The notes under the pieces: generated by a model | Told to the model about the DNA's origin: nothing | Database searches by the model: none | Seen by the model: the letters and a program-made list of their open reading frames with translations, nothing else | Position numbers and translations under genes: made by a program | In this document: in pieces, positions 1-64,000 of the stretch | Position numbering within the stretch: the stretch's first letter is position 1 | How the letters are laid out: each line of letters starts with the position of its first letter | Assembly: GCA_016776605.1 (NCBI GenBank) | Contig: JADHTB010000002.1 | Location: 256,842 to 320,841 of the forward strand | DNA: 64,000 bases | Origin: Alphaproteobacteria bacterium | GTDB taxonomy: Bacteria; Pseudomonadota; Alphaproteobacteria; GCA-2731375 | Direction of reading: 5' to 3'

Positions 1-27
1 TGACCCGTAGAAATCCATATCCGACAT
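1..27 (-). CDS. Start of an unidentified gene (partial)
   Basis: An ATG at 25-27 on the minus strand opens nine codons (MSDMDFYGS) that run off the window edge. It lies 15 nt beyond the sufE stop, in the same direction, and is preceded by an AGGGA ribosome-binding site 7-8 nt upstream. This makes a further gene of the suf transcription unit likely. Too little is visible to name a family. Confidence 0.4.
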
Positions 28-42
28 CTTTATTCCCTAACT

Positions 43-483
43 TTAATCGGCTGCGTCCGCACGATCCGCTTGTAAACTTAACTTTTGCATATGTTTCAAC
101 ATCGCCATCATGCCGACCTGGCGCTGCATGGTCAGCGCGCCCAGGTTCAGGCCACGGACGTGATCGATGGTAATATCGGCCAGTTCAGCGCTGGTCAGAC
201 CACTGAATGAACCGGTCATCATGGATACCAGGCCCTTGACGATGATGGCATCGCTTTGACCCCGAAAATTGTGCCTGTCGCCGTCGTGACCATGAACGAT
301 CCAGACCTTGGACATACAGCCGTGCATCTGATGGGCATCGTCCATGGCTTCGGCCGGGAAGGGGGTCTGGTCGGCCCGCTTGCCAATATCGATGATGTAT
401 TCAAAGCGGCTCTCTTCGTCGAGTATCTCCAACGCTTCGACGTATTCGTTGTATTGAGCCAATTTTTCGGCGGCTATGGTCAT
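43..483 (-). CDS. sufE: SufE family sulfur acceptor
   Basis: 146 residues, normal for the family. SufE accepts the persulfide sulfur from the cysteine desulfurase SufS and passes it to the SufBCD scaffold for Fe-S cluster assembly in the cytoplasm. The acceptor cysteine is visible as C56 in 'HQMHGCMSKVW', the conserved SufE/CsdE loop, and the 'GLTSAEL' and 'GLNLGALTMQRQ' motifs follow. I chose the ATG at 483 over an in-frame TTG at 510, because the TTG would overlap sufS and adds nine residues unlike the family. Last recognisable gene of the suf operon, 19 nt after sufS. Confidence 0.93.
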   Translation of the reverse strand: MTIAAEKLAQYNEYVEALEILDEESRFEYIIDIGKRADQTPFPAEAMDDAHQMHGCMSKVWIVHGHDGDRHNFRGQSDAIIVKGLVSMMTGSFSGLTSAELADITIDHVRGLNLGALTMQRQVGMMAMLKHMQKLSLQADRADAAD

Positions 484-502
484 GATTTTACCTAAAGCCC
501 CC

Positions 503-1771
503 TCAGCCAAACAGGGTCCGGGCCCGTTCCAGGGCGCTGATCATGGTATCGATTTCCGCGGTGGTATTGTACATCGCCAACGAGGCGCGCACGGTGCCAT
601 CGACGCCCAGGCGGGCCATCAACGGTTCGGCGCAATGCTGCCCAACCCGCACGGCGACGCCGGCGCGGTCCAGGGTGGCGGCGGTATCAAAGGGGTGGAT
701 GCCTTGTTGAATGAATGACAGGATCGCCGCTTTTTCGGGCGCCGTGCCGAACAATTGAATATCGGGCATCGCCGTCAGGCGTTCCGTGGCATAGGCCAGT
801 AGCGATGCTTCGTGCGCCGTTATTGCCTCCATGCCGATGGCCGAGACATAGTCGATCGCGGCGCCCAGGCCGATGGCCTCGACAATGGGCGGGGTACCGG
901 CCTCGAACCGATAGGGTGGTTCCTGGTAGGTGGTTTTCTCGAACGTCACCGTGGCGATCATGTCGCCGCCGCCCTGATAGGGGGGCATCTGCGCCAACAA
1001 TTCGGCCTTGCCGTACAACACGCCGATGGCATTGGGGCCATACAGCTTGTGCCCGGTAAAGACGTAGAAATCCGCGTCCAGGGCCTGGACATCAACAATG
1101 CCGTGAACCACGGCCTGGCTGCCATCCAATAATACCGGAATACCGCGGTCATGGGCCAGACGCACGATCTCCGCCGCCGGCGTAATGGTGCCCAGAACGT
1201 TGGAGCAATGGGTGATCGCCACAAGCTTGGTGTTGCCATCCAGCAAGGCGGCATAGGCGTCCATATCCAGGACGCCGGTATCGTCTATGGGCGCGACCTT
1301 TAGCTCAATGCCTTTTTCATCGCGCAACATTTGCCAGGGCACGATGTTGGCGTGGTGCTCCATGGCGCTGACCACGACGCCATCGCCCTGGCCCAGGAAT
1401 TTCCGGCCATAGGTGGCGGCCACAAGGTTTATCGCCTCGGTCGTGTTACGGGTGATAACGATCTGGTTTTCCGACGGCGCATTGATAAAGCGGGCAATTG
1501 TCTCGCGCACCCCTTCATAGCGGTCGGTCAGGGTCTGGCTAAGATAATGCGCCCCACGGTGGACGTTGGTGTATTCGTTTTCCAATACCTGGGTCATGGC
1601 ATCGATCACGGCGTGCGGCTTCTGCGCCGAGGCGCCGCTGTCGAAATAGACCAATGGTTTGCCATGGATCTGCCGGCTTAGAATGGGAAAATCCTGGCGT
1701 ATCCGGTCCACATCGAAGCCGCCCGCCAGATTGTGGCCGGCGCGGCCGGTGGGTTGTCCAAGCGCATTCAT
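503..1771 (-). CDS. sufS: Cysteine desulfurase SufS
   Basis: 422 residues. PLP-dependent group II cysteine desulfurase: converts cysteine to alanine and loads a persulfide for SufE and the SufBCD scaffold. Visible features are 'AMEHHAN' (H140, cofactor stacking), the PLP Schiff-base lysine in 'TGHKLYGP' (K242) and the persulfide-forming cysteine in 'RVGQHCAEP' (C380). The ATG at 1771 overlaps the sufD stop in an ATGA junction, so it is preferred over an upstream in-frame TTG. Same operon as sufD and sufE. Confidence 0.96.
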   Translation of the reverse strand: MNALGQPTGRAGHNLAGGFDVDRIRQDFPILSRQIHGKPLVYFDSGASAQKPHAVIDAMTQVLENEYTNVHRGAHYLSQTLTDRYEGVRETIARFINAPSENQIVITRNTTEAINLVAATYGRKFLGQGDGVVVSAMEHHANIVPWQMLRDEKGIELKVAPIDDTGVLDMDAYAALLDGNTKLVAITHCSNVLGTITPAAEIVRLAHDRGIPVLLDGSQAVVHGIVDVQALDADFYVFTGHKLYGPNAIGVLYGKAELLAQMPPYQGGGDMIATVTFEKTTYQEPPYRFEAGTPPIVEAIGLGAAIDYVSAIGMEAITAHEASLLAYATERLTAMPDIQLFGTAPEKAAILSFIQQGIHPFDTAATLDRAGVAVRVGQHCAEPLMARLGVDGTVRASLAMYNTTAEIDTMISALERARTLFG

Positions 1772-3030
1772 GCCGCCATCCAAGCCGCGACCAGGCCGGT
1801 CATAAGCCCGCGCACCGCGTCATCGCTGATCTTGTCTATGGTTTCGACGATAAATGCCGTCATCAATAGCTGCCGTGCCTCGGCCTCGGGAATACCGCGT
1901 GAACGCAGATAGAACAGACCGGTTTCATCCAACTCGCCGGCGGTCGCGCCGTGGCTGCATTTGACATCGTCGGCCAGGATTTGCAATTCCGGCTTGCTGT
2001 CGATTTCCGCTTGGTCGGAAAGCAACAGGGTCTTGTTCAACTGATGCCCTTCGATACCCTGGGCATTGGGGCGCACCGTGATTTTGCCCTGAAAGACGGC
2101 GTGCGCCTTGTCATCCAGGATACCGCGATAATCCTGATGGCTGATATTGCCGCCCACCACATGGTCCATCCAGATGGCATTGTCGCAATGCTGGCTGCCG
2201 CGCAATAGATAGATGCCGTTCAAGGTGGCATCCGCGCCCGCGCCTTGCAGGGCCATGTGGATTTCGCTGCGGACCAGATGGCCGCCCAAATTCAGATCGA
2301 AGTTCTCTAATTTGGCATCACCGTCCAATTGTCCCGCCAGGGTGGCGATATGGCTGGCGCCGATGGCGTCCTGCTGGATCTTATAGCGCCGCAGGTGCGC
2401 ACCGGCGGCGGCCTGTACTTCCGTGACGGCGTTGACGAAATAGTTGCTGTCGGCCCCGCCGTTCTGGCCCAGATAATGTTCCACCAGCGTGGCCTGGGCA
2501 CCGGCGCCGGCCAGGATCAAATTGCGCGGATAGCTGGTTCCCTGGCTGGATAAAAACAGCACCTCGATGGGCCGTTCCACGACGATGCCCGGTTCCAGCA
2601 CCAGGACGTAGCCGTCCTGGCTCAAGGCCTGATTTAAGGCGGGCAGGGGCAATTCCTGGCCCGTCGCCACCTGGCCCAGACGCCCGGCCAATAGCTCCGG
2701 CGCATCCGTCATGGCCTGGGCCATGCCCTGTAGGCGCACACCCGGCGGCAGATCCGTGGCCTGCGCGTGCAGCACGCCGTTGGCGAACACCAACCGATGG
2801 CTGTTGGCCAGCAGGGTCGGGGGCACAGTGCCGGTTTCGCCCGCGCCGGCGGCAAACAGGCGGTCCTGAATTGGTTTCAGGGAGGTATAACGCCAGTCCT
2901 CGACCTTGCGGTCAGGCAGGCCGGTGACTTCGAACCGGGCCACCGCCGCCGACCGCAGCGCGGCCAGCCAGGGCAGACCGGCGCCGGGCAGACTGCCGGC
3001 CAATTTTTCCTGATACGCTTGCAGAGACAT
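1768..3030 (-). CDS. sufD: Fe-S cluster scaffold subunit SufD
   Basis: 420 residues. SufD pairs with SufB and the ATPase SufC in the SufBC2D complex that builds [4Fe-4S] clusters. The C-terminal half carries the SufBD beta-helix core ('NKTLLLSDQAEIDSKPEL', 'DDVKCSHGATAGELDE', 'FYLRSRGI'), with the conserved Cys-Ser-His shared with SufB. The N-terminal 'DRKVEDWRYTSLKPI' motif is typical of SufD. Two bases separate it from sufC upstream and it overlaps sufS by four bases, so translation is probably coupled. Confidence 0.95.
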   Translation of the reverse strand: MSLQAYQEKLAGSLPGAGLPWLAALRSAAVARFEVTGLPDRKVEDWRYTSLKPIQDRLFAAGAGETGTVPPTLLANSHRLVFANGVLHAQATDLPPGVRLQGMAQAMTDAPELLAGRLGQVATGQELPLPALNQALSQDGYVLVLEPGIVVERPIEVLFLSSQGTSYPRNLILAGAGAQATLVEHYLGQNGGADSNYFVNAVTEVQAAAGAHLRRYKIQQDAIGASHIATLAGQLDGDAKLENFDLNLGGHLVRSEIHMALQGAGADATLNGIYLLRGSQHCDNAIWMDHVVGGNISHQDYRGILDDKAHAVFQGKITVRPNAQGIEGHQLNKTLLLSDQAEIDSKPELQILADDVKCSHGATAGELDETGLFYLRSRGIPEAEARQLLMTAFIVETIDKISDDAVRGLMTGLVAAWMAA

Positions 3031-3032
3031 GG

Positions 3033-3797
3033 TTAGGCCGCCTCCGCCCCATCGACGAATTCGCCGTAGCCTTTTTCTTCCAGTTCCAGCGCCAGTTCCT
3101 TGCCGCCCGACCGGGCGATCCGGCCATGCGCCAGCACGTGGACGTAATCGGGCACGATATAATCCAACAGGCGCTGATAATGGGTGATTACCAGCATGGA
3201 GCGGGTCGGTCCGCGCAGGGCGTTGACGCCATCGGCGACCACCTTCAGGGCATCGATATCCAGGCCGCTGTCGGTTTCATCCAGCACCGCTAAATAGGGC
3301 TCCAACAATGCCATTTGCAGGATTTCATTGCGTTTCTTCTCGCCGCCGGAAAAGCCGACGTTGACCCCGCGCCGCAGCATATCGTCATTGATATTCAAGG
3401 CGGCGGTGTGCTGGCGCAGGCGCTTCATGAATTGCACCGCATCCAGCTCGTCTTCGCCGCGCTGGCGGCGCACCGCATTGACCGCGGTCTTCAAAAACGT
3501 GGTGGAGGAGACACCGGGCAGCTCGACCGGATATTGAAAGCCCAGAAAGATGCCTTGCGCGGCCCGTTCCTCGATTGCCAATTGCGTCAGATCCCGGCCC
3601 TGATAGGTGATGGAACCGGCGGTGATGTCATAGCCGTCCCGCCCGGAAATGACGTAGGACAAGGTGCTTTTGCCGGAGCCATTAGGCCCCATGATGGCAT
3701 GCACTTCACCGGTGCCGATGGTCAGATCGATGCCCTTGAGGATCTCCGTACCATCGACGGAGGCGTGCAGGCCTTTGATTTCCAGCATATTGCTCAT
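3033..3797 (-). CDS. sufC: Fe-S assembly ATPase SufC
   Basis: 254 residues, the normal SufC length. ABC-type ATPase that drives the SufBCD scaffold; not a transporter. Visible: Walker A 'GPNGSGKST', the ABC signature 'FSGGEKKRNE', Walker B 'LAVLDETDSGLD' and the switch histidine in 'VITHYQR'. The frame stays open 34 codons further upstream, but that part overlaps sufB. The ATG at 3797, four bases after the sufB stop and preceded by TTAGGA, is therefore chosen; a second ATG at 3788 is possible. Confidence 0.96.
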   Translation of the reverse strand: MSNMLEIKGLHASVDGTEILKGIDLTIGTGEVHAIMGPNGSGKSTLSYVISGRDGYDITAGSITYQGRDLTQLAIEERAAQGIFLGFQYPVELPGVSSTTFLKTAVNAVRRQRGEDELDAVQFMKRLRQHTAALNINDDMLRRGVNVGFSGGEKKRNEILQMALLEPYLAVLDETDSGLDIDALKVVADGVNALRGPTRSMLVITHYQRLLDYIVPDYVHVLAHGRIARSGGKELALELEEKGYGEFVDGAEAA

Positions 3798-3801
3798 ATT
3801 C

Positions 3802-5258
<1,457 letters not shown>

Positions 5259-5259
<1 letters not shown>

Positions 5260-5765
5260 TATGGCGCCCTCGTGATGCGTGTTTCTGTTTTAATATCAGT
5301 CTGTTGAACGCCAGTAGTTATTTTTAACTTTAACTCGTCCGATGCCGGTTCAAAGGCGAAGGGCCGGGGTATCATGTCCGCCAGGCTGACACCTTCCAGG
5401 GCGCCTTGAATGGCGCGGTTGACCTGGTTCCAATGGCCGCTCATGGAACATAACGGCAGCGAACCGCAGGAAGTATCGGTGCCATCAATGCAGGCGGTCA
5501 GGGCAATGGGACCTTCCAGGGCGGTGATAATTTCCGCCACCGATATGTCCCCGGCCGCCCGGTCCAGGCTATAGCCGCCGCCGGCGCCACGGTGCGAGGT
5601 CAAAATATCGGCTTTGCTTAATTGTTTCAAAAGCTTGGAGACCGAGGGCGAGGGCACGCCGGAATCCAGCGCCATCTGCGCCGCCGTCACTCTCCTGTCG
5701 TTATCGCCGGCCATATGGCTCAACATAACAACGGCGTAATCGGTCATTTTGTTCAGGCGGATCAT
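5259..5765 (-). CDS. Rrf2-family regulator of the suf operon
   Basis: 168 residues. N-terminal winged helix-turn-helix of the Rrf2/IscR family ('[13 protein letters not shown]', '[20 protein letters not shown]', '[12 protein letters not shown]'), followed by three cysteines (C92, C100, C106) and H111 placed as in IscR, which can bind an Fe-S cluster. It is the first gene of the suf operon and is translationally coupled to sufB. It therefore probably senses Fe-S status and represses its own operon, like the SUF-type Rrf2 regulators of other proteobacteria. The C92-C100 spacing is X7, longer than the X5 of E. coli IscR. Confidence 0.9.
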
Positions 5766-5801
5766 GGGTCCGTTCTCATACAGGACTAAATTGGTACTGT
5801 T

Positions 5802-5829
5802 TAAATAGCTGTTTGCGCAGGGATGTCAA
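5802..5829 (-). promoter_or_regulatory. Predicted sigma70 promoter of the suf operon
   Basis: On the minus strand a perfect -35 TTGACA (5824-5829) is followed after 16 bases by TATTTA (5802-5807), 37 bases before the regulator's start codon. The stretch between -10 and the ATG is an imperfect dyad (ACTAAAT..GTACTGTTTA) that could be the Rrf2 operator. This is read by eye; no transcript data. Confidence 0.55.
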
Positions 5830-5870
5830 GCGGCATGCTGTCGCGGCCCTGTTTTGCCAAGTGCTTGGCC

Positions 5871-5973
5871 TAGAGCATTTTCATTCTGAAAATGCTCAGA
5901 TCTTTAGAATTAGAGCAATTTTTCCAATCACTTAGAATCGCTTCGCTATTCTCATTAATTAGGAATTGCTCTA
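5871..5973. repeat. 103-bp palindromic mobile element, copy A1
   Basis: Starts TAGAGC and ends GCTCTA; bounded by CTAG on both sides, so removing it leaves GGCCTAGCGC. Inside are a perfect 11-bp hairpin (GAGCATTTTCA / TGAAAATGCTC) and a second large stem (AGAGCAATT / AATTGCTCT). About 92% identical to the copy at 39875 and about 94% to the inverted copy at 46153. It lies between the suf promoter and the divergent mipA gene. Confidence 0.9.
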
Positions 5974-6047
5974 GCGCTTTGCTATTCCAGCGGCTTTATT
6001 GCTAGAACAATTGCGCGCTCCATTTAAAGTCTACCGGAACCACCCTG

Positions 6048-6878
6048 ATGACGAACCGCTACCAATTATTGGCCCTGGTCTTGCTGCTCTCATTCATCAC
6101 GGGGGCGGCGACGGCAGAGGAAAAACCGCTGTTCGAGCTGGGGGTGATTGGGGGCGGCGGCTATTTGCCGGATTATCCGGCGGCGGGACAAAACCATTTC
6201 AACGGCATCGCGCTGCCGTTTCCCATTTATCGCGGCACGTTCCTCCGCGCCGACGGCCAGGGATTGCGCGGCCGGTTGCTCCACAGTTCCGATTTTGAAT
6301 TGGATATCTCACTAGGTGGCTCTTTGTCCGCCGATTCCGATAACAACGACGCCCGCAGTGGCATGCCCGATCTGGATAACCTGGCCGAATTCGGTCCCCG
6401 CCTGCAATGGACCGTGGCGCGGGCGGCACGCTGGGCCAAACTGGATCTGGAATTACCCCTGCGCGCGGTGTTTTCCACCGACTTTTCCAGTGTCGAGCAT
6501 CAGGGTTTCCTGTTCGAGCCGCAATTGGCCTATCAGCATGGCAATATTTTTAATAGTGGCGCCAAGCTGAAACTGGGCCTGTCCGCCATCATTGCCGACG
6601 AAAAGCTGCAGGATTATTTCTACGAGGTCAAAGCCCCCTTCGCCACCGCTAGCCGCCCGGCCTATGACGGACAGGGTGGTTATCTGGGCAGCCGCCTGCG
6701 CCTGCTGGTGCTGCGCCCCTTTGGCAAGCGCCTGAAACTGTTCGCCGCCGCCGACGTCAATTCCCACAGCGGTGCCGCCAGCGAAGACAGCCCCCTGTTC
6801 CGCGAAGAGCTAACCTTCGGCGCCGGCCTGGGCCTGATCTGGTCCTTCTACCAGTCCGACCGCATGGTGGATGAATAG
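6048..6878 (+). CDS. MipA/OmpV family outer-membrane protein
   Basis: 276 residues. N-terminal Sec signal peptide (hydrophobic LLALVLLLSFITGAATA, cleavage near AEE at about residue 24), followed by alternating beta strands. MipA/OmpV hallmarks: 'GVIGGGGYLPDYPAAG' near the mature N-terminus, 'LPFPIYRG', and a C-terminal strand ending 'LIWSFYQSDRMV'. MipA/OmpV proteins are small outer-membrane beta-barrels; some interact with murein enzymes. The exact role here is unknown. It stands alone, 75 bases after a mobile element and convergent with the GMC oxidoreductase gene. Confidence 0.85.
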   Translation: MTNRYQLLALVLLLSFITGAATAEEKPLFELGVIGGGGYLPDYPAAGQNHFNGIALPFPIYRGTFLRADGQGLRGRLLHSSDFELDISLGGSLSADSDNNDARSGMPDLDNLAEFGPRLQWTVARAARWAKLDLELPLRAVFSTDFSSVEHQGFLFEPQLAYQHGNIFNSGAKLKLGLSAIIADEKLQDYFYEVKAPFATASRPAYDGQGGYLGSRLRLLVLRPFGKRLKLFAAADVNSHSGAASEDSPLFREELTFGAGLGLIWSFYQSDRMVDE

Positions 6879-6898
6879 GGCGGTGTTCTTCGAGCGTC

Positions 6899-8491
6899 CT
6901 ACACCGCGTCCTCCAGCACCATATCCGCCGCTTTTTCGCCGATCATCAGGCAGGCGGCGTTGGTGTTGCCGGATACCAGGGTCGGCATGATGGAAGCATC
7001 CGCCACGCGCAGGCCCTGCATGCCGCGCACCCGCAGGCGTTCATCCACCACGCCCCGTTCGTCCGGGCCCATGCGGCAGGTGCCGGTGGGGTGATAAGTG
7101 GTCTCGGCCGTGCGGCGGATCCATTCCAGGGTGGCGTCATCGCCCTGGATAGGCTCGCCCGGGGCCTCTTCAACGCCGCGAAAGGCGTCCATGGCATGGG
7201 TATTCATCAAATCACGGGTCCACTGGGTGCCGTCCAATAGGCAGCGGCGGTCCAGCTCCGTCGACAGGAAATTGAAATTGATCGCCGGGTCCATGCTGGC
7301 ATCAGCGGATTTGATATGGATGCTGCCCATGCTTTCGGGCCGCAGTTGATAGACCGTGGCAATCATCCCCGGTTCCGGCCCCAGGCGCCTGGCGTTCGGG
7401 TCGGTGTACCAATAGGGCACCAGATGCAGTTGTACATCGGGGCTTTCCATTTCCGGCCGGGTGCGCATAAACGCCAGCATGGGCGCCGACGGCAGGGACA
7501 AAAAACCCCTTCGGGTCAGGGCATAGCGCAGGATCTGAAAGCCCAGGCCAATGCCGCTGGCCCGGTCGTTATAGGTCACCTTGGGCTGGGTGACGCGCCA
7601 TTTCAGGCGTGGCGCGATGTGATCGCGCAGGCTTTCGCCGACGCCGGGCAGATCGTGCTGCACTTCGATGCCATGGCCGCGCAGGCGTTCGGCCTCACCG
7701 ATGCCGGACAGTTCCAGCAATTGCGGTGATTTGATCGCACCGGCGCAGACAATAACCTCGCGGCCCGCCTTGGCTTCCATGGTCTGGCCATTGGCGCTGT
7801 AGGCGACGCCGACCGCGCGTTTGCCATTCAATAACAGGCGTTCCACCAACACTTCGGTCTCGACCGTCAGGTTGGTGCGGGTCATGGCGGATTTCAGATA
7901 GCCACCCGCCGCACCGGCGCGCTGGCCGTTCTTGATGGTGGTCTGGGTCTTGCACATGCCTTCCTGTTTGGCGCCGTTGTAATCGTGGTTGCGCGGCAGG
8001 CCCAGTTCCGCCCCGGCGGCGAACCAGGCGTCATAGATGGGGCTCTCATCGGGACATTCGCTGACATGGATCGGGCCGCCGGCGCCCCGGACGCCGTCAT
8101 CGCCGCGTTCGAAATCCTCCAACTTGCGGAAGTAATTCTGTACGTTGTCAAAATCCCAGCCCCGGTTGCCCTGCTGGGCCCAGGTGTCGTAATCCAGCGG
8201 TTGGCCGCGCACATAGACCAGCCCGTTGATGGCCGAGGAGCCGCCCAAAACCTTACCCCGGGGCACCGCGATGGGCCGGTTGGCGGTGTTCGCCTCGGGC
8301 TCCGAGCGAAAGCGCCAGTTGGCCGCCGGATTATCGATCAACAAACCAAAGCTGATGGGAAATGATGTCCAGATGTTGCTGCGCTTGCCCGCTTCCAGGA
8401 CCAGCACCTTGTAGCGGCCATTGGCGCTAAGGCGGTTGGCCAGCACGCAACCGGCGGAACCGGCACCGACAATGATATAATCGTATTCCAT
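6899..8491 (-). CDS. GMC-family FAD-dependent alcohol/choline dehydrogenase
   Basis: 530 residues. The N-terminal FAD-binding Rossmann motif 'DYIIVGAGSAGCVLANRL' is at residues 4-21, with the GMC signatures 'PRGKVLGGSSAINGLVYVRG' and 'GAIKSPQLLELSGIG'. Near the C-terminus 'TTYHPTGTCRMG' carries the catalytic histidine and 'VSGNTNAACLMIGEKAAD' closes the FAD site. The family oxidises primary alcohols or choline to aldehydes. The substrate cannot be told from sequence; there are no bet genes nearby, so choline is not supported. It follows ilvD by 23 bases and is probably co-transcribed. Confidence 0.9.
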   Translation of the reverse strand: MEYDYIIVGAGSAGCVLANRLSANGRYKVLVLEAGKRSNIWTSFPISFGLLIDNPAANWRFRSEPEANTANRPIAVPRGKVLGGSSAINGLVYVRGQPLDYDTWAQQGNRGWDFDNVQNYFRKLEDFERGDDGVRGAGGPIHVSECPDESPIYDAWFAAGAELGLPRNHDYNGAKQEGMCKTQTTIKNGQRAGAAGGYLKSAMTRTNLTVETEVLVERLLLNGKRAVGVAYSANGQTMEAKAGREVIVCAGAIKSPQLLELSGIGEAERLRGHGIEVQHDLPGVGESLRDHIAPRLKWRVTQPKVTYNDRASGIGLGFQILRYALTRRGFLSLPSAPMLAFMRTRPEMESPDVQLHLVPYWYTDPNARRLGPEPGMIATVYQLRPESMGSIHIKSADASMDPAINFNFLSTELDRRCLLDGTQWTRDLMNTHAMDAFRGVEEAPGEPIQGDDATLEWIRRTAETTYHPTGTCRMGPDERGVVDERLRVRGMQGLRVADASIMPTLVSGNTNAACLMIGEKAADMVLEDAV

Positions 8492-8514
8492 GATGTCTTC
8501 CCAATTGCTATTTT

Positions 8515-10380
8515 CTATCGGTTATTTCGTGACTTTTTGACCTGGCGCGGGTCGCGGACGGCGCCATGGGCGGCACTGCGGGCCAACAGGGCATAGGATT
8601 GCAAAGCCAGGCTGACCTTGCGGTCCCGCATGGTGGGCAGCCAGGCGTCTTCGTCAAGCGCCTCCATGGCCGCTTGCCGCCGGGCCATTTCGCCATCGTC
8701 GATGTTAAGTTCGATGCCGCGGTTGGGGATATCGATACTGATCTGGTCGTCGTCCCGCACCAGGCCTATGGGGCCGCCTTCCGCGGCCTCGGGCGAGATA
8801 TGGCCGATGGATAGACCGGACGTGGCGCCGGAAAACCGGCCATCGGTGATCAGGGCGCAACTGGCCGCCAGGCCGGATGCTTTCATCAGGCTGGTGACCC
8901 GCAGCATTTCCTGCATGCCGGGCCCGCCCTTGGGGCCTTCATAGCGGATCACCACTACATCGCCGGGCTTGATCTGACCGGTATGGATGCCGGCGGCGGC
9001 CTTGTTCTCGCTCTCGAAAACCACTGCCGGGCCGGTGAAAGTCAACATTTCCCTGGGTACGCCGGCGCTTTTGACAATACAGCCGTCGGCCGCCAGATTG
9101 CCATACAACACCGCCAGACCGCCATCGGCGCTATGGGCATGCGCAACATCCCGGATACAGCCGGTTTCACGGTCCAGATCCACATCTTCGTAATAGCTGT
9201 CCTGGCCAAAGGCGGCGATGGAACGGATACGGCCCGGCGCGGCCCGGTAAAAATCGCGCACCTCCTGGCTGCTGGTTTGGCGCACGTCCCACATGGCCAG
9301 GGTATCGCCCAGGCTATCGCCTAAAATATTGCGCACGTCCAGATGCAGCAGATTTTCACGCGCCAATTCACCCATGATGGCCATGATGCCGCCGGCCCGA
9401 TGCACATCTTCCATATGCACGTTCTGGACCGAGGGCGAGACCTTGCATAAATGCGGCACTTTGCGCGACAGACGATCGATATCGGCCATGGTGAAGGGCA
9501 CCTCGGCCTCGAACGCGGCGGCCAACAGGTGCAGCACCGTGTTGGTGGAACCGCCCATGGCCATGTCCACGGTCATGGCATTCTCGAACGCCTTGAAATT
9601 GGCCACGCTGCGCGGCAGCACCGCGTCTTCGTCCAGCTCGTAATAGCGTTTGGTCAATTCCACGATGCGCCGCCCGGCTTCCAGGAACAATTCGCCGCGC
9701 CGGGCGTGGGTGGCCAGCAGGCTGCCATTGCCCGGCAGGCCCAGGCCCAGGGCTTCGACCAGGCAATTCATGGAATTGGCGGTGAACATGCCGGCGCAGG
9801 AACCGCAGGTGGGGCAGGCGATCTGTTCCATGGCCAGCTTGTCCGCATCCGAAACGCCGGGTTGCGCCGCCGCGATCATGGCGTCGACCCCGTCGATAAG
9901 CACTTCCTTACCGCCCAGGACGACCTTGCCCGCCTCCATGGGGCCGCCGGAGACGAACACCGTGGGGATATTCAGGCGCAAAGCGGCCATCAACATGCCC
10001 GGCGTGATCTTGTCGCAGTTGGAGATGCAGACCAGGGCGTCGGCGCAATGAGCCTCGACCATATATTCCACTGAATCCGCTATCAATTCCCGGCTGGGCA
10101 GGCTGTACAACATGCCGTCATGGCCCATGGCGATGCCGTCATCCACCGCAATGGTGTTGAATTCCTTGGCCACGCCGCCCGCCTTGTGCACTTCCTTGCC
10201 GACCATCTGGCCCAGATCTTTCAGATGCACATGGCCCGGCACGAACTGGGTAAAGGAATTGGCGATGGCGATGATGGGTTTGTCAAAATCGCCTTCTGCC
10301 GTGCCCGTCGCCCGCCACAGGGCGCGGGACGCCATTCGATTGGGACCTTGGGTGGTACGGTAAGATCGATAGGTAGGCAT
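8515..10380 (-). CDS. ilvD: Dihydroxy-acid dehydratase
   Basis: 621 residues, full length. Fe-S dehydratase of valine/isoleucine synthesis, converting 2,3-dihydroxy-isovalerate and its C6 homologue to 2-oxo acids. Cluster cysteines are visible in '[12 protein letters not shown]' and '[18 protein letters not shown]'. The C-terminal '[19 protein letters not shown]' motif is diagnostic. The start codon is preceded by GGGAG at a 7-base spacing. No other ilv genes are in the window. Confidence 0.96.
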
Positions 10381-10484
10381 GGCGTGCTCCCGTTAGCTAG
10401 GATCAGTTGCCATGAGTATAGCCAGCCGTTACCGCCCCGGTCCATGCGCGAGAGCAGATCCGGGATATTCTGGTCCAAGACAGC

Positions 10485-10512
10485 AAAGGCCCGCGTCCGG
10501 AAGACGCGGGCC
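10485..10512 (-). terminator. Rho-independent terminator of the DUF1127-like gene
   Basis: A perfect 10-bp stem (GGCCCGCGTC 10488-10497 with GACGCGGGCC 10503-10512) and a 5-base loop. Read on the minus strand it is followed by TTTGCTG. It lies 55 bases after the stop of the 93-residue minus-strand gene. The T run is short. Confidence 0.6.
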
Positions 10513-10566
10513 TCGCATTGTTAGATCGTCTGTTCGTTCAGGCGGAGCGCCAAGCCATTCGTGGGC

Positions 10567-10848
10567 TTAGATGTAGCCCCGGCCCGTGCTGCCGCCAATC
10601 GGGCTCATGCCGATATCGCGGCGCATGTGGTCGTTCAACGTGGCAATGCGGGTCTGGCTGTTGACCTGAAACAGCCCTTTGACGCCGTTGACCACGGCAC
10701 GTCCGGCGAGGCCGAACAGACGGCTCACCTCCAGGGCCTGCAAACGCCGACCATAAAAGACCGCGTCGTTATAGTCGACCAGAACGGTGGCCTCCCTGGG
10801 GGAGAATTCCTGCGCCAACTGCTGTTCGATTTGTTTGTGAAAGCTCAT
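10567..10848 (-). CDS. Small DUF1127-like protein
   Basis: 93 residues. The C-terminal third 'RIATLNDHMRRDIGMSPIG' resembles the DUF1127/YjiS motif (L.D..L.DIG), common in small alphaproteobacterial proteins, some of which act in RNA or phosphate metabolism. The N-terminal 60 residues ('IEQQLAQEFSPREATVLVDY...') do not match it and make the protein longer than the usual 45-70 residues. A good ribosome-binding site (AGGA, 7-base spacing), an upstream TATAAT and a downstream hairpin support a real single-gene unit. Function unknown. Confidence 0.65.
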   Translation of the reverse strand: MSFHKQIEQQLAQEFSPREATVLVDYNDAVFYGRRLQALEVSRLFGLAGRAVVNGVKGLFQVNSQTRIATLNDHMRRDIGMSPIGGSTGRGYI

Positions 10849-10922
10849 GTTATATCCTGACTATGTTATGCGCGGGTCTTGCTGGTGCTCCATGCCCGTG
10901 TCTTGTATGTTGCAATGCATAT

Positions 10923-10928
10923 ATTATA
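10923..10928 (-). promoter_or_regulatory. Possible -10 element of the DUF1127-like gene
   Basis: A perfect TATAAT on the minus strand in an AT-rich stretch, 75 bases upstream of the start codon at 10848. No good -35 box is visible at 16-18 bases; TTCAAC lies 20 bases upstream. Apart from this, I see nothing in 10849-11085. Confidence 0.35.
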
Positions 10929-11085
10929 ATCGTTAACAAAAACAATACGTTGAAGGCTGTTTTTACCTGTTTGTTTTGCATTGCAGCATTGCGTTTTGCG
11001 CATGGCTCGCAATCTTGATTGACCCATTGCCAATTTGCCGTCGATCAGTTGCCATTTAGGGGCCGGGGGCGGCATAATCGGCGCC

Positions 11086-12888
11086 ATGACAAAGGGACGG
11101 AATGACCGGGTTGATTGGGCTGAACGCCTGGCGGCCCTTCGCGGGGAGCTGAAGGTACGGGGGCTGGACGGCTTTCTGGTGCCCATGGCTGATCAATATC
11201 AAAACGAATACGTACCGGCGGCGGCGCAACGCATTGCCTGGCTGACCGGGTTTACCGGTTCCGCCGGCATGGTGGTGGTGCTGGCGGACGGCGCCGCGGC
11301 CTTTACCGACGGCCGCTATAGCCTGCAAATCGCCGAGCAGGTGGACGGCGCTCTGTACCAACGCCTGCATATTGGCGAGATGCCACCCGCGGACTGGATC
11401 GCCGCCAACCTTGGGGCGGGCGGCAAACTTGGATATGATAGCTGGCTGTTCACCCAGGACGGCGTGGCCCGCTACCGCAAGAGTGCGACGGCGGCGGGCG
11501 GTGAACTGGTTGCCGTGACGGACAACCCGGTTGATGCGGTCTGGCGGGACCGGCCCGAGGCGCCCATGGCGCTGGTGGTGCCGCATGACATTGCCTTCGC
11601 CGGTCAAACCTCAGCTGACAAGCGGAACCGGTTGGCCAAGGATCTCAACGCTGCTGATCTGGCCGCGACGGTCATCACGGCGCCCGATTCCATTGCCTGG
11701 CTGTTGAATATCCGTGGCGGCGATGTACCCCATTCGCCGCTGCCGCTGTCTTTGGCCATTTTATATAACGATAGCCGGGTTGATCTGTTTCTGGACGCGG
11801 CCAAGCGGGGCCGGGGCCTGACCGATCATCTGGGCAATGCAGTCTCGTTGCAGCCGGCGGAGGCTTTCGCGCCCGCGTTGGCAGCACTTGCCGGGCAGCG
11901 GGTACAGGCAGACCCAGGCGCCACCGCATCCTGGGTGTTCGCCCGACTGGCAGCCGCCGGGGCCACCATTGTAGAGGGCACCGACCCCTGCCAGCTTCCC
12001 AAGGCGATCAAGAACGAGGTGGAATTGAACGGCGCCCGCGCCGCCCATAACCGGGATGGCGTGGCGCTGGCGCGCTTCCTGCATTGGTTGTCGGTGTTTG
12101 CCCCCCAGGGAGAGCTGGACGAATTGGCGGTCGAGGCGCAGTTGGAGGCATATCGCCATGACGGCGAGCATTTCCGCGATTTAAGCTTTCCCACCATCAC
12201 CGGATCGGGGCCCAACGGCGCCATCGTGCATTACCGGGTCACGGCGGAGAGCAACCGGATTTTGGGCCAGGGGGAGCTTTATCTGGTGGATTCAGGCGCC
12301 CAGTACCTGGATGGCACCACGGATGTCACCCGGACCGTCGCCATCGGCCAACCCAGTGACGAGATGCGGGATCGTTTTACCCGTGTGTTGAAAGGCCATA
12401 TCGCTATTGCCACCACCCGCTTTCCCACCGGCACCACCGGTGCCCAATTGGACGTGCTGGCCCGGCACGCCCTGTGGCAGGCGGGCCTGGATTTCGATCA
12501 TGGTACCGGCCATGGGGTGGGCAGCTATCTCAACGTGCATGAAGGGCCGCATTCCATCTCCAAGCGGCAGCAGACCCAGGATTTGCGCCCCGGCATGGTG
12601 GTCTCGAACGAGCCCGGCTATTACAAAACCGGCGCCTATGGCATTCGTATAGAAAACTTGCTGGCGGTGCGGCTGGCCCAGGTGCCTGGCGCCGAACGGG
12701 CGATGCTGGAATTCGAGACCCTGACCCTGGCTCCCATCGACCGCAACGCCATTCAGCCGGACTTACTGACGGAGCCGGAGAAAGCCTGGCTGAACGCTTA
12801 TCACCAGCGGGTTTACGACGCTCTATCGCCACATCTCGATGATCCGACCCGTGAATGGCTGGATGAGGCAACCCGGCCGCTGGCTTAG
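11086..12888 (+). CDS. Xaa-Pro aminopeptidase (M24B)
   Basis: 600 residues, the three-domain length of XPNPEP1-like aminopeptidase P. Two creatinase-type N-terminal domains ('GFLVPMADQYQNEYVPA', 'AWLTGFTGSAG') precede the pita-bread metallopeptidase domain. The dinuclear metal ligands are visible in 'LYLVDSGAQYLDGTTDVTRT' (two Asp), 'GTGHGVGSYLNVHEG' (His) and 'VSNEPGYY' plus 'GIRIENL' (two Glu). It removes N-terminal residues that precede proline. The ATG at 11086 is preferred over an in-frame TTG at 11035, although neither has a strong ribosome-binding site. Convergent and overlapping at the stop codons with the GntR gene. Confidence 0.9.
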   Translation: MTKGRNDRVDWAERLAALRGELKVRGLDGFLVPMADQYQNEYVPAAAQRIAWLTGFTGSAGMVVVLADGAAAFTDGRYSLQIAEQVDGALYQRLHIGEMPPADWIAANLGAGGKLGYDSWLFTQDGVARYRKSATAAGGELVAVTDNPVDAVWRDRPEAPMALVVPHDIAFAGQTSADKRNRLAKDLNAADLAATVITAPDSIAWLLNIRGGDVPHSPLPLSLAILYNDSRVDLFLDAAKRGRGLTDHLGNAVSLQPAEAFAPALAALAGQRVQADPGATASWVFARLAAAGATIVEGTDPCQLPKAIKNEVELNGARAAHNRDGVALARFLHWLSVFAPQGELDELAVEAQLEAYRHDGEHFRDLSFPTITGSGPNGAIVHYRVTAESNRILGQGELYLVDSGAQYLDGTTDVTRTVAIGQPSDEMRDRFTRVLKGHIAIATTRFPTGTTGAQLDVLARHALWQAGLDFDHGTGHGVGSYLNVHEGPHSISKRQQTQDLRPGMVVSNEPGYYKTGAYGIRIENLLAVRLAQVPGAERAMLEFETLTLAPIDRNAIQPDLLTEPEKAWLNAYHQRVYDALSPHLDDPTREWLDEATRPLA

Positions 12889-13643
12889 TCACTTTTCCGC
12901 GCTTTACCCAAGTCGTGCAAATCTTGCGTCGCGGTTTGAATATGGTGGTCCATGGCGGCTCTGGCACCGGCGCCATCAGCCGCCTTGATGGCTTCGAATA
13001 TATCCTGATGCTGGGCCAGGGAAGTGCGGGCCAGGGCCTCGGCGCGGGCCGGTGACAGGGTCAACCGTTCGCCGATCCAGGTCTGTATCTGGCCGCGAAT
13101 GACATTGATCAGACGAAACAGGATCTTGTTCTGGGTGGCGCGGGCAATCTCGAAATGGAAGCTCGCGTCGTAATGCTGAAACCGCGCCGGCTGTTGCAGA
13201 TGATCGGCCATGCCCTGGATGGTGTCTTCGATCGCCGTCAAATTTTCCGCCCCCGCCCGCAACGCGGCCCAATGGGCGGCGTTGGTTTCCAGCATATGGC
13301 GGGTTTCCACCAGATCATCCCGGCCGTGCAGATCCTGTAGCAAGCCCCATTCCAGGGGCTTTTGAAATTGCCCGGCTTCCGCCGCGACAAAGTTACCGCT
13401 GCCCCGGCGCCCTTCAAGAATGCCCATGGTAATCAATGGCTTGAGGGCCTCGCGGACGGAGGTGCGGCCGACGCCGAAACGGCTGCATAAATCCCGCTCG
13501 GAGGGCAGCCTGTCGCCGGGTTTAAGGGCCCCGGAGGAAATCAATTGCAGCAGTTGTTCGACGATGGCATCGCTGACCCTGGCCCGCTTTATCTGTTGGT
13601 AGGGTTCCGTTGTTGCCGCCGCGATATCGGGTATTTGGCTCAT
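12885..13643 (-). CDS. GntR/FadR-family transcriptional regulator
   Basis: 252 residues. N-terminal winged helix-turn-helix of the GntR family ('VSDAIVEQLLQLISSGALKP', 'GDRLPSERDLCSRFGVGRTS', 'VREALKPLITMGILEGRRGS') followed by an all-helical FCD ligand-binding domain with the expected metal-site residues ('HYDASFHFEIARAT', 'QHQDIFEAIKA', 'AMDHHIQ'). Such regulators bind a small acid or other metabolite and release DNA. It diverges from the corrinoid operon, with a PdhR-like operator between them, so it most likely represses that operon and itself. The ATG at 13643 was chosen over an in-frame GTG at 13670. Confidence 0.88.
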   Translation of the reverse strand: MSQIPDIAAATTEPYQQIKRARVSDAIVEQLLQLISSGALKPGDRLPSERDLCSRFGVGRTSVREALKPLITMGILEGRRGSGNFVAAEAGQFQKPLEWGLLQDLHGRDDLVETRHMLETNAAHWAALRAGAENLTAIEDTIQGMADHLQQPARFQHYDASFHFEIARATQNKILFRLINVIRGQIQTWIGERLTLSPARAEALARTSLAQHQDIFEAIKAADGAGARAAMDHHIQTATQDLHDLGKARKSD

Positions 13644-13694
13644 ACTCTTTGGATTTTGTGCAACGCCCACTTTACAGGGCGGGACAAGCCTCTT

Positions 13695-13715
13695 AAAATT
13701 GGTCAGACCAATTTT
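13695..13715. promoter_or_regulatory. GntR/FadR-type operator palindrome
   Basis: A near-perfect 21-bp dyad built on AATTGGTCAGACCAATT; only the central position breaks symmetry. FadR/FCD regulators recognise TGGTnnnACCA cores, and E. coli PdhR binds AATTGGTnnnACCAATT. It lies 51 bases upstream of the GntR start and 63 bases upstream of the first corrinoid-operon gene, so one site could control both directions. Outer arms (CTTAA..TTAAG) extend the symmetry. Confidence 0.8.
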
Positions 13716-13778
13716 GATCTTAAGACACCGGCTGCGTCAAGTCTCGAGTGCATAGCAGCTAGCCAAGGGAGTACGTTG

Positions 13779-14423
13779 GTGGACCCATTTGCCGAGCTTG
13801 GAAAACGCATAGAGCTGGTTTCGACCGATAAGTATTTTCGCGACGTTTCCATCGGCCTCTATGCCCGTGAAGAGTCGGGAAACTGGGCCTTTCGGGTACG
13901 CAGCTTCGCCAAATATGAAGGCTTGCAGGCGCGTATCGACTTTATCCTCAACGGCATGCAAACCTTGGGCGGCATGCAACGGACCGAGGGGCAGGACAGT
14001 GTGCGCTTTCCCTGTGGCAACCAACATTTAATCGCCGTGCGGCGGCTATTTTTACAGGCCTGCAAGGAAAAACCCGAAGCAGCGCCCGATACGCCCGTGC
14101 TGTCCATGTGGGACAAGAAATCCGAACTGACGGTCAAGGCCGTTAACCTGGGGCAGGGGACCTATGCCCTATCGACCGTGGACGCGGGGGAGGACGAACC
14201 CAATTTGCGGCGCCTGGGCGCCCTGCGCAATGCCATGGTGAAATTGGCCGATGCGCAAGCTGACGAAGTGGCCGGCGAGCGCTTTTGCTTTACCTGCGGG
14301 CAGGATCACGATCCATTGGTGGGGCTGTTGTTACAGGCGGCCCCCAATGTCCGCGCGGTGATGCGGGAGTTCGAAATGAATGCGGCGCGTGGCGTCCTGT
14401 TGGCGCCCGGCAGTCAGGAATAG
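13779..14423 (+). CDS. Unknown protein, first gene of the corrinoid operon
   Basis: 214 residues; I do not recognise the family. The GTG at 13779 has AAGGGAG 7 bases upstream; an adjacent TTG is possible, and the frame stays open upstream through the operator without a ribosome-binding site. The protein looks soluble, with no signal peptide or membrane segment. An N-terminal basic/aromatic segment ('KYFRDVSIGLYAREESGNWA') is followed by a helical part and, near residue 170, a Cys pair 'FCFTCGQDHDP' that could bind metal. It ends 12 bases before the UroD-fold methyltransferase gene, so a role in the same methyl-transfer pathway (substrate handling or corrinoid maintenance) is inferred from context only. 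Confidence 0.7.
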   Translation: MDPFAELGKRIELVSTDKYFRDVSIGLYAREESGNWAFRVRSFAKYEGLQARIDFILNGMQTLGGMQRTEGQDSVRFPCGNQHLIAVRRLFLQACKEKPEAAPDTPVLSMWDKKSELTVKAVNLGQGTYALSTVDAGEDEPNLRRLGALRNAMVKLADAQADEVAGERFCFTCGQDHDPLVGLLLQAAPNVRAVMREFEMNAARGVLLAPGSQE

Positions 14424-14435
14424 GAGGGCTTCTCG

Positions 14436-15470
14436 ATGAACGAACAAATCGCGCCCATGACCAGCCGCCAGCGGGTGCTGGCGGCCCTGGCGGGACGCCC
14501 GGTGGACCGCACGCCGGTCTGTTGCCCGACCTCGGTCGCCACGGTGGAATTGATGGATCTGGTCGATGCGCCGTTTCCCGACGCCAACCGCCAGGCCGAA
14601 CCCATGGCCCGTTTGGCCGCGACAGCCCATACCATCCTGGGCTTTGACAGCGTCATGCCGGTGTTCTCGATCATTCAGGAATCTTCCGCCCTGGGCTGCA
14701 AGATGCAGTGGGAAGGCAAGGACAACTGGCCCACGGTGCGCATGAGCGAGCCGATCTGGGACAGCCCGGACGATATTTATATCCCCAACGATCTGACCTC
14801 CCATCCCGATACCAAATGCGTGCTGGATGCCATCAAGCTGTTGCGCCGGGATTTGGGCGATGACGTCGCCATCATCGGCAAGACCATGGGGCCCTGGTCC
14901 CTGGCGTATCATTGTTTCGGGGTGGAAAAATTCCTGCTGTTGTCCCTGGATGATCCGGAGGCAACCAAGGAAATTTTGCACAAGCTGAAAAAGGTCACCA
15001 TCGATTTCGGCAATGCCCAGATCGAGGCCGGCGTCGATGCCCTGACCTTGCCCGATCATGCCACCGGTGATCTGGTCAGCGGCGAATATTACCAACGCTA
15101 CCTGCGCGATCTGCATATTGAGTTCGCCGAGCGTATTCCCTGCCCGCTGATCCTGCATATCTGCGGCCGCACCGTGGACCGCATGGGCTTTATCGCCGAG
15201 ACCGGCATGGCGGCCTTCCATTACGATTCAAAGAATCAGCCGGGCGAGTCCATGGACGCTGTCCAGGGGCGCATCGCCCTAGCGGGCAATATCAATAATC
15301 CTGAAACTCTGTTTTCCAAGGAGCCCGATGACGTGAAGGCCGAGGTCTTCGCCAATCTGGAGGCCGGCGTACAGATGATCGGGCCGGAATGCGCCATTCC
15401 CCTACAGACATCCATCGCCAACCTGCGCGCCATACCAGAGGCGGTGCAGGAATGGCATGCCCGGCAATAA
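14436..15470 (+). CDS. UroD-fold corrinoid methyltransferase (MtaA/CmuA type)
   Basis: 344 residues. Uroporphyrinogen-decarboxylase superfamily ('SRQRVLAALAGRPVDRTPV', 'DALTLPDHATGDLVS'). It carries the zinc site of the methyltransferase branch: H241-x-C243 in 'ILHICGRT' and C319 in 'GPECAIP'. True HemE lacks this site. MtaA, MtbA and CmuA use it to move methyl groups between a corrinoid protein and a thiol or a methyl donor. No CoM biosynthesis is expected in this organism, so it more likely demethylates a substrate onto the corrinoid protein encoded next. Ribosome-binding site AGGAGG about 6 bases upstream; 12 bases after the previous gene. Confidence 0.85.
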   Translation: MNEQIAPMTSRQRVLAALAGRPVDRTPVCCPTSVATVELMDLVDAPFPDANRQAEPMARLAATAHTILGFDSVMPVFSIIQESSALGCKMQWEGKDNWPTVRMSEPIWDSPDDIYIPNDLTSHPDTKCVLDAIKLLRRDLGDDVAIIGKTMGPWSLAYHCFGVEKFLLLSLDDPEATKEILHKLKKVTIDFGNAQIEAGVDALTLPDHATGDLVSGEYYQRYLRDLHIEFAERIPCPLILHICGRTVDRMGFIAETGMAAFHYDSKNQPGESMDAVQGRIALAGNINNPETLFSKEPDDVKAEVFANLEAGVQMIGPECAIPLQTSIANLRAIPEAVQEWHARQ

Positions 15471-15504
15471 CCATTATTTCTATTCATAGAGCGGTAGCGT
15501 AATC

Positions 15505-16254
15505 ATGGCGGAATTGAGTGACGTCCAAAACCAAACCATTCGGGATGAGATTGAGGAATATCTTGAGCGACCGGAGGAAATTGCACGTTTTATCGAGCTG
15601 TTTGCCCGCGCCAAACCGGCCTTGCAGGATATCGCCGCCGCGATTATCGAGGGCGACGACGATGCCACCGACAGCCTGACGGCCCAGGCCCTGGCGGACG
15701 GTATCGAAGCGATCGAGATCATGGATGACGGCCTGATCGGCGGCATGGGTATTGTTGGCATCAAGTTCCGCGAGAATTTCGTCTTCGTCCCGGAAGTGTT
15801 GAGTTGCGCCCGCGCCATGCGCGCCGGCATGGCCCATATCGAGCCGATCCTGTCGGCCGCCGGGGTCGAGAAGCATGGCACCGTCATCATGGGAACGGTC
15901 AAGGGCGACTTGCACGATATCGGCAAGAACCTGTGCATCATGATGCTGCGGGGGTCGGGCTTTGACGTCATCGATCTGGGCGTTGATGTGGCCGAGGATA
16001 CCTTCATAGATGCGGTGGAGGAAAGCGGCGCCAAGGTGTTGGGCATGTCCGCCCTGCTGACCACGACCATGCCCAATATGGGCCGGACGATCGAAGCCTT
16101 TATCGATGCCGATCTGCGTGATGCGGTACAGATCATGGTAGGCGGTGCGCCGGTTACCCAGGAGTTTTCCGACGATATGGGTGCCGATGGCTATGGCGCG
16201 GATGCCTTGAGCTGCGTCGCCGTCGCCAAGGAACTGATGTCGGCGGTATCCTGA
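15505..16254 (+). CDS. Corrinoid (methyl-carrier) protein
   Basis: 249 residues. Helical cap domain at about residues 40-120 (B12-binding-2) and a Rossmann B12-binding domain at about 125-245. The cobalt-ligand motif D135-x-H137-x-x-G140 is intact in 'GDLHDIGKN', followed by the usual 'GFDVIDLGVDV', 'SALLTTTMPNM' and 'VGGAPVTQEF'. This is the MtaC/MtbC/MtgC class that carries the methyl group on cobalamin. An N-terminal extension of about 40 helical residues precedes the cap. It sits between the UroD-fold methyltransferase and its reactivating ATPase in one operon. Confidence 0.92.
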   Translation: MAELSDVQNQTIRDEIEEYLERPEEIARFIELFARAKPALQDIAAAIIEGDDDATDSLTAQALADGIEAIEIMDDGLIGGMGIVGIKFRENFVFVPEVLSCARAMRAGMAHIEPILSAAGVEKHGTVIMGTVKGDLHDIGKNLCIMMLRGSGFDVIDLGVDVAEDTFIDAVEESGAKVLGMSALLTTTMPNMGRTIEAFIDADLRDAVQIMVGGAPVTQEFSDDMGADGYGADALSCVAVAKELMSAVS

Positions 16255-16282
16255 CATCTCGTTGAGGCAGGAAAAATAACGC

Positions 16283-18292
16283 GTGGCCGGACCCAGCAAA
16301 AAAGACTACCAGCAGCGTCTGGATCAAATCACCGGTATTTTCACCGATATCATGGGGGAAGCCCAGGAACAGGTGCAGGGGCAGGCGGGGGGCCAGGGGC
16401 GCTGTCCCTATCGCTCCGCCAGGGATGTCTGCACCGCGAAATTCGGTTGCGCCAACCGTGAGCGGCCCAAAAAAGCAGCCGGGAATGATGCGGGGAATAC
16501 CGAGCCCATCTGCGCCCACGACGGTACACTGGACTTTCGCAATGCCTGGGAAAGTCGCCCGGAAAATTACCAGAAAACCAGGGATAAAATCGTGACGGTG
16601 CGCAAACAGGCGGCGGAAAAGCGTGCCGAGAAGCAGGTGGATGGGCGCGAAGACCGCCGCGCCGGCATGGCCGGCATGCTGGCCGAGGCGTTGACCCTGT
16701 TCGACCGGGCCGATGATGCGGGGCTGCGTCTGGCCAGTTCCTGTGGCCGCCATGGCGATTGCCACGAATGTATTGTCACCGTGAACACGGGCATCGAGGC
16801 ATTGGCCCCGCGCACGGAGGCGGAAGGGTTTTTAAGCGAAAATTACCGTCTCGCCTGTCAGGCCGAAATTCTCGATACCGACGCCGAGATTGCCTTCGAA
16901 CCATTAATCCGGGCGCCGCGCATCCTGCAAACCGGGTTGGAAAAGCCCATTGCCCTGGCCCCGGCCATCACGCGCCGGGACGAAGAGGTTCTACGTGACG
17001 GCGCGGTGATCGATCGATACCGGGGCCATATATATGGCCTGGCGATTGATCTTGGCACCACCACCGTGGCCGCCAGCCTGTTCGATCTGCAAAGCGGCGC
17101 CTGCATCGCCCTGGCATCATTTGAAAACCCGCAACGGTTTGGCGGCAGCGATGTGATGCACCGTATCTCGTACGACGGTGGGCCGCACCGGGGGGAATTG
17201 CACAAGATCATCGTCAATGCCTTGAACCGGGAGATCGAGGATCTGTGCGCGCAGTTCAAATTCAACCGCCGGGAAATCTACGAAATCGTGGTGGCGGGCA
17301 ATTCCACCATGCGGGATCTGTTTTTCAATTGCGATGTGCAGCCGATCGGCCAACGGCCTTATAAATCTCCTGTCGAGCTGGCCTTTCTGGCGGGGGAGCG
17401 GGACAGCACTGCGTTGGTGGTGGAGGCGCGGAAACTGCGTCTGCGGGCGCATCCCAAATGCCTGGTGCATGGCCTGCCTTTGATCGCCAGCCATGTGGGC
17501 GGGGATGCCGCCGCTTCGTTGTTGGCCCTGGATATCTCACCCGACGCCGATGCGGTCGTGATGCTGGTGGACATGGGCACCAATACCGAGATCGTTCTGG
17601 CCGGGCAGGGGCGTCTGATGGTCGCCTCTTGTCCTGCCGGGCCGGCCTTCGAGGGCGGCCTTGTGCGTCACGGCATGGCCAGCTACGACGGCGCCATAGA
17701 GGCGGTCAGTGAAAGCGAAGACGGCGGCTTTCAATGGCGCACGATTGGCGATGTGGCGCCGGTTGGGCTGTGCGGCTCGGGCCTGATCGATCTGTTGGCG
17801 GTGTTGCGGCGCAGTGGCCGCATGAACGAAAAAGGTGCCCTGGCGCGTGAAAAGGGCAAGCGCAACGCCGAAATACTGGTGGCGCCGGAGCAACAAATCA
17901 CTATTTCCGGCCAGGATATCAGCCATCTGGCCCAGGCCAAGGCGGCCTCGCATGCCGGACAGAATATTCTGCTGCGGCGCTTTGGCGTCGGCGTTGATGA
18001 TATCAGCCGGCTGTACCTGGCGGGTGGTTTCGCCTCGCATGTGGATTTCGACAATGCGGTGGATATTGGTCTGCTGGCCCCGGTCGCGAAAGAGCGCATG
18101 ATCAAGGCGGGCAATACCGCCCTGCAGGGCGCGGGCGAAGCGTTGTTGAACACGGGCCGGCGGGCGCACCTGGAACAATTGGTGCGCCGGGCCGTGCATG
18201 TGGAATTGGAAAGTGAAGCAAATTTCTTCGACATTTTCGTTGAAGCCTGTTTTTTTAAGCCGATGGCAAAAATCGGCCCAAACAGTCCGTAA
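16283..18292 (+). CDS. Corrinoid-reactivating [2Fe-2S] ASKHA ATPase (RACo-like)
   Basis: 669 residues, GTG start. Domain order: an unusual N-terminal region (1-130) with four cysteines (C41, C50, C56, C77); a plant-type ferredoxin domain with C154, C160, C163 and C192 ('CGRHGDCHEC', 'RLACQAE'); then the actin-like ATPase (DUF4445), with 'AIDLGTTTVAAS' near 254, 'VDMGTNTEIVL' near 429 and 'LYLAGGFASHVDFDNA' near 577. RACo-type proteins use ATP to reduce inactive Co(II) back to Co(I). The extra cysteine-rich N-terminus is not part of the canonical architecture. 28 bases after the corrinoid gene. Confidence 0.9.
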   Translation: MAGPSKKDYQQRLDQITGIFTDIMGEAQEQVQGQAGGQGRCPYRSARDVCTAKFGCANRERPKKAAGNDAGNTEPICAHDGTLDFRNAWESRPENYQKTRDKIVTVRKQAAEKRAEKQVDGREDRRAGMAGMLAEALTLFDRADDAGLRLASSCGRHGDCHECIVTVNTGIEALAPRTEAEGFLSENYRLACQAEILDTDAEIAFEPLIRAPRILQTGLEKPIALAPAITRRDEEVLRDGAVIDRYRGHIYGLAIDLGTTTVAASLFDLQSGACIALASFENPQRFGGSDVMHRISYDGGPHRGELHKIIVNALNREIEDLCAQFKFNRREIYEIVVAGNSTMRDLFFNCDVQPIGQRPYKSPVELAFLAGERDSTALVVEARKLRLRAHPKCLVHGLPLIASHVGGDAAASLLALDISPDADAVVMLVDMGTNTEIVLAGQGRLMVASCPAGPAFEGGLVRHGMASYDGAIEAVSESEDGGFQWRTIGDVAPVGLCGSGLIDLLAVLRRSGRMNEKGALAREKGKRNAEILVAPEQQITISGQDISHLAQAKAASHAGQNILLRRFGVGVDDISRLYLAGGFASHVDFDNAVDIGLLAPVAKERMIKAGNTALQGAGEALLNTGRRAHLEQLVRRAVHVELESEANFFDIFVEACFFKPMAKIGPNSP

Positions 18293-18331
18293 CCGACAGC
18301 CCGTAACAGACAGTCCGCAGAGGAAACATAG

Positions 18332-19369
18332 ATGAAAATTGACGGGATGGACCGGGCGTTCATGGTCATTGGCGAAAATGTGCATACCACCCGCGCCCTG
18401 TTGCGGCGAAACAAACGGGTGACCACGGATGCGGATGGCGCCGATGTCATCGGCTATGTCACCGGGGCCGGGGAACAGCGTTTTCTGCCTATACCCGAGG
18501 TGATCAAGGCCACCCAGGATTTTCAGGAAGGCCGGGTGAAGCATTTCAAGGCGGCCCTGTTACAGGCCATGTCCGGCACGGCTGGGGCGCAGGCCGAGGG
18601 GATCGGCTACATCCAGGCCATCGTTGATAAACAGGAGGCCGCGGGCGCCGATTATCTTGACGTCAACGTGGATGAGATCTCCCTGAAAAAAGAAGAACAA
18701 ATAGAGGCCATGCAATGGCTGACGGGCAGGGTGCAGGAAATGGCCAGCCGGCCTTTATCCATCGATTCCTCCGATATCGACGTGATCGCCGCCGGGCTGG
18801 CTGCCTATGACGGGAGGAACGGCCCGGCCATGCTGAATTCCGCCTCCATGGAGCGGCCCACGGCCCTTGATATGGCGCTACAATTTGGGGCAGCCGTGGT
18901 TGTAACCGCGTCGGGCGCATCCGCCATGCCCGACGGCGCCCACGGCCGGGTGGCCAATGCCACGACGATGATCGAGGCCGCCCTGGAAAAAGGTATTCCG
19001 GCCAAGGACATATACCTTGATCCCCTGGTGTTTCCGGTCTCGGTGGACCCGGAATTTGGCCGTCACTGCCTGGATGCCATTCGTGAAATTCGCCAGCGCC
19101 ATGGCCCCGACATTCATATAACGGGAGGCATTTCCAATGCCTCGTTCGGCGTTCCAGCCCGCAAGTATATCAATGAGGCCTTTTTGCGCCTGGCGGTAGA
19201 GGCGGGCGCCGACAGCGGTATCATGGACCCGGTGCAAAACGATCCCAACGCGGCGCTGGCGCCCGGTACGCCGTCCCATGCCATCGCCCTGGCGACCGAT
19301 GTGGTCCTGGGCCGGGACCCTGATTGCAAAGCCTATATCAAAGCCTGGCGCAAGAAGGAACTGGCCTAA
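18332..19369 (+). CDS. Methyltetrahydrofolate:corrinoid methyltransferase
   Basis: 345 residues. Pterin-binding TIM barrel (dihydropteroate-synthase-like) of the MtrH/AcsE/MtvA/MtgA/CmuB group: 'GENVHTTRALL', 'QEAAGADYLDVNVDEIS', 'PLSIDSSDIDVI', 'PAMLNSASMERP', 'IYLDPLVFPVS', 'ITGGISNASFGVP'. It would move the methyl group between the corrinoid protein and tetrahydrofolate. Last gene of the operon, 39 bases after the reactivator; AGAGGAAA ribosome-binding site. Together with the upstream genes it completes a substrate-to-folate methyl relay. Confidence 0.9.
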   Translation: MKIDGMDRAFMVIGENVHTTRALLRRNKRVTTDADGADVIGYVTGAGEQRFLPIPEVIKATQDFQEGRVKHFKAALLQAMSGTAGAQAEGIGYIQAIVDKQEAAGADYLDVNVDEISLKKEEQIEAMQWLTGRVQEMASRPLSIDSSDIDVIAAGLAAYDGRNGPAMLNSASMERPTALDMALQFGAAVVVTASGASAMPDGAHGRVANATTMIEAALEKGIPAKDIYLDPLVFPVSVDPEFGRHCLDAIREIRQRHGPDIHITGGISNASFGVPARKYINEAFLRLAVEAGADSGIMDPVQNDPNAALAPGTPSHAIALATDVVLGRDPDCKAYIKAWRKKELA

Positions 19370-19399
19370 CGTCACGTGCGGGTGAATTCAGTTGGGGGC

Positions 19400-19419
19400 G
19401 GCAATAGCGTATTGCCTTT
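19400..19419 (+). terminator. Possible terminator of the corrinoid operon
   Basis: A 7-bp perfect stem (GGCAATA / TATTGCC, loop GCG) followed by TTT, 31 bases after the stop of the last operon gene. The stem is short and the T run minimal. Confidence 0.35.
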
Positions 19420-19468
19420 CCCTGCTGCCTGGGCCATGTTGCGCCGGCTTTTGCAATGATCCCCTTGG

Positions 19469-19544
19469 GGGCGGTTAGCTCAGATGGTAGAGCGTCTCGT
19501 TTACACCGAGAATGTCGGCGGTTCGATCCCGTCACCGCCCACCA
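19469..19544 (+). tRNA. tRNA-Val (anticodon UAC)
   Basis: A 76-base cloverleaf: acceptor stem GGGCGGT / ACCGCCC, D-arm TTAGCTCAGATGGTAGAGC, anticodon stem TCTCG / CGAGA with loop TTTACAC (anticodon TAC, reading GUA), T-arm GGCGG-TTCGATC-CCGTC, and an encoded 3' CCA. It stands alone between the corrinoid operon and mazG. The rest of 19370-19699 holds only the weak hairpin at 19400 and an AT-rich stretch before mazG. Confidence 0.97.
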
Positions 19545-19699
19545 TCTTCATCAAAGATGCGCGTTTTCGAACGGAACTGGATATATCTGTCCGGCCTGTG
19601 TGAGACAATGCTCGATTTTACATAATATACATTATCGGATAAAACAATAGCTAAGAGTTGCCATTGCGTGCTGGCTCCTGGACGCTATAGTCCCCGGCC

Positions 19700-20524
19700 A
19701 TGAGTGCCGATCTTAACAATCTGCCCCCCATGGAACGTCTGTTGGCGATCATGGCGCGCCTGCGCGATCCTGATGGCGGCTGCCCGTGGGACTTGGAACA
19801 AGATTTCGCCTCCATCGCGCCCTATACCATTGAAGAAGCCTACGAAGTCGCCGACGCCATCGCCCAGGGCGACATGGTCAATCTGCGTGGCGAATTGGGC
19901 GATCTGTTGTTGCAGGTGGTCTTCCATTCGCAAATGGCCGCCGAACAGGACGCGTTTGATTTTGCTGCCGTGGCAACCGCCATTTCCGACAAAATGATCA
20001 AACGGCACCCGCATGTCTTTGGCGTTGAGCAGTTTCGCAACGCCGCCACGCAAACCATTGCCTGGGAGGAACAAAAGGCGATTGAGCGGGCGCAGCTGGC
20101 GGTGGCGGAAGGACGCGGCGCATCCGCCCTGGATGGGGTGGCAAGCGCCCTGCCCGCCCTAACCCGCGCCCTGAAATTGCAAAAGCGCGCCGCCCGGGTT
20201 GGTTTCGATTGGCCCGATGTGGTCCCGGTGCTGGACAAAATTAACGAAGAAATGGCGGAATTGCGGGTCGAAATGGATGCCGACAATGCCCCTGGCATGG
20301 CCGACGAACTAGGCGATTTGATTTTCAGCATGGTCAATCTGGCCCGGCACTTGGAGATTGACCCGGAGGCCGCGTTACGGGCCGCCAGCAATAAGTTCGA
20401 GGGCCGTTTCCGCTATCTTGAGAGCGCCCTGACCGCCCAGGGCACAACACCGTCGGCGCTTGATATCGAGCAATTGGAAGAAGCCTGGGTGGACGCCAAA
20501 AAGCAAGAAAAAACAAAGAGCTAA
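19700..20524 (+). CDS. mazG: Nucleoside triphosphate pyrophosphohydrolase MazG
   Basis: 274 residues with two tandem MazG domains. The first has the metal-binding 'EEAYEVAD' and 'ELGDLLLQVVFHS', the second 'EEMAELRVE' and 'DELGDLIFSMVNLARH'. Hydrolyses (d)NTPs to monophosphate and pyrophosphate, cleaning aberrant nucleotides or affecting ppGpp-linked pools. Overlaps the convergent phosphatase gene by four bases at the stops. Confidence 0.95.
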   Translation: MSADLNNLPPMERLLAIMARLRDPDGGCPWDLEQDFASIAPYTIEEAYEVADAIAQGDMVNLRGELGDLLLQVVFHSQMAAEQDAFDFAAVATAISDKMIKRHPHVFGVEQFRNAATQTIAWEEQKAIERAQLAVAEGRGASALDGVASALPALTRALKLQKRAARVGFDWPDVVPVLDKINEEMAELRVEMDADNAPGMADELGDLIFSMVNLARHLEIDPEAALRAASNKFEGRFRYLESALTAQGTTPSALDIEQLEEAWVDAKKQEKTKS

Positions 20525-21345
20525 AGATCGTTCTTCATGCCAAATAAGCCCCCGCGTAAATCCTTCCAGGCGTCTTCTCCAACCGCCGCCAGCAAAGGCG
20601 AGGCATGGCTGATGACATTGATATCATAAGGACTGCCGTCCAGGCGGGCGGTGTGCCCGCCGGCTTCCGCCAACAGCAACTGCCCCGGCGCGTGGTCCCA
20701 TGGATTGGTGCGCAGATAAACGGCGTAATGTAACCTGCCTCGCAGCATCACTTGATATTCCAGGCCGGCGCAGTGCAAAACCAGCAACGGCCCCACCGCA
20801 TCGAAGTTTCGCGCCGCCGTGGCCGCCAGGTCCCTATCATAGCCGCTCAGATGCAGACAGCCGGAAAGACGTTCCAGGGCCGGGTCAGCGCCAAGGCTGA
20901 TTTGCTGGCCATCCAGATAGGCGCCGGAACCTTTCTCGGCCATGGCCATGACATCATGTACCGGATCATAGATCCAACCGCCGACCACCTCGCCCCTTAT
21001 GATCAGGGCCACCATGGTGGCGAACAGCGGCACACCGGCGGCATAATTAATGGTGCCGTCGATAGGATCAATCAGCCAGCAGGCCTCTTCGCCCTGCAAT
21101 GCCTGTAACAGGGCCGGATTTTCCGCGACGGCCTCTTCCCCAACCATGGTGCTGCCGGGCAACAGGGCCGAAAGGGCGCGATTTAAGGCCCGCTCTGTCT
21201 CCAGATCGGCAATGGTGACCAGATCGCCGGGGCTCTTCTCGGATATTTCGTGCGCCTGCAGACGCTGAAAACGCGACAAGGCCTCATCCCGGGCGGCCTG
21301 CTTTATGGCCTCGGCGACGGCGCTGGGATCAGGTAAAGCAATCAT
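20521..21345 (-). CDS. Inositol-monophosphatase family phosphatase
   Basis: 274 residues. The FIG superfamily metal site is complete: 'GDLVTIADLETE', 'GEEAV', 'WLIDPIDGTINYAAG' and 'NPWDHAPGQLLLAEAGG'. Members dephosphorylate inositol phosphates, 3'-phosphoadenosine phosphates or histidinol phosphate; the motifs here do not settle which. It lies just downstream of the groEL terminator and convergent with mazG. Confidence 0.88.
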   Translation of the reverse strand: MIALPDPSAVAEAIKQAARDEALSRFQRLQAHEISEKSPGDLVTIADLETERALNRALSALLPGSTMVGEEAVAENPALLQALQGEEACWLIDPIDGTINYAAGVPLFATMVALIIRGEVVGGWIYDPVHDVMAMAEKGSGAYLDGQQISLGADPALERLSGCLHLSGYDRDLAATAARNFDAVGPLLVLHCAGLEYQVMLRGRLHYAVYLRTNPWDHAPGQLLLAEAGGHTARLDGSPYDINVISHASPLLAAVGEDAWKDLRGGLFGMKNDL

Positions 21346-21366
21346 ACGGCGATGTGTCCTTATACG

Positions 21367-21393
21367 AAAAAGGGGCCGCCTACTGGCGACCCC
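21367..21393 (-). terminator. Rho-independent terminator of groESL
   Basis: On the minus strand a 9-bp stem (GGGGTCGCC / GGCGGCCCC, one G-U pair) with a 4-base loop is followed by five T. It lies 30 bases after the groEL stop. Confidence 0.8.
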
Positions 21394-21422
21394 TTCCCCT
21401 ACGCAACTATTTTATACACGAT

Positions 21423-23069
<1,647 letters not shown>

Positions 23070-23091
23070 TCAATGACAATCAAGCTGTCGT

Positions 23092-23379
23092 TTATTCAAT
23101 GACACCCATGATGTCGGATTCTTTCATAATGATGAGCTCTTCACCATCCAGCGTCACTTCAGTCCCGGCCCATTTGCCAAACAGGACACGGTTGCCCTTT
23201 TTGACGTCCAATGCCTGAATTTTGCCGTTCTCGCCACGGACGCCTGCACCCGCCTCAAGGACTTCTCCCTCCATCGGCTTTTCCTGCGCCGTGTCGGGGA
23301 TGATGATGCCACCGGCGGTCTTCTCTTCACTACTTAACCGGCGTACCAAAACGCGGTCATGCAACGGCCTGATTTTCAT
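23092..23379 (-). CDS. groES: 10-kDa co-chaperonin GroES
   Basis: 95 residues, normal length. '[15 protein letters not shown]' at the N-terminus, a mobile loop region ('[20 protein letters not shown]') and '[14 protein letters not shown]'. The ATG at 23379 has a strong GGAGGT ribosome-binding site; the ten extra upstream codons that stay open are not used. CIRCE and a promoter lie directly upstream. Confidence 0.98.
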
Positions 23380-23425
23380 CAGATACCTCCAAAAATAGCT
23401 GTTGATCAAGGTTTCTCGGAACTTG

Positions 23426-23452
23426 TTAGCACTCTAATCAAGTGAGTGCCAA
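23426..23452. promoter_or_regulatory. CIRCE element (HrcA operator)
   Basis: TTAGCACTC, nine bases, GAGTGCCAA: matches the CIRCE consensus TTAGCACTC-N9-GAGTGCTAA with one mismatch. It starts just downstream of the groES -10 box, the classical place for HrcA repression that is relieved by heat. hrcA is not in the window. Confidence 0.95.
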
Positions 23453-23453
23453 C

Positions 23454-23482
23454 TATATAGGGTCGGCAAATTACACTGTCAA
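23454..23482 (-). promoter_or_regulatory. Sigma70 promoter of groESL
   Basis: On the minus strand TTGACA (23477-23482), 17 bases, TATATA (23454-23459). Both hexamers are at or near consensus with ideal spacing, and the CIRCE begins two bases downstream. Confidence 0.88.
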
Positions 23483-23713
23483 TACATAGCCCCGACAATC
23501 GCTTCGTAACGGCGGCGAAAGGTGAGTTTTCTTTTTCGTTCACGTTCCATTTCGGCACACTCCATGGAACTTCAGTGTCGAATTATCGTACGGTTTTGGT
23601 CCGGCAGTGGGGCTGCAATGCCGTAAGATGTTGAAAACCAACGATCGAGGTTGTTGGCATGATAATTGCGTTCTTATCTGGTAAGCAGAGGCCACAGTTT
23701 GGAGCGTATTACC
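23483..23713. other. Control region between groES and the small ORF
   Basis: 231 bases with no gene. It holds a dyad at 23551-23582 (TTCG..ACACT, spacer, AGTGTCGAA) and, 73 bases further on, a sigma54-type promoter at 23655. The arrangement resembles an enhancer-binding-protein site about 100-130 bases upstream of a sigma54 start site. The protein that would bind the dyad is unknown. Confidence 0.45.
23655..23669 (+). promoter_or_regulatory. Sigma54-type (-24/-12) promoter
   Basis: TGGCATGATAATTGC: the GG of the -24 box and the GC of the -12 box are exactly 10 bases apart, fitting the TGGCAyr-N4-TTGC consensus. The predicted start is near 23681, 33 bases before the small ORF at 23714. The nearby nitrogen genes (amtB-glnK downstream; ntrBC in the window) make nitrogen control plausible. 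Confidence 0.65.
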
Positions 23714-23818
23714 ATGCAAACAAGAACCCTTATAAATGCCATGAGCATGACGATACTGGTTTTACTGGCCGGCATTGCCGGGGTGGATCTGCCGGTGAAC
23801 CTGTTTGGCGCCTTCTAG
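23714..23818 (+). CDS. Small hydrophobic ORF (34 residues)
   Basis: Encodes a basic N-terminus (MQTRTLINA) and one hydrophobic helix ('MTILVLLAGIAG'), ending 'VDLPVNLFGAF'. A GGAG motif about 9 bases upstream of the ATG and the sigma54-type promoter 45 bases upstream suggest it is translated. It could be a single-pass membrane microprotein or a leader peptide for the LLM oxidoreductase gene 100 bases downstream. No family recognised. Confidence 0.5.
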   Translation: MQTRTLINAMSMTILVLLAGIAGVDLPVNLFGAF

Positions 23819-23918
23819 AATACGGCTAGGCCCGGCACCTTAATTTTGGCAACCGGACTGGACCCCGCCCCTTAAACGCGCTTCAATGTTCCCGGTACAT
23901 TGCGGCAAAAGCGGGGAT

Positions 23919-24770
23919 ATGGCGGTGGATATCGGGATTATGTCTTTCAATACGGATTATGGCATCCGGGCCGACCACATGGCCGTGGCGCTGGAAGACG
24001 CGGGCTATGAATCCTTCTGGGTACCGGAACATACCCATATTCCGGCCGACCGCCGCTCGCCCTATCCCGGTGGTGGCGACCTGCCGCGCCCTTATTACCA
24101 TATGGCGGATCCGTTTGTTTCCCTGGGCGTCGCGGCGGGGGTGACCAAACGCTTGAAGCTGGCGACCGGAATTTGTCTGGTGGTGGAGCGCGACCCCATC
24201 ACATTGGCCAAGGAAGTGGCAACATTGGACATGCTGTCGGATGGCCGCTTCCTGTTTGGTATCGGCGCCGGCTGGAACGCCGAGGAGATGGAGAACCATG
24301 GCACGAACTTCAAAACCCGCTTTAAGTTGATGAAGGAACAGATTGAAGCCATGCAGGTTATCTGGATCGAGGAACAGGCTAGTTATCACGGTGAGTTCAT
24401 TAATTTTGATAATATTATTTCCTATCCGAAGCCTGTCCAATTGCCTCACCCACCCATTATATTCGGCGGCGCCACGCCCCTGGCGCGCCAGCGCGTCGCC
24501 GATTTTTGTGACGGCTGGATGCCCATAGACGTGTTGTTGGATGATTTGCCCGAGGCAGTGGCGGATTTGCAACGCCGGGCCGAGGCTGCGGGGCGCGCAG
24601 CCAAATCCATCAGCGTTACCATGTTTGCCTTTGACGGCGCCGACGGTGACACTATTCTGCGTTACCAGGACCTTGGCATCGACCGGGTGGTTCTGGTGGC
24701 GCCACGGGCCCGTGACGACGCACTGGCATTCGTCGAGCGCTTTGCCGAAATGAACGCACGCGTCGCGTAA
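23919..24770 (+). CDS. LLM-class flavin-dependent oxidoreductase
   Basis: 283 residues. Luciferase-like monooxygenase TIM barrel: 'IGIMSFNTDYGI' at the N-terminus, 'GYESFWVPEHTHIP', 'LATGICLVVERDPITLAKEV', 'DGRFLFGIGAGWNAEEM' and 'PPIIFGGATPLARQRVADF'. It resembles the group often labelled F420-dependent, but nothing here shows F420 use and FMN is as likely. Substrate unknown. The ATG at 23919, where homology begins, is preferred over the ATG at 23886. It lies upstream of amtB in the same direction, 84 bases away. Confidence 0.85.
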   Translation: MAVDIGIMSFNTDYGIRADHMAVALEDAGYESFWVPEHTHIPADRRSPYPGGGDLPRPYYHMADPFVSLGVAAGVTKRLKLATGICLVVERDPITLAKEVATLDMLSDGRFLFGIGAGWNAEEMENHGTNFKTRFKLMKEQIEAMQVIWIEEQASYHGEFINFDNIISYPKPVQLPHPPIIFGGATPLARQRVADFCDGWMPIDVLLDDLPEAVADLQRRAEAAGRAAKSISVTMFAFDGADGDTILRYQDLGIDRVVLVAPRARDDALAFVERFAEMNARVA

Positions 24771-24854
24771 TTTTCCACTTGCCGAAAAAAATGCCATAAG
24801 CTGACCACTGATTCTATATTAGATGAACCAAAACTGAGTCCGATGGGGGAGACG

Positions 24855-26156
24855 ATGTACAAAAGGCTGTCCAGCGGCATGGCCGTGACCCTTGCTTTGC
24901 TATTGCTGAGCGATCCTGCGTCCGCGGGTGAAGCGGCGTTTAATGGCGCCGATACGGCCTGGATATTGATGTCCACGGCCCTGGTGCTCTTTATGACCCT
25001 GCCCGGTCTGGCATTGTTTTACGGTGGTCTGGTGCGGGCCAATAATGTCCTGTCCGTGCTGATGCATTGCTTCGCTATCGCTTGCCTGGCCTCGGTCCTG
25101 TGGCTGATCGGCGGTTATGCGCTGGCGTTCGGCGATGGCGGCGGCCTGCAGGCCTGGATCGGTGGGGCGGAGAAATGGTTCCTTCTGGGCATTGGGCCCG
25201 ATACCTTGTCCGGCAGCATCCCGGAAATTCTGTTCGTGATGTTCCAGATGACCTTCGCCATCATCACCCCCGCCCTGATCGTCGGCGCCTATGTGGAGCG
25301 GATAAAATTCAGCGCGGTAATGATATTTTCCGCAATATGGCTGGTGCTGGTCTATGCCCCGGTCTGCCATTGGGTATGGGGCGGCGGCTGGCTGGCTGAT
25401 ATGGGCGTGATGGATTTCGCGGGCGGCATCGTGGTGCATGTCACGGCCGGCTCCTCGGCCCTGTTGATGGCCAAAATGTTGGGTGGGCGGCGTGGCTTTC
25501 CAAAAGATGTGCGCCCGCCCCATAATCCCGGCATGACAATGATCGGCGCCGCGATGCTGTGGGTCGGTTGGTTCGGCTTCAATGCCGGCAGTGCCCTGGC
25601 GGCCGATGGCAGCGCCAGCATGGCCATGTTGGTGACGCATATCTCGGCTTCCGCCGGCGCCCTGACCTGGGCCATTCTGGAATGGCTGCGGTTTGGCAAG
25701 CCGTCGCTAATTGGCATCGTTACCGGTATGGTGGCCGGGCTGGCCACGATTACCCCCGCGTCGGGCTTTGTCGGACCGCTGGGGGCCTTGTGTATCGGCG
25801 TTGCCGCAGGGGTGGTTTGTCACTTCGCGGTCGAATGGGTGAAGCAGAAAATCCAGATTGACGACACCCTGGACGTCTTTGCCGTGCATGGTGTCGGCGG
25901 GGCGCTGGGCACATTATTGACGGCGGTTTTCGCCACCGTCGGCTTGGGCGGCGTGGGGCTGGCCGCAGGTACCTCCATGGGCCAGCAGTTCGGCATACAA
26001 TTGCTTGGTGTCGTCGCCGTGCTGGTCTGGTCGGTGGTGGTCAGCTACATCATCATCAAGGTGCTTGACGCGGTGGTTGGCCTGCGGGTCGACGAAGAAG
26101 ACGAGATTGTGGGCCTGGATCTGGTTGCCCATGGCGAACGCGGCTATGACCTTTGA
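24855..26156 (+). CDS. amtB: Ammonium transporter AmtB
   Basis: 433 residues: a signal-like N-terminus (residues 1-25) and 11 membrane segments. Amt hallmarks: 'DTAWILMSTALVLFMTLPGL', 'FYGGLVRANNVLSVLMHC', 'YAPVCHWVWGGGWL', 'FAGGIVVHVTAGSSALL' with the first pore histidine, and 'FAVHGVGGALGTLLTAVFA' with the second. Conducts NH4+/NH3 across the inner membrane. The ATG at 24855 has a GGGGGAG ribosome-binding site. Followed by glnK, whose product blocks the pore when nitrogen is ample. Confidence 0.96.
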   Translation: MYKRLSSGMAVTLALLLLSDPASAGEAAFNGADTAWILMSTALVLFMTLPGLALFYGGLVRANNVLSVLMHCFAIACLASVLWLIGGYALAFGDGGGLQAWIGGAEKWFLLGIGPDTLSGSIPEILFVMFQMTFAIITPALIVGAYVERIKFSAVMIFSAIWLVLVYAPVCHWVWGGGWLADMGVMDFAGGIVVHVTAGSSALLMAKMLGGRRGFPKDVRPPHNPGMTMIGAAMLWVGWFGFNAGSALAADGSASMAMLVTHISASAGALTWAILEWLRFGKPSLIGIVTGMVAGLATITPASGFVGPLGALCIGVAAGVVCHFAVEWVKQKIQIDDTLDVFAVHGVGGALGTLLTAVFATVGLGGVGLAAGTSMGQQFGIQLLGVVAVLVWSVVVSYIIIKVLDAVVGLRVDEEDEIVGLDLVAHGERGYDL

Positions 26157-26213
26157 TGGGACCTTTGATGGGCGGAGGTTGACTGCCCGAACAGCATTTA
26201 GGAGGCAAGGACA

Positions 26214-26552
26214 ATGAAACTGATTATCGCCGTGATAAAGCCGCACCGCCTGGATCAGGTTCGCGACGCCTTGACCGGCGTTGGCGTCCATGGCCTGACT
26301 GTATCGGAGGTGCGGGGATATGGCCGCCAGGGCGGTCACACAGAGATCTATCGCGGCGCGGAATATCAGGTTAATTTCGTGCCCAAGTTAAAATTGGAAG
26401 TCGCGGTTTCCAATGATCTTTGTGAACGGGTGGTGGAAGCCATACGCGAGGCGGCCAATAACAATCAGATCGGCGACGGCAAGATTTTCGTCTTGGATCT
26501 GGAACAGGCCACGCGCATACGAACCGGCGAGACAGATAACGAGGCGTTGTAA
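26214..26552 (+). CDS. glnK: PII signal protein GlnK
   Basis: 112 residues. The T-loop 'EIYRGAEYQVNFVPK' carries Y51, the uridylylation site, and the signatures 'RGYGRQGGHTE' and 'GDGKIFVLDLEQATRIRTGE' complete the 2-oxoglutarate/ATP site. Binds AmtB and relays nitrogen status to NtrB. AGGAGG ribosome-binding site; 57 bases after amtB and convergent with hflX (6-base gap). Confidence 0.96.
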   Translation: MKLIIAVIKPHRLDQVRDALTGVGVHGLTVSEVRGYGRQGGHTEIYRGAEYQVNFVPKLKLEVAVSNDLCERVVEAIREAANNNQIGDGKIFVLDLEQATRIRTGETDNEAL

Positions 26553-26558
26553 ACCGCT

Positions 26559-27998
26559 CTAAACGGCGCCTTCGGTGCTCAATTCCACCGCTTCCGCCGA
26601 CTTGACCAGTCCGTCGATCCACTCCAGCGGTGTTCCGAGGCGCTTTTCCAGGCGGCCGGCGTTGGCCGCGTCCAGTTTTACCACCAACCAGACGGTCTGT
26701 TCGTCGTCCCGCCGCTCGATAATTTCACCGACCTGATAGAGCCAGGCCAGGGTGGCCCCGTCCGCGTGCGGCAGGGCGACACGGATGGGGCGGTCATGCC
26801 GGCCGATCTGCTCGCCGATCAGGGCCAGCAATTGCTCGCAGCCCTCCCCGCTCAACGCGGAAACCGCCGCCGTCAGGGGCGAGCGCTCCGTCAGATTGGC
26901 GATCCGGCGGCGGTCATCGTCATCAGCCTGATCGATCTTGTTGAAAACCTCGATCATGCGCTCCCGCCGTGGGCCATCCACGCCCAGATCGGTCAGCACC
27001 GCTAACACATCCTGTTTCTGCGCCTCGCTATCGGGATGGACGATGTCGCGCACGTGAATGATTACATCGGCGCCCAGGACTTCTTCCAGCGTGGCACGGA
27101 ACGCGGCGACCAACTGGGTTGGCAGGGCGGAGATAAATCCCACTGTATCAGACAGGATGATCCGCCCGCCCCTGCCCGGCACCTCGACCGCCCGCATGGT
27201 GGGGTCAAGCGTCGCGAACAGCTGATCCTCGGCCATCACGGACGCGCCGGTCAGGCGGTTGAACAGAGTTGATTTTCCGGCGTTGGTGTAGCCGACCAGA
27301 GCGACAACGGGATAGGGCGCATCGCGGCGGGTCTTGCGGTGCAGCTCGCGCGTTCGCACCACGGCTTCCAGTTCACGGCGCAACCGCAGCACCCGCTCGT
27401 CGATCATACGCCGGTCAGACTCAATCTGGGTTTCACCGGGGCCGCCTACAGTACCAAGGCCGCCGCGTTGGCGTTCCAGATGGGTCCAGGAACGAACCAA
27501 CCGGCTGCGTTGATAGGTCAATTGCGCCAATTCGACCTGCAGCCGCCCTTCCTTGGTCTGGGCCCGGTCGGCAAAAATTTCAAGAATCAGGCCGGTACGG
27601 TCGATGACCTTACATTTCCAGGCGCGCTCTAGATTGCGCTGCTGGATTGGTGACAGAGCGGCATCCAGGATCGCCACCTCGATCTCTTCGGCGGCAATCA
27701 GCACGCCCAGTTCCGCCACCTTGCCGGTGCCGAACAAGGTTGCCGGACGGGGCCGGTTAACAGCAATCAGTTCGGCTGCGACAACGGTCAGGCCGATCGC
27801 ATCCGCCAGCCCGACGGCCTCGTCGAGTTGCGCTTGCGGCAATCGCCCAGCGCCATCGGTTTTGGCCTTAAGTTGTGGATGAACGATCAACGCCCGGCTG
27901 GCACCGCTATCCTGGTTGCCAGCGTCGTTTGCAGAACCGTCTGCAGAATCGTTTCTGGCGCCCTTTAGATCACTCTGTTCGTTATCCGTACCGACCAC
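26559..27998 (-). CDS. hflX: Ribosome-associated GTPase HflX
   Basis: 479 residues. N-terminal HflX domain ('RPATLFGTGKVAEL', 'AALSPIQQRNLERAW', 'RTGLILEIFADRAQTKEGRL') and glycine-rich 'LGTVGGPGETQIESDRR', then the G domain with 'GYTNAGKSTLFNRL', 'ATLDPT', 'DTVGFI' and 'FNKID'. HflX splits or rescues stalled ribosomes under stress. An N-terminal tail of about 35 low-complexity residues is extra. Two bases after hfq; the hfq-hflX pair is conserved. Confidence 0.95.
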   Translation of the reverse strand: MVGTDNEQSDLKGARNDSADGSANDAGNQDSGASRALIVHPQLKAKTDGAGRLPQAQLDEAVGLADAIGLTVVAAELIAVNRPRPATLFGTGKVAELGVLIAAEEIEVAILDAALSPIQQRNLERAWKCKVIDRTGLILEIFADRAQTKEGRLQVELAQLTYQRSRLVRSWTHLERQRGGLGTVGGPGETQIESDRRMIDERVLRLRRELEAVVRTRELHRKTRRDAPYPVVALVGYTNAGKSTLFNRLTGASVMAEDQLFATLDPTMRAVEVPGRGGRIILSDTVGFISALPTQLVAAFRATLEEVLGADVIIHVRDIVHPDSEAQKQDVLAVLTDLGVDGPRRERMIEVFNKIDQADDDDRRRIANLTERSPLTAAVSALSGEGCEQLLALIGEQIGRHDRPIRVALPHADGATLAWLYQVGEIIERRDDEQTVWLVVKLDAANAGRLEKRLGTPLEWIDGLVKSAEAVELSTEGAV

Positions 27999-28000
27999 GC

Positions 28001-28243
28001 CTATTCTTCATCCTCGGAAGCATCGTACAATTGAATTGGCTGGCCCGGCATCACCGTTGATATGGCATGTTTGTAGACCAACTGAATATGTCCATCGCGC
28101 CGCAGCAAGACACAAAAATTATCAAAGCCCGAAATAAAGCCCTGCAATTTTACGCCGTTGACTAAAAATACTGTTACCGGGCTTTTTACCTTGCGGACAT
28201 GATTAAGAAACACGTCCTGCACGTTTTGTTTTTCGTTCGCCAT
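28001..28243 (-). CDS. hfq: RNA chaperone Hfq
   Basis: 80 residues. Sm1 motif '[19 protein letters not shown]' and Sm2 '[11 protein letters not shown]' are intact. The hexameric ring promotes sRNA-mRNA pairing. The ATG at 28243 has GGAG 6 bases upstream and is preferred over the ATG four codons earlier, which contains that site. The acidic tail (DASEDEE) is typical of alphaproteobacteria. Confidence 0.97.
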
Positions 28244-28468
28244 GTTCGGCTCCATTTCGTTTTGCCTACCGCCGGTTTAAGAAAGGCAGGTTGGCATTTA
28301 GTTATTGGGATGCCCATTTGGCGCGCGCCTCTGCAGCATCCGAGAATTAAGATACAACACCATATGCCAATGTTGAAATCATTGACAAATCTGGTACCAG
28401 ATTACTTGTTACTTCAAATGGGGTTGATTGGCCAATTGGCAAGTCGATCAATTATCGCAAATTCGTGA

Positions 28469-29338
28469 TTAATCTGTTTCAAGCGTCTTTTCCGCCAAAA
28501 AATTCATGTATAATTGCCGCAGCCCCATCGTATGGCTACCCGGCCGACCGTTGCCCAAAACGGTTTCATCAATCCGCACGACCGGTAAAACAAAGGCGGT
28601 GGTCGACGTCAAAAATGCTTCCCGTGCCGATTTGGCCTCCGCCAAGGTAAAGGGCCTTTCTTCCACCGTCATATCCTGCGCCCTGGCCAAGGCGATCAAC
28701 CGGCGACGGGTAATACCGTTCAAAATGGCGTTTTCTACCGGTCTGGTGATCAGATGACCTTCGCTATTTATGATCCAGGCGTTGGTTGAGGCGCCTTCGG
28801 TGACAAAGCCGTCCTGGTCAACCTGCCAGGCCTCGAAAGCGCCCTGGACCCGCGCTGCCTGTTTGACCAGGACATTGGGTAACAGCGAGATGGATTTAAT
28901 GTCACAACGGTCCCAGCGAATGTCAGGTTGCGAGATTACGCCGACGCCTTCGGCAATAACTCTGGCTGACATGGGGGGCGTACGCCGGGCCGTTACCACC
29001 AGGGCGGGCGGGGTATCGGGGCTGGGAAATGGATGATCGCGCCGGGCCACGCCCCGGCTGATCTGGAGATATACAATGCCTTCGCGAAACCGGTTGCGGC
29101 GTGCGGTCTCCCGCAGCACGACGTTGAGGGCCGCGGCCGCCATGGGCATCCTGATCTGCAATTCCGACAATGAGCGCTGCAGACGCTCCATGTGCCATTC
29201 ACCATCGATCAACACGCCATTACGGACGGCGATCACCTCATAGACGCCATCGGAAAATTGATAACCGCGATCCTCAATATGGACGGTTGCCGCTCCATGC
29301 GGCAGATAACGTCCGTTTACATAGGCTATGCGGCTCAT
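28469..29338 (-). CDS. dat: Class IV aminotransferase (D-amino acid type)
   Basis: 289 residues. PLP fold type IV: 'HIEDRGYQFSDGVYEVI', the catalytic lysine K148 in 'CDIKSISLLPNVL', 'VTEGASTNAWII' and 'NGITRRRLIALA'. Interconverts D-alanine and D-glutamate via 2-oxo acids, or acts on branched-chain amino acids; the motifs fit D-amino acid transaminase best. Lies between trkH and hfq, as in Rhodospirillales. The 28256-28468 gap upstream of hfq shows no gene. Confidence 0.88.
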   Translation of the reverse strand: MSRIAYVNGRYLPHGAATVHIEDRGYQFSDGVYEVIAVRNGVLIDGEWHMERLQRSLSELQIRMPMAAAALNVVLRETARRNRFREGIVYLQISRGVARRDHPFPSPDTPPALVVTARRTPPMSARVIAEGVGVISQPDIRWDRCDIKSISLLPNVLVKQAARVQGAFEAWQVDQDGFVTEGASTNAWIINSEGHLITRPVENAILNGITRRRLIALARAQDMTVEERPFTLAEAKSAREAFLTSTTAFVLPVVRIDETVLGNGRPGSHTMGLRQLYMNFLAEKTLETD

Positions 29339-29359
29339 GGCAGACTCTCCTTCTTACGC

Positions 29360-30826
29360 TCAACGGCGCCAATAGGCCGGGTTCAGCAGGCTCAGCAAAG
29401 CCAGCAATTCGACCCGGCCGGCCAGCATACCCAGGGCCAGTACATATTTGGCGCCATCGGGCATATCGGCATAACCGGGCGCCGCCGGGACGATGGAATG
29501 AAGGAACGGCCCGGCATTGCTGATCGCAAGCACGGCCGCGACGACAGCCACATCGGCGGGCATACCAAAAAACGCCAACGCCAGCGCGGTTGCCGCTAAC
29601 ACCAGAATCAAAATAAAGAAAAAGCTCCAGACGCTCCAAATTATGGGATTTTGGATGCGCATTTTTCCCAGGCTTAACGGGTGGACGCCATGGGGGTGCG
29701 AAATGCGCCACAATTCCCGCAGCGCCTGTTTGAATAAAATCGCGGCCCGCATCAAACGCATGCCGCCGGTGGTCGATCCCGCGGCACCGCCGACCAGCAC
29801 CAGACCAATAATCAGGATTGGCGCCAATGCCGGGGCGGCCAGGCCGCTGATCCCGGTCTGCCGGTTGCTGAAACCAGTGGTCGTCAGGGCGGAAACGGCC
29901 ACGAATACAGATTCGCGCACATCGGTCACGAAACGCCCTTCCGTACTGCCGATCAGCGCCAGGCCGATGCCCGCAACAACGATCAACACCAGGGCAATGG
30001 CCAGATAATAAACCTCTGCATTTTCTCGGAAGACCCGAAAACGGCCATGAAATACGGCCCAATGCAGGGTGAAATTCATCGCCCCTAATATCATGATGGC
30101 CATTAATGCCAATTCGATGACCGGACTATTAAAGGCGGCGATACCGCCATCGCGCGTACTGAAACCGCCCGTCGAAATAGCGGTGAAAGCATGGCAAAGG
30201 GCGTCGAATGCCGACATGCCGGCCGCCAACAGGGCCAAGGCGCCAAAGAGGGTCAATAGCACGTAAATCCAGAACAGATCTTGCGCGGTCTGCAACATTC
30301 TCGCAGGCTGACTGGCCCCCTCCCCCCGCGGCAGCGCGCTCTGAAAAGCCTCCATGCCGCCGATCCCCAGGTGGGAAATCAGGCTGACGGCGAGGACGAT
30401 GCTCAACAACCCACCACCCCATTGCAGCAAGGCGCGCCACAATAAAATGGCCGGCGGCATATTCTCCAAGCCGTCGAAAACCGTGGCGCCGGTCGTGGTC
30501 AGCCCGGAGATAGCCTCGAAAAACGCATCAATGGGACGTCCGGCGAATCCTGAAAAATGCAATGGGACGGCGCCGAACACGGCCAGAACCAACCAGATCA
30601 GGACCAAAAACATGAACCCTTCACGTTTGCCGAACTGGCCTGCTTCCAGCCTGGTTACCATGGCAAAACCGGCGCCGAAAAAACCGCTCAACACGGCGGA
30701 GGCGGCGAACGTCCAGGCCAGAGACGTGTTGCCGTCGAGCATTGCCGTCAAGGCGGGCAGAAGCATCAAGGCGGCCAATAATACGACCGCCCATCCGAGG
30801 CAATGGAAGACGCTTGTATAGGACAT
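29360..30826 (-). CDS. trkH: Potassium uptake membrane subunit TrkH
   Basis: 488 residues with about ten membrane segments and four pore loops of the Trk/Ktr/HKT family ('AISGLTTTGATVFDGLENMP', 'AFTAISTGGFSTRDGGI', 'AVSALTTTGFSN', 'ISNAGPFLHSIVP'). Inner-membrane K+ channel gated by TrkA, whose gene is 49 bases upstream in the same direction. Confidence 0.94.
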   Translation of the reverse strand: MSYTSVFHCLGWAVVLLAALMLLPALTAMLDGNTSLAWTFAASAVLSGFFGAGFAMVTRLEAGQFGKREGFMFLVLIWLVLAVFGAVPLHFSGFAGRPIDAFFEAISGLTTTGATVFDGLENMPPAILLWRALLQWGGGLLSIVLAVSLISHLGIGGMEAFQSALPRGEGASQPARMLQTAQDLFWIYVLLTLFGALALLAAGMSAFDALCHAFTAISTGGFSTRDGGIAAFNSPVIELALMAIMILGAMNFTLHWAVFHGRFRVFRENAEVYYLAIALVLIVVAGIGLALIGSTEGRFVTDVRESVFVAVSALTTTGFSNRQTGISGLAAPALAPILIIGLVLVGGAAGSTTGGMRLMRAAILFKQALRELWRISHPHGVHPLSLGKMRIQNPIIWSVWSFFFILILVLAATALALAFFGMPADVAVVAAVLAISNAGPFLHSIVPAAPGYADMPDGAKYVLALGMLAGRVELLALLSLLNPAYWRR

Positions 30827-30875
30827 GATTAAGTCGGCTTTGCCTCCCCTTTGCTCGATTTATCCCGACCGGCGA

Positions 30876-32252
30876 TCAGAAAAAATCGAGGCGGACCGAG
30901 AACATTTTTTCAACCTTTTTGACGACATCGGCCAAGGCAAAGATGACCACCCGGTCATGCACCTGGATGATGGTATCGCCACGGGGAATGATCACGCTGT
31001 CACCACGCAACACACCCCCGATGATCACGCCGGCAGGCAGGTTCACTTCGCGCAGAGGCACCCCAACCAGGGGAGAGGTTTCCAGCGCCTCCGCCTCAAT
31101 GACCTCGGCCGCGCCGTCGCGCAGGCTGTGCACCGCCCGTATGCGGCCCCGGCGTACGTGCTGCAGAATGGTTGATACGGTCGAGGCGCGGGGATTGACG
31201 ACAGCATCAATGCCCAACGAGGCCAACAGAGGGCCATATCCGGAATTGTTGATCAACGTTACCGCCCGTTGACAGCCATAGCGTTTGGCCAGAAGCGAGG
31301 CCAGGATATTAACCTCGTCATCGTCGGCGACCGCGACCACGGTTTCGGTATTCGCGGCATTCGCCTCGATCAGTATTTCACTTTCCAGGGCATCGCCATT
31401 GATAACCACGGTGCGCTCCAGCCGCTCGGCCACATATTCCGCCCGTTCCCGGTTCAGTTCCACGATCTTGACCCGAACCGACGGATTCTCCCGTTCCAGA
31501 CTTTCCGCCAGGAACAAGCCAATGTTGCCGCCACCTACGATGATGATCCGCCGGGCCTCTTTCTCTTCGTGGCCGAACAGGCTGAGGGCGCGGCTGACAT
31601 GATCCTTGTCGGCGATAAAGAAAATTTCGTCGCCCACCAGCATCTGATCATCGCCGGTTGGCACCAGTAATTGACCGGCCCGGTCGATGCCCACCACGAT
31701 AATATTCAGATCGGGGAACAACTCGGTCAATTGCCGCAAAGGCGTATCAATGATTGGGCAGTCATCGGACAGGCGCACACCGAGCAGGCGCAACTTGTCG
31801 TCGCCAAAAGGGATCATGTCAAAGGCGCCAGGCACTTCCAGGCGCCGCTTGGCGGAGCGGGCGACTTCCATTTCCGGCGAGATGATCACATCAATGGGCA
31901 TGTGATCGCGGCTGAACAGATCGCGCCAAATTGGGCGAAGATAGCTTTGCGCCCGCACGCGGGCGATCTTGGTCGGCACATTGAACAGGGAGTGGGCAAC
32001 CTGGCAGGCCACCATGTTGACCTCGTCGGCGAAGGTCACGGCAATGATCATATCCGCGTCCTCAGCCCCGGCCGCCTCCAGCACATCGGGTTGCGAGGCA
32101 AAGCCGAGCATGCCATGCACATCCAAGTTGTCATTGATGCGCCTTACCAGTTCCGGCGACTGATCGATCACGGTCACATCATTATGTTCGCCAGAGAGTT
32201 GCCGGGCGATGTTGTAACCGACCTGGCCGGCACCGCAAACGATCACCTTCAT
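30876..32252 (-). CDS. trkA: Potassium uptake NAD-binding subunit TrkA
   Basis: 458 residues with two RCK modules. The first NAD site is 'VIVCGAGQVGYNIARQL' at the N-terminus, the second 'IIIVGGGNIGLFLAESLE' at about 232, each followed by a TrkA-C domain. Cytoplasmic ring that gates TrkH in response to nucleotides. 53 bases after ntrX. Confidence 0.95.
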   Translation of the reverse strand: MKVIVCGAGQVGYNIARQLSGEHNDVTVIDQSPELVRRINDNLDVHGMLGFASQPDVLEAAGAEDADMIIAVTFADEVNMVACQVAHSLFNVPTKIARVRAQSYLRPIWRDLFSRDHMPIDVIISPEMEVARSAKRRLEVPGAFDMIPFGDDKLRLLGVRLSDDCPIIDTPLRQLTELFPDLNIIVVGIDRAGQLLVPTGDDQMLVGDEIFFIADKDHVSRALSLFGHEEKEARRIIIVGGGNIGLFLAESLERENPSVRVKIVELNRERAEYVAERLERTVVINGDALESEILIEANAANTETVVAVADDDEVNILASLLAKRYGCQRAVTLINNSGYGPLLASLGIDAVVNPRASTVSTILQHVRRGRIRAVHSLRDGAAEVIEAEALETSPLVGVPLREVNLPAGVIIGGVLRGDSVIIPRGDTIIQVHDRVVIFALADVVKKVEKMFSVRLDFF

Positions 32253-32305
32253 AATTGGTATCCACTATCAGAATAGGATGGCACGCCGCACCTCATCATT
32301 GCTTG

Positions 32306-33706
32306 TCATGGCCGTGTCGGGATGCTCAGTGATCTCAATTTTCGATGCAGTGCGGAGCGTTCCATACCGACGAATTCCGCAGTGCGGGAAATATTACCAC
32401 CAAAGCGGCCGATTTGGGCCATCAGGTATTCACGTTCAAAAATTTCACGAGCCTCGCGCAACGGCAATGACATAACCTCGGTTTCACCATTGTCGCGCAA
32501 TGCCGTTGGCGTTGGCGACCTGATGTCCATTGGCAACATGTCCAGAGAAATGGTTGCCTCGTTACCCTGGGCCATAATTACCAGATTTTCGACGATATTG
32601 CGAAGCTGACGCACATTACCCGGCCAGTCATGACTTTGCAGCGCGGCCATGGCATCGACCGATACCAGGCGCGGCGAGAGGCCAAGGGTTTCAGCGGAGC
32701 GGTTCATGAAATGCTCCACTAAAATCGGAATATCCAGCGGCCGCTCTCTTAGCGGCGGCACCTCGAGCGGTACGACGTTGAGGCGATGGTACAGATCTTC
32801 GCGGAAATGCCCGTTTGCGATCTCGTCCCGCAGATCGCGGGTGGAGGAACAAATTACACGGACATCCACTGTGACATAATTCGTGCCGCCGACCCGCTGA
32901 AAGCTTTGATCCACCAGGACGCGCAATATCTTGGCCTGGCTTTCCAGCGGCATATCCGCGATTTCATCCAAAAATAAAGTGCCGCCATGGGCGCGTTCAA
33001 AAACGCCAACCCTATCGGGGGCGGCCGCGCCATCACCATCGATGCTGGGGCCACTCTGACGCTCCACCCCAAAAAGTTCAATTTCCAGCCGTTCCGGCGC
33101 CATGGTCGCGGCGTTTAGGACTACAAAGGCACCCCGATCCCGGTTTGACTGCGCATGCAGGGCGCGGGCGACCACTTCCTTGCCGGCGCCCGCCGGGCCG
33201 CTAATCATGACACGGCTGCCGGTTGGGGCGACTTTTTCGATCGCGGCCCGCATGGCGGTAATCGCCTGACTATTGCCAATAACCTCGTTTTCCGGACCGG
33301 CGCGCCGGCGCAATTCCTTATTTTCCCGGGTCAGTCTGGCGGCCTCGGTAGCGCGTTGCACGATCAGCAACAGGCGGTCCGTTTCAAACGGCTTTTCGAT
33401 GAAATCATAGGCTCCCAATTTGATCGCATGCACCGCCGTTTCGATGTTGCCATGACCAGAGATCATCACCACGGGCACATCGTCGTGCTGGGCCCGTATC
33501 TCCTGTAAAATTTCGATGCCATCAAGTTTGCTGCCCCGTAGCCAAATATCCAGGATCACCAAAGATGGCCGGCGCAAGGCAACCGCGGCCAGGGCCTGTT
33601 TGTCCGTGGCGGCCAAGCGCGTCTCATAACCTTCATCGATCAAAATTCCCGAGATTAATTCGCGAATATCCGACTCGTCATCAACGATTAAGATGTCACG
33701 CGCCAT
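32306..33706 (-). CDS. ntrX: Response regulator NtrX
   Basis: 466 residues: receiver domain with phosphorylation site D53 ('VILDIWLRG'), AAA+ domain with Walker A 'GPAGAGKEVV' and '[12 protein letters not shown]', and a C-terminal Fis-type helix-turn-helix ('NISRTAEFVGMERSALHRKL'). Where sigma54 activators have GAFTGA, this protein has 'FGVERQSGPSIDG', so it is unlikely to activate sigma54, as known for NtrX. The start at 33706 (MARDILIVDDE) overlaps ntrY by 11 bases; 17 upstream codons are rejected. Confidence 0.93.
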   Translation of the reverse strand: MARDILIVDDESDIRELISGILIDEGYETRLAATDKQALAAVALRRPSLVILDIWLRGSKLDGIEILQEIRAQHDDVPVVMISGHGNIETAVHAIKLGAYDFIEKPFETDRLLLIVQRATEAARLTRENKELRRRAGPENEVIGNSQAITAMRAAIEKVAPTGSRVMISGPAGAGKEVVARALHAQSNRDRGAFVVLNAATMAPERLEIELFGVERQSGPSIDGDGAAAPDRVGVFERAHGGTLFLDEIADMPLESQAKILRVLVDQSFQRVGGTNYVTVDVRVICSSTRDLRDEIANGHFREDLYHRLNVVPLEVPPLRERPLDIPILVEHFMNRSAETLGLSPRLVSVDAMAALQSHDWPGNVRQLRNIVENLVIMAQGNEATISLDMLPMDIRSPTPTALRDNGETEVMSLPLREAREIFEREYLMAQIGRFGGNISRTAEFVGMERSALHRKLRSLSIPTRP

Positions 33707-35978
33707 ACTCAACCCCACTCCCGTCCGTTTCTTCGTAGCCAGCTTGCCGCGTTCCATCGGCTAAGGGAAAGCTTAGATGAATTTTCGCGCCGCCGCCGTC
33801 AGCGTCATCCAGACGCATCCGCCCACCGTGCTCTTCCATGATTTTTTTCACGATAGCCAAGCCCAGTCCGGTGCCTTTTTCCCGATTGGTGACATACGGC
33901 TCGGTTAGGCGCTCCCGTCCTTCCGCCGGCAAACCTATGCCATTGTCTCGAATTTCCAATATCGCATTTGGCCCGTCCGTGAACACCGTCACTTCGACGA
34001 TACCAGGCGGAAGGCCACGGTCATCGGTCACCGGGCGGGCGGCAATCGCCTCCTGGGCGTTTTGCAGCAGGTTGGTCAGCAATCGGTTCAAATGCTGCAT
34101 ATCGCAACGGATTTCCACGGCGCTATCGGGCAAATGCATCCGGTAGTCGATATCATTATGGGCGAAGTCTTCCGCAAACGTCGCCGTACGCACGATCTCG
34201 GACAAATTTTCGAACTTCATCTCGGCCGCCGGCATGCGCGCGAAGGCGGAAAATTCATCGACCATGCGGCCAATATCGGCGACCTGCCGAATGATGGTAT
34301 CGGTGCATTGGACAAAGACCTCTGGTTCGGCGGTTATTTGCTTGAGGTATTTTCGCTTTAGCCGTTCCGCCGACAGTTGGATGGGGGTCAATGGATTCTT
34401 GATCTCGTGGGCGATGCGCCGGGCCACGTCCGCCCAGGCAGCGGTGCGCTGTGCCGTGACCAACTCGGTAACATCATCGAAAGTGACGATGGCGCCAAAG
34501 GGTTGATCATCGGTGCGCTCCTCCGTCCGGTCGCTGCCGATACGCACCATGAAGGTACGCCGATGCCCCTTACGAATAAGGGAAACTTCCCCTTCCACGA
34601 TCCTGCCAGGCCTACGGCGGGCCTGCTGCAGCAGCACGGTCATTTCCGGCACCGCGTCGGTAAAGGGTTTGCCGGTCAAATCTTTGACCGTTGATTCCAA
34701 CAAGGTCGCGGCTGAACTATTGGGAAGCGTGATAATCCCATCCCCATTCAGGCCGACAACGCCGGCGGATACGCCGCTCAACACGCCTTCGGTAAAGCGT
34801 CGGCGACGGTCCATACGCTGGTTCGCCGCCACCAGTTCCTCGCGCTGTTCGGACAATTGGCCCGCCATGCGATTAAAGGCCCGGCTGAGAGAGCCGATTT
34901 CATCATGGTCGTCGCCTTCCTCTACCCTGGTTGAAAGATCGCCGTCGCGTATCCTTTCCGCCGCCACCATCAGGCCGCGGATCGGGTCGACCAGACGATT
35001 GGCAAAGGTCAAGCCAAGCCAGATAGCCGCCATTAACAACAACAAGGCGACCACGATAAAAATCAGCGCCGAGGTCAATTGAATATCCGTCCGCGCGCCT
35101 TCCAGCGCTTCGTATTCACGGACCACGGCGCGGGTGGTTTCCACGTGGTTCAGCACCCGCGGGTCGACAAAACGGGCGACGTATAAATAGGCGTCAAGAA
35201 AGCCATCCAGGCGCAACAACGCGCGGACCTGATCGTCCCGGTCGTTGGCAAAGATAACCGGATCGCTGCGCGAGGCGGCTTCAATGCGGCTCAAGGGCAA
35301 TTCGTCGAACGCGGCGCTGACACTCAGGTAGGTTCGGCCCAAAATCATGCCATTGCTGTTGAACACCGTGGCCTCGCTCAACGATCTGCGCGAGGCCTGG
35401 ATCGCAAGGAAACGGGAAAACTGTTGTTTATTACGACCCAGACGGGGTGCCATACGGTCGATATCGTTGGCCATGGCCAGAATATCGGCGCGAATTATGT
35501 GGCGATGTTCCGAGACATAGGCCTCGGCCACGGCAAGGGATTCTCCTACCGCCGTGCGAACCCTGTCGCTGAACCACGACTGCATGCCAAGATAAAAGAA
35601 GACGGCTGAAAACAGGGCGACGATAATAGCCGGGGTCACCGCCACCAGGCTGAACATGGCGACGAAGCGCGTGTGCAGGCGCGAGCCCGCCGAACCAGCC
35701 CGGCGCGCCACCCACAACTGCACCAGATGCCGTGCAATTAACGCCCCAAGAGACAGCACCAATACCAGATCGATGATTAACAAGATCAGCACGACCCGTG
35801 GGTTCGGTGTCTGTGGCGCCGAACCCGTCCAGGCCGTGTATGTGGTCAAGCCGGACGCGAACGCCGCCAGCGCCAAAGCGAAGGGCAGTTTGCCGCTCAT
35901 GCTCACCTGTCGGGCCCAAGGCACGAAGGTATCGGCAAAGGCGGCTTCCAGGCGGCTCCGTTCGTTGGTTTCAACCAT
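33696..35978 (-). CDS. ntrY: Membrane sensor kinase NtrY
   Basis: 760 residues. N-terminal membrane segments (about 30-140), a periplasmic/extracytoplasmic region, another membrane helix near 300, HAMP ('ANRLVDPIRGLMVAAERI'), PAS, then HisKA with 'RRIAHEIKNPLTPIQLSAER' and HATPase ('EIRDNGIGLP', 'GTGLGLAIVKKIM'). Pairs with NtrX in nitrogen/redox control. The ATG at 35978 is chosen; an in-frame TTG at 35993 lies inside a decayed repeat element that supplies most of the upstream region. Confidence 0.93.
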   Translation of the reverse strand: MVETNERSRLEAAFADTFVPWARQVSMSGKLPFALALAAFASGLTTYTAWTGSAPQTPNPRVVLILLIIDLVLVLSLGALIARHLVQLWVARRAGSAGSRLHTRFVAMFSLVAVTPAIIVALFSAVFFYLGMQSWFSDRVRTAVGESLAVAEAYVSEHRHIIRADILAMANDIDRMAPRLGRNKQQFSRFLAIQASRRSLSEATVFNSNGMILGRTYLSVSAAFDELPLSRIEAASRSDPVIFANDRDDQVRALLRLDGFLDAYLYVARFVDPRVLNHVETTRAVVREYEALEGARTDIQLTSALIFIVVALLLLMAAIWLGLTFANRLVDPIRGLMVAAERIRDGDLSTRVEEGDDHDEIGSLSRAFNRMAGQLSEQREELVAANQRMDRRRRFTEGVLSGVSAGVVGLNGDGIITLPNSSAATLLESTVKDLTGKPFTDAVPEMTVLLQQARRRPGRIVEGEVSLIRKGHRRTFMVRIGSDRTEERTDDQPFGAIVTFDDVTELVTAQRTAAWADVARRIAHEIKNPLTPIQLSAERLKRKYLKQITAEPEVFVQCTDTIIRQVADIGRMVDEFSAFARMPAAEMKFENLSEIVRTATFAEDFAHNDIDYRMHLPDSAVEIRCDMQHLNRLLTNLLQNAQEAIAARPVTDDRGLPPGIVEVTVFTDGPNAILEIRDNGIGLPAEGRERLTEPYVTNREKGTGLGLAIVKKIMEEHGGRMRLDDADGGGAKIHLSFPLADGTRQAGYEETDGSGVEYGA

Positions 35979-35984
35979 GGGACT

Positions 35985-36092
35985 CAAGGGCAATTTTCAA
36001 TTGCTTAAAATCGCTGTCGCAACTTAAGTGATTGGTTCAATTGCTCTTCCTAAAAAGAGTCGGGGGACATTTGGATTAAATCTGCGCTCGAG
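35985..36092. repeat. Decayed copy of the 103-bp element (B type, inverted)
   Basis: Aligns with the reverse complement of the copy at 45793: a shared core ACTTAAGTGATTGGTTCAAT, then TTGCTCT..AAGAGT and a final TGCGCTCGAG in place of TGCGCTCTAG. The ends are mutated (no intact TAGAGC). It fills most of the 148-base gap between ntrC and ntrY, ending 7 bases from the ntrY ATG. Confidence 0.7.
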
Positions 36093-36126
36093 TTCGATGA
36101 CATAGAGAATCTGTGGCAATTATGCA

Positions 36127-37599
36127 TCAGTTCAAGCCGCGCACCACCTGAATATCGAGTTCCTTGATCTTTTTTCTTAGAGTATTGCGGTTTAGGCCCA
36201 GTAATTCCGCCGCACGAATTTGATTGCCGCGGGTGGCGGACAGACATAATTGGATCAGTGGACGTTCAACCTCATGCAGCACGCGGTCATATAGACCGGC
36301 CGGTGGCAGACTATCGCCATGGGCCTGGAAATAGCGCGCCAGATGCAGCTCAACCGAGGCGCCAATGCTATCGCCGGTCACGCGGCCGTCGCCATCGCTT
36401 TGCTCGGATGCGCCCATCCCCCCGGCGCCCATGGTCATCAAGCTCAGCTCTGCCTCCACCACCTCCCTTTCGATCACATCTTCGGGATAAAGCGCGACGA
36501 GGCGTTGGATCAAATTCTCCAGTTCCCGCACATTTCCGGGCCAGGCGTGGGTCCGCAATTGGTCTAATGCCGCCTGGGTAAGCCGTTTTGCCGGCAGACC
36601 GGCCGCCTCTGCCCGGCTCAGAAAATGGCGCGCCAGATCGGGAACATCCTCGGTTCTTTCCCGTAGCGGCGGCATACGCATGGGCACGACGTTCAGGCGA
36701 TAGTATAAATCTTCACGAAACAGGCCCTGGCGGATGAGTTGCTGCAGGTCCTGGTTGGTGGCGGCAATTATGCGGGCGTTGGCACGGATCGGCGTGCGGC
36801 CACCCACCGTGCTGTACTCGCCTTGTTGCAAAACCCGCAGCAGACGGGTCTGTGCCTCGGACGGCATGTCACCAATCTCGTCCAGAAACAGCGTCCCCCC
36901 TTCGGCCAATTCAAAGTGCCCCGGGTTGCGCGTGGTGGCGCCGGTAAAGGCGCCCTTTTCATGCCCGAATAATTCGCTTTCGATTAAATCCCGTGGAATC
37001 GCCGCCATGTTGATGGCCACAAACGGACCATTGCGCCGCTTGCCATAGTCGTGCAGGGCACGGGCGACCAATTCCTTGCCGGTGCCCGATTCACCGGAAA
37101 TCATCACGGTCAGATCCGTCTGCATGAGCCGGGCCAGGGTGCGATAGATTTCCTGCATGGCGGTTGACCGGCCGATAACGGGCAGACCCTCCTCTCCCTC
37201 GTCCGGTTTGATGGCGCTACCCGCCAGTTGCCCCCTGCTGGCCAAGGCGCGCTGTACCACGTTGACCAATTCCTTCAGATCGAATGGCTTGGGCAGATAT
37301 TCATGGGCCCCCCGTTCGGCTGCCTTGATGGCCGTTAAAATGGTTGATTGCGCGCTCATCACAACGACCGGCAAATCAGGCCGCATTTTTTTGATCCGCG
37401 GCAATAAATCCAAGCCATTCTCATCGGGCATGACAACATCCGTAATGACCAGATCCCCCTGGCCATCGCCGATCCAACGCCACAAAGTTGCTGCATTGGC
37501 GGTCGAGCGGACTTCATAACCAGCCCGGCCCAAGGCTTGATCCAACACCGTGCGAATGGCGCCGTCATCATCGGCAATCAGTATGGTACCGCGGCTCAT
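36127..37599 (-). CDS. ntrC: Nitrogen regulator NtrC
   Basis: 490 residues: receiver domain (D54 in '[12 protein letters not shown]'), sigma54-activator AAA+ domain with '[10 protein letters not shown]', the sigma54-contact loop '[10 protein letters not shown]', '[20 protein letters not shown]', and a C-terminal Fis-type helix-turn-helix ('[20 protein letters not shown]'). Activates nitrogen-scavenging genes from sigma54 promoters. The open frame extends 52 codons further into ntrB, but homology starts at [12 protein letters not shown], so 37599 is used (7 bases after the ntrB stop). Confidence 0.95.
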
Positions 37600-37606
37600 G
37601 ATTTTC

Positions 37607-38713
37607 TTACCTTTCATCCATGGGCAGCATGACGCGAAATTGTGTGCCCCTGGCGACCTCCGCGCATTCCACCACGCCGCCATGATCGTCCACCACCTTT
37701 GCCACCAGCGCCAAACCCAGGCCCGACCCCTGGGCCTTGTTGCTAACAAAGGCATCGAACAAATAGGGTCTGATATCGTCAGCCACGCCGGGGCCGTTAT
37801 CGTGCACGGCGATTTCGATTGGCAATTTCATGCGGCTCTGACTGCCGGGCACCGAAAGGCGCAGACCATGGCGGTAAGCCGTGCTTAGAGCGATTTCCCC
37901 ACCTTTGGCCGGGGCGGCTTCGGCGGCGTTCTTGATCAGGTTCAGGAAAACTTGAACCAGTTGATCGAAATTGCCCAACACGGGCGGAATGGACGGATCA
38001 TAATTCTCCTTGAAACGGATGTTTTTGGCAAAGCCGCTTTGCGCGACCTGCCGCACCCGCTCCAAAACACGGTGAATGTTAACCGGCTGCCTCTCCGTGG
38101 GCCTGTCCGAAAACATTTCCATGCGCTCGACGATGCCAACGATACGATCGGTCTCGTCACAGATCAGGCGCGTGAGCACCCGATCATCGTTATTAGCATT
38201 CTGTTCCAACAATTGCGCGGCGCCGCGAATACCACTTAGCGGATTTTTTACTTCGTGGGCCAGCATGGCCGCCATACCGGTTACCGAACGCGCCGCGCCG
38301 CGGTGGGTCAACTGGCGGTCCATTTTCGAGGCGATGCTGTTTTCCCGCAGGGACAGAACGATGCAGGCAGGTGTTTCGACCACCGGCGAGGCCGTGATAT
38401 CCACCAGGCGCGAGCCTATTCGAGGCGTGCCCAGGTCCAAGCCATATTCCGAAATGATCGCCGCGTTTTGCCGGGCTTCCCGCACCAGGCTTTGCGCCGG
38501 ACTGCCAAAAGGCAATAGATCGCTCAAATGACCGCGGCAAAGTTGCGTGGCACCGGTGGCAAAGAACTGTTCCGCGCTGGGATTGGCATAGATCACCCTA
38601 TCGTCCCCATCCAGCAGCAAAATAGGATGGGGAAGGGCGTTGAGAATTGTTTCCATCGCAATGCTGTGAGACGAAGGCGCGGGCGTCTCTTTTCCGGGTG
38701 CCAAGGCTGTCAT
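37607..38713 (-). CDS. ntrB: Nitrogen sensor kinase NtrB
   Basis: 368 residues, cytoplasmic. PAS domain (about 20-120; '[20 protein letters not shown]'), HisKA with H153 in '[20 protein letters not shown]', and HATPase ('[11 protein letters not shown]', '[18 protein letters not shown]'). Phosphorylates or dephosphorylates NtrC under PII control. The start overlaps the dusB stop (TGATG). Confidence 0.95.
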
Positions 38714-39699
38714 CAGGCCGCCTCCCGCTGCATCGCCTGCTCGTACAGGTCCATAATGTTTTGCATCACCGCGCCGCTGTTGTCCTGGCGCAAGACCTGG
38801 CGCCGACCCTGCTTGGCCAGCCCAAGGCGCTCTAAATAGCGGTTCACATGCTTACGGGCGATACGCAGGCCCCGCTCATCGCCATAATGCGCCAAAATCG
38901 CCAGATAATGGGCTATGACGGTGTCGCGCTGCGTCGCCAAATCAGGATCGGCAAGACGCTCAGCCGTCTTCAGGTAATGGCGCACCTGGGCGGGAAACCA
39001 GGGCCGGCCAAAGGCGCCACGTCCCACCATCACCCCATCGGCGCCGGAGCGCGCCAGCATGGCGGCGGCATCTTCCGGCCGAACTACGTCACCGTTAGCA
39101 ATAACAGGAATATCGACCGCCTGCTTGACCTTGGCAATGAAGTCCCAATCCGCTTTGCCGTCATAAAATTGACAGCGGGTTCGGCCGTGCACCGTAATCA
39201 TTGCGATCCCGGCGGATTGTGCCCGCGCCGCCAGTGCCGGGGCATTACGCTGATCAATATCCCAGCCCGTGCGCATTTTTAATGTCACTGGAATATCTAC
39301 CGCACCGACAACCGCCTCGATCAGGCGCAGGGCCAGATCCTCGTCCCGCATCAGGGCGGAGCCGGCGCTGCCGCCCACCACTTTCTTTACCGGGCAGCCC
39401 ATATTGATATCAATGACATCAACGCCTTGATCTTGATTTAGCCGGGCCGCCCGCGCCATGGCATCGGGCAGGCAACCGGCCAATTGAACCACGCGCAAGC
39501 CTTCATCGGGCCCCGAGATCGCCCGTTCCCGGGAAAGCCGATTGCCGCTGACAACGCCGACCGAGGCGATCATTTCGCTGACCGCCATATCAACACCGAA
39601 ACCGGCGACCAGCCGCCGAAAGGGCAGATCGGTGATACCGGACATGGGCGCCAATATGACTGGTTGATCGAGGCGGGTGGATCCCAGTTGTATGCTCAT
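38713..39699 (-). CDS. dusB: tRNA-dihydrouridine synthase (NifR3/DusB)
   Basis: 328 residues. FMN-dependent TIM barrel that reduces uridines in the tRNA D-loop: '[18 protein letters not shown]', '[20 protein letters not shown]', 'TLKMRTGWD', '[14 protein letters not shown]' and '[17 protein letters not shown]'. The dusB(nifR3)-ntrB-ntrC order is a hallmark of alphaproteobacteria. The ATG at 39699 is preferred to a TTG five codons upstream. Confidence 0.94.
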
Positions 39700-39834
39700 C
39701 AAATAGGCATTCAAAATTAATGGCGGGTGATGCTTAATTTTCAGGCAATATATGGCAAATCCGTGACGAAAGCCACGGAAAAATCAACTCAATTGATCAG
39801 CATAACCTGCTGTTCACCACCCGCCGAACGCACA

Positions 39835-39875
39835 ACGAAAGGGTGCGCGAAGGCTTAATGGCCCCCGCGCACCCT
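39835..39875 (-). terminator. Terminator of the beta-propeller gene
   Basis: A 10-bp stem AGGGTGCGCG / CGCGCACCCT (39840-39849 with 39866-39875), 16-base loop, followed on the minus strand by TTTCGTTGTG. It is separated from the gene's stop codon by the 103-bp element, which was probably inserted between stop and terminator. Confidence 0.6.
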
Positions 39876-39977
39876 AGAGTATTTTCATTCTGAAGATGCT
39901 CAGATCTTTAGAATTAGAGCAATTTTTCCAATCACGTAGAACCGCTTCGCGATTCTCATCAATTCGGAACTGCTCTA
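39875..39977. repeat. 103-bp palindromic mobile element, copy A2
   Basis: TAGAGT...CTGCTCTA, flanked as CCCTAG...CTAGTG, so the empty site would read CCCTAGTG. About 92% identical to the copy at 5871 and the same length. On the minus strand its last three bases are the TAG stop codon of the beta-propeller gene. Confidence 0.9.
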
Positions 39978-41153
39978 GTGTCCGGCCAGATCATTCCATT
40001 GCGGCAGCAATACAATACAGTTGGGGTTCAGGCCCATATTCTTGAGTGTATCCATGGAGGCCACGACCGTTTGCGTTTTGAGGTCGACCACCGAGACAGA
40101 GCCATCCCGCATTCCAGGCAGGTTGATGAAGGAATTCTGCACAAAGCCGTAACGGCCATCCTTGGTCAGACCAACATGATGGGCACCTTGGCCGGTCGGT
40201 ATTGATTTGATCAGCGTTGGCTTGGCCGGGTTTTTAGACAGGTCAAAAATATGCATCAGGCCTGGATTGGCGGTGGTGACGTACATGGTTTTACCCTTGT
40301 CGACAAAGTATATCTCCAGCGGCACGCCGCCATTGACGGGCGCTAGATCGAAGGCTTCGGCAACATCAAAGTTGTTCGTCCCCGGATTCCAGATCGCCGT
40401 CCACAAAGCGGCGCCAAACATATTGGTGGTGTAGACGATGGCAGGGTTGGAGCCGGGCACCCGCAACACCTCTACTGGGGCCACGCCGGACGGCGATTTC
40501 TTTGTCGACATCTTTAACTTGCCCAGAACCTTGTTGGTGCTGGCCTGCACAACGATTAATTCTTCGCGCGGCGTTTTCAAATCTCCGGTAATGGTGCTGG
40601 TCACCAACAGACGGTCGATATCGCTCAGCACAACCAGGCCATGCGGGTTGGCGCCCGGAATATCGATCATCCCGGTAATCTTGTCAGTCGCCGTTTCGCC
40701 CACATAGACGTTGCCTGAATTCATGCAGGTCAGGTACCAGGTTTTGTTGTCTTCGGAAAAGACCACGTCCTCGCCCATCACGCATTTCGGCACGGCAATG
40801 CGTTTCAGGCGGTAGGGGAATTCGTTCAGTTTAAAAACATGCAGTTCGGGTTTGCCCAACGCGGTGATGTAGGCTTTTTCCATTTTGCGGTCATAGAAAA
40901 TGTGATGCGCGACCAGATCAGAGGGTAATGGTATATCCATCAGAATTTTGCCGAAAGTCGCCGCCTTCGGATCCACATCAATGACGGCAATACCTTCCCG
41001 ACGCTCCCCGGTGCCGGTTAATTTAAGCGCCTTCAAAGAGTCCGCAGGCTTGCTCTCGTAATTCATCATCGCCAGAATTTCGCTCTTTGCGAAGTTCGGA
41101 GCGGCCACTACGGCGAGTAATGCGATCGCCAGACTGGTTACCATTCGTTTCAT
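39975..41153 (-). CDS. Secreted beta-propeller protein (YncE-like)
   Basis: 392 residues. Sec signal peptide (residues 1-23, cleavage near AKS). The mature part has repeated propeller-type blades: 'EGIAVIDVDPKAATFGKI', 'HHIFYDRKMEKAYITALG', 'VYVGETATDKITGMIDIPG', 'HGLVVLSDIDRLLVTSTI', 'FVQNSFINLPGMRDGSVS', 'VVDLKTQTVVASM'. Such periplasmic propellers bind ligands or accompany redox enzymes; no catalytic motif is recognised here. It diverges from the cupredoxin-like and membrane-protein genes, suggesting a shared process. The TAG stop codon comes from a mobile element. Confidence 0.7.
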   Translation of the reverse strand: MKRMVTSLAIALLAVVAAPNFAKSEILAMMNYESKPADSLKALKLTGTGERREGIAVIDVDPKAATFGKILMDIPLPSDLVAHHIFYDRKMEKAYITALGKPELHVFKLNEFPYRLKRIAVPKCVMGEDVVFSEDNKTWYLTCMNSGNVYVGETATDKITGMIDIPGANPHGLVVLSDIDRLLVTSTITGDLKTPREELIVVQASTNKVLGKLKMSTKKSPSGVAPVEVLRVPGSNPAIVYTTNMFGAALWTAIWNPGTNNFDVAEAFDLAPVNGGVPLEIYFVDKGKTMYVTTANPGLMHIFDLSKNPAKPTLIKSIPTGQGAHHVGLTKDGRYGFVQNSFINLPGMRDGSVSVVDLKTQTVVASMDTLKNMGLNPNCIVLLPQWNDLAGH

Positions 41154-41266
41154 TGCTGTCTCTCCCCTGGGACTACTAATTGTGGTAGCCTCCCCATGTG
41201 TCAGATACTATATCCAATAATTCTAATGCCATTCATCACCCCTTCATAGCGTAAAAGAAGTCAACC

Positions 41267-41662
41267 TTGCCAAGAGCCTATGCCAACATAAGCCGACGCT
41301 GCTTTCTGCCAACCCTGGCCGTGATTGCCATTGGTGCCACCGGCCTGATGGCGGTGTCCGGCGCCGGGTCGGCGCGGGCGCAAAATCGCCGCGCAATTAG
41401 CCTGGAGATCCGCGATGGCCGGGTGGCCGTTGCCGAAAAAACGATCCGGGTGAACGAAGGCGAGGAGATCAACATCAAATGGACCACGGATGCGGCCGTG
41501 GAGTTGCATTTACACGGATATGATATCCAGGCTTTGGCCACACCGGGGCAGCCGGTGTCGATGATCTTTCAGGCTCATACCGCCGGGCGGTTTCCCATTT
41601 CGGCCCACGGGCGGGGGCATGGGCACGGTACTATGATTTATCTCGAAGTCCTTCCCCGGTAG
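41267..41662 (+). CDS. Tat-exported cupredoxin-like protein
   Basis: 131 residues, TTG start (no ATG or GTG fits). A twin-arginine signal 'SRRCFLPTLAVIAIG' (residues 9-23) with a cleavage site near ARAQ. The mature 90 residues form a cupredoxin-type beta sandwich: 'EKTIRVNEGEEINIKWTTD', 'VELHLHGYDIQA', 'AGRFPISAHGRGHGHGT'. Histidines 81, 83, 104, 114, 118 and 120 could bind copper, but there is no cysteine, so it is not a classic blue-copper centre. Seven bases of spacer before the next membrane-protein ORF, so the pair is co-transcribed. Possible copper chaperone or sensor; function not known. Confidence 0.7.
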   Translation: MPRAYANISRRCFLPTLAVIAIGATGLMAVSGAGSARAQNRRAISLEIRDGRVAVAEKTIRVNEGEEINIKWTTDAAVELHLHGYDIQALATPGQPVSMIFQAHTAGRFPISAHGRGHGHGTMIYLEVLPR

Positions 41663-41671
41663 GCTGGCGTG

Positions 41672-43132
41672 ATGAAAACATATCAGGCCGCACCCGCACT
41701 GCTGGCCGCCGGCTCGGCGCTCATAATAGCCCTTATTATCCCCCTTCCCGCCTGGGCCCACGCATTCGGCGTCCGCTATGACCTGCCGTTACCTCTTTGG
41801 CTGTATTTGACAGGCGCCGGCGCCGCGGTGGCGCTTTCCTTCGCGGTCATGGCGGTGTTCCTAAAAGACCGGGGCGCAGATCCGGAAGATTTTCATTTTG
41901 ACCTTCTCGCCCTGCCCCTTGTGAGATGGTTGGGCGGCCCTGTCGTGTTGAATTTTGTCAGGCTGCTGTCCCTGAGTATCTTCGCTATTTTGTTGATGGC
42001 GGGCTTTATCGGCCATCCGGATCCGTTCAAAAATATCGCGCCAACATTTGTTTGGGTCATCTGGTGGGTCGGGATGGCTTTTGTCTCGACCTTCGCCGGT
42101 AACCTGTGGGACCTGATTAACCCCTGGAAGATCATTTTCACCTGGTTGGTAAAGAGACCCAGCGCCCCGCCCCGCCAGCGGCTCTACCCGGCTTGGCTGG
42201 GTCGTTGGCCCGCAGTGTTGGTTTTTCTGATCTTCGCCTGGATGGAATTGATCTCGGAACAGGCCGAGCAGCCGCGCACGCTCGCCACGCTGATTATTAT
42301 TTATTCTGTCATCACCTGGGCCGGCATGTGGATTTATGGCCGGGATACGTGGTTGCGGCACGGTGAAATCTTTACCGTGACATTCGGTTTTCTGGCACGA
42401 TTTTCCTTCAGTGCGGGGGCTGGCGGCAAATGGCATATCCGGTTGCCGGCGGTCGGACTGTTGTGTCGGCAGCCCCTGCATTTTTCGGGCGTCTGTTTTG
42501 TCTTGTTGCTGTTAACCTCCGTGACTTTTGACGGCATTCTGGAGACGCCGCTGTGGGCCGGTATTCTTACCTGGATCGCCGAAAGTCAGGTGCTGCGGCC
42601 TGCATTACTGTATCTGCAGGACGCCGGCGCCGATTTGATCGCCGTGATCAAGACCGTCGCCTTGATCATCTTTCCGGTAATTTTCGTCGCCGTTTTCTTT
42701 TTAGGCAGTAAAGCCATCGCCTGGGCCGGCGGCGGCACGGTTGGAACCCGTGACGTGGCTGGCTATTTCGTGCTTTCGCTGGTTCCAATCGCCATCGCCT
42801 ATCACCTGTCTCATTATCTTTCCTACCTGCTGATCGCCGGGCAGAATATTATCCCCATGCTTTCGGACCCGTTCGGCCGGGGTTGGGATTTGTTTGGCAC
42901 AACCGGCTACGCCGTGGATATTGGCATCGTAAACGCCAAAATGATTTGGTATGTGGCCGTCACTGCCATCGTCGTGGGGCATATATTGGCTGTCTACATC
43001 GGCCATGTCATGGCTTTCCGCGTGTTCGAGAGCCGGGCGTTGGCTCTGCGCAGTCAATTCCCCATGCTGATCCTGATGGTTGGTTACACCATGATCAGCC
43101 TGTGGATTCTGTCTCAGCCCATTATTTCCTGA
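41672..43132 (+). CDS. Polytopic membrane protein, 'fenitrothion hydrolase'-like family
   Basis: 486 residues with about 11-12 membrane segments. N-terminal 'AHAFGVRYDLPLPLWLYLTG' follows a signal-like helix; internal landmarks are 'GNLWDLINPWKIIF' and 'YHLSHYLSYLLIAGQNIIP'. I recall this N-terminal pattern from a poorly studied family annotated in databases as fenitrothion hydrolase, a label unlikely to be its true role. Conserved histidines in membrane segments (AHAFG, YHLSHY, GHILAVYIGHV) could bind metal or haem. It pairs with the cupredoxin-like gene. Start: ATG 41672; a GTG one codon earlier is possible. Confidence 0.6.
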   Translation: MKTYQAAPALLAAGSALIIALIIPLPAWAHAFGVRYDLPLPLWLYLTGAGAAVALSFAVMAVFLKDRGADPEDFHFDLLALPLVRWLGGPVVLNFVRLLSLSIFAILLMAGFIGHPDPFKNIAPTFVWVIWWVGMAFVSTFAGNLWDLINPWKIIFTWLVKRPSAPPRQRLYPAWLGRWPAVLVFLIFAWMELISEQAEQPRTLATLIIIYSVITWAGMWIYGRDTWLRHGEIFTVTFGFLARFSFSAGAGGKWHIRLPAVGLLCRQPLHFSGVCFVLLLLTSVTFDGILETPLWAGILTWIAESQVLRPALLYLQDAGADLIAVIKTVALIIFPVIFVAVFFLGSKAIAWAGGGTVGTRDVAGYFVLSLVPIAIAYHLSHYLSYLLIAGQNIIPMLSDPFGRGWDLFGTTGYAVDIGIVNAKMIWYVAVTAIVVGHILAVYIGHVMAFRVFESRALALRSQFPMLILMVGYTMISLWILSQPIIS

Positions 43133-43174
43133 GGCGCAGGGTTCCCACCTGTTTCAGGTAGCCGCAGCCTACCT

Positions 43175-43597
43175 TTATACCGCTGCCCGGCGGCTGTAGG
43201 TCAGGCCGATTTCGTCCAGTTGCGCCTGTTCCAGCTTTGCCGCGAGATGTTGCTGCCGCTTGCCCTCGCGCTCCAGGGCCAGCTCGAATTTTTTGGCTTC
43301 GCGGAATTCACTGGCCATGTTTTCGTTAATTCGTCCCAGGGCCCGGGTCGCTTCGGCAATTGACTCGGCCAAGGTTTCACGCCGCGCTTCAATATGCTGC
43401 GCGTAGATCCCGAAATTGGTCATGGCCAGGTCAGCCTGGCTGACGGCATTTGTCTCCCGCGTCAATTCCTGTTCCAAGGCAGCATCCTGGTTCATGAAAT
43501 TTGTCCGCATGGCCTCAACTTCAATCGCCTTACGCCGATGCTGATCCATGCGAAACCGGTGCATTCGCGCCAGCGCCGCAAAACCGCGAACATTCAT
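43175..43597 (-). CDS. fliJ: FliJ-like flagellar export coiled-coil protein
   Basis: 140 residues, almost entirely charged coiled coil ('[18 protein letters not shown]', '[18 protein letters not shown]', '[18 protein letters not shown]'). The start overlaps the fliI stop by four bases (ATGA). In flagellar systems FliJ sits in the FliI ATPase ring and couples it to FlhA. The FliJ sequence is poorly conserved, so the call rests on shape, length and position after fliI. Confidence 0.75.
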
Positions 43598-44931
43598 TCA
43601 CTCGCCCCCTCTGACAATATATCGGCTAAATGATCGTAGCCATCCAACAGGCTGCAACCCTCGTCCTTATCCTGCCGCAGGAATGCTTCCAAGGCATCGT
43701 GATAGCGGATCGCTTCATCCACCTCCGGGTCAGAGCCGATCCGATAGGCGCCCAAGCGGATCAATTCTTCCATATTGGCATAGGCAGCCATAAGCCGGCG
43801 GGCGTGCTGGACCAGGACGTTTTCCTCCGGCTCGTTACAGGCCGGCATGGTCCGCGACAGGCTACGTAGAATATCGATGGCGGGAAAGCGGCCCCGTTCG
43901 GCGATTTCACGGCTCAAAACGATATGACCGTCCAGTATGCCACGCACCGCATCGGCGATGGGCTCGTTATGATCATCGCCCTCGACAAGTACCGTGAACA
44001 AGCCGGTGATGCCGCCCTTCCCCGTACCCGGCCCGGCCCGCTCCAGCAGGCGCGGCAACTCGGCAAACACCGATGGGGTATAGCCTTTTGACGCCGGCGG
44101 CTCGCCACCAGACAGTCCGATCTCGCGTTGGGCCATGGCAAACCGCGTGACACTGTCCATCATGCACAAGACATCGTGGTCGCAATCGCGGAAGTATTCC
44201 GCCAGTGTCATAGTCATGTAGGCGGCCTGGCGCCGTATCAATGCTGGTTCGTCGGAAGTCGCCACAACGATAACGCTGCGCGCCAGTCCCTCCTCGCCCA
44301 AATTATCCTCAATAAATTCCTGAACCTCACGGCCACGTTCGCCGATCAGGCCGATCACCGAAACATCCGAGGCGGTATAACGGGCCAACATGGACAACAA
44401 TACCGATTTACCCACGCCGCTGCCGGCGAAAATACCCATGCGCTGTCCACGGCACAGGGTGACAAAGGTATTCAACGCCCGCACGCCCAAATCCACCTTG
44501 CCGCGCACACGCTGTCTGGCGTGCGCCTGCGGCGGCTGGCCGCGTAGCGGATAGGCCTGGTTGCCGCGGGGCAACGGCCCTTTGCCATCAATAGGTTCAC
44601 CCATGGCGTTGACGACACGGCCCAGCCAGCGCGCGTTGGGATAGACCATTGGATTATGTTCATCGACCATGGCCCGGCAACCCATGCCAATGCCATCCAA
44701 GGTGCCAAATGGCAGCAATACCGCGGCCTCGTTATGAAAACCGACCACCTCCGCCATCACGGAACGGCCATCGCGGGTCTGTACGGAACAGCGCGAGCCA
44801 ATGCTCAACGCGGCTTGCGCGCCACAGACCTCCAGCGTTAGCCCCCGGACGCCCGCGACACGACCGTACAACCGGTGTGGCGGGATTTGCTCAATTTCGC
44901 TCAGGGCAGTTTGCACGGTACTCTGCGACAC
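43594..44931 (-). CDS. fliI: Flagellar export ATPase FliI
   Basis: 445 residues, GTG start. F1-beta-like ATPase: Walker A '[17 protein letters not shown]', '[16 protein letters not shown]', Walker B-type '[19 protein letters not shown]' and '[20 protein letters not shown]', which mark FliI/type III ATPases. Powers unfolding of flagellar export substrates at the inner membrane. Divergent from ctrA, with CtrA boxes in the 168-base gap. Confidence 0.94.
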
Positions 44932-45034
44932 AATGGATCCAATCAGGATTGATCGGGCCTATATTTGGCTATTCGCCTTAAGTTTCGGTAAAGGCGGTAG
45001 CAAAAAAAGGAAAATATTTACCATGGCGCCGTTG

Positions 45035-45049
45035 TTAACGGTTCGTTAA
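45035..45049. promoter_or_regulatory. CtrA box (full site)
   Basis: TTAA-CGGTTCG-TTAA, a perfect match to the CtrA consensus TTAA-N7-TTAA. It lies 51 bases upstream of ctrA and 104 bases upstream of fliI, so phosphorylated CtrA could regulate itself and flagellar export. Confidence 0.8.
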
Positions 45050-45059
45050 CCTAGCGCGG

Positions 45060-45084
45060 TTAACCTTAGTTAACGATCGGTTAG
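45060..45084. promoter_or_regulatory. Second, overlapping CtrA-type box
   Basis: Three TTAA-like half sites: TTAA (45060-45063), TTAA (45070-45073; 6-base gap) and TTAG (45081-45084; 7-base gap). The second pair has the right spacing with one mismatch. It ends 15 bases before the ctrA ATG, a position suited to autorepression. Confidence 0.55.
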
Positions 45085-45099
45085 ACGGAGATGACGGAC

Positions 45100-45795
45100 A
45101 TGCGGGTTTTACTTATTGAAGACGATACAGCCATGGCGAAAAGCATCGATTTGATGCTGCAGGGCGATGGTTTCAATGTTTACGGCACGGATCTGGGCGA
45201 GGAAGGTTTAGACCTCGGCAAGATCTACGATTACGACATTATAGTGTTGGATCTAAATCTACCTGACATGCACGGTTATGACGTGTTGAAAAAGCTGCGG
45301 GTCGCTAAGGTAGAGACCCCTATATTAATTCTTTCTGGCCTGGCTGAACCTGATGACAAGGTTCGCGGCCTTGGTTTCGGCGCCGACGATTACATGACCA
45401 AACCTTTCGATAAGCGTGAATTGGTGGCGCGTATTCATGCCATCGTCCGCCGCTCCAAGGGGCATTCACAGTCGATCATCAAGACCGGGAAATTGTCGGT
45501 TAATCTTGATAGCCGGGCGGTCGAGGTCGAAGGCCAGCGTTTGCATCTGACCGGCAAGGAATACGCCATGTTGGAGCTGCTCTCCCTGCGCAAGGGAACA
45601 ACGCTGACCAAGGAGATGTTTCTGAATCATCTTTATGGCGGCATGGACGAGCCGGAGTTGAAGATCATCGACGTCTTCATTTGCAAGCTACGCAAAAAGC
45701 TGGCCAATGCGACGGGTGGCGAACATTACATCGAGACCGTGTGGGGGCGCGGTTATGTCTTGCGCGACCCACCCGCCGAAGAAGTGGCAGCCTAG
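45100..45795 (+). CDS. ctrA: Cell-cycle response regulator CtrA
   Basis: 231 residues, the CtrA length. Receiver domain ('[20 protein letters not shown]', D51 in '[14 protein letters not shown]', '[20 protein letters not shown]') and OmpR-type winged helix ('[20 protein letters not shown]', '[14 protein letters not shown]', '[15 protein letters not shown]'). Controls motility and, in some species, cell-cycle genes. MRVLL at 45100 is used, with GGAG nine bases upstream; an ATG three codons earlier is possible. The TAG stop is the first three bases of a mobile element. Confidence 0.97.
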
Positions 45796-45895
45796 AGCGC
45801 ATTCGAAGAAAATGCGCTCAGACTCTTAAAAATAGAGCAATTGAACCAATCACTTAAGTCGCGTGAGCGACTCCAATTAATTGAAAATTGCTCTA
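45793..45895. repeat. 103-bp palindromic mobile element, copy B1
   Basis: TAGAGC...GCTCTA with CTAG at both junctions (GCCTAG / CTAGGCC), so the empty site reads GCAGCCTAGGCC. Contains the hairpins GAGCGCATT / AATGCGCTC and AGTCGCGTGAGCGACT. About 89% identical to the interrupted copy at 46091. Its first three bases are the ctrA stop codon. Confidence 0.9.
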
Positions 45896-45955
45896 GGCCA
45901 CCAAGGTAGCGGCAACACCCCTACCAGGTAGGCATGAAATTACCGAAAACGTCTG

Positions 45956-45978
45956 GCGGCCGCTTTTAGAGCGGCCGC
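45956..45978. terminator. GC-rich hairpin between ctrA and cheR
   Basis: A 9-bp perfect stem (GCGGCCGCT / AGCGGCCGC) with a 5-base loop. It could stop transcription from both convergent sides (TATTCGTTT on plus, CAGACGTTTT on minus). The T runs are poor, so this is tentative. The remaining unique sequence of 45896-46090 shows no gene. Confidence 0.4.
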
Positions 45979-46090
45979 TATTCGTTTGCGCTGTGCATTT
46001 GAAAAGGCTGGATTGAAACCCGCGCCGCCGGCAAGGTACTGCCAGGGTCGCCCGTCCGGTATGCAATTGGGATGGAAAAGCGCGTCAGCC

Positions 46091-46295
46091 TAGAGCGCAT
46101 TCGAAGAATATGCGCTAAGACTCTTAAAAATAGAGTTATTGAACCATTCACCTAGAGCAATTCCGAATTAATGAGAATCGCGAAGCGATTCTAAGTGATT
46201 GGAAAAAATTGCTCTAATTATAGAGATCTGAGCATTTTCAGAGTGAAAATGCTCTAGGTCGCGAGAGCGACTCAAATTAATTGAGAATGGCTCTA
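46091..46295. repeat. 103-bp element, copy B2, split by a nested copy
   Basis: Left part 46091-46154 and right part 46257-46295 join to exactly 103 bases and align to the copy at 45793 (about 89% identity). The interruption is the A-type element at 46153-46256, inserted at a CTAG with the TA duplicated. On the minus strand the right end (CTA, 46293-46295) is the stop codon of cheR. Confidence 0.9.
46153..46256. repeat. Nested mobile element, copy A3 (inverted)
   Basis: 104 bases, TAGAGC...GCTCTA, about 94% identical to the reverse complement of the copy at 5871 (one extra A). It sits inside the B2 element; removing it with one TA restores a 103-base B element carrying CCTAGG. This shows that A elements moved after B2 was in place. 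Confidence 0.92.
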
Positions 46296-47153
46296 ACCGG
46301 CGACGGACTGCAGGCTGTTCAGTTTCGGCGTCGCCGGTGCCGCGGTAGCCATTCCATAGACACCACGTTGGCCGGGAACGGGTTGGAAAACATCCGATAT
46401 GCCCAGGACCGTCTCGGCCGCTCCCATGAACAGACAGCCATCTTTGGCCAGAATACCAGACATGGCCGCCAAGACTTGGGCCTTGGTGGGTTGATCGAAA
46501 TAGATCAACACGTTGCGGCAGAAAATAATGTCAAAGGTGCCCAGCGATTTCAAATCTTTCAGTAAATTGAATTCCTTATAGGAAACCATGGCACGGATAG
46601 CAGAATCGATTTGCCACAATTCATTGACCTGGGTAAAATATTTCATCAAATATTTGACAGGCAGGCCCCGCTGAACTTCAAACTGGGAGTAGATACCGAC
46701 CTTGGCCTTCTCCAGAACTTCCTGCGAAATATCCGTGCCCACGATCTCTATCCGCCAACCGGCCAGTTTCGGCGCCATCTCGCGCAAAATCATTGCCAGG
46801 CTATAGGCTTCCTGGCCGGTGGAGCAGGCCGCGCTCCAAATACGCAGGCTTTTCTTAGCGGCGCGGTCCGCCAACAGATTCGGCAGAATCGCATTTTCGA
46901 ACGTTTCAAATGGCTTTGCATCACGAAAGAAAAATGACTCGTTGGTGGTCATTGCCTCGGTGATATCATGCAGCAACGGTTCGGACCGCTTCAACCGCAC
47001 CTGCGCCACGAGTTCATCCAGGTTGGCTATATTATTCTTTTTAGCGACCGGGTTCAGGCGGCTTTCCAACAAATAGGTTTTTTCCGGACCAATGGACAAT
47101 CCAGAGCGCTCCTTGAGGATACCGGCCAATAAGGCAAAATCATCTGGTGTCAT
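46293..47153 (-). CDS. cheR: Chemotaxis methyltransferase CheR
   Basis: 286 residues. N-terminal helical CheR domain and SAM-dependent methyltransferase domain ('NESFFFRD', 'RIWSAACSTGQEAYSLAMIL', 'EIVGTDISQEVLEKAKVG', 'IIFCRNVLIYFD'). Adds methyl groups to receptor glutamates. Start overlaps the cheB stop by four bases. The TAG stop codon is contributed by the element at 46091-46295. Confidence 0.95.
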   Translation of the reverse strand: MTPDDFALLAGILKERSGLSIGPEKTYLLESRLNPVAKKNNIANLDELVAQVRLKRSEPLLHDITEAMTTNESFFFRDAKPFETFENAILPNLLADRAAKKSLRIWSAACSTGQEAYSLAMILREMAPKLAGWRIEIVGTDISQEVLEKAKVGIYSQFEVQRGLPVKYLMKYFTQVNELWQIDSAIRAMVSYKEFNLLKDLKSLGTFDIIFCRNVLIYFDQPTKAQVLAAMSGILAKDGCLFMGAAETVLGISDVFQPVPGQRGVYGMATAAPATPKLNSLQSVAG

Positions 47154-48313
47154 AGGCCACCCCCACGTGCAAAGCGAATGACCGAGGACCCGATATCATC
47201 AATGGGCAGCACAGCACTGCATAAACCGCCCGTGGCAACGGCACCGGGCATTCCCCAAACAACGCTGCTGCCTTCATCCTGGGCAATAATCGTACCGCCG
47301 CGTTCCGCGACGCCTTGGCTGCCGCTTAATCCGTCATGCCCCATACCGGTCAAAACCACCGTCAAGACCCGTTCGCCATAGGCGGCCACGGCACTTCGCA
47401 ACATCGGATCAACGGATGGCCGGCAGAAATTTTCCTGAGCGTCCTGGTTCAGCCGCAAAATTTTCCCAGTGGGATTGCTCTCAACCACCATGTGATAGTC
47501 GCCTGGCGCCAGGTATACATGGCCGTCTTGAATTTCCATTTTGTCCGTCGCCTCGACACAATCGACACCGTCTATCCGGTCCAGATGTTGTGCCAGTATC
47601 GTGGTGAAAGTGGCGGGCATATGTTGGGTAATCAGAATTGGCTGCTTCACCTTGCCGCCGATCGCGCCGAATAATTTGAACAAGGCCTGCGGGCCACCCG
47701 TGGAGCTGCCTACGCAAATTATATTTGGGCTTAACTTTCCCGGCTTACGCAGGGCAATGGGCGCGCTGCCGTAAGGGCCGCCTTGGGAGCGGGTATGCAC
47801 CACGCCGCCATTTTGCGATTTGGCGACAGTCCGTGACGCAATGTTGCCGCGCGTCCGCACGGATCTGCCCAGGGCACGGACTTTATCCACCAAGTCCCGG
47901 CGAAAGCCGTCCGCGGAATGCAAATCACCTGATGTCGTCGGCTTGGCAAGATAGTCGGATGCCCCTAGCGCCAGCGCCTTCAAGGCGATGTCCGCATTGC
48001 GTGTGGTCAGGGTTGAAGACATCACTATTTTGCTTCGCGGTGACAATTTCAAAAGTTTTGGTAGTGCCGTGAGGCCGTCCATTTTCGGCATTTCAATGTC
48101 CAGCACCACGACGTCCGGTTTGTGCTCGGCCATTTTTATTTGCGCCGCCTCGCCATCCGTTGCCCAGGCGACCACTTCGATTTCTGGATCTTCCTGGAGC
48201 CAGCGTTTGACCAAGCCGCGGATTACCGCCGAGTCATCGACGACCATCACTTTGATCATGGCAGTATTATCATTGCCCACGGCGACTGCCGCAGGCTTCT
48301 CCGCAACAGCCAT
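47150..48313 (-). CDS. cheB: Chemotaxis methylesterase CheB
   Basis: 387 residues. Receiver domain (D72 in 'VVLDIEMPKMDGL') joined by a linker to the methylesterase domain with catalytic Ser in 'CVGSSTGGPQAL', His in 'ITQHMPATFT' and Asp in 'GMGHDGL'. Demethylates or deamidates receptors for adaptation. The ATG at 48313 overlaps the cheY stop by one base; an in-frame TTG one codon earlier is ignored. Confidence 0.95.
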   Translation of the reverse strand: MAVAEKPAAVAVGNDNTAMIKVMVVDDSAVIRGLVKRWLQEDPEIEVVAWATDGEAAQIKMAEHKPDVVVLDIEMPKMDGLTALPKLLKLSPRSKIVMSSTLTTRNADIALKALALGASDYLAKPTTSGDLHSADGFRRDLVDKVRALGRSVRTRGNIASRTVAKSQNGGVVHTRSQGGPYGSAPIALRKPGKLSPNIICVGSSTGGPQALFKLFGAIGGKVKQPILITQHMPATFTTILAQHLDRIDGVDCVEATDKMEIQDGHVYLAPGDYHMVVESNPTGKILRLNQDAQENFCRPSVDPMLRSAVAAYGERVLTVVLTGMGHDGLSGSQGVAERGGTIIAQDEGSSVVWGMPGAVATGGLCSAVLPIDDIGSSVIRFARGGGL

Positions 48314-48678
48314 CAAAGTAATCCCACCTGAGTGAATTTGGCTTCGATTATTTCCTTGTCAAAGGGCTTCATGATGTACTCGTTCGCGCCGGCCTTCATG
48401 GCCTCGACAATATGAGACATATCGTTTTCGGTCGTGCAGAATACGACGACGGGCGCATCGCCACCTTTGCTCACCCGCAGATGCCGCAAGAAATCGATGC
48501 CATCCATCACGGGCATGTTCCAATCCAGCAATATGGCATCAGGCATTTCCGAAAGGCAGGCATCTAACGCTTCCTGACCGTCCTTGGCTTCGGATATCTC
48601 GAAATCCAGGGTTTCGAGTATTCTGCGCGCCACCATTCGAATGACTTTCGAGTCATCTACGACCAAACAAGATTTCAT
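48313..48678 (-). CDS. cheY: Chemotaxis response regulator CheY
   Basis: 121 residues, a single receiver domain: acidic pocket D8/D9, phosphorylation site D52 in 'ILLDWNMPVMDG', and the conserved 'KPFDKE' lysine region. The phosphorylated form acts on the flagellar switch. 72 bases after cheW, with TGATG coupling to cheB. Confidence 0.94.
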   Translation of the reverse strand: MKSCLVVDDSKVIRMVARRILETLDFEISEAKDGQEALDACLSEMPDAILLDWNMPVMDGIDFLRHLRVSKGGDAPVVVFCTTENDMSHIVEAMKAGANEYIMKPFDKEIIEAKFTQVGLL

Positions 48679-48750
48679 TTTCCACTCCGTCGGTCACGGT
48701 CATAAAGGCGTCAAGGGCTGCGCGCCCACAGGCGTGCGGTTACGTCGGTT

Positions 48751-49260
48751 CTAAGCCGCGACGGCAAGTTTAATGATGTCCAGCAGACGCTGAACCTGTA
48801 GAATTACCAATAGGCGCCCATCAAGGCGGAAGATGCCCTGCGAAATGTCGCGCCAGCGCGGATCCAAGGTCGGCGGGTTGCGCTCGTAATTTAGCATCGG
48901 CACCCGGAGCACTTCGCCAACTTCATCAATCAGCAGACTGTATAATTCACCGTGGTGATCGACCACGATGCTCATGGATTTTTCCCGGTCGGCGGGCTCC
49001 ATCCCAAGGCGCTTGCGTAAATCAATCGCCGTGACGACACGCCCGCGTAGGTTCAAGGAACCGGCGACTTCGGGCGGCGCCAAAGGAATATTCGCCAGAG
49101 ATTGTGGGCCCAGTACATCCTGGACCGATAGGACCGGGATACCGAATAATTGGCCATCAATGATCGCCGTTACAAATTCTTCCGACTCAGCGCCATTCGA
49201 CGGCTCGTCAACCGCATCAAGGGATGGACTGTTCGAATTGCTCGTATCTTGCGCACTCAT
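48751..49260 (-). CDS. cheW: Chemotaxis adaptor CheW
   Basis: 169 residues with one CheW domain ('FVTAIIDGQLFGIPVLSVQD', 'LNLRGRVVTAIDLRKRLG', 'LLIDEVGEVLRVP'). Couples receptors to CheA. About 25 extra residues precede the domain (Ser/Asn/Glu-rich). Overlaps the cheA stop by four bases. Confidence 0.94.
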   Translation of the reverse strand: MSAQDTSNSNSPSLDAVDEPSNGAESEEFVTAIIDGQLFGIPVLSVQDVLGPQSLANIPLAPPEVAGSLNLRGRVVTAIDLRKRLGMEPADREKSMSIVVDHHGELYSLLIDEVGEVLRVPMLNYERNPPTLDPRWRDISQGIFRLDGRLLVILQVQRLLDIIKLAVAA

Positions 49261-51929
49261 GCCACTTCTACCTTTTCAGCCAGTGTCTGCGAGAGCGTCG
49301 AAAGCAGGGCGTCACGGTCGAACTTGCCGACATAGTCGCTGAATCCCACATTCCGACCGCGCTCGAGGTCTTTTGGATTGACGTGTGACGATAGCGCAAC
49401 GATTGGCGTTTCCTGCCATCGGCTATCGCTCTTTACCTGCTCGGCCAGCTCAAAGCCGTTCATGCCAGGCATTTCGATATCACTGACGATGCAATCGAAA
49501 GCCACGCCCTTTTCGCGCAGGGCCAAGGCCTCATCGCCATTGGCGGCTACGGTAACTTTGTAACCCGCCACTTCCAGCAATGGGGTCAACATATTGCGGA
49601 AGAAAGGAGAATCATCGACCAACAAAAGGCTTCGTACGTCATCCTCGCCAAACGCCGCCTCGTCCGGCGACGTGAACCAATCCGAGAATGCAGCGCTCAA
49701 ATAATGGCCAACGTCGATGATGTTCGTCGCCTTGCCTTCAATGACGGCACTGCCAAGATAGCCTGCCTGGCTGGCAGTCAGTTCAATGTCGAGTCGCGAT
49801 TCAACAATATCGACGATTTCATCGACCACCAGACCCATGGAATGATCCCCATCGGCAAAAACCAGGATCGGCTGGCGGCCGCTTTCGCGGATGTTGCAGC
49901 CGTCATCCATTTTTACCAACGGCATTAATTTGCCTCGGTATTGCACCAGGTTTTGTCCATTGGCGTTTTCGACAGTATCAACTTCGATCTCCTCCAGGCG
50001 GGCCACCAGCGATAACGGCACGGCCTTCGGTTCTTCGGAACCGGCCCGGAAGACTAACATGGTCGTGGTATCGGAAGCGGAAACCGCTTGGGCGTGATGT
50101 TCGTCATCATCGGAGCGTTCGCCAACCTTGGTATCGGAGGTGGTGGCCGCAATGCCATTGGGATCCAGAATCATAATGACGCTGCCATCACCGAGAATGG
50201 TATTGCCCGAGAACATGGCGATATCCCGCAACAGTGGGGTAACCGGCTTGACAACAATTTCTTCGGTGTCGAAAACCCGATCGACCACAATGCCGAACGT
50301 GTAGGATCCCACCTGTGACACGACGACGAAGACTTCGGCGCCTTCGGTCAATTCATGTTCGGATGCGTTTGCCAGTTTCAGACAATCCCCCAGGTAGACC
50401 AATGGCAGCAGGCGATTGCGTAAACGCAGCACCGGCGTATCCTTGATCATTTCGATCCGATGCTCGGATTCCTTGGAAGCCCGTACCAACTCGACGACGC
50501 TTAGTTGCGGTATGGCGAAACGATCCTCGCAGCTTTCCACGATCAGCGCGGAAACAATGGCCAGAGTCAGCGGTATCTTAATGGTAAAGGTGCTGCCCTT
50601 GCCCCACTGAGACGCAAGTTCAACGGTACCGCCAATTTTTTCGATATTGGTGCGGACCACATCCATGCCAACACCGCGCCCAGAGACGGACGTAACTTTT
50701 TCAGCGGTTGAGACACCAGCGGCAAATATTTGCATCTGTATCTGCTGATCGGTCATTTCACCGACTTCGGCCTCCGTCGCCATGCCAGTCGACAGCATTT
50801 TGGCGCGCAGCTTTTCGACGTTTATGCCGCGGCCATCGTCCTTGATCTGGATGATGATATGGCCGCCTTCATGATAGGCGTTCAGGACGACTTTGCCGGT
50901 TTCCGTTTTTCCGGCCGCAGCACGTTCAGCAGGCGTCTCCAAACCATGATCGGCTGAATTGCGCACCATATGGGTCAGGGGATCCTTGATCATCTCCAAT
51001 ACCTGACGATCCAATTCGGTGTCAGCGCCCAGCATTTGCAGATCTATTTTTTTGTCCAATTCGTGGCCCAGATCACGAATGATACGCGGCAATTTAGCCC
51101 AGGCATTGCCGATAGGCTGCATCCGCGTTTTCATCACCCCTTCTTGCAACTCGGTCGTTACGTGGCTCAACCGTTGCAGAGGCACCTTGAATTCACTATC
51201 CGCTTGGCCGCGCACCATTTGCATCAGCTGATTGCGGGTCAACACCAGTTCCGAGACCATGGTCATCAGGGTTTCCAGCACATCAACGCTAACGCGGATG
51301 CTCTGGCTGGCGACCGAAGGCTCGCCGGATTTCTCGGCGTGGGGCTCTGGTTCGACTTTGGCTTCGATGGGGGTCGCCTTGACCGGGGCTGCGATTTCCG
51401 CAACTTCGATTGGCTCGATTTCGGTTTCTTCGATTTCGGTTTCAAGGAACGCGCGTTCCAATTCTTCTTCCGTAGCTTCGCCTTCCTTCAGTTGGCGCTC
51501 GACCGGTTTCGCTTCGGGTTCCGCGGCAGGTTCGTCAATGCCCGGGATAACCTGGCCCAGCGCCATGGCGTCCAGTTGCCCTATCAAATCGCTGTCGTCA
51601 CCTTCGGGTTCAGCTTCCGTCGCCTCGAGGGCAGCCAGTATATCCTTGATCCGGTCCAGGGATTTGAGGATCAGAGATACCGCCACAGGTGTGACAACCA
51701 ATTCATGATCCCGGACCTTGCCCAGAACATTCTCGGCGGAATGTGCGACCGCCTCCAGCCGGGGTAGACCCAGGAATCCGCAGGTGCCTTTAATGGTGTG
51801 GACAAGCCGGAAAATGTTATCGATTAAATCCGGAGCGTTGGGCTCCTGCTCGAGCCTCACCAGTTCAACGTCAAGCGTGGAAAGACTCTCGGAAGTCTCA
51901 GTTAAAAATTCGCTGAGTAGCTCGTCCAT
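49257..51929 (-). CDS. cheA: Chemotaxis kinase CheA with a second CheW domain and receiver
   Basis: 890 residues. Hpt domain with H44 ('FRLVHTIKGTCGF'), an acidic linker (about 120-205), dimerisation and HATPase ('MIKDPLTHMVRNSADHGLE', 'IKDDGRGINVEKL', 'SGRGVGMDVVR'), a CheW-like regulatory domain (about 455-590), a second CheW-like domain (about 625-750) and a C-terminal receiver (about 765-885; 'IVSDIEMPGMNGFELA'). Extra receiver and CheW domains occur in Azospirillum/Rhodospirillum-type CheA. First of the cheAWYBR genes; 127 bases after chpT. Confidence 0.95.
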   Translation of the reverse strand: MDELLSEFLTETSESLSTLDVELVRLEQEPNAPDLIDNIFRLVHTIKGTCGFLGLPRLEAVAHSAENVLGKVRDHELVVTPVAVSLILKSLDRIKDILAALEATEAEPEGDDSDLIGQLDAMALGQVIPGIDEPAAEPEAKPVERQLKEGEATEEELERAFLETEIEETEIEPIEVAEIAAPVKATPIEAKVEPEPHAEKSGEPSVASQSIRVSVDVLETLMTMVSELVLTRNQLMQMVRGQADSEFKVPLQRLSHVTTELQEGVMKTRMQPIGNAWAKLPRIIRDLGHELDKKIDLQMLGADTELDRQVLEMIKDPLTHMVRNSADHGLETPAERAAAGKTETGKVVLNAYHEGGHIIIQIKDDGRGINVEKLRAKMLSTGMATEAEVGEMTDQQIQMQIFAAGVSTAEKVTSVSGRGVGMDVVRTNIEKIGGTVELASQWGKGSTFTIKIPLTLAIVSALIVESCEDRFAIPQLSVVELVRASKESEHRIEMIKDTPVLRLRNRLLPLVYLGDCLKLANASEHELTEGAEVFVVVSQVGSYTFGIVVDRVFDTEEIVVKPVTPLLRDIAMFSGNTILGDGSVIMILDPNGIAATTSDTKVGERSDDDEHHAQAVSASDTTTMLVFRAGSEEPKAVPLSLVARLEEIEVDTVENANGQNLVQYRGKLMPLVKMDDGCNIRESGRQPILVFADGDHSMGLVVDEIVDIVESRLDIELTASQAGYLGSAVIEGKATNIIDVGHYLSAAFSDWFTSPDEAAFGEDDVRSLLLVDDSPFFRNMLTPLLEVAGYKVTVAANGDEALALREKGVAFDCIVSDIEMPGMNGFELAEQVKSDSRWQETPIVALSSHVNPKDLERGRNVGFSDYVGKFDRDALLSTLSQTLAEKVEVA

Positions 51930-52056
51930 TGCTATTGCCCTGTCGGTTGTTATGTCGGGACCGACAATGGGATACCCCTCCCTCAGCGGTCATGGCTGAA
52001 AGATGAGGGAAATAAGTTAAAAAGCCGTGAAGCAAACGGGGCGGAACTCAGAGCAA

Positions 52057-52716
52057 TTATTGCGCCGGAACCAGATCAACCGAGAGTTCCACGGCATCCA
52101 CCTGTGGCATTGCGGAAATGGAACCTCCGAACGAGGCCGCCAGATTAGCCGCCAAACGGGCCGGGGCGGATCTAGGATTAAGATCGTCGGCTGCGCCCGC
52201 TATATCAAACGCCACCTCCACCCCGTCGGCCAAACGAGCGCCAGATCCCTCGGATCGAACGACCGCGTGTATCACGGCCCGACCCTCGCTTTCCCCCCGC
52301 TTTAAATCGATTCGCACAACACCGCCGCGTGGAATGGCATCGTTAGCGATCAAAATTAGATTCAACAGAATTTTAACACCGGTCTTATCCAGCCCCAGTT
52401 TTTCTTCATCCTCCGAGACCGGCCAGTCCAGTTCACCTCTGCCATCGGTCAGAAAATCCAACGCCGTTTGCCGCGCTTCGGTAAGGTTGATCGCCACCCC
52501 TTCCCCGCCAGCGGCGCCAAAGGCCAGCCGCATGAATTTTAAACGGTTGGCGGCCAGTTCAGCGCTGTGCGCCAGTAGCGCCAGCGCCTGTTTCTGCATT
52601 TTGGGGTCATCCTCGTCTTCAAGGATTTCAACCCCGTTGCCAATCGCACTAATCGGCCCTACGAGGTCATGACATAATTTCGAGCAAAGAAGAGAAAGAA
52701 GCATTAAATCGGGCAT
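52057..52716 (-). CDS. chpT: Histidine phosphotransferase ChpT
   Basis: 219 residues. N-terminal DHp-like helices with the phospho-accepting H16 in 'CSKLCHDLVGPISAIGNGVE', then a degenerate HATPase-like domain that has lost ATP-binding motifs, as in Caulobacter ChpT. It relays phosphate from CckA to CtrA and CpdR. Located upstream of the che operon and 7 kb from ctrA. Start uncertain: ATG 52716 is used; an in-frame TTG at 52779 would add 21 residues. Confidence 0.88.
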   Translation of the reverse strand: MPDLMLLSLLCSKLCHDLVGPISAIGNGVEILEDEDDPKMQKQALALLAHSAELAANRLKFMRLAFGAAGGEGVAINLTEARQTALDFLTDGRGELDWPVSEDEEKLGLDKTGVKILLNLILIANDAIPRGGVVRIDLKRGESEGRAVIHAVVRSEGSGARLADGVEVAFDIAGAADDLNPRSAPARLAANLAASFGGSISAMPQVDAVELSVDLVPAQ

Positions 52717-52909
52717 TTTTTTGCTACTGATCCGTGTCTGGTGTCCCGGCGTCTTCGGGGCTGCCAATTTGCGAGCCAATCAGATACGCTGGGAGCGGTT
52801 GCAATAAAAGAGACGCCAACGAACCTAAACAAAACGGCCTTTGGGGTCCATGACGACTTGGTCCTGCCGTGACGGCAGCGTACCATTAATTGTCAAGCGA
52901 AGTGAGGCT

Positions 52910-54613
52910 ATGTCGTCAATATCCGATAACGGCAAATCAAACAATCCGCTGGGCCGTCCGCCCGGTGCCGGGCGCGGTCATGGCAGGATGGCTTTGCGCG
53001 GCCGTCAGGTTGATCCGGCCGCGCTCGCGGAAGTCCGCCAGATCCTTGGCGCCGCTACGGTAGAGCGTACGCTACTGGTCGAATATCTGCACCAGATTCA
53101 AGATACAGAAGGCTGCCTGCGCCATCGGCACCTTGCCGCGCTGGCCCATTGTCTGCGCCTGTCCTTGGCGGAAGTTTATGAAGTCGCGACATTCTATCAC
53201 CGCTTTGATGTTGTTCCCGATGAGGCAAAGCCGGCGGCGCGAACGATCCACATTTGCGACGGTTTGCCGTGTCAAATGGCGGGCGCGGATGCCCTGGCCA
53301 ATGAGCTAGCCAACGACCTGGCCGCGAAAGAAGGGGACAATTGCAGGATTATCCGTAGTGCCTGCATGGGCCGATGCGACGGTGCGCCGGTTGCCTCTGT
53401 CGGGGCAGAACACTATCTGATCCACGCCGATGCCACGGCTATCCAGAACCGGCTGTCAGGTCCCATTGCGCCCGACGTGGCTGCCCCCGTTGTCGATTTC
53501 GCCGGCTATCAAGCCGACGGCGGCTACCAGTTATTGCGGCAATGTCTCGCCGGTGAACGGCGGATAGATCAGGTCATTACGCAGTTAGAGGAAAGCGGCC
53601 TGCGTGGTCTCGGCGGTGCAGGATTTCCGACCGGACGCAAATGGCGCCTGGTGGCTGCCGAGCGCGGCCCGCGTTTGCTGGCCGTCAATGGCGATGAGAG
53701 CGAACCGGGAACCTTCAAAGATCGCCATTATCTGGAAACCGATCCGCACCGCTTTATCGAAGGCATGCTGTTGGCCGCCTGGGCCATGGATGCAGCGGAC
53801 ATTTACATCTATCTGCGTGATGAATACCCGCATTTGCGCGCGCTGTTGCAGCGCGAGCTGGCAATTGTTACCACGGCCGGCCTGTGCCAGCGGCAAATCC
53901 ATCTGCGCCGTGGGGCCGGGGCCTATATCTGCGGCGAAGAATCCGCCATGCTGGAAAGCATCGAGGGCAAGCGCGGCCTGCCCCGCCAACGCCCCCCCTT
54001 CCCCTCGCAAGTGGGTCTGTTTGGCCAGCCGACGTTAATCAATAACGTCGAAACCCTGTATTGGGCCCGTGACGCCATCAACGGCGGCGCGAATTGGGAG
54101 CATATGCGCAGCTTCTCGGTCTCGGGCCGGGTGCGCGAACCGGGTGTGAAGCGGGTGCCGGCGGGTATCAGCGCCCGGGCCCTGATAGACGGTCATTGCG
54201 GCGGGATGGCGGCGGGCCATGAATTGGTGGCGTTTTTGCCCGGCGGCGCCTCGGGCGGTATTCTGCCCGCCCGTTTGGCGGACGAAGCAATGGATTTTGG
54301 CACCCTTGAACAGCACGGAGCGCTGATCGGCTCCGCTGGCTTGATCGTGTTGTCGCAACACGATGACATCGGCGCCGTGGTAGCCAATCTAATGCGCTTT
54401 TTCGCCCATGAAAGCTGCGGCCAATGCACCCCCTGCCGGGTTGGTACGGAAAAGGCCGTCACCATGCTGGCCGCCGGCAAGGCGGCGGCTGACGACGTTG
54501 CCTTTGCCGATCTGGCGCAAGTGATGGCGGATGCCTCGATCTGCGGTCTGGGGCACGCCGCGGCCAATCCGTTGCGTTGTGCGTTACGCTATTTTCCGGG
54601 CTCAATCGCATGA
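52910..54613 (+). CDS. NAD-linked formate dehydrogenase, fused gamma-beta subunit
   Basis: 567 residues. Residues about 50-190 are a NuoE-like thioredoxin-fold [2Fe-2S] domain (FdsG-like; 'HICDGLPCQM' and 'RSACMGRCDGAP' give four Cys). Residues about 210-560 are NuoF-like (FdsB-like), with FMN site 'GLGGAGFPTGRKWR', NAD site 'RGAGAYICGEESAMLESIEG' and the [4Fe-4S] cysteines 'ESCGQCTPCRVG' plus 'CGLGH'. It passes electrons from formate to NAD+. Separate fdsG and fdsB genes are more usual; here they are fused. MSSISDNGK at 52910 was chosen as start. Overlaps the next gene by ATGA. Confidence 0.88.
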   Translation: MSSISDNGKSNNPLGRPPGAGRGHGRMALRGRQVDPAALAEVRQILGAATVERTLLVEYLHQIQDTEGCLRHRHLAALAHCLRLSLAEVYEVATFYHRFDVVPDEAKPAARTIHICDGLPCQMAGADALANELANDLAAKEGDNCRIIRSACMGRCDGAPVASVGAEHYLIHADATAIQNRLSGPIAPDVAAPVVDFAGYQADGGYQLLRQCLAGERRIDQVITQLEESGLRGLGGAGFPTGRKWRLVAAERGPRLLAVNGDESEPGTFKDRHYLETDPHRFIEGMLLAAWAMDAADIYIYLRDEYPHLRALLQRELAIVTTAGLCQRQIHLRRGAGAYICGEESAMLESIEGKRGLPRQRPPFPSQVGLFGQPTLINNVETLYWARDAINGGANWEHMRSFSVSGRVREPGVKRVPAGISARALIDGHCGGMAAGHELVAFLPGGASGGILPARLADEAMDFGTLEQHGALIGSAGLIVLSQHDDIGAVVANLMRFFAHESCGQCTPCRVGTEKAVTMLAAGKAAADDVAFADLAQVMADASICGLGHAAANPLRCALRYFPGSIA

Positions 54614-57384
54614 CCATGACACCGAACCCGATCGCATTCGAATTGGACGGTATCGCCGTCGAGGCGCTGCCGGGCGAGAGCATTTGGCAGGTAGCGGTGC
54701 GTCTCGGCACGACCCTGCCGCATCTTTGCCACACAACCCAGTCCGGCTATCGATCAGACGGCAATTGCCGGGCCTGCGTGGTTGAAGTCGAGGGCGAACG
54801 CACCCTTGCCCCAGCATGCCGGCGGCTGCCCGAGGCCGGCATTTCAGTCAAAACCAGCTCGGAACGCGCCGTGAAGGCGCGGGCCGTGGTAATGGAATTA
54901 TTGTTGAGCGATCAGCCGCCGCGAATCGAGAGCCATGATCCAACGGCGCAATTCTGGCACTGGGCCGATGTTCAAGGGGTGCATGACAGCCGCTTTCCAC
55001 GGCGCACCGACCCGGCCGCGCCCGATCAGAGCCACCCCGCCATGCTGGTCAATATGGACGCTTGCATCCAGTGCAATTTGTGCGTCCAGGCCTGCCGCGA
55101 GGTTCAGGTCAATGACGTCATCGCCATGGCCGGGCGTGGCGCGGACAGTCATATCGCCTTTGATTTTGATGACCCCATGGGGGATAGCAGTTGCGTTGCC
55201 TGCGGCGAATGTGTGCGGGTTTGCCCGACCGGCGCCCTGTTACCGGGCAATGGCCGCATCGCAGCCGACCGCGAAGTGGACTCGGTCTGCCCCTATTGCG
55301 GCGTCGGTTGCCAGTTGACCTTCCACGTTCGGGACGAACGCATCGTGCGCGTGGAAGGGCGCGATGGGCCGGCCAATCACGGCCGCCTTTGCGTCAAGGG
55401 CCGCTTTGGCTTCGACTATATTCATAGTCCCGAACGCTTGAGCACACCCTTGATCCGGCGGGATGGCATCGCCAAGGATGACGTGACCATCGATCCCGCC
55501 AACCCACTCAGCCATTTTCGCGAAGCCAGTTGGGAGGAAGCCCTGGCGCATGCCGCCCAGGGCCTGAAATCCATTCGTGATGCCCACGGCGGCAGGGCCT
55601 TGGCGGGCTTTGGCTCCGCCAAAGGCTCGAATGAAGAGGCCTATTTGTTTCAAAAGCTGGTGCGCACGGGCTTTGGCAGTAACAATGTCGATCATTGTAC
55701 GCGGCTGTGCCATGCCTCGTCCGTCGCCGCATTGATGCAGACAATCGGCTCAGGCGCCGTAACAGCACCGTTCACGGACGCGTTGAAGGCCGAAGTTATC
55801 CTGGTTATCGGCTGCAATCCGCCGGTGAACCATCCCGTGGCGGCGACCTATTTCAAGCAGGCGGTAAAAAACGGCGCCAAATTGATTGTCATAGACCCGG
55901 ATGGCCTGGCCCTCCGCCAGTATGCCTCCTGGATGCTGAATTTAAAGCCCGCCACGGATGTGGCGCTGTTGAATGCCATGCTGCATGTCATTATCGAGGA
56001 AGATCTGGTTAATCATGACTACATCGCGGCCCGAACAGATGGCTTTGCCGAACTGGCGGCGCATGTAAAGGCCTTTCCGCCCGAGGCCATGGCGGCCGTG
56101 ACCGGCGTCGCAGCCAGCGAAATTCGTGCCGCCGCCCGCGCCTTCGCGACGGCGCGCACGGCCATGGTTTTCTGGGGCATGGGAATTTCTCAACACATAC
56201 ATGGCACGGACAATGCGCGCTGTCTGATTTCCCTGTGCCTCGCCACCGGCCAGATTGGCCGCCCGGGCACCGGGTTACACCCCCTGCGGGGCCAAAACAA
56301 TGTCCAGGGGGCATCCGATGCCGGTCTGATCCCCATGGTCTATCCCGACTATCAGCCGGTGGACGACCCGGCGGCCCAAGCCAGGTTCGAAGCTTTGTGG
56401 CAAACCAAACTGGATCCCAAACCCGGTTTGACCGTGGTTGAGATTACCGAGGCCATTCATGCTGGCGAGATCCAGGGGCTATATGTCATGGGTGAAAACC
56501 CGGCCATGTCGGATCCCAATCTCAATCACGCCCGGGCAGCACTTGCCAAATTGCGGCATCTGGTGGTGCAGGACATCTTCCTGACCGAGACCGCCTGTTA
56601 TGCCGATGTGGTCCTGCCCGCCTCTGCCTGGCCCGAAAAAGACGGTACGGTGACCAATAGTAACCGGCAGGTACAGATGGGCCGTCACGCTTTGCAACCG
56701 CCGGGGGATGCCCGGCAGGATATTTGGATCATCGAGCAGATGGCCCAGGGGCTGGGTTTGGATTGGCATTACGGCGGACCGGAGCCGGTTTTCGAGGAAA
56801 TGCGCGCCGGCATGGATTCTATCCATGGTATGAGCTGGCAACGGCTATTGGCGGAAGACGCCATCACCTACCCTTGCGCCACGCCCGAAGATCCGGGCCA
56901 GGCGGTAATGTTCGCCGATGGCTTTCCCACGAAAAACGGTCGGGGCCAATTCGTAACCTGTGATATTATCAGCCCCGACGAACTGCCGGATCAGGATTAT
57001 CCATTGATTTTGCTGACCGGGCGTTTATTAGAACATTGGCATACCGGCGCCATTACCCGCCGCGCCCCGATCCTGGATCAATTGGAGCCCGAAGCCATGG
57101 CCCATCTGGCGCCCGATACCCTGGACGATCTTGGCCTCGCAGCTGGCGACCGTATTCGGGTGGCAAGCCGCCGGGGCGTCATTGAATTGACGGCACGGGC
57201 CGACATCGGGGTGCAGCCCGGAACCGTTTTCATTCCCTTTTGCTATGCCGAGGCGGCGGTGAATTTATTGACCAATGCGGCGCTCGATCCCGATGCAATG
57301 ATAGCCGAGGTCAAATACTGCGGCGTTAGAATTTCTTCCGCCAACGACAGCGATGAAACCAATTCCACACGGCGGGACAATTGA
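54610..57384 (+). CDS. NAD-linked formate dehydrogenase, alpha subunit
   Basis: 924 residues. Domains in order: N-terminal NuoG-like [2Fe-2S] ('DGNCRACVVEVEG'), His-Cys region, two [4Fe-4S] motifs ('CIQCNLCVQACREVQ', 'CVACGECVRVCPTGAL'), the FdhF cluster motif 'CPYCGVGCQLTFHV', and the molybdopterin catalytic domains with the Mo/W-ligand cysteine in 'DHCTRLCHASS' (Cys, not selenocysteine). A C-terminal molydop-binding domain closes it. Oxidises formate to CO2. The accessory genes fdsC/fdhD and fdsD are not in the window. Confidence 0.93.
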   Translation: MTMTPNPIAFELDGIAVEALPGESIWQVAVRLGTTLPHLCHTTQSGYRSDGNCRACVVEVEGERTLAPACRRLPEAGISVKTSSERAVKARAVVMELLLSDQPPRIESHDPTAQFWHWADVQGVHDSRFPRRTDPAAPDQSHPAMLVNMDACIQCNLCVQACREVQVNDVIAMAGRGADSHIAFDFDDPMGDSSCVACGECVRVCPTGALLPGNGRIAADREVDSVCPYCGVGCQLTFHVRDERIVRVEGRDGPANHGRLCVKGRFGFDYIHSPERLSTPLIRRDGIAKDDVTIDPANPLSHFREASWEEALAHAAQGLKSIRDAHGGRALAGFGSAKGSNEEAYLFQKLVRTGFGSNNVDHCTRLCHASSVAALMQTIGSGAVTAPFTDALKAEVILVIGCNPPVNHPVAATYFKQAVKNGAKLIVIDPDGLALRQYASWMLNLKPATDVALLNAMLHVIIEEDLVNHDYIAARTDGFAELAAHVKAFPPEAMAAVTGVAASEIRAAARAFATARTAMVFWGMGISQHIHGTDNARCLISLCLATGQIGRPGTGLHPLRGQNNVQGASDAGLIPMVYPDYQPVDDPAAQARFEALWQTKLDPKPGLTVVEITEAIHAGEIQGLYVMGENPAMSDPNLNHARAALAKLRHLVVQDIFLTETACYADVVLPASAWPEKDGTVTNSNRQVQMGRHALQPPGDARQDIWIIEQMAQGLGLDWHYGGPEPVFEEMRAGMDSIHGMSWQRLLAEDAITYPCATPEDPGQAVMFADGFPTKNGRGQFVTCDIISPDELPDQDYPLILLTGRLLEHWHTGAITRRAPILDQLEPEAMAHLAPDTLDDLGLAAGDRIRVASRRGVIELTARADIGVQPGTVFIPFCYAEAAVNLLTNAALDPDAMIAEVKYCGVRISSANDSDETNSTRRDN

Positions 57385-57435
57385 TATTTCGGTTACTATT
57401 TTGAACCTGCCCTTTTGGCCTCGATGGAGATTGCC

Positions 57436-58125
57436 ATGTTGATAAATCTGCCGCGCCGCCGGATAGAGATGTTTTTAATCGTTGCCGCAATTCTGCTCAT
57501 CGTGTTGGGCACGGTCATGGAAGTCTCCTACTATCTGCTGGATCACAAGCGGCTTTTGGGCTTCCTGCGCCAATTCGCCCTGGCGGAAGAGGCGAATGTC
57601 CCAACCTGGTATTCGGCCATGCTGTTGGCGTCTTGTGCGGTTTGCCTGGCGGCCATTGCCTTTGTGCAGACACCCGAGCCTGGGAATTATCGCCGCCATT
57701 GGCTCATCCTGGCTCTGATTTTCCTCTATATCTCCATGGACGAGACGGCTGTCATTCATGAAATGACCGTCGATCCGGTGCGCGAGGCATTTGACCTTGA
57801 TGGGGCATTGTATTTCGCCTGGGTCCTGCCGGCAGGGCTGTTTATGGCTATATTTCTGGTCAGCTATCTCGGCTTTCTCCGGCATTTACCATCCTCCAGC
57901 CGCAACCGCTTTATTCTGGCCGGCTTGGTCTATGTGGGCGGTGCCTTCGGTACGGAGTTCATGATTGGCTATTGGTGGGAAATCCATGGTGACACGTTCG
58001 GCAGCGGTATCCTGAACGTCATTCAGGAGGGTATGGAGATTATCGGCGCCTCGCTGTTCCTTTCCGCCCTGTTGCGTCATCTGGCGGCCATGGGAGGCGA
58101 ACTTCGGATTGCCTTTAGACCGTAA
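57436..58125 (+). CDS. Unknown multi-pass membrane protein
   Basis: 229 residues with about six membrane segments ('IEMFLIVAAILLIVLGTVME', 'SAMLLASCAVCLAAIAFV', 'WLILALIFLYISMDE', 'ALYFAWVLPAGLFMAIFLVS', 'FILAGLVYVGGAFGTEFMI', 'EGMEIIGASLFLSALLRH'). Acidic/His residues inside or beside helices ('SMDETAVIHE', 'GTEFMIGYWWEIHG') look conserved and might bind metal or carry protons. I do not recognise the family. The ATG at 57436 has GGAG upstream. 51 bases after the formate dehydrogenase gene, so it may be co-transcribed. Confidence 0.7.
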   Translation: MLINLPRRRIEMFLIVAAILLIVLGTVMEVSYYLLDHKRLLGFLRQFALAEEANVPTWYSAMLLASCAVCLAAIAFVQTPEPGNYRRHWLILALIFLYISMDETAVIHEMTVDPVREAFDLDGALYFAWVLPAGLFMAIFLVSYLGFLRHLPSSSRNRFILAGLVYVGGAFGTEFMIGYWWEIHGDTFGSGILNVIQEGMEIIGASLFLSALLRHLAAMGGELRIAFRP

Positions 58126-58197
58126 CAATATTTGCCTTGGAACTTGCAGGCTTGGCAGGTCTGGCACTGTCGGCATTAAAGCAAAGGTAAATCGTTT

Positions 58198-60060
58198 ATG
58201 GTGGAGCAAATACTTGTCCGCACCTTGGCGGATGTGGAGGCAATCGAGCGGCAACCGCTGGCGCATCTGAATTTGCCGCAAAGCACCTATCACGCCATTC
58301 GGGGCGCGGCGGAAACCTATCCCGACCGCGTTGCCTTTAAAAATCTGCGTACCGGCACCGCGGATGAAGAGGCGGAGGATTTGCTGTACCGCGATCTCCT
58401 CTCGCAACTGCATCAAACCGCCAATTTGCTGCACGGACTGGGCGTTGGCGCCGACGATGCGGTTACCTTGTTGCTGCCGATCATTCCACAGACCAGCATT
58501 TGCCTGTGGGCCGCCGCCGCCACGGGCATCGCCAATCCGGTCAATTCGTTCCTCGAGACCGAACACCTGGTTTCAATCATGCGGTCGGGACGGGCCAAGG
58601 TCGTAATCGGTTGTCATCCCTCGATCGAGCCGACCTCGTGGCCCCGTGTCCAGGCCATCCGCGAACAATTGCCGGACGTGATCGCCATTCAGGTTGGCGG
58701 CAATGGCGATGATCTGGATGCCGGCGTCATCCACTATGAAAGCGCCATCGCGGCGCAAACCGGTGACCGCCTGCTGCATGACCGGCAACTGCAACAGACT
58801 GACGTTTGCGCCTATTTGCATACCGGTGGGACCACCGGACAGCCGAAATTGGCCCGGCACAGCCATCTGGGCCAGTTATTGCAATGCGCCGGCCTGGATT
58901 TCCTGCTGGGGCCGCAAAACCCATCGATCAGCCTGCTGGGCGTGCCGATGTTTCATGTTGGCGGCGTCATCGCGTCCAGTTTGTATGGTTTGAGCCGCGG
59001 CGGCACCATCGTCACCCTGCATCCCAACGGCCTGCGTAACCCGGTCGTGGTGCGGGATTTCATGGCCAACGCCGAACGTTTCGGCGCCACCTCTCTGGCT
59101 GGGGTGCCGGCCAGTTGGTCGGCCTTGTTGACCCTGCCCAGCGATCATCTGGATTTGAGCAAGGTCCGCCACGGCATCGTCGCGGCCTCTACCCTGCCCC
59201 TGGAAGTCGCGCACGGCGTTGTTAAGAAATTCGGTTTCCCCCTGGTTGAAGGCTGGGGCATGACCGAGACCCATTGTTTCGCCACCATGAACCCGCTGCA
59301 TGGGGAAAACAGAGTCGGTTCCGTCGGCCTGCGTTTTCCCTATATGCAGATACGGGTGGCTCAGTTGGACGATGTGGGCGGGTTATTGCGCGATTGCGAA
59401 GTGGACGAAATTGGCGTGCTGCTGGTTAAGGGGCCCCAGGTGATCGCGGGCTATGTGGACGATGTTCATAACAAGGCAGCCTGGGTGGACGGCGATTGGC
59501 TGAACACCGGTGATCTGGCTCGCCAGGACGCGGACGGCTATTTCTGGCACACGGGACGGGCCAAGGATTTGATCATTCGCGGCGGCCACAACATTGATCC
59601 ACTATTGATTGAGGAGGTGTTGTACCAGTTCCCCGGCATCGAACTGGCGGCCGCCGTGGGCCAGCCCGACCGCAGGGTTGGTGAAATGCCGGTTGCCTTT
59701 GTGCAGATGCGCGCCGGTGAGGCGTTCGATGAGGACGCGATAAAAAGCTTTGTCCGTGCACGCATACAGGAACGCGCCGCCAATCCCATTGCCATTCATG
59801 CGCTGGCCGAAATGCCCCTGACCCAGGTTGGCAAGATTTTCAAACCGGCCCTGCGCCTGGAAGCGGCCCGCCTGATTTTACAGCGGGAACTTTCCGCCAT
59901 CGCCCAAGGCCAGGGCGAAATTGCCGTGACGGTCGAAACCCATCCCGTCCACGGCACGCTGGCGCAGGTCACACTGACGGGTGGCGATGAAGAGCTGGCC
60001 GCGCGCATCAAAGAGGCGGTTGGCGGTTATCCTCTGCACAGCGAGGTCGCCAAAACTTAA
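58198..60060 (+). CDS. AMP-forming acyl-CoA synthetase
   Basis: 620 residues. Adenylate-forming enzyme: P-loop-type 'YLHTGGTTGQPKLA', 'VEGWGMTETHCF' (A5), 'DWLNTGDLARQDADGYFWHT' (A7), 'GRAKDLIIRGGHNIDP' (A8) and the A10 lysine in 'LTQVGKIFKPALR'. Activates a carboxylic acid to its CoA thioester. Substrate unknown; no beta-oxidation genes nearby. A short C-terminal extension (about 70 residues) follows A10. Convergent with gatB, 2-base gap. Confidence 0.9.
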   Translation: MVEQILVRTLADVEAIERQPLAHLNLPQSTYHAIRGAAETYPDRVAFKNLRTGTADEEAEDLLYRDLLSQLHQTANLLHGLGVGADDAVTLLLPIIPQTSICLWAAAATGIANPVNSFLETEHLVSIMRSGRAKVVIGCHPSIEPTSWPRVQAIREQLPDVIAIQVGGNGDDLDAGVIHYESAIAAQTGDRLLHDRQLQQTDVCAYLHTGGTTGQPKLARHSHLGQLLQCAGLDFLLGPQNPSISLLGVPMFHVGGVIASSLYGLSRGGTIVTLHPNGLRNPVVVRDFMANAERFGATSLAGVPASWSALLTLPSDHLDLSKVRHGIVAASTLPLEVAHGVVKKFGFPLVEGWGMTETHCFATMNPLHGENRVGSVGLRFPYMQIRVAQLDDVGGLLRDCEVDEIGVLLVKGPQVIAGYVDDVHNKAAWVDGDWLNTGDLARQDADGYFWHTGRAKDLIIRGGHNIDPLLIEEVLYQFPGIELAAAVGQPDRRVGEMPVAFVQMRAGEAFDEDAIKSFVRARIQERAANPIAIHALAEMPLTQVGKIFKPALRLEAARLILQRELSAIAQGQGEIAVTVETHPVHGTLAQVTLTGGDEELAARIKEAVGGYPLHSEVAKT

Positions 60061-60062
60061 AT

Positions 60063-61517
60063 TCAGGCCTTCAGTTTTTCTCGCAGCAACTGATTGACCA
60101 TCTGCGGGTTGGCCTTGCCCTTGGTGGCCTGCATGATCTGGCCGACGAACCAGCCCAGGACCTTGTCCTTGCCGCTTTGGAATTCAGCCACTTTGTCCGG
60201 GTTGGCGGCGATCACCTTGTCGATTTCGCCCTCGATGGCACCGCTGTCGGAAACCTGCGTCAGACCTTTTTCGGCGACAATATCGGCGGCGTCCCGGCCG
60301 CTTTCGAACATGAATTCCAGAACGTCCTTGGCAATCTTGCCGGAGATCGTGTTATCCGCGATCAAATCGATCAAGCCGCCCAGCTGTCCGGCGCTGATCG
60401 GGCTATCGGCAATGTCCCGCTCGGCCTTGGATAACTGAGCAAAGAATTCACCCTGTACCCAGTTGGCGGCAACCTTGGCGTCGCGGCCCGTTGCCACCTG
60501 TTCGTAAAACGCCGCGATATCCCGGTCGCTGACCAGGACCTGGGCATCGTGGGCCGATAATCCCAGTTCATCCATATAACGCTGTTTTTTGGCATCGGGC
60601 AGTTCGGGCAATGTCGTCCGTATCCCCTCGATAAATGCGTCGGAAAACTCCAGGGGCAGCAAATCCGGGTCCGGGAAATAGCGGTAGTCGTGCGCCTCTT
60701 CCTTGCTGCGCATGGGCCTTGTGGTGCCGGTCTGGGCGTCGAACAGGCGGGTTTCCTGATCAATGCTGCCGCCGTCTTCGAGAATATCGATCTGCCGGTT
60801 GGTTTCGTAGGCGATGGCCAGCTGCATGAAGCGGACGGAGTTGACGTTCTTGATCTCGGCCCGGGTGCCCAGCCCCTCCCCTGGCCGGCGCACGGAGACA
60901 TTAACGTCGGCCCGCATGGAGCCTTCCTCCATGTTGCCATCGCAGGTGCCCAGGTAACGCAGGATGGCCCGCACCTTGCGCACATAGGCCCCGGCCTCCT
61001 CGGCCGAGCGCATATCGGGTTTGGAGACAATCTCCATCAATGCCACGCCGGATCGGTTCAGGTCCACATAGGTCTTGGAAGGATGCCGGTCATGGATCGA
61101 TTTCCCGGCGTCCTGCTCCAGATGCAATCGTTCAATGCCGATATCCCGCGAACTGCCATCCGCCAAGTCCACACTGATCATACCCTCGCCGACAATGGGT
61201 TGCAGGTATTGCGAGATCTGATAGCCCTGGGGCAGATCCGCATAGAAATAATTCTTCCGATCAAACACCGAATATTTATTGATCTTGGCATTCAGCCCTA
61301 GGCCACTGCGCACGGCCTGTTGCACCGCGATTTCATTAATCACCGGCAACATGCCGGGCATACCCGCATCGACCAGACTGACCTGGCTGTTCGGTTCCGC
61401 GCCAAACGCCGTGGCCGCACCGGAAAACAGTTTTGATTTGGAGGTGACCTGCGCATGTACTTCCAGACCGATGACCACTTCCCATGGGCCGGTGGCGCCT
61501 TCGACAAGATCGCTCAT
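60063..61517 (-). CDS. gatB: Asp/Glu-tRNA amidotransferase subunit B
   Basis: 484 residues. GatB signatures '[19 protein letters not shown]', '[20 protein letters not shown]', '[17 protein letters not shown]', and a C-terminal YqeY-like tail. Activates and amidates Glu-tRNA(Gln) or Asp-tRNA(Asn) with GatA and GatC. The start at 61517 overlaps the gatA stop by ATGA; the six upstream codons are not used. Confidence 0.97.
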
Positions 61518-63010
61518 GAACCGCCCCTCCACCATTGTTCGGGGGCCTTGGCAAAGGCAGCGGCCTCTTCCAAAACCCCGGCCACGCGATACATGGTCTC
61601 CTCATCAAAGGCCGGTGCGAGAATTTGCAGGCCCAGGGGCAGCCCCTCATCCGATAACCCGGCCGGAATTGATATGCCGGGCAGGCCCGCCAGATTGGCA
61701 GGCACGGTGAAGACGTCGTTCAGATACATGGCAATCGGATCGTCCGCCTTGTCACCTACCGCAAAAGCCGCCGACGGCGCCGACGGTGTCAGAATGGCGT
61801 CGACCTTTTCATAGGCATCGCGAAAATCCTGGGCGATCAGGCGGCGGACTTTCTGCGCCTTCAGATAATAGGCATCGTAATAGCCGGCCGATAACACATA
61901 GGTGCCAATCAGCACACGGCGGCGCACCTCCGCCCCAAAGCCGGCGGCGCGGGTATTCTTATACATTTCGGTCAAATCTTCGCCCGGCACCCGCAGGCCA
62001 AACCGTACGCCGTCATAACGGGCCAGATTGGACGACGCCTCGGCGGGCGCCACGATGTAGTAGGCCGGCAAGGCGTATTTGGTGTGCGGCAGAGAGATAT
62101 CGACAATGGCGGCGCCGGCATCACGCAACCAGCCGATGCCCTGCTGCCATAAGGCTTCGATCTCGACCGGCATGCCGTCCAGTACATATTCCTTTGGCAC
62201 GCCGATTTTCAAGCCGCGCACATCACCGGTCAGGGCGGCCTCGAAATCCGGCAACGCTATTTTGGCGGAGGTTGAATCCTTGGGGTCATAACCCGCCATG
62301 GCGCCCAGCATAATGGCGTTATCACGCACGCTACGGGTGATGGGGCCCGCCTGATCCAGGGACGACGCGAACGCCACCACGCCCCAGCGGGAGCACCGGC
62401 CATAGGTCGGTTTACAACCAACCGTGCCGGTGAAGGCGGCTGGTTGGCGGATTGAGCCCCCCGTATCCGTCGCCGTTGCGCCCATGGCGAAACGTCCCGC
62501 CACGGCCACGGCGGAACCACCCGACGAGCCGCCCGGCACCAAGGTTTGGTTGTCTCCCTTGCGCCGCCACGGGTTCTGCACCACGCCGTGGTAAGAGGTT
62601 TCATTGGACGAACCCATGGCGAATTCATCCATGTTGGTCTTGCCCAGCATGACCGCGCCCGCCTGCCAAAGGTTGGCCGTGACCGTGCTTTCATAGGGCG
62701 GCGTGAAACCATCGAGAATATGGCTGCCGGCGGTGGTCAAAACCCCCTTGGTACAGAATAAATCCTTGATCGCCAGGGGAATGCCTTCCAAGGCACCGGT
62801 CTCGCCCCCGGCATCTCCTTTGGCCCGGCGCGCATCGGAGGCGTCCGCCATGGCCAGGGCAATCTCCGGGGTTTCCGTCACCATGGCGTTCAGGGTGGTG
62901 GCATCGGCCATGGCCGCGATATGGCTTTCGGTCAATTCCCTGGCGGAAAGTGTCCCCTTCGCCAGCTGATCCCGCGCCTCGGCGATGCCTAATTCGGTCG
63001 GCTCTGCCAT
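61514..63010 (-). CDS. gatA: Asp/Glu-tRNA amidotransferase subunit A
   Basis: 498 residues. Amidase-signature family with the Ser-cisSer-Lys triad: Lys in '[12 protein letters not shown]', serines in '[15 protein letters not shown]' and '[12 protein letters not shown]'. Supplies ammonia from glutamine to GatB. Overlaps the gatC stop by one base (TAATG). Confidence 0.97.
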
Positions 63011-63297
63011 TATTCGATCACCTTTGGGACGGCAAAAAATCCGTTCGCGCCATCGGGCGCGTTGGCCACGATATCCGCCTGTTTGTCACCATCGTTGATG
63101 ACATCCTCACGCCAGCGCAGCGCCTGGTCATGCACGGATGCCATGGGCGGAACGGCATCCGTGTCCACTTCATTAAGCTGCTCGATCCATTGCAGGATGC
63201 CCGACAACTCGTCAGCCAGAGGCTGCAACTCTTCCTCGCCGACCCCGATACGGGCCAGATGGGCAATGCGTGCGACAGTGGCTTTATCGACCGACAT
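63010..63297 (-). CDS. gatC: Asp/Glu-tRNA amidotransferase subunit C
   Basis: 95 residues, normal length. '[19 protein letters not shown]', '[20 protein letters not shown]' and '[20 protein letters not shown]' fit GatC. Stabilises the GatAB complex. The ATG at 63297 has AAAGGT upstream; the open frame extends 75 codons further into the divergent ruvX region and is rejected there. Confidence 0.95.
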
Positions 63298-63370
63298 GTG
63301 CGACCTTTCCGGTCTGTGGAAATCCATGAAATTGTGCCCCTGTTCGGGCGCGCGGAAGCTAACACCCGTT

Positions 63371-63844
63371 ATGTCCTTGATCAAGCCCGAGGCGCTGCGC
63401 GCCGCCGTTGCGACACCACTGCGATTGTTGGGCCTGGACCTGGGCAGCAAGACGATCGGCCTGGCTTTGTCGGATATCACCTGGCAAATCGCCTCGCCAT
63501 TGGAAACCATACGGCGGCGCAAATTCAGCGTCGATGTGGAACGTCTGTTCGCCTTGATTGACGAGCATGCGGTGGGCGGACTGGTGCTGGGCCTGCCGTT
63601 AAATATGGACGGTAGCGAGGGGCCGCGATGTCAATCGACCCGCGCCTTTGCCCATAATGTGCTGGCCCTGCGTGATTTGCCAATCGTTCTTCAGGACGAG
63701 CGTCTCAGCACCGCCGCGGTGCAACGGATGTTGGTCGAGGAAATGGACAGCACCCGGAAACGCCGGGCGGCAGTCGTGGACAAACTGGCGGCCGCCTATA
63801 TTTTGCAGGGTCTGCTCGATCGCCTGAACCTGACGCGGAGCTGA
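63371..63844 (+). CDS. ruvX: Holliday junction resolvase-like RuvX (YqgF)
   Basis: 157 residues. RNase H-fold nuclease with '[17 protein letters not shown]' (first catalytic Asp), '[17 protein letters not shown]', '[15 protein letters not shown]' and '[13 protein letters not shown]' (last Asp). Acts in 16S rRNA 5' end processing and possibly DNA repair. Divergent from gatC with 73 bases between. Confidence 0.93.
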
Positions 63845-63849
63845 TCCTT

Positions 63850-64000
63850 ATGCTCAAGACTTTAAAACTGGCCGTCGTAACCGACATTCACCACGGCCCG
63901 GACAAAATGACCAAAGTCGGCTCGGCGGCGGTGCCGCTGCTACAGGATTTCGTCGGCTTTACCCGTGCCTACCAACCGCATTTCATTGCCGAACTGGGCG
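63850..64000 (+). CDS. Metallophosphoesterase family protein (partial)
   Basis: The first 50 codons only; the gene runs off the window. 'LKLAVVTDIHHGPDKMTKVG' has the D-x-H motif that opens the calcineurin-like metallophosphoesterase fold. GGAGC ribosome-binding site about 10 bases upstream; 5 bases after the ruvX stop. Confidence 0.65.
   Translation, partial: MLKTLKLAVVTDIHHGPDKMTKVGSAAVPLLQDFVGFTRAYQPHFIAELG

Follow-up and report, generated by a model that had tools for sequence, protein, structure and literature searches.

A nested 103-bp mobile repeat with two hairpins in a marine alphaproteobacterial genus and its likeness to CIR and Bru-RS

Overview

The stretch of 64,000 nucleotides analysed here (the window) belongs to a marine alphaproteobacterial assembly of 4.6 Mb in 44 contigs, 93% complete (G000), and carries several copies of a 103-bp repeat. 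Our main reading, to which we give a probability of about 60%, is that this repeat is a non-autonomous mobile element of the CIR/Bru-RS type, moved in trans, with an IS630-family enzyme as the best candidate. The family is short, repeated, non-coding and bounded by terminal inverted repeats, the traits by which bacterial miniature inverted-repeat elements (MITEs) are recognised. Its mobility is supported by occupied sites that are species-specific and whose orthologues in related genomes are empty. In the mechanism that we propose, a trans-acting transposase would recognise the GAGC...GCTC ends and would insert the element at (C/T)TA|G, doubling the TA.

The repeats of the window and the adjoining genes

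The copies are of two types, A and B, and one A-type copy interrupts a B-type copy at 46,091 to 46,295. This composite lies in a region (43594-49260) which we take to be one cluster of ORFs reading as fliI, ctrA, cheR, cheB, cheY and cheW. The features discussed below are the following:

5871..5973, minus strand: A-type element, CTAG site
35987..36090, plus strand: degenerate B-type copy (72%)
39875..39977, minus strand: A-type element (91%), CTAG site
45091..45795, plus strand: ctrA-like response regulator ORF, with its TAG stop within the border of the B element
45793..45895, minus strand: intact B-type element; its first TAG (plus strand) terminates the ctrA-like ORF
46091..46152, minus strand: outer B-type element, right-hand part (GCGC...GCTCTA end), 62 nt, broken after CAC-C
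46153..46154: TA repeat, left side of the inner element
46153..46256, plus strand: inner A-type element with TA at each end, 94% identical to the A reference used
46175..46191: two GANTC sites (GAATC..GATTC) in the inner A copy, on either side of the hairpin 1 loop
46255..46295, minus strand: outer B-type element, left-hand part, 41 nt, making 103 nt together with 46091-46152
46255..46256: TA repeat, right side of the inner element, and the sole TA in the restored outer element
46293..47153, minus strand: cheR-like ORF, with its TAG stop within the border of the composite

The motif TAGAGCN{80,105}GCTCTA has three matches in the window and none in 100 shuffles. Five copies are clear, and the counts given for them in the preliminary description agree with ours: all five are bordered by TA, and four of them have C-TA..TA-G on both sides, and the outer copy of the composite is bordered by CTAG at one end but by CTAA at its other end. 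When the whole window was searched against Rfam at gathering thresholds, a tRNA was the sole match.

Subfamilies, copy number and range

A and reverse-complemented B are 78% identical, so that they represent two subfamilies of one family, and it follows that the inner copy sits in the opposite orientation to the outer one. The further copies that had been proposed as a check are numerous, since a pattern with exact ends has 126 matches in the own 4.6-Mb assembly compared with 12 for a reversed control. Sequence queries of the same assembly, with the best 40 candidates scored for each, gave at least 43 matches for A and at least 44 for B. A profile HMM detected 174 copies in about 1.0 Mb of own sequence, a sample picked largely around known copies and thus no basis for an estimate of density. 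These comprise 30 partial and 144 full-length copies (78 A, 61 B and 5 mixed), of which 124 are exactly 103 bp long, with ends that mostly read TAGAGC..GCTCTA. With regard to autonomous long copies, no transposase start was found at 19 of the 30 partial copies within the stretch viewed, at most 120 bp to the right.

Some copies depart from the simple arrangement. Tandem arrays are present at C31:107526-107830, where B copies are separated by AG spacers, and at C5:4072-4275, where A copies share a TA. In addition, 62-bp copies that contain no more than the first hairpin between TA ends occur at L134:19040-19101 and L147:10653-10714, one of them being an A/B chimera.

Outside this assembly, the A query matched 11 of 61 genomes, that is, all 11 of the genus and none of the 50 beyond it. 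A covariance model, run under strict filters, matched three of 190 genomes of the class, a set that includes the own genome and one congener (G007); the three were these two and the distant G048.

Empty orthologous sites

The comparison with relatives, which had likewise been suggested as a check, revealed empty sites at several places. The A copy C37:105190 is absent from all seven congeners in which both flanks were matched in one locus (three of ten could not be scored), and the adjacent gene has the same stop codon in these seven. The B copy C37:108361 is absent from five of six scorable congeners (four of ten being unscorable), and in the sixth, G003, an A-like copy takes its place. At the cheR-like gene, the orthologous stop codon was without an abutting element in all four loci inspected (L123-L126, cheR at least 81% identical). 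The stop site of ctrA is empty in L125, the sole one of these loci where ctrA was found; the window's ctrA-like ORF shares 98% amino acid identity with the ORF of L125, and 80% with that of L128. The view that the elements are repeated and non-autonomous is supported, and their sites are empty in relatives.

Locus L210 harbours, 3' of the orthologue of the gene left of C37:105190 and at the stop codon that bears the A copy in the own genome, a 34-bp palindrome (TAGACT..AGTCTA) between CTAG ends, which is perhaps another miniature element.

An account by vertical inheritance, in which fixed structural repeats would have been passed on without recent mobility, could appeal to the occurrence of the family in all 11 genomes of the genus. 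It could also appeal to a decayed B-like stretch at L124:5044-5085 (E 3e-6), located about 180 bp after cheR, in the same order and on the same strand as the B copy that borders the end of ctrA in the window; this stretch may be the orthologue of the B copy at 45793, the insertion then being shared by descent. However, the occupied sites vary between species, the same gene end bears different insertions in different species, and one copy is located inside another. As a general account, vertical inheritance is already contradicted by the empty sites, and we regard it as very improbable.

Target site and stop codons

Copies sit at (C/T)TA|G and mostly have TA on either side; the site is very often a TAG stop codon, which is left intact. 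The preference for CTAG around TA ends that was described for the window holds across the family, strongly in A and more weakly in B. In the own A copies, the outer base is C on the left in 65 of 78 and G on the right in 69 of 78, a symmetric pattern (13 versus 9 departures). In the 61 own B copies, the left base is C in 31, T in 23, A in 4 and G in 3, whereas the right base is G in 58; with copies treated as independent, the asymmetry of departures (29 versus 2) has a p value of 4.6e-7. In relatives (72 unique of 74 copies), the B-like copies show this asymmetry again (14 versus 1 departures), and the A-like copies do so less distinctly (9 versus 3, p 0.15). Such an orientation-dependent preference of B is unexpected for a symmetric TA target and counts against our main reading.

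Both terminal TAs are preserved in 68 of 78 A and 33 of 61 B copies; a border dinucleotide other than TA is seen on one side in 23 of the 61 B copies and on both sides in five, which also weighs against the main reading. A model with a coupling dinucleotide, as for a recombinase, was considered for the B copies with one non-TA border; decay may explain C37:108361, whose own flank seems to have lost about 10 bp compared with G007, and the model may apply to the others.

Regarding what is duplicated, the inner element of the composite has a TA at each end, where the outer element, once restored, has just one. From these ends and the empty sites combined, we infer that insertion duplicates TA, no single empty site fixing every base: at the scored empty sites the native stops are TAA or TAG, and the gain of TA cannot be told there from that of TAG. 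A 4-bp duplication of CTAG is ruled out by the 24 of 144 copies in which TTAG on the left is paired with CTAG on the right.

Among 189 ends of ORFs of at least 150 codons near copies, called mechanically and in part spurious, 63 fall exactly in the boundary TAG, 7 further in and 119 earlier. A special specificity for stop codons was considered as well, and much of the pattern is explained by the availability of targets: in 0.86 Mb, 51 of the 151 CTAG sites outside ORFs are stop codons and 100 are intergenic, so that the placement at gene ends is largely what the target offers. As the element supplies the G after TA, the TAG stop codon survives insertion. Gene ends would then be harmless landing sites, and insertions within genes would be purged.

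The nested composite

The dissection of the composite given in the preliminary description was reproduced: excising the inner copy (46153-46256) and one TA leaves exactly 103 nt, and the restored junction is CCTAGG, the sequence reading ACC-TA-GGT. Aligned with the intact B copy at 45793-45895, the first part of the restored outer element is 91% identical over 69 nt and the second 88% over 41 nt; at the position of the restored junction the intact copy reads ACTTAAGT.

The same description treated the nested copy as a local insertion event, which now appears doubtful. A query of the own assembly with the 205-bp composite yielded 315 candidates; the best 40 were scored, and at least three of these are long matches. 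The whole of 46091-46295 is one of these at least three B::A::B composites. Rejoining the flanks around the 144 full copies produced three near-complete outer elements, one partial one and one tandem artefact. In all three composites, A lies at the identical internal position and is oriented against B. At that position most other B copies have TTAA, whereas the outer copies of the composites have CTAG. The loop variant AGAGTG of the inner element is found in only four of 78 A copies, three of which are those of the composites. The flanks of the composites, about 1.5 kb on each side, share no similarity. Since the composites have the site, the orientation and a rare variant in common, the nesting is probably older. 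On these sequence comparisons, the B::A::B arrangement probably arose once and then spread: an A copy would have been inserted into a B copy in which CTAG had replaced the inner TTAA, and the composite of about 205 bp thus formed would have reached at least three loci.

Alternatively, A copies could have been inserted independently at the same hot site of B, or gene conversion among B copies could have generated the composites, an explanation that is possible but that we find unlikely. Gene conversion would carry over the insertion point, the orientation and the variants as well. Ordinary copies are the nearest, alone or in a tie, to all three inner elements and to two of the three outer ones; taken overall, the inner elements are not most closely related to one another. 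Outside the composites, one of 61 full-length B copies, the solitary C10:71050 (79% identical), has CCTAGG at the insertion place, so that an empty target exists. A second type of nesting is seen at C11:13745, where A lies within an internal TAGAGC of a shortened B-like copy, which indicates that nesting has occurred more than once. Against independent insertion, it would require the 1-in-61 CCTAGG variant, the same orientation and the 4-in-78 loop variant three times over. A single origin followed by spread is the history that we prefer as the simplest.

Hairpins and GANTC sites

The 103 bp, TA ends included, begin with a long hairpin of about 62 nt, which a short linker joins to a second one of about 25 nt, each hairpin being bounded by GAGC...GCTC. 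The A and B consensus sequences fold accordingly, with z-scores of -7.3 and -6.7, and none of 200 shuffles was as stable as either of them. Covariation was analysed in 36 copies from 11 genomes, hand-picked from 218 full copies (144 own and 74 from relatives), with a consensus structure that omits the apical part of hairpin 1. Seven of its 18 pairs have changed on both sides, all of them in hairpin 2, and the covariation score is 0.273, versus 0.129 for shuffles and at most 0.076 for slid controls; one of five measures, pair types, does not surpass the shuffles. Compensated pairs in a hairpin could also stem from replication errors that correct palindromes. Compensation is not needed by a simple MITE that moves as double-stranded DNA, and this too counts against our main reading.

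The apical part of hairpin 1 carries GANTC in 77 of 78 A, 46 of 61 B and all five mixed copies, as well as in 51 of the 74 copies of relatives, and B copies have a GANTC in the linker as well. The number of sites per copy is 1.6 to 2.4, compared with 0.37 in shuffles; the genome as a whole has 1.1 per kb.

Candidate mobilising enzymes

IS630 prefers CTAG as a target and duplicates TA. The preliminary description assigned the elements to the IS630 type, and this assignment has held in part: loci with the DDE_3 domain and TAGAGC ends exist in congeners, but the own assembly G000 has no match to the DDE_3 profile (PF13358), although at 93% completeness and in 44 contigs it may lack a gene that the genome has. 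DDE_3 is present in nine of the 11 genomes of the genus and absent from the own genome and G003, both of which carry the family. Several of the congeners' DDE_3 loci have TAGAGC ends. At L103, a 1052-bp DDE_3 element occupies a CTAG site, and its left end agrees with the left end of A at 11 of the 14 bases after TAGAGC; of the other IS ends compared past TAGAGC, two agree at 10 of 14 and seven at 6 to 8 of 14, seven of the ten ends having been picked for starting with TAGAGC. From these similarities a link to IS630 is plausible, and an enzyme of that family would be the best candidate mover, although none was found in the present assembly.

A different route would be mobilisation as a single strand by an HUH enzyme of the IS200/IS605 or RAYT type, which would recognise the hairpins. 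The TA repeat would then be merely apparent: the enzyme would target YTAG on the left, and the CTAG at the right end would belong to the element as its cleavage site. The two stable hairpins, the second of them compensated, would suit such an enzyme, as would the orientation-dependent flanks of B in the own genome and in relatives, and Y1_Tnp genes exist in the own genome and in nine of the 11 genomes of the genus. However, G003 and G006 carry the family and have no Y1_Tnp match, the flanks of A are symmetric, and 12 Y1_Tnp loci (L091-L102) are without a family copy in flanks that extend to at most about 1.5 kb; two longer own stretches have clear copies no nearer to the gene than about 2.4 kb (L269) and 9 kb (L270). 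The own Y1 transposase gene of L101 is moreover flanked by a different perfect palindrome. On balance, we hold mobilisation by an HUH enzyme to be improbable.

The palindromes beside the latter gene (L101:1119-1910) are perfect over 26-29 bp (GGGGACACAATACTTATAT) and are likely that gene's own REP-like repeat.

A third group of enzymes to be weighed is the IS5 family, whose IS427/IS1031-like subgroup duplicates TA or CTAG and has ends starting with GAG, and to which family IS711 of Brucella belongs. The ends of the present elements begin with GAGC after the TA. According to PMC2266754, IS711 reportedly favours Bru-RS repeats as sites and appears to insert at YTAR with duplication of the TA. 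Searched with profile PF13340 alone, the own genome has no match, whereas matches occur in seven of the 11 genomes of the genus; at none of 11 PF13340 loci is the gene enclosed by a TAGAGC..GCTCTA pair, although at L280 a family-like copy lies on one side. A duplication of CTAG is also unfit for the 24 copies with TTAG on the left mentioned above. Mobilisation by an IS5-family enzyme seems to us most doubtful, and IS630-mediated movement in trans would be the best candidate.

Comparison with known repeats

CIR are the CcrM-associated intergenic repeats of Caulobacter (Chen and Shapiro 2003, as reviewed in PMC2229807). According to the summary in this 2007 review, they are intergenic, about 110 bp long, made of two arms and a linker, with TA termini and a GANTC near the hairpin loop, and the mechanism of their mobility needs more information. 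A passage of a 2024 review (PMC10969869) discusses them among MITEs. Compared with CIR as there described, the present family is equally alphaproteobacterial and resembles them in its two hairpin arms and linker, its similar length, its TA ends and the GANTC beside the loop. The kinship is one of described layout. Nested copies and empty sites are observed in the present family, and TA stands at either end of its elements; for CIR, the review's account calls for more information on the mechanism of mobility.

The same length is found for Bru-RS of Brucella, which measures 103-105 bp (as given in the relevant part of PMC2267715), and the family is like it palindromic, intergenic and alphaproteobacterial, judging by description only. 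Bru-RS is known as a site favoured by IS711 (PMC2266754). By described layout, the present family may be placed as a further member of the CIR/Bru-RS kind of MITE.

RUP of Streptococcus pneumoniae is a 107-bp element with terminal inverted repeats highly similar to those of IS630-Spn1, as summarised in PMC2229807. Our family is like RUP, as outlined there, in size, copy number, insertion at TA and the presumed action of an IS630-family enzyme in trans; it differs in that no resident IS630 was found, the resemblance to IS630 ends of congeners being short. REPIN/RAYT systems consist of small, high-copy hairpin pairs. The family shares these three traits, but no copy lies beside the Y1_Tnp genes examined, a TA repeat is present, and the hairpins are asymmetric.

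A literature search over titles and the beginnings of abstracts of top-ranked hits, with few subscription journals covered, returned no publication on this family or on a mobile nested CIR.

Implications

A broader and speculative view, to which we would assign a low probability, is that repeats of the CIR/Bru-RS type form one superfamily of mobile elements throughout the alphaproteobacteria, with two hairpins and GANTC methylation sites. As part of this joint claim, they would insert at YTA|G in one orientation only, in a reaction that recognises the hairpins and is not plainly that of IS630, and their composites would move as units. A hint in this direction may come from the sequence of G048, which belongs to another family and contains at L283:1501-1626 a 126-bp multi-copy repeat with the same two GAGC..GCTC hairpins, joined by a linker that has GANTC; its 82 match rows include many self-inverted duplicates.

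The nested copies, the empty sites and the target rule make the mobility of CIR-type repeats testable. Furthermore, GANTC-bearing hairpins that occur genus-wide, many of them at gene ends, have a bearing on CcrM methylation and on regulation at the 3' ends of genes.
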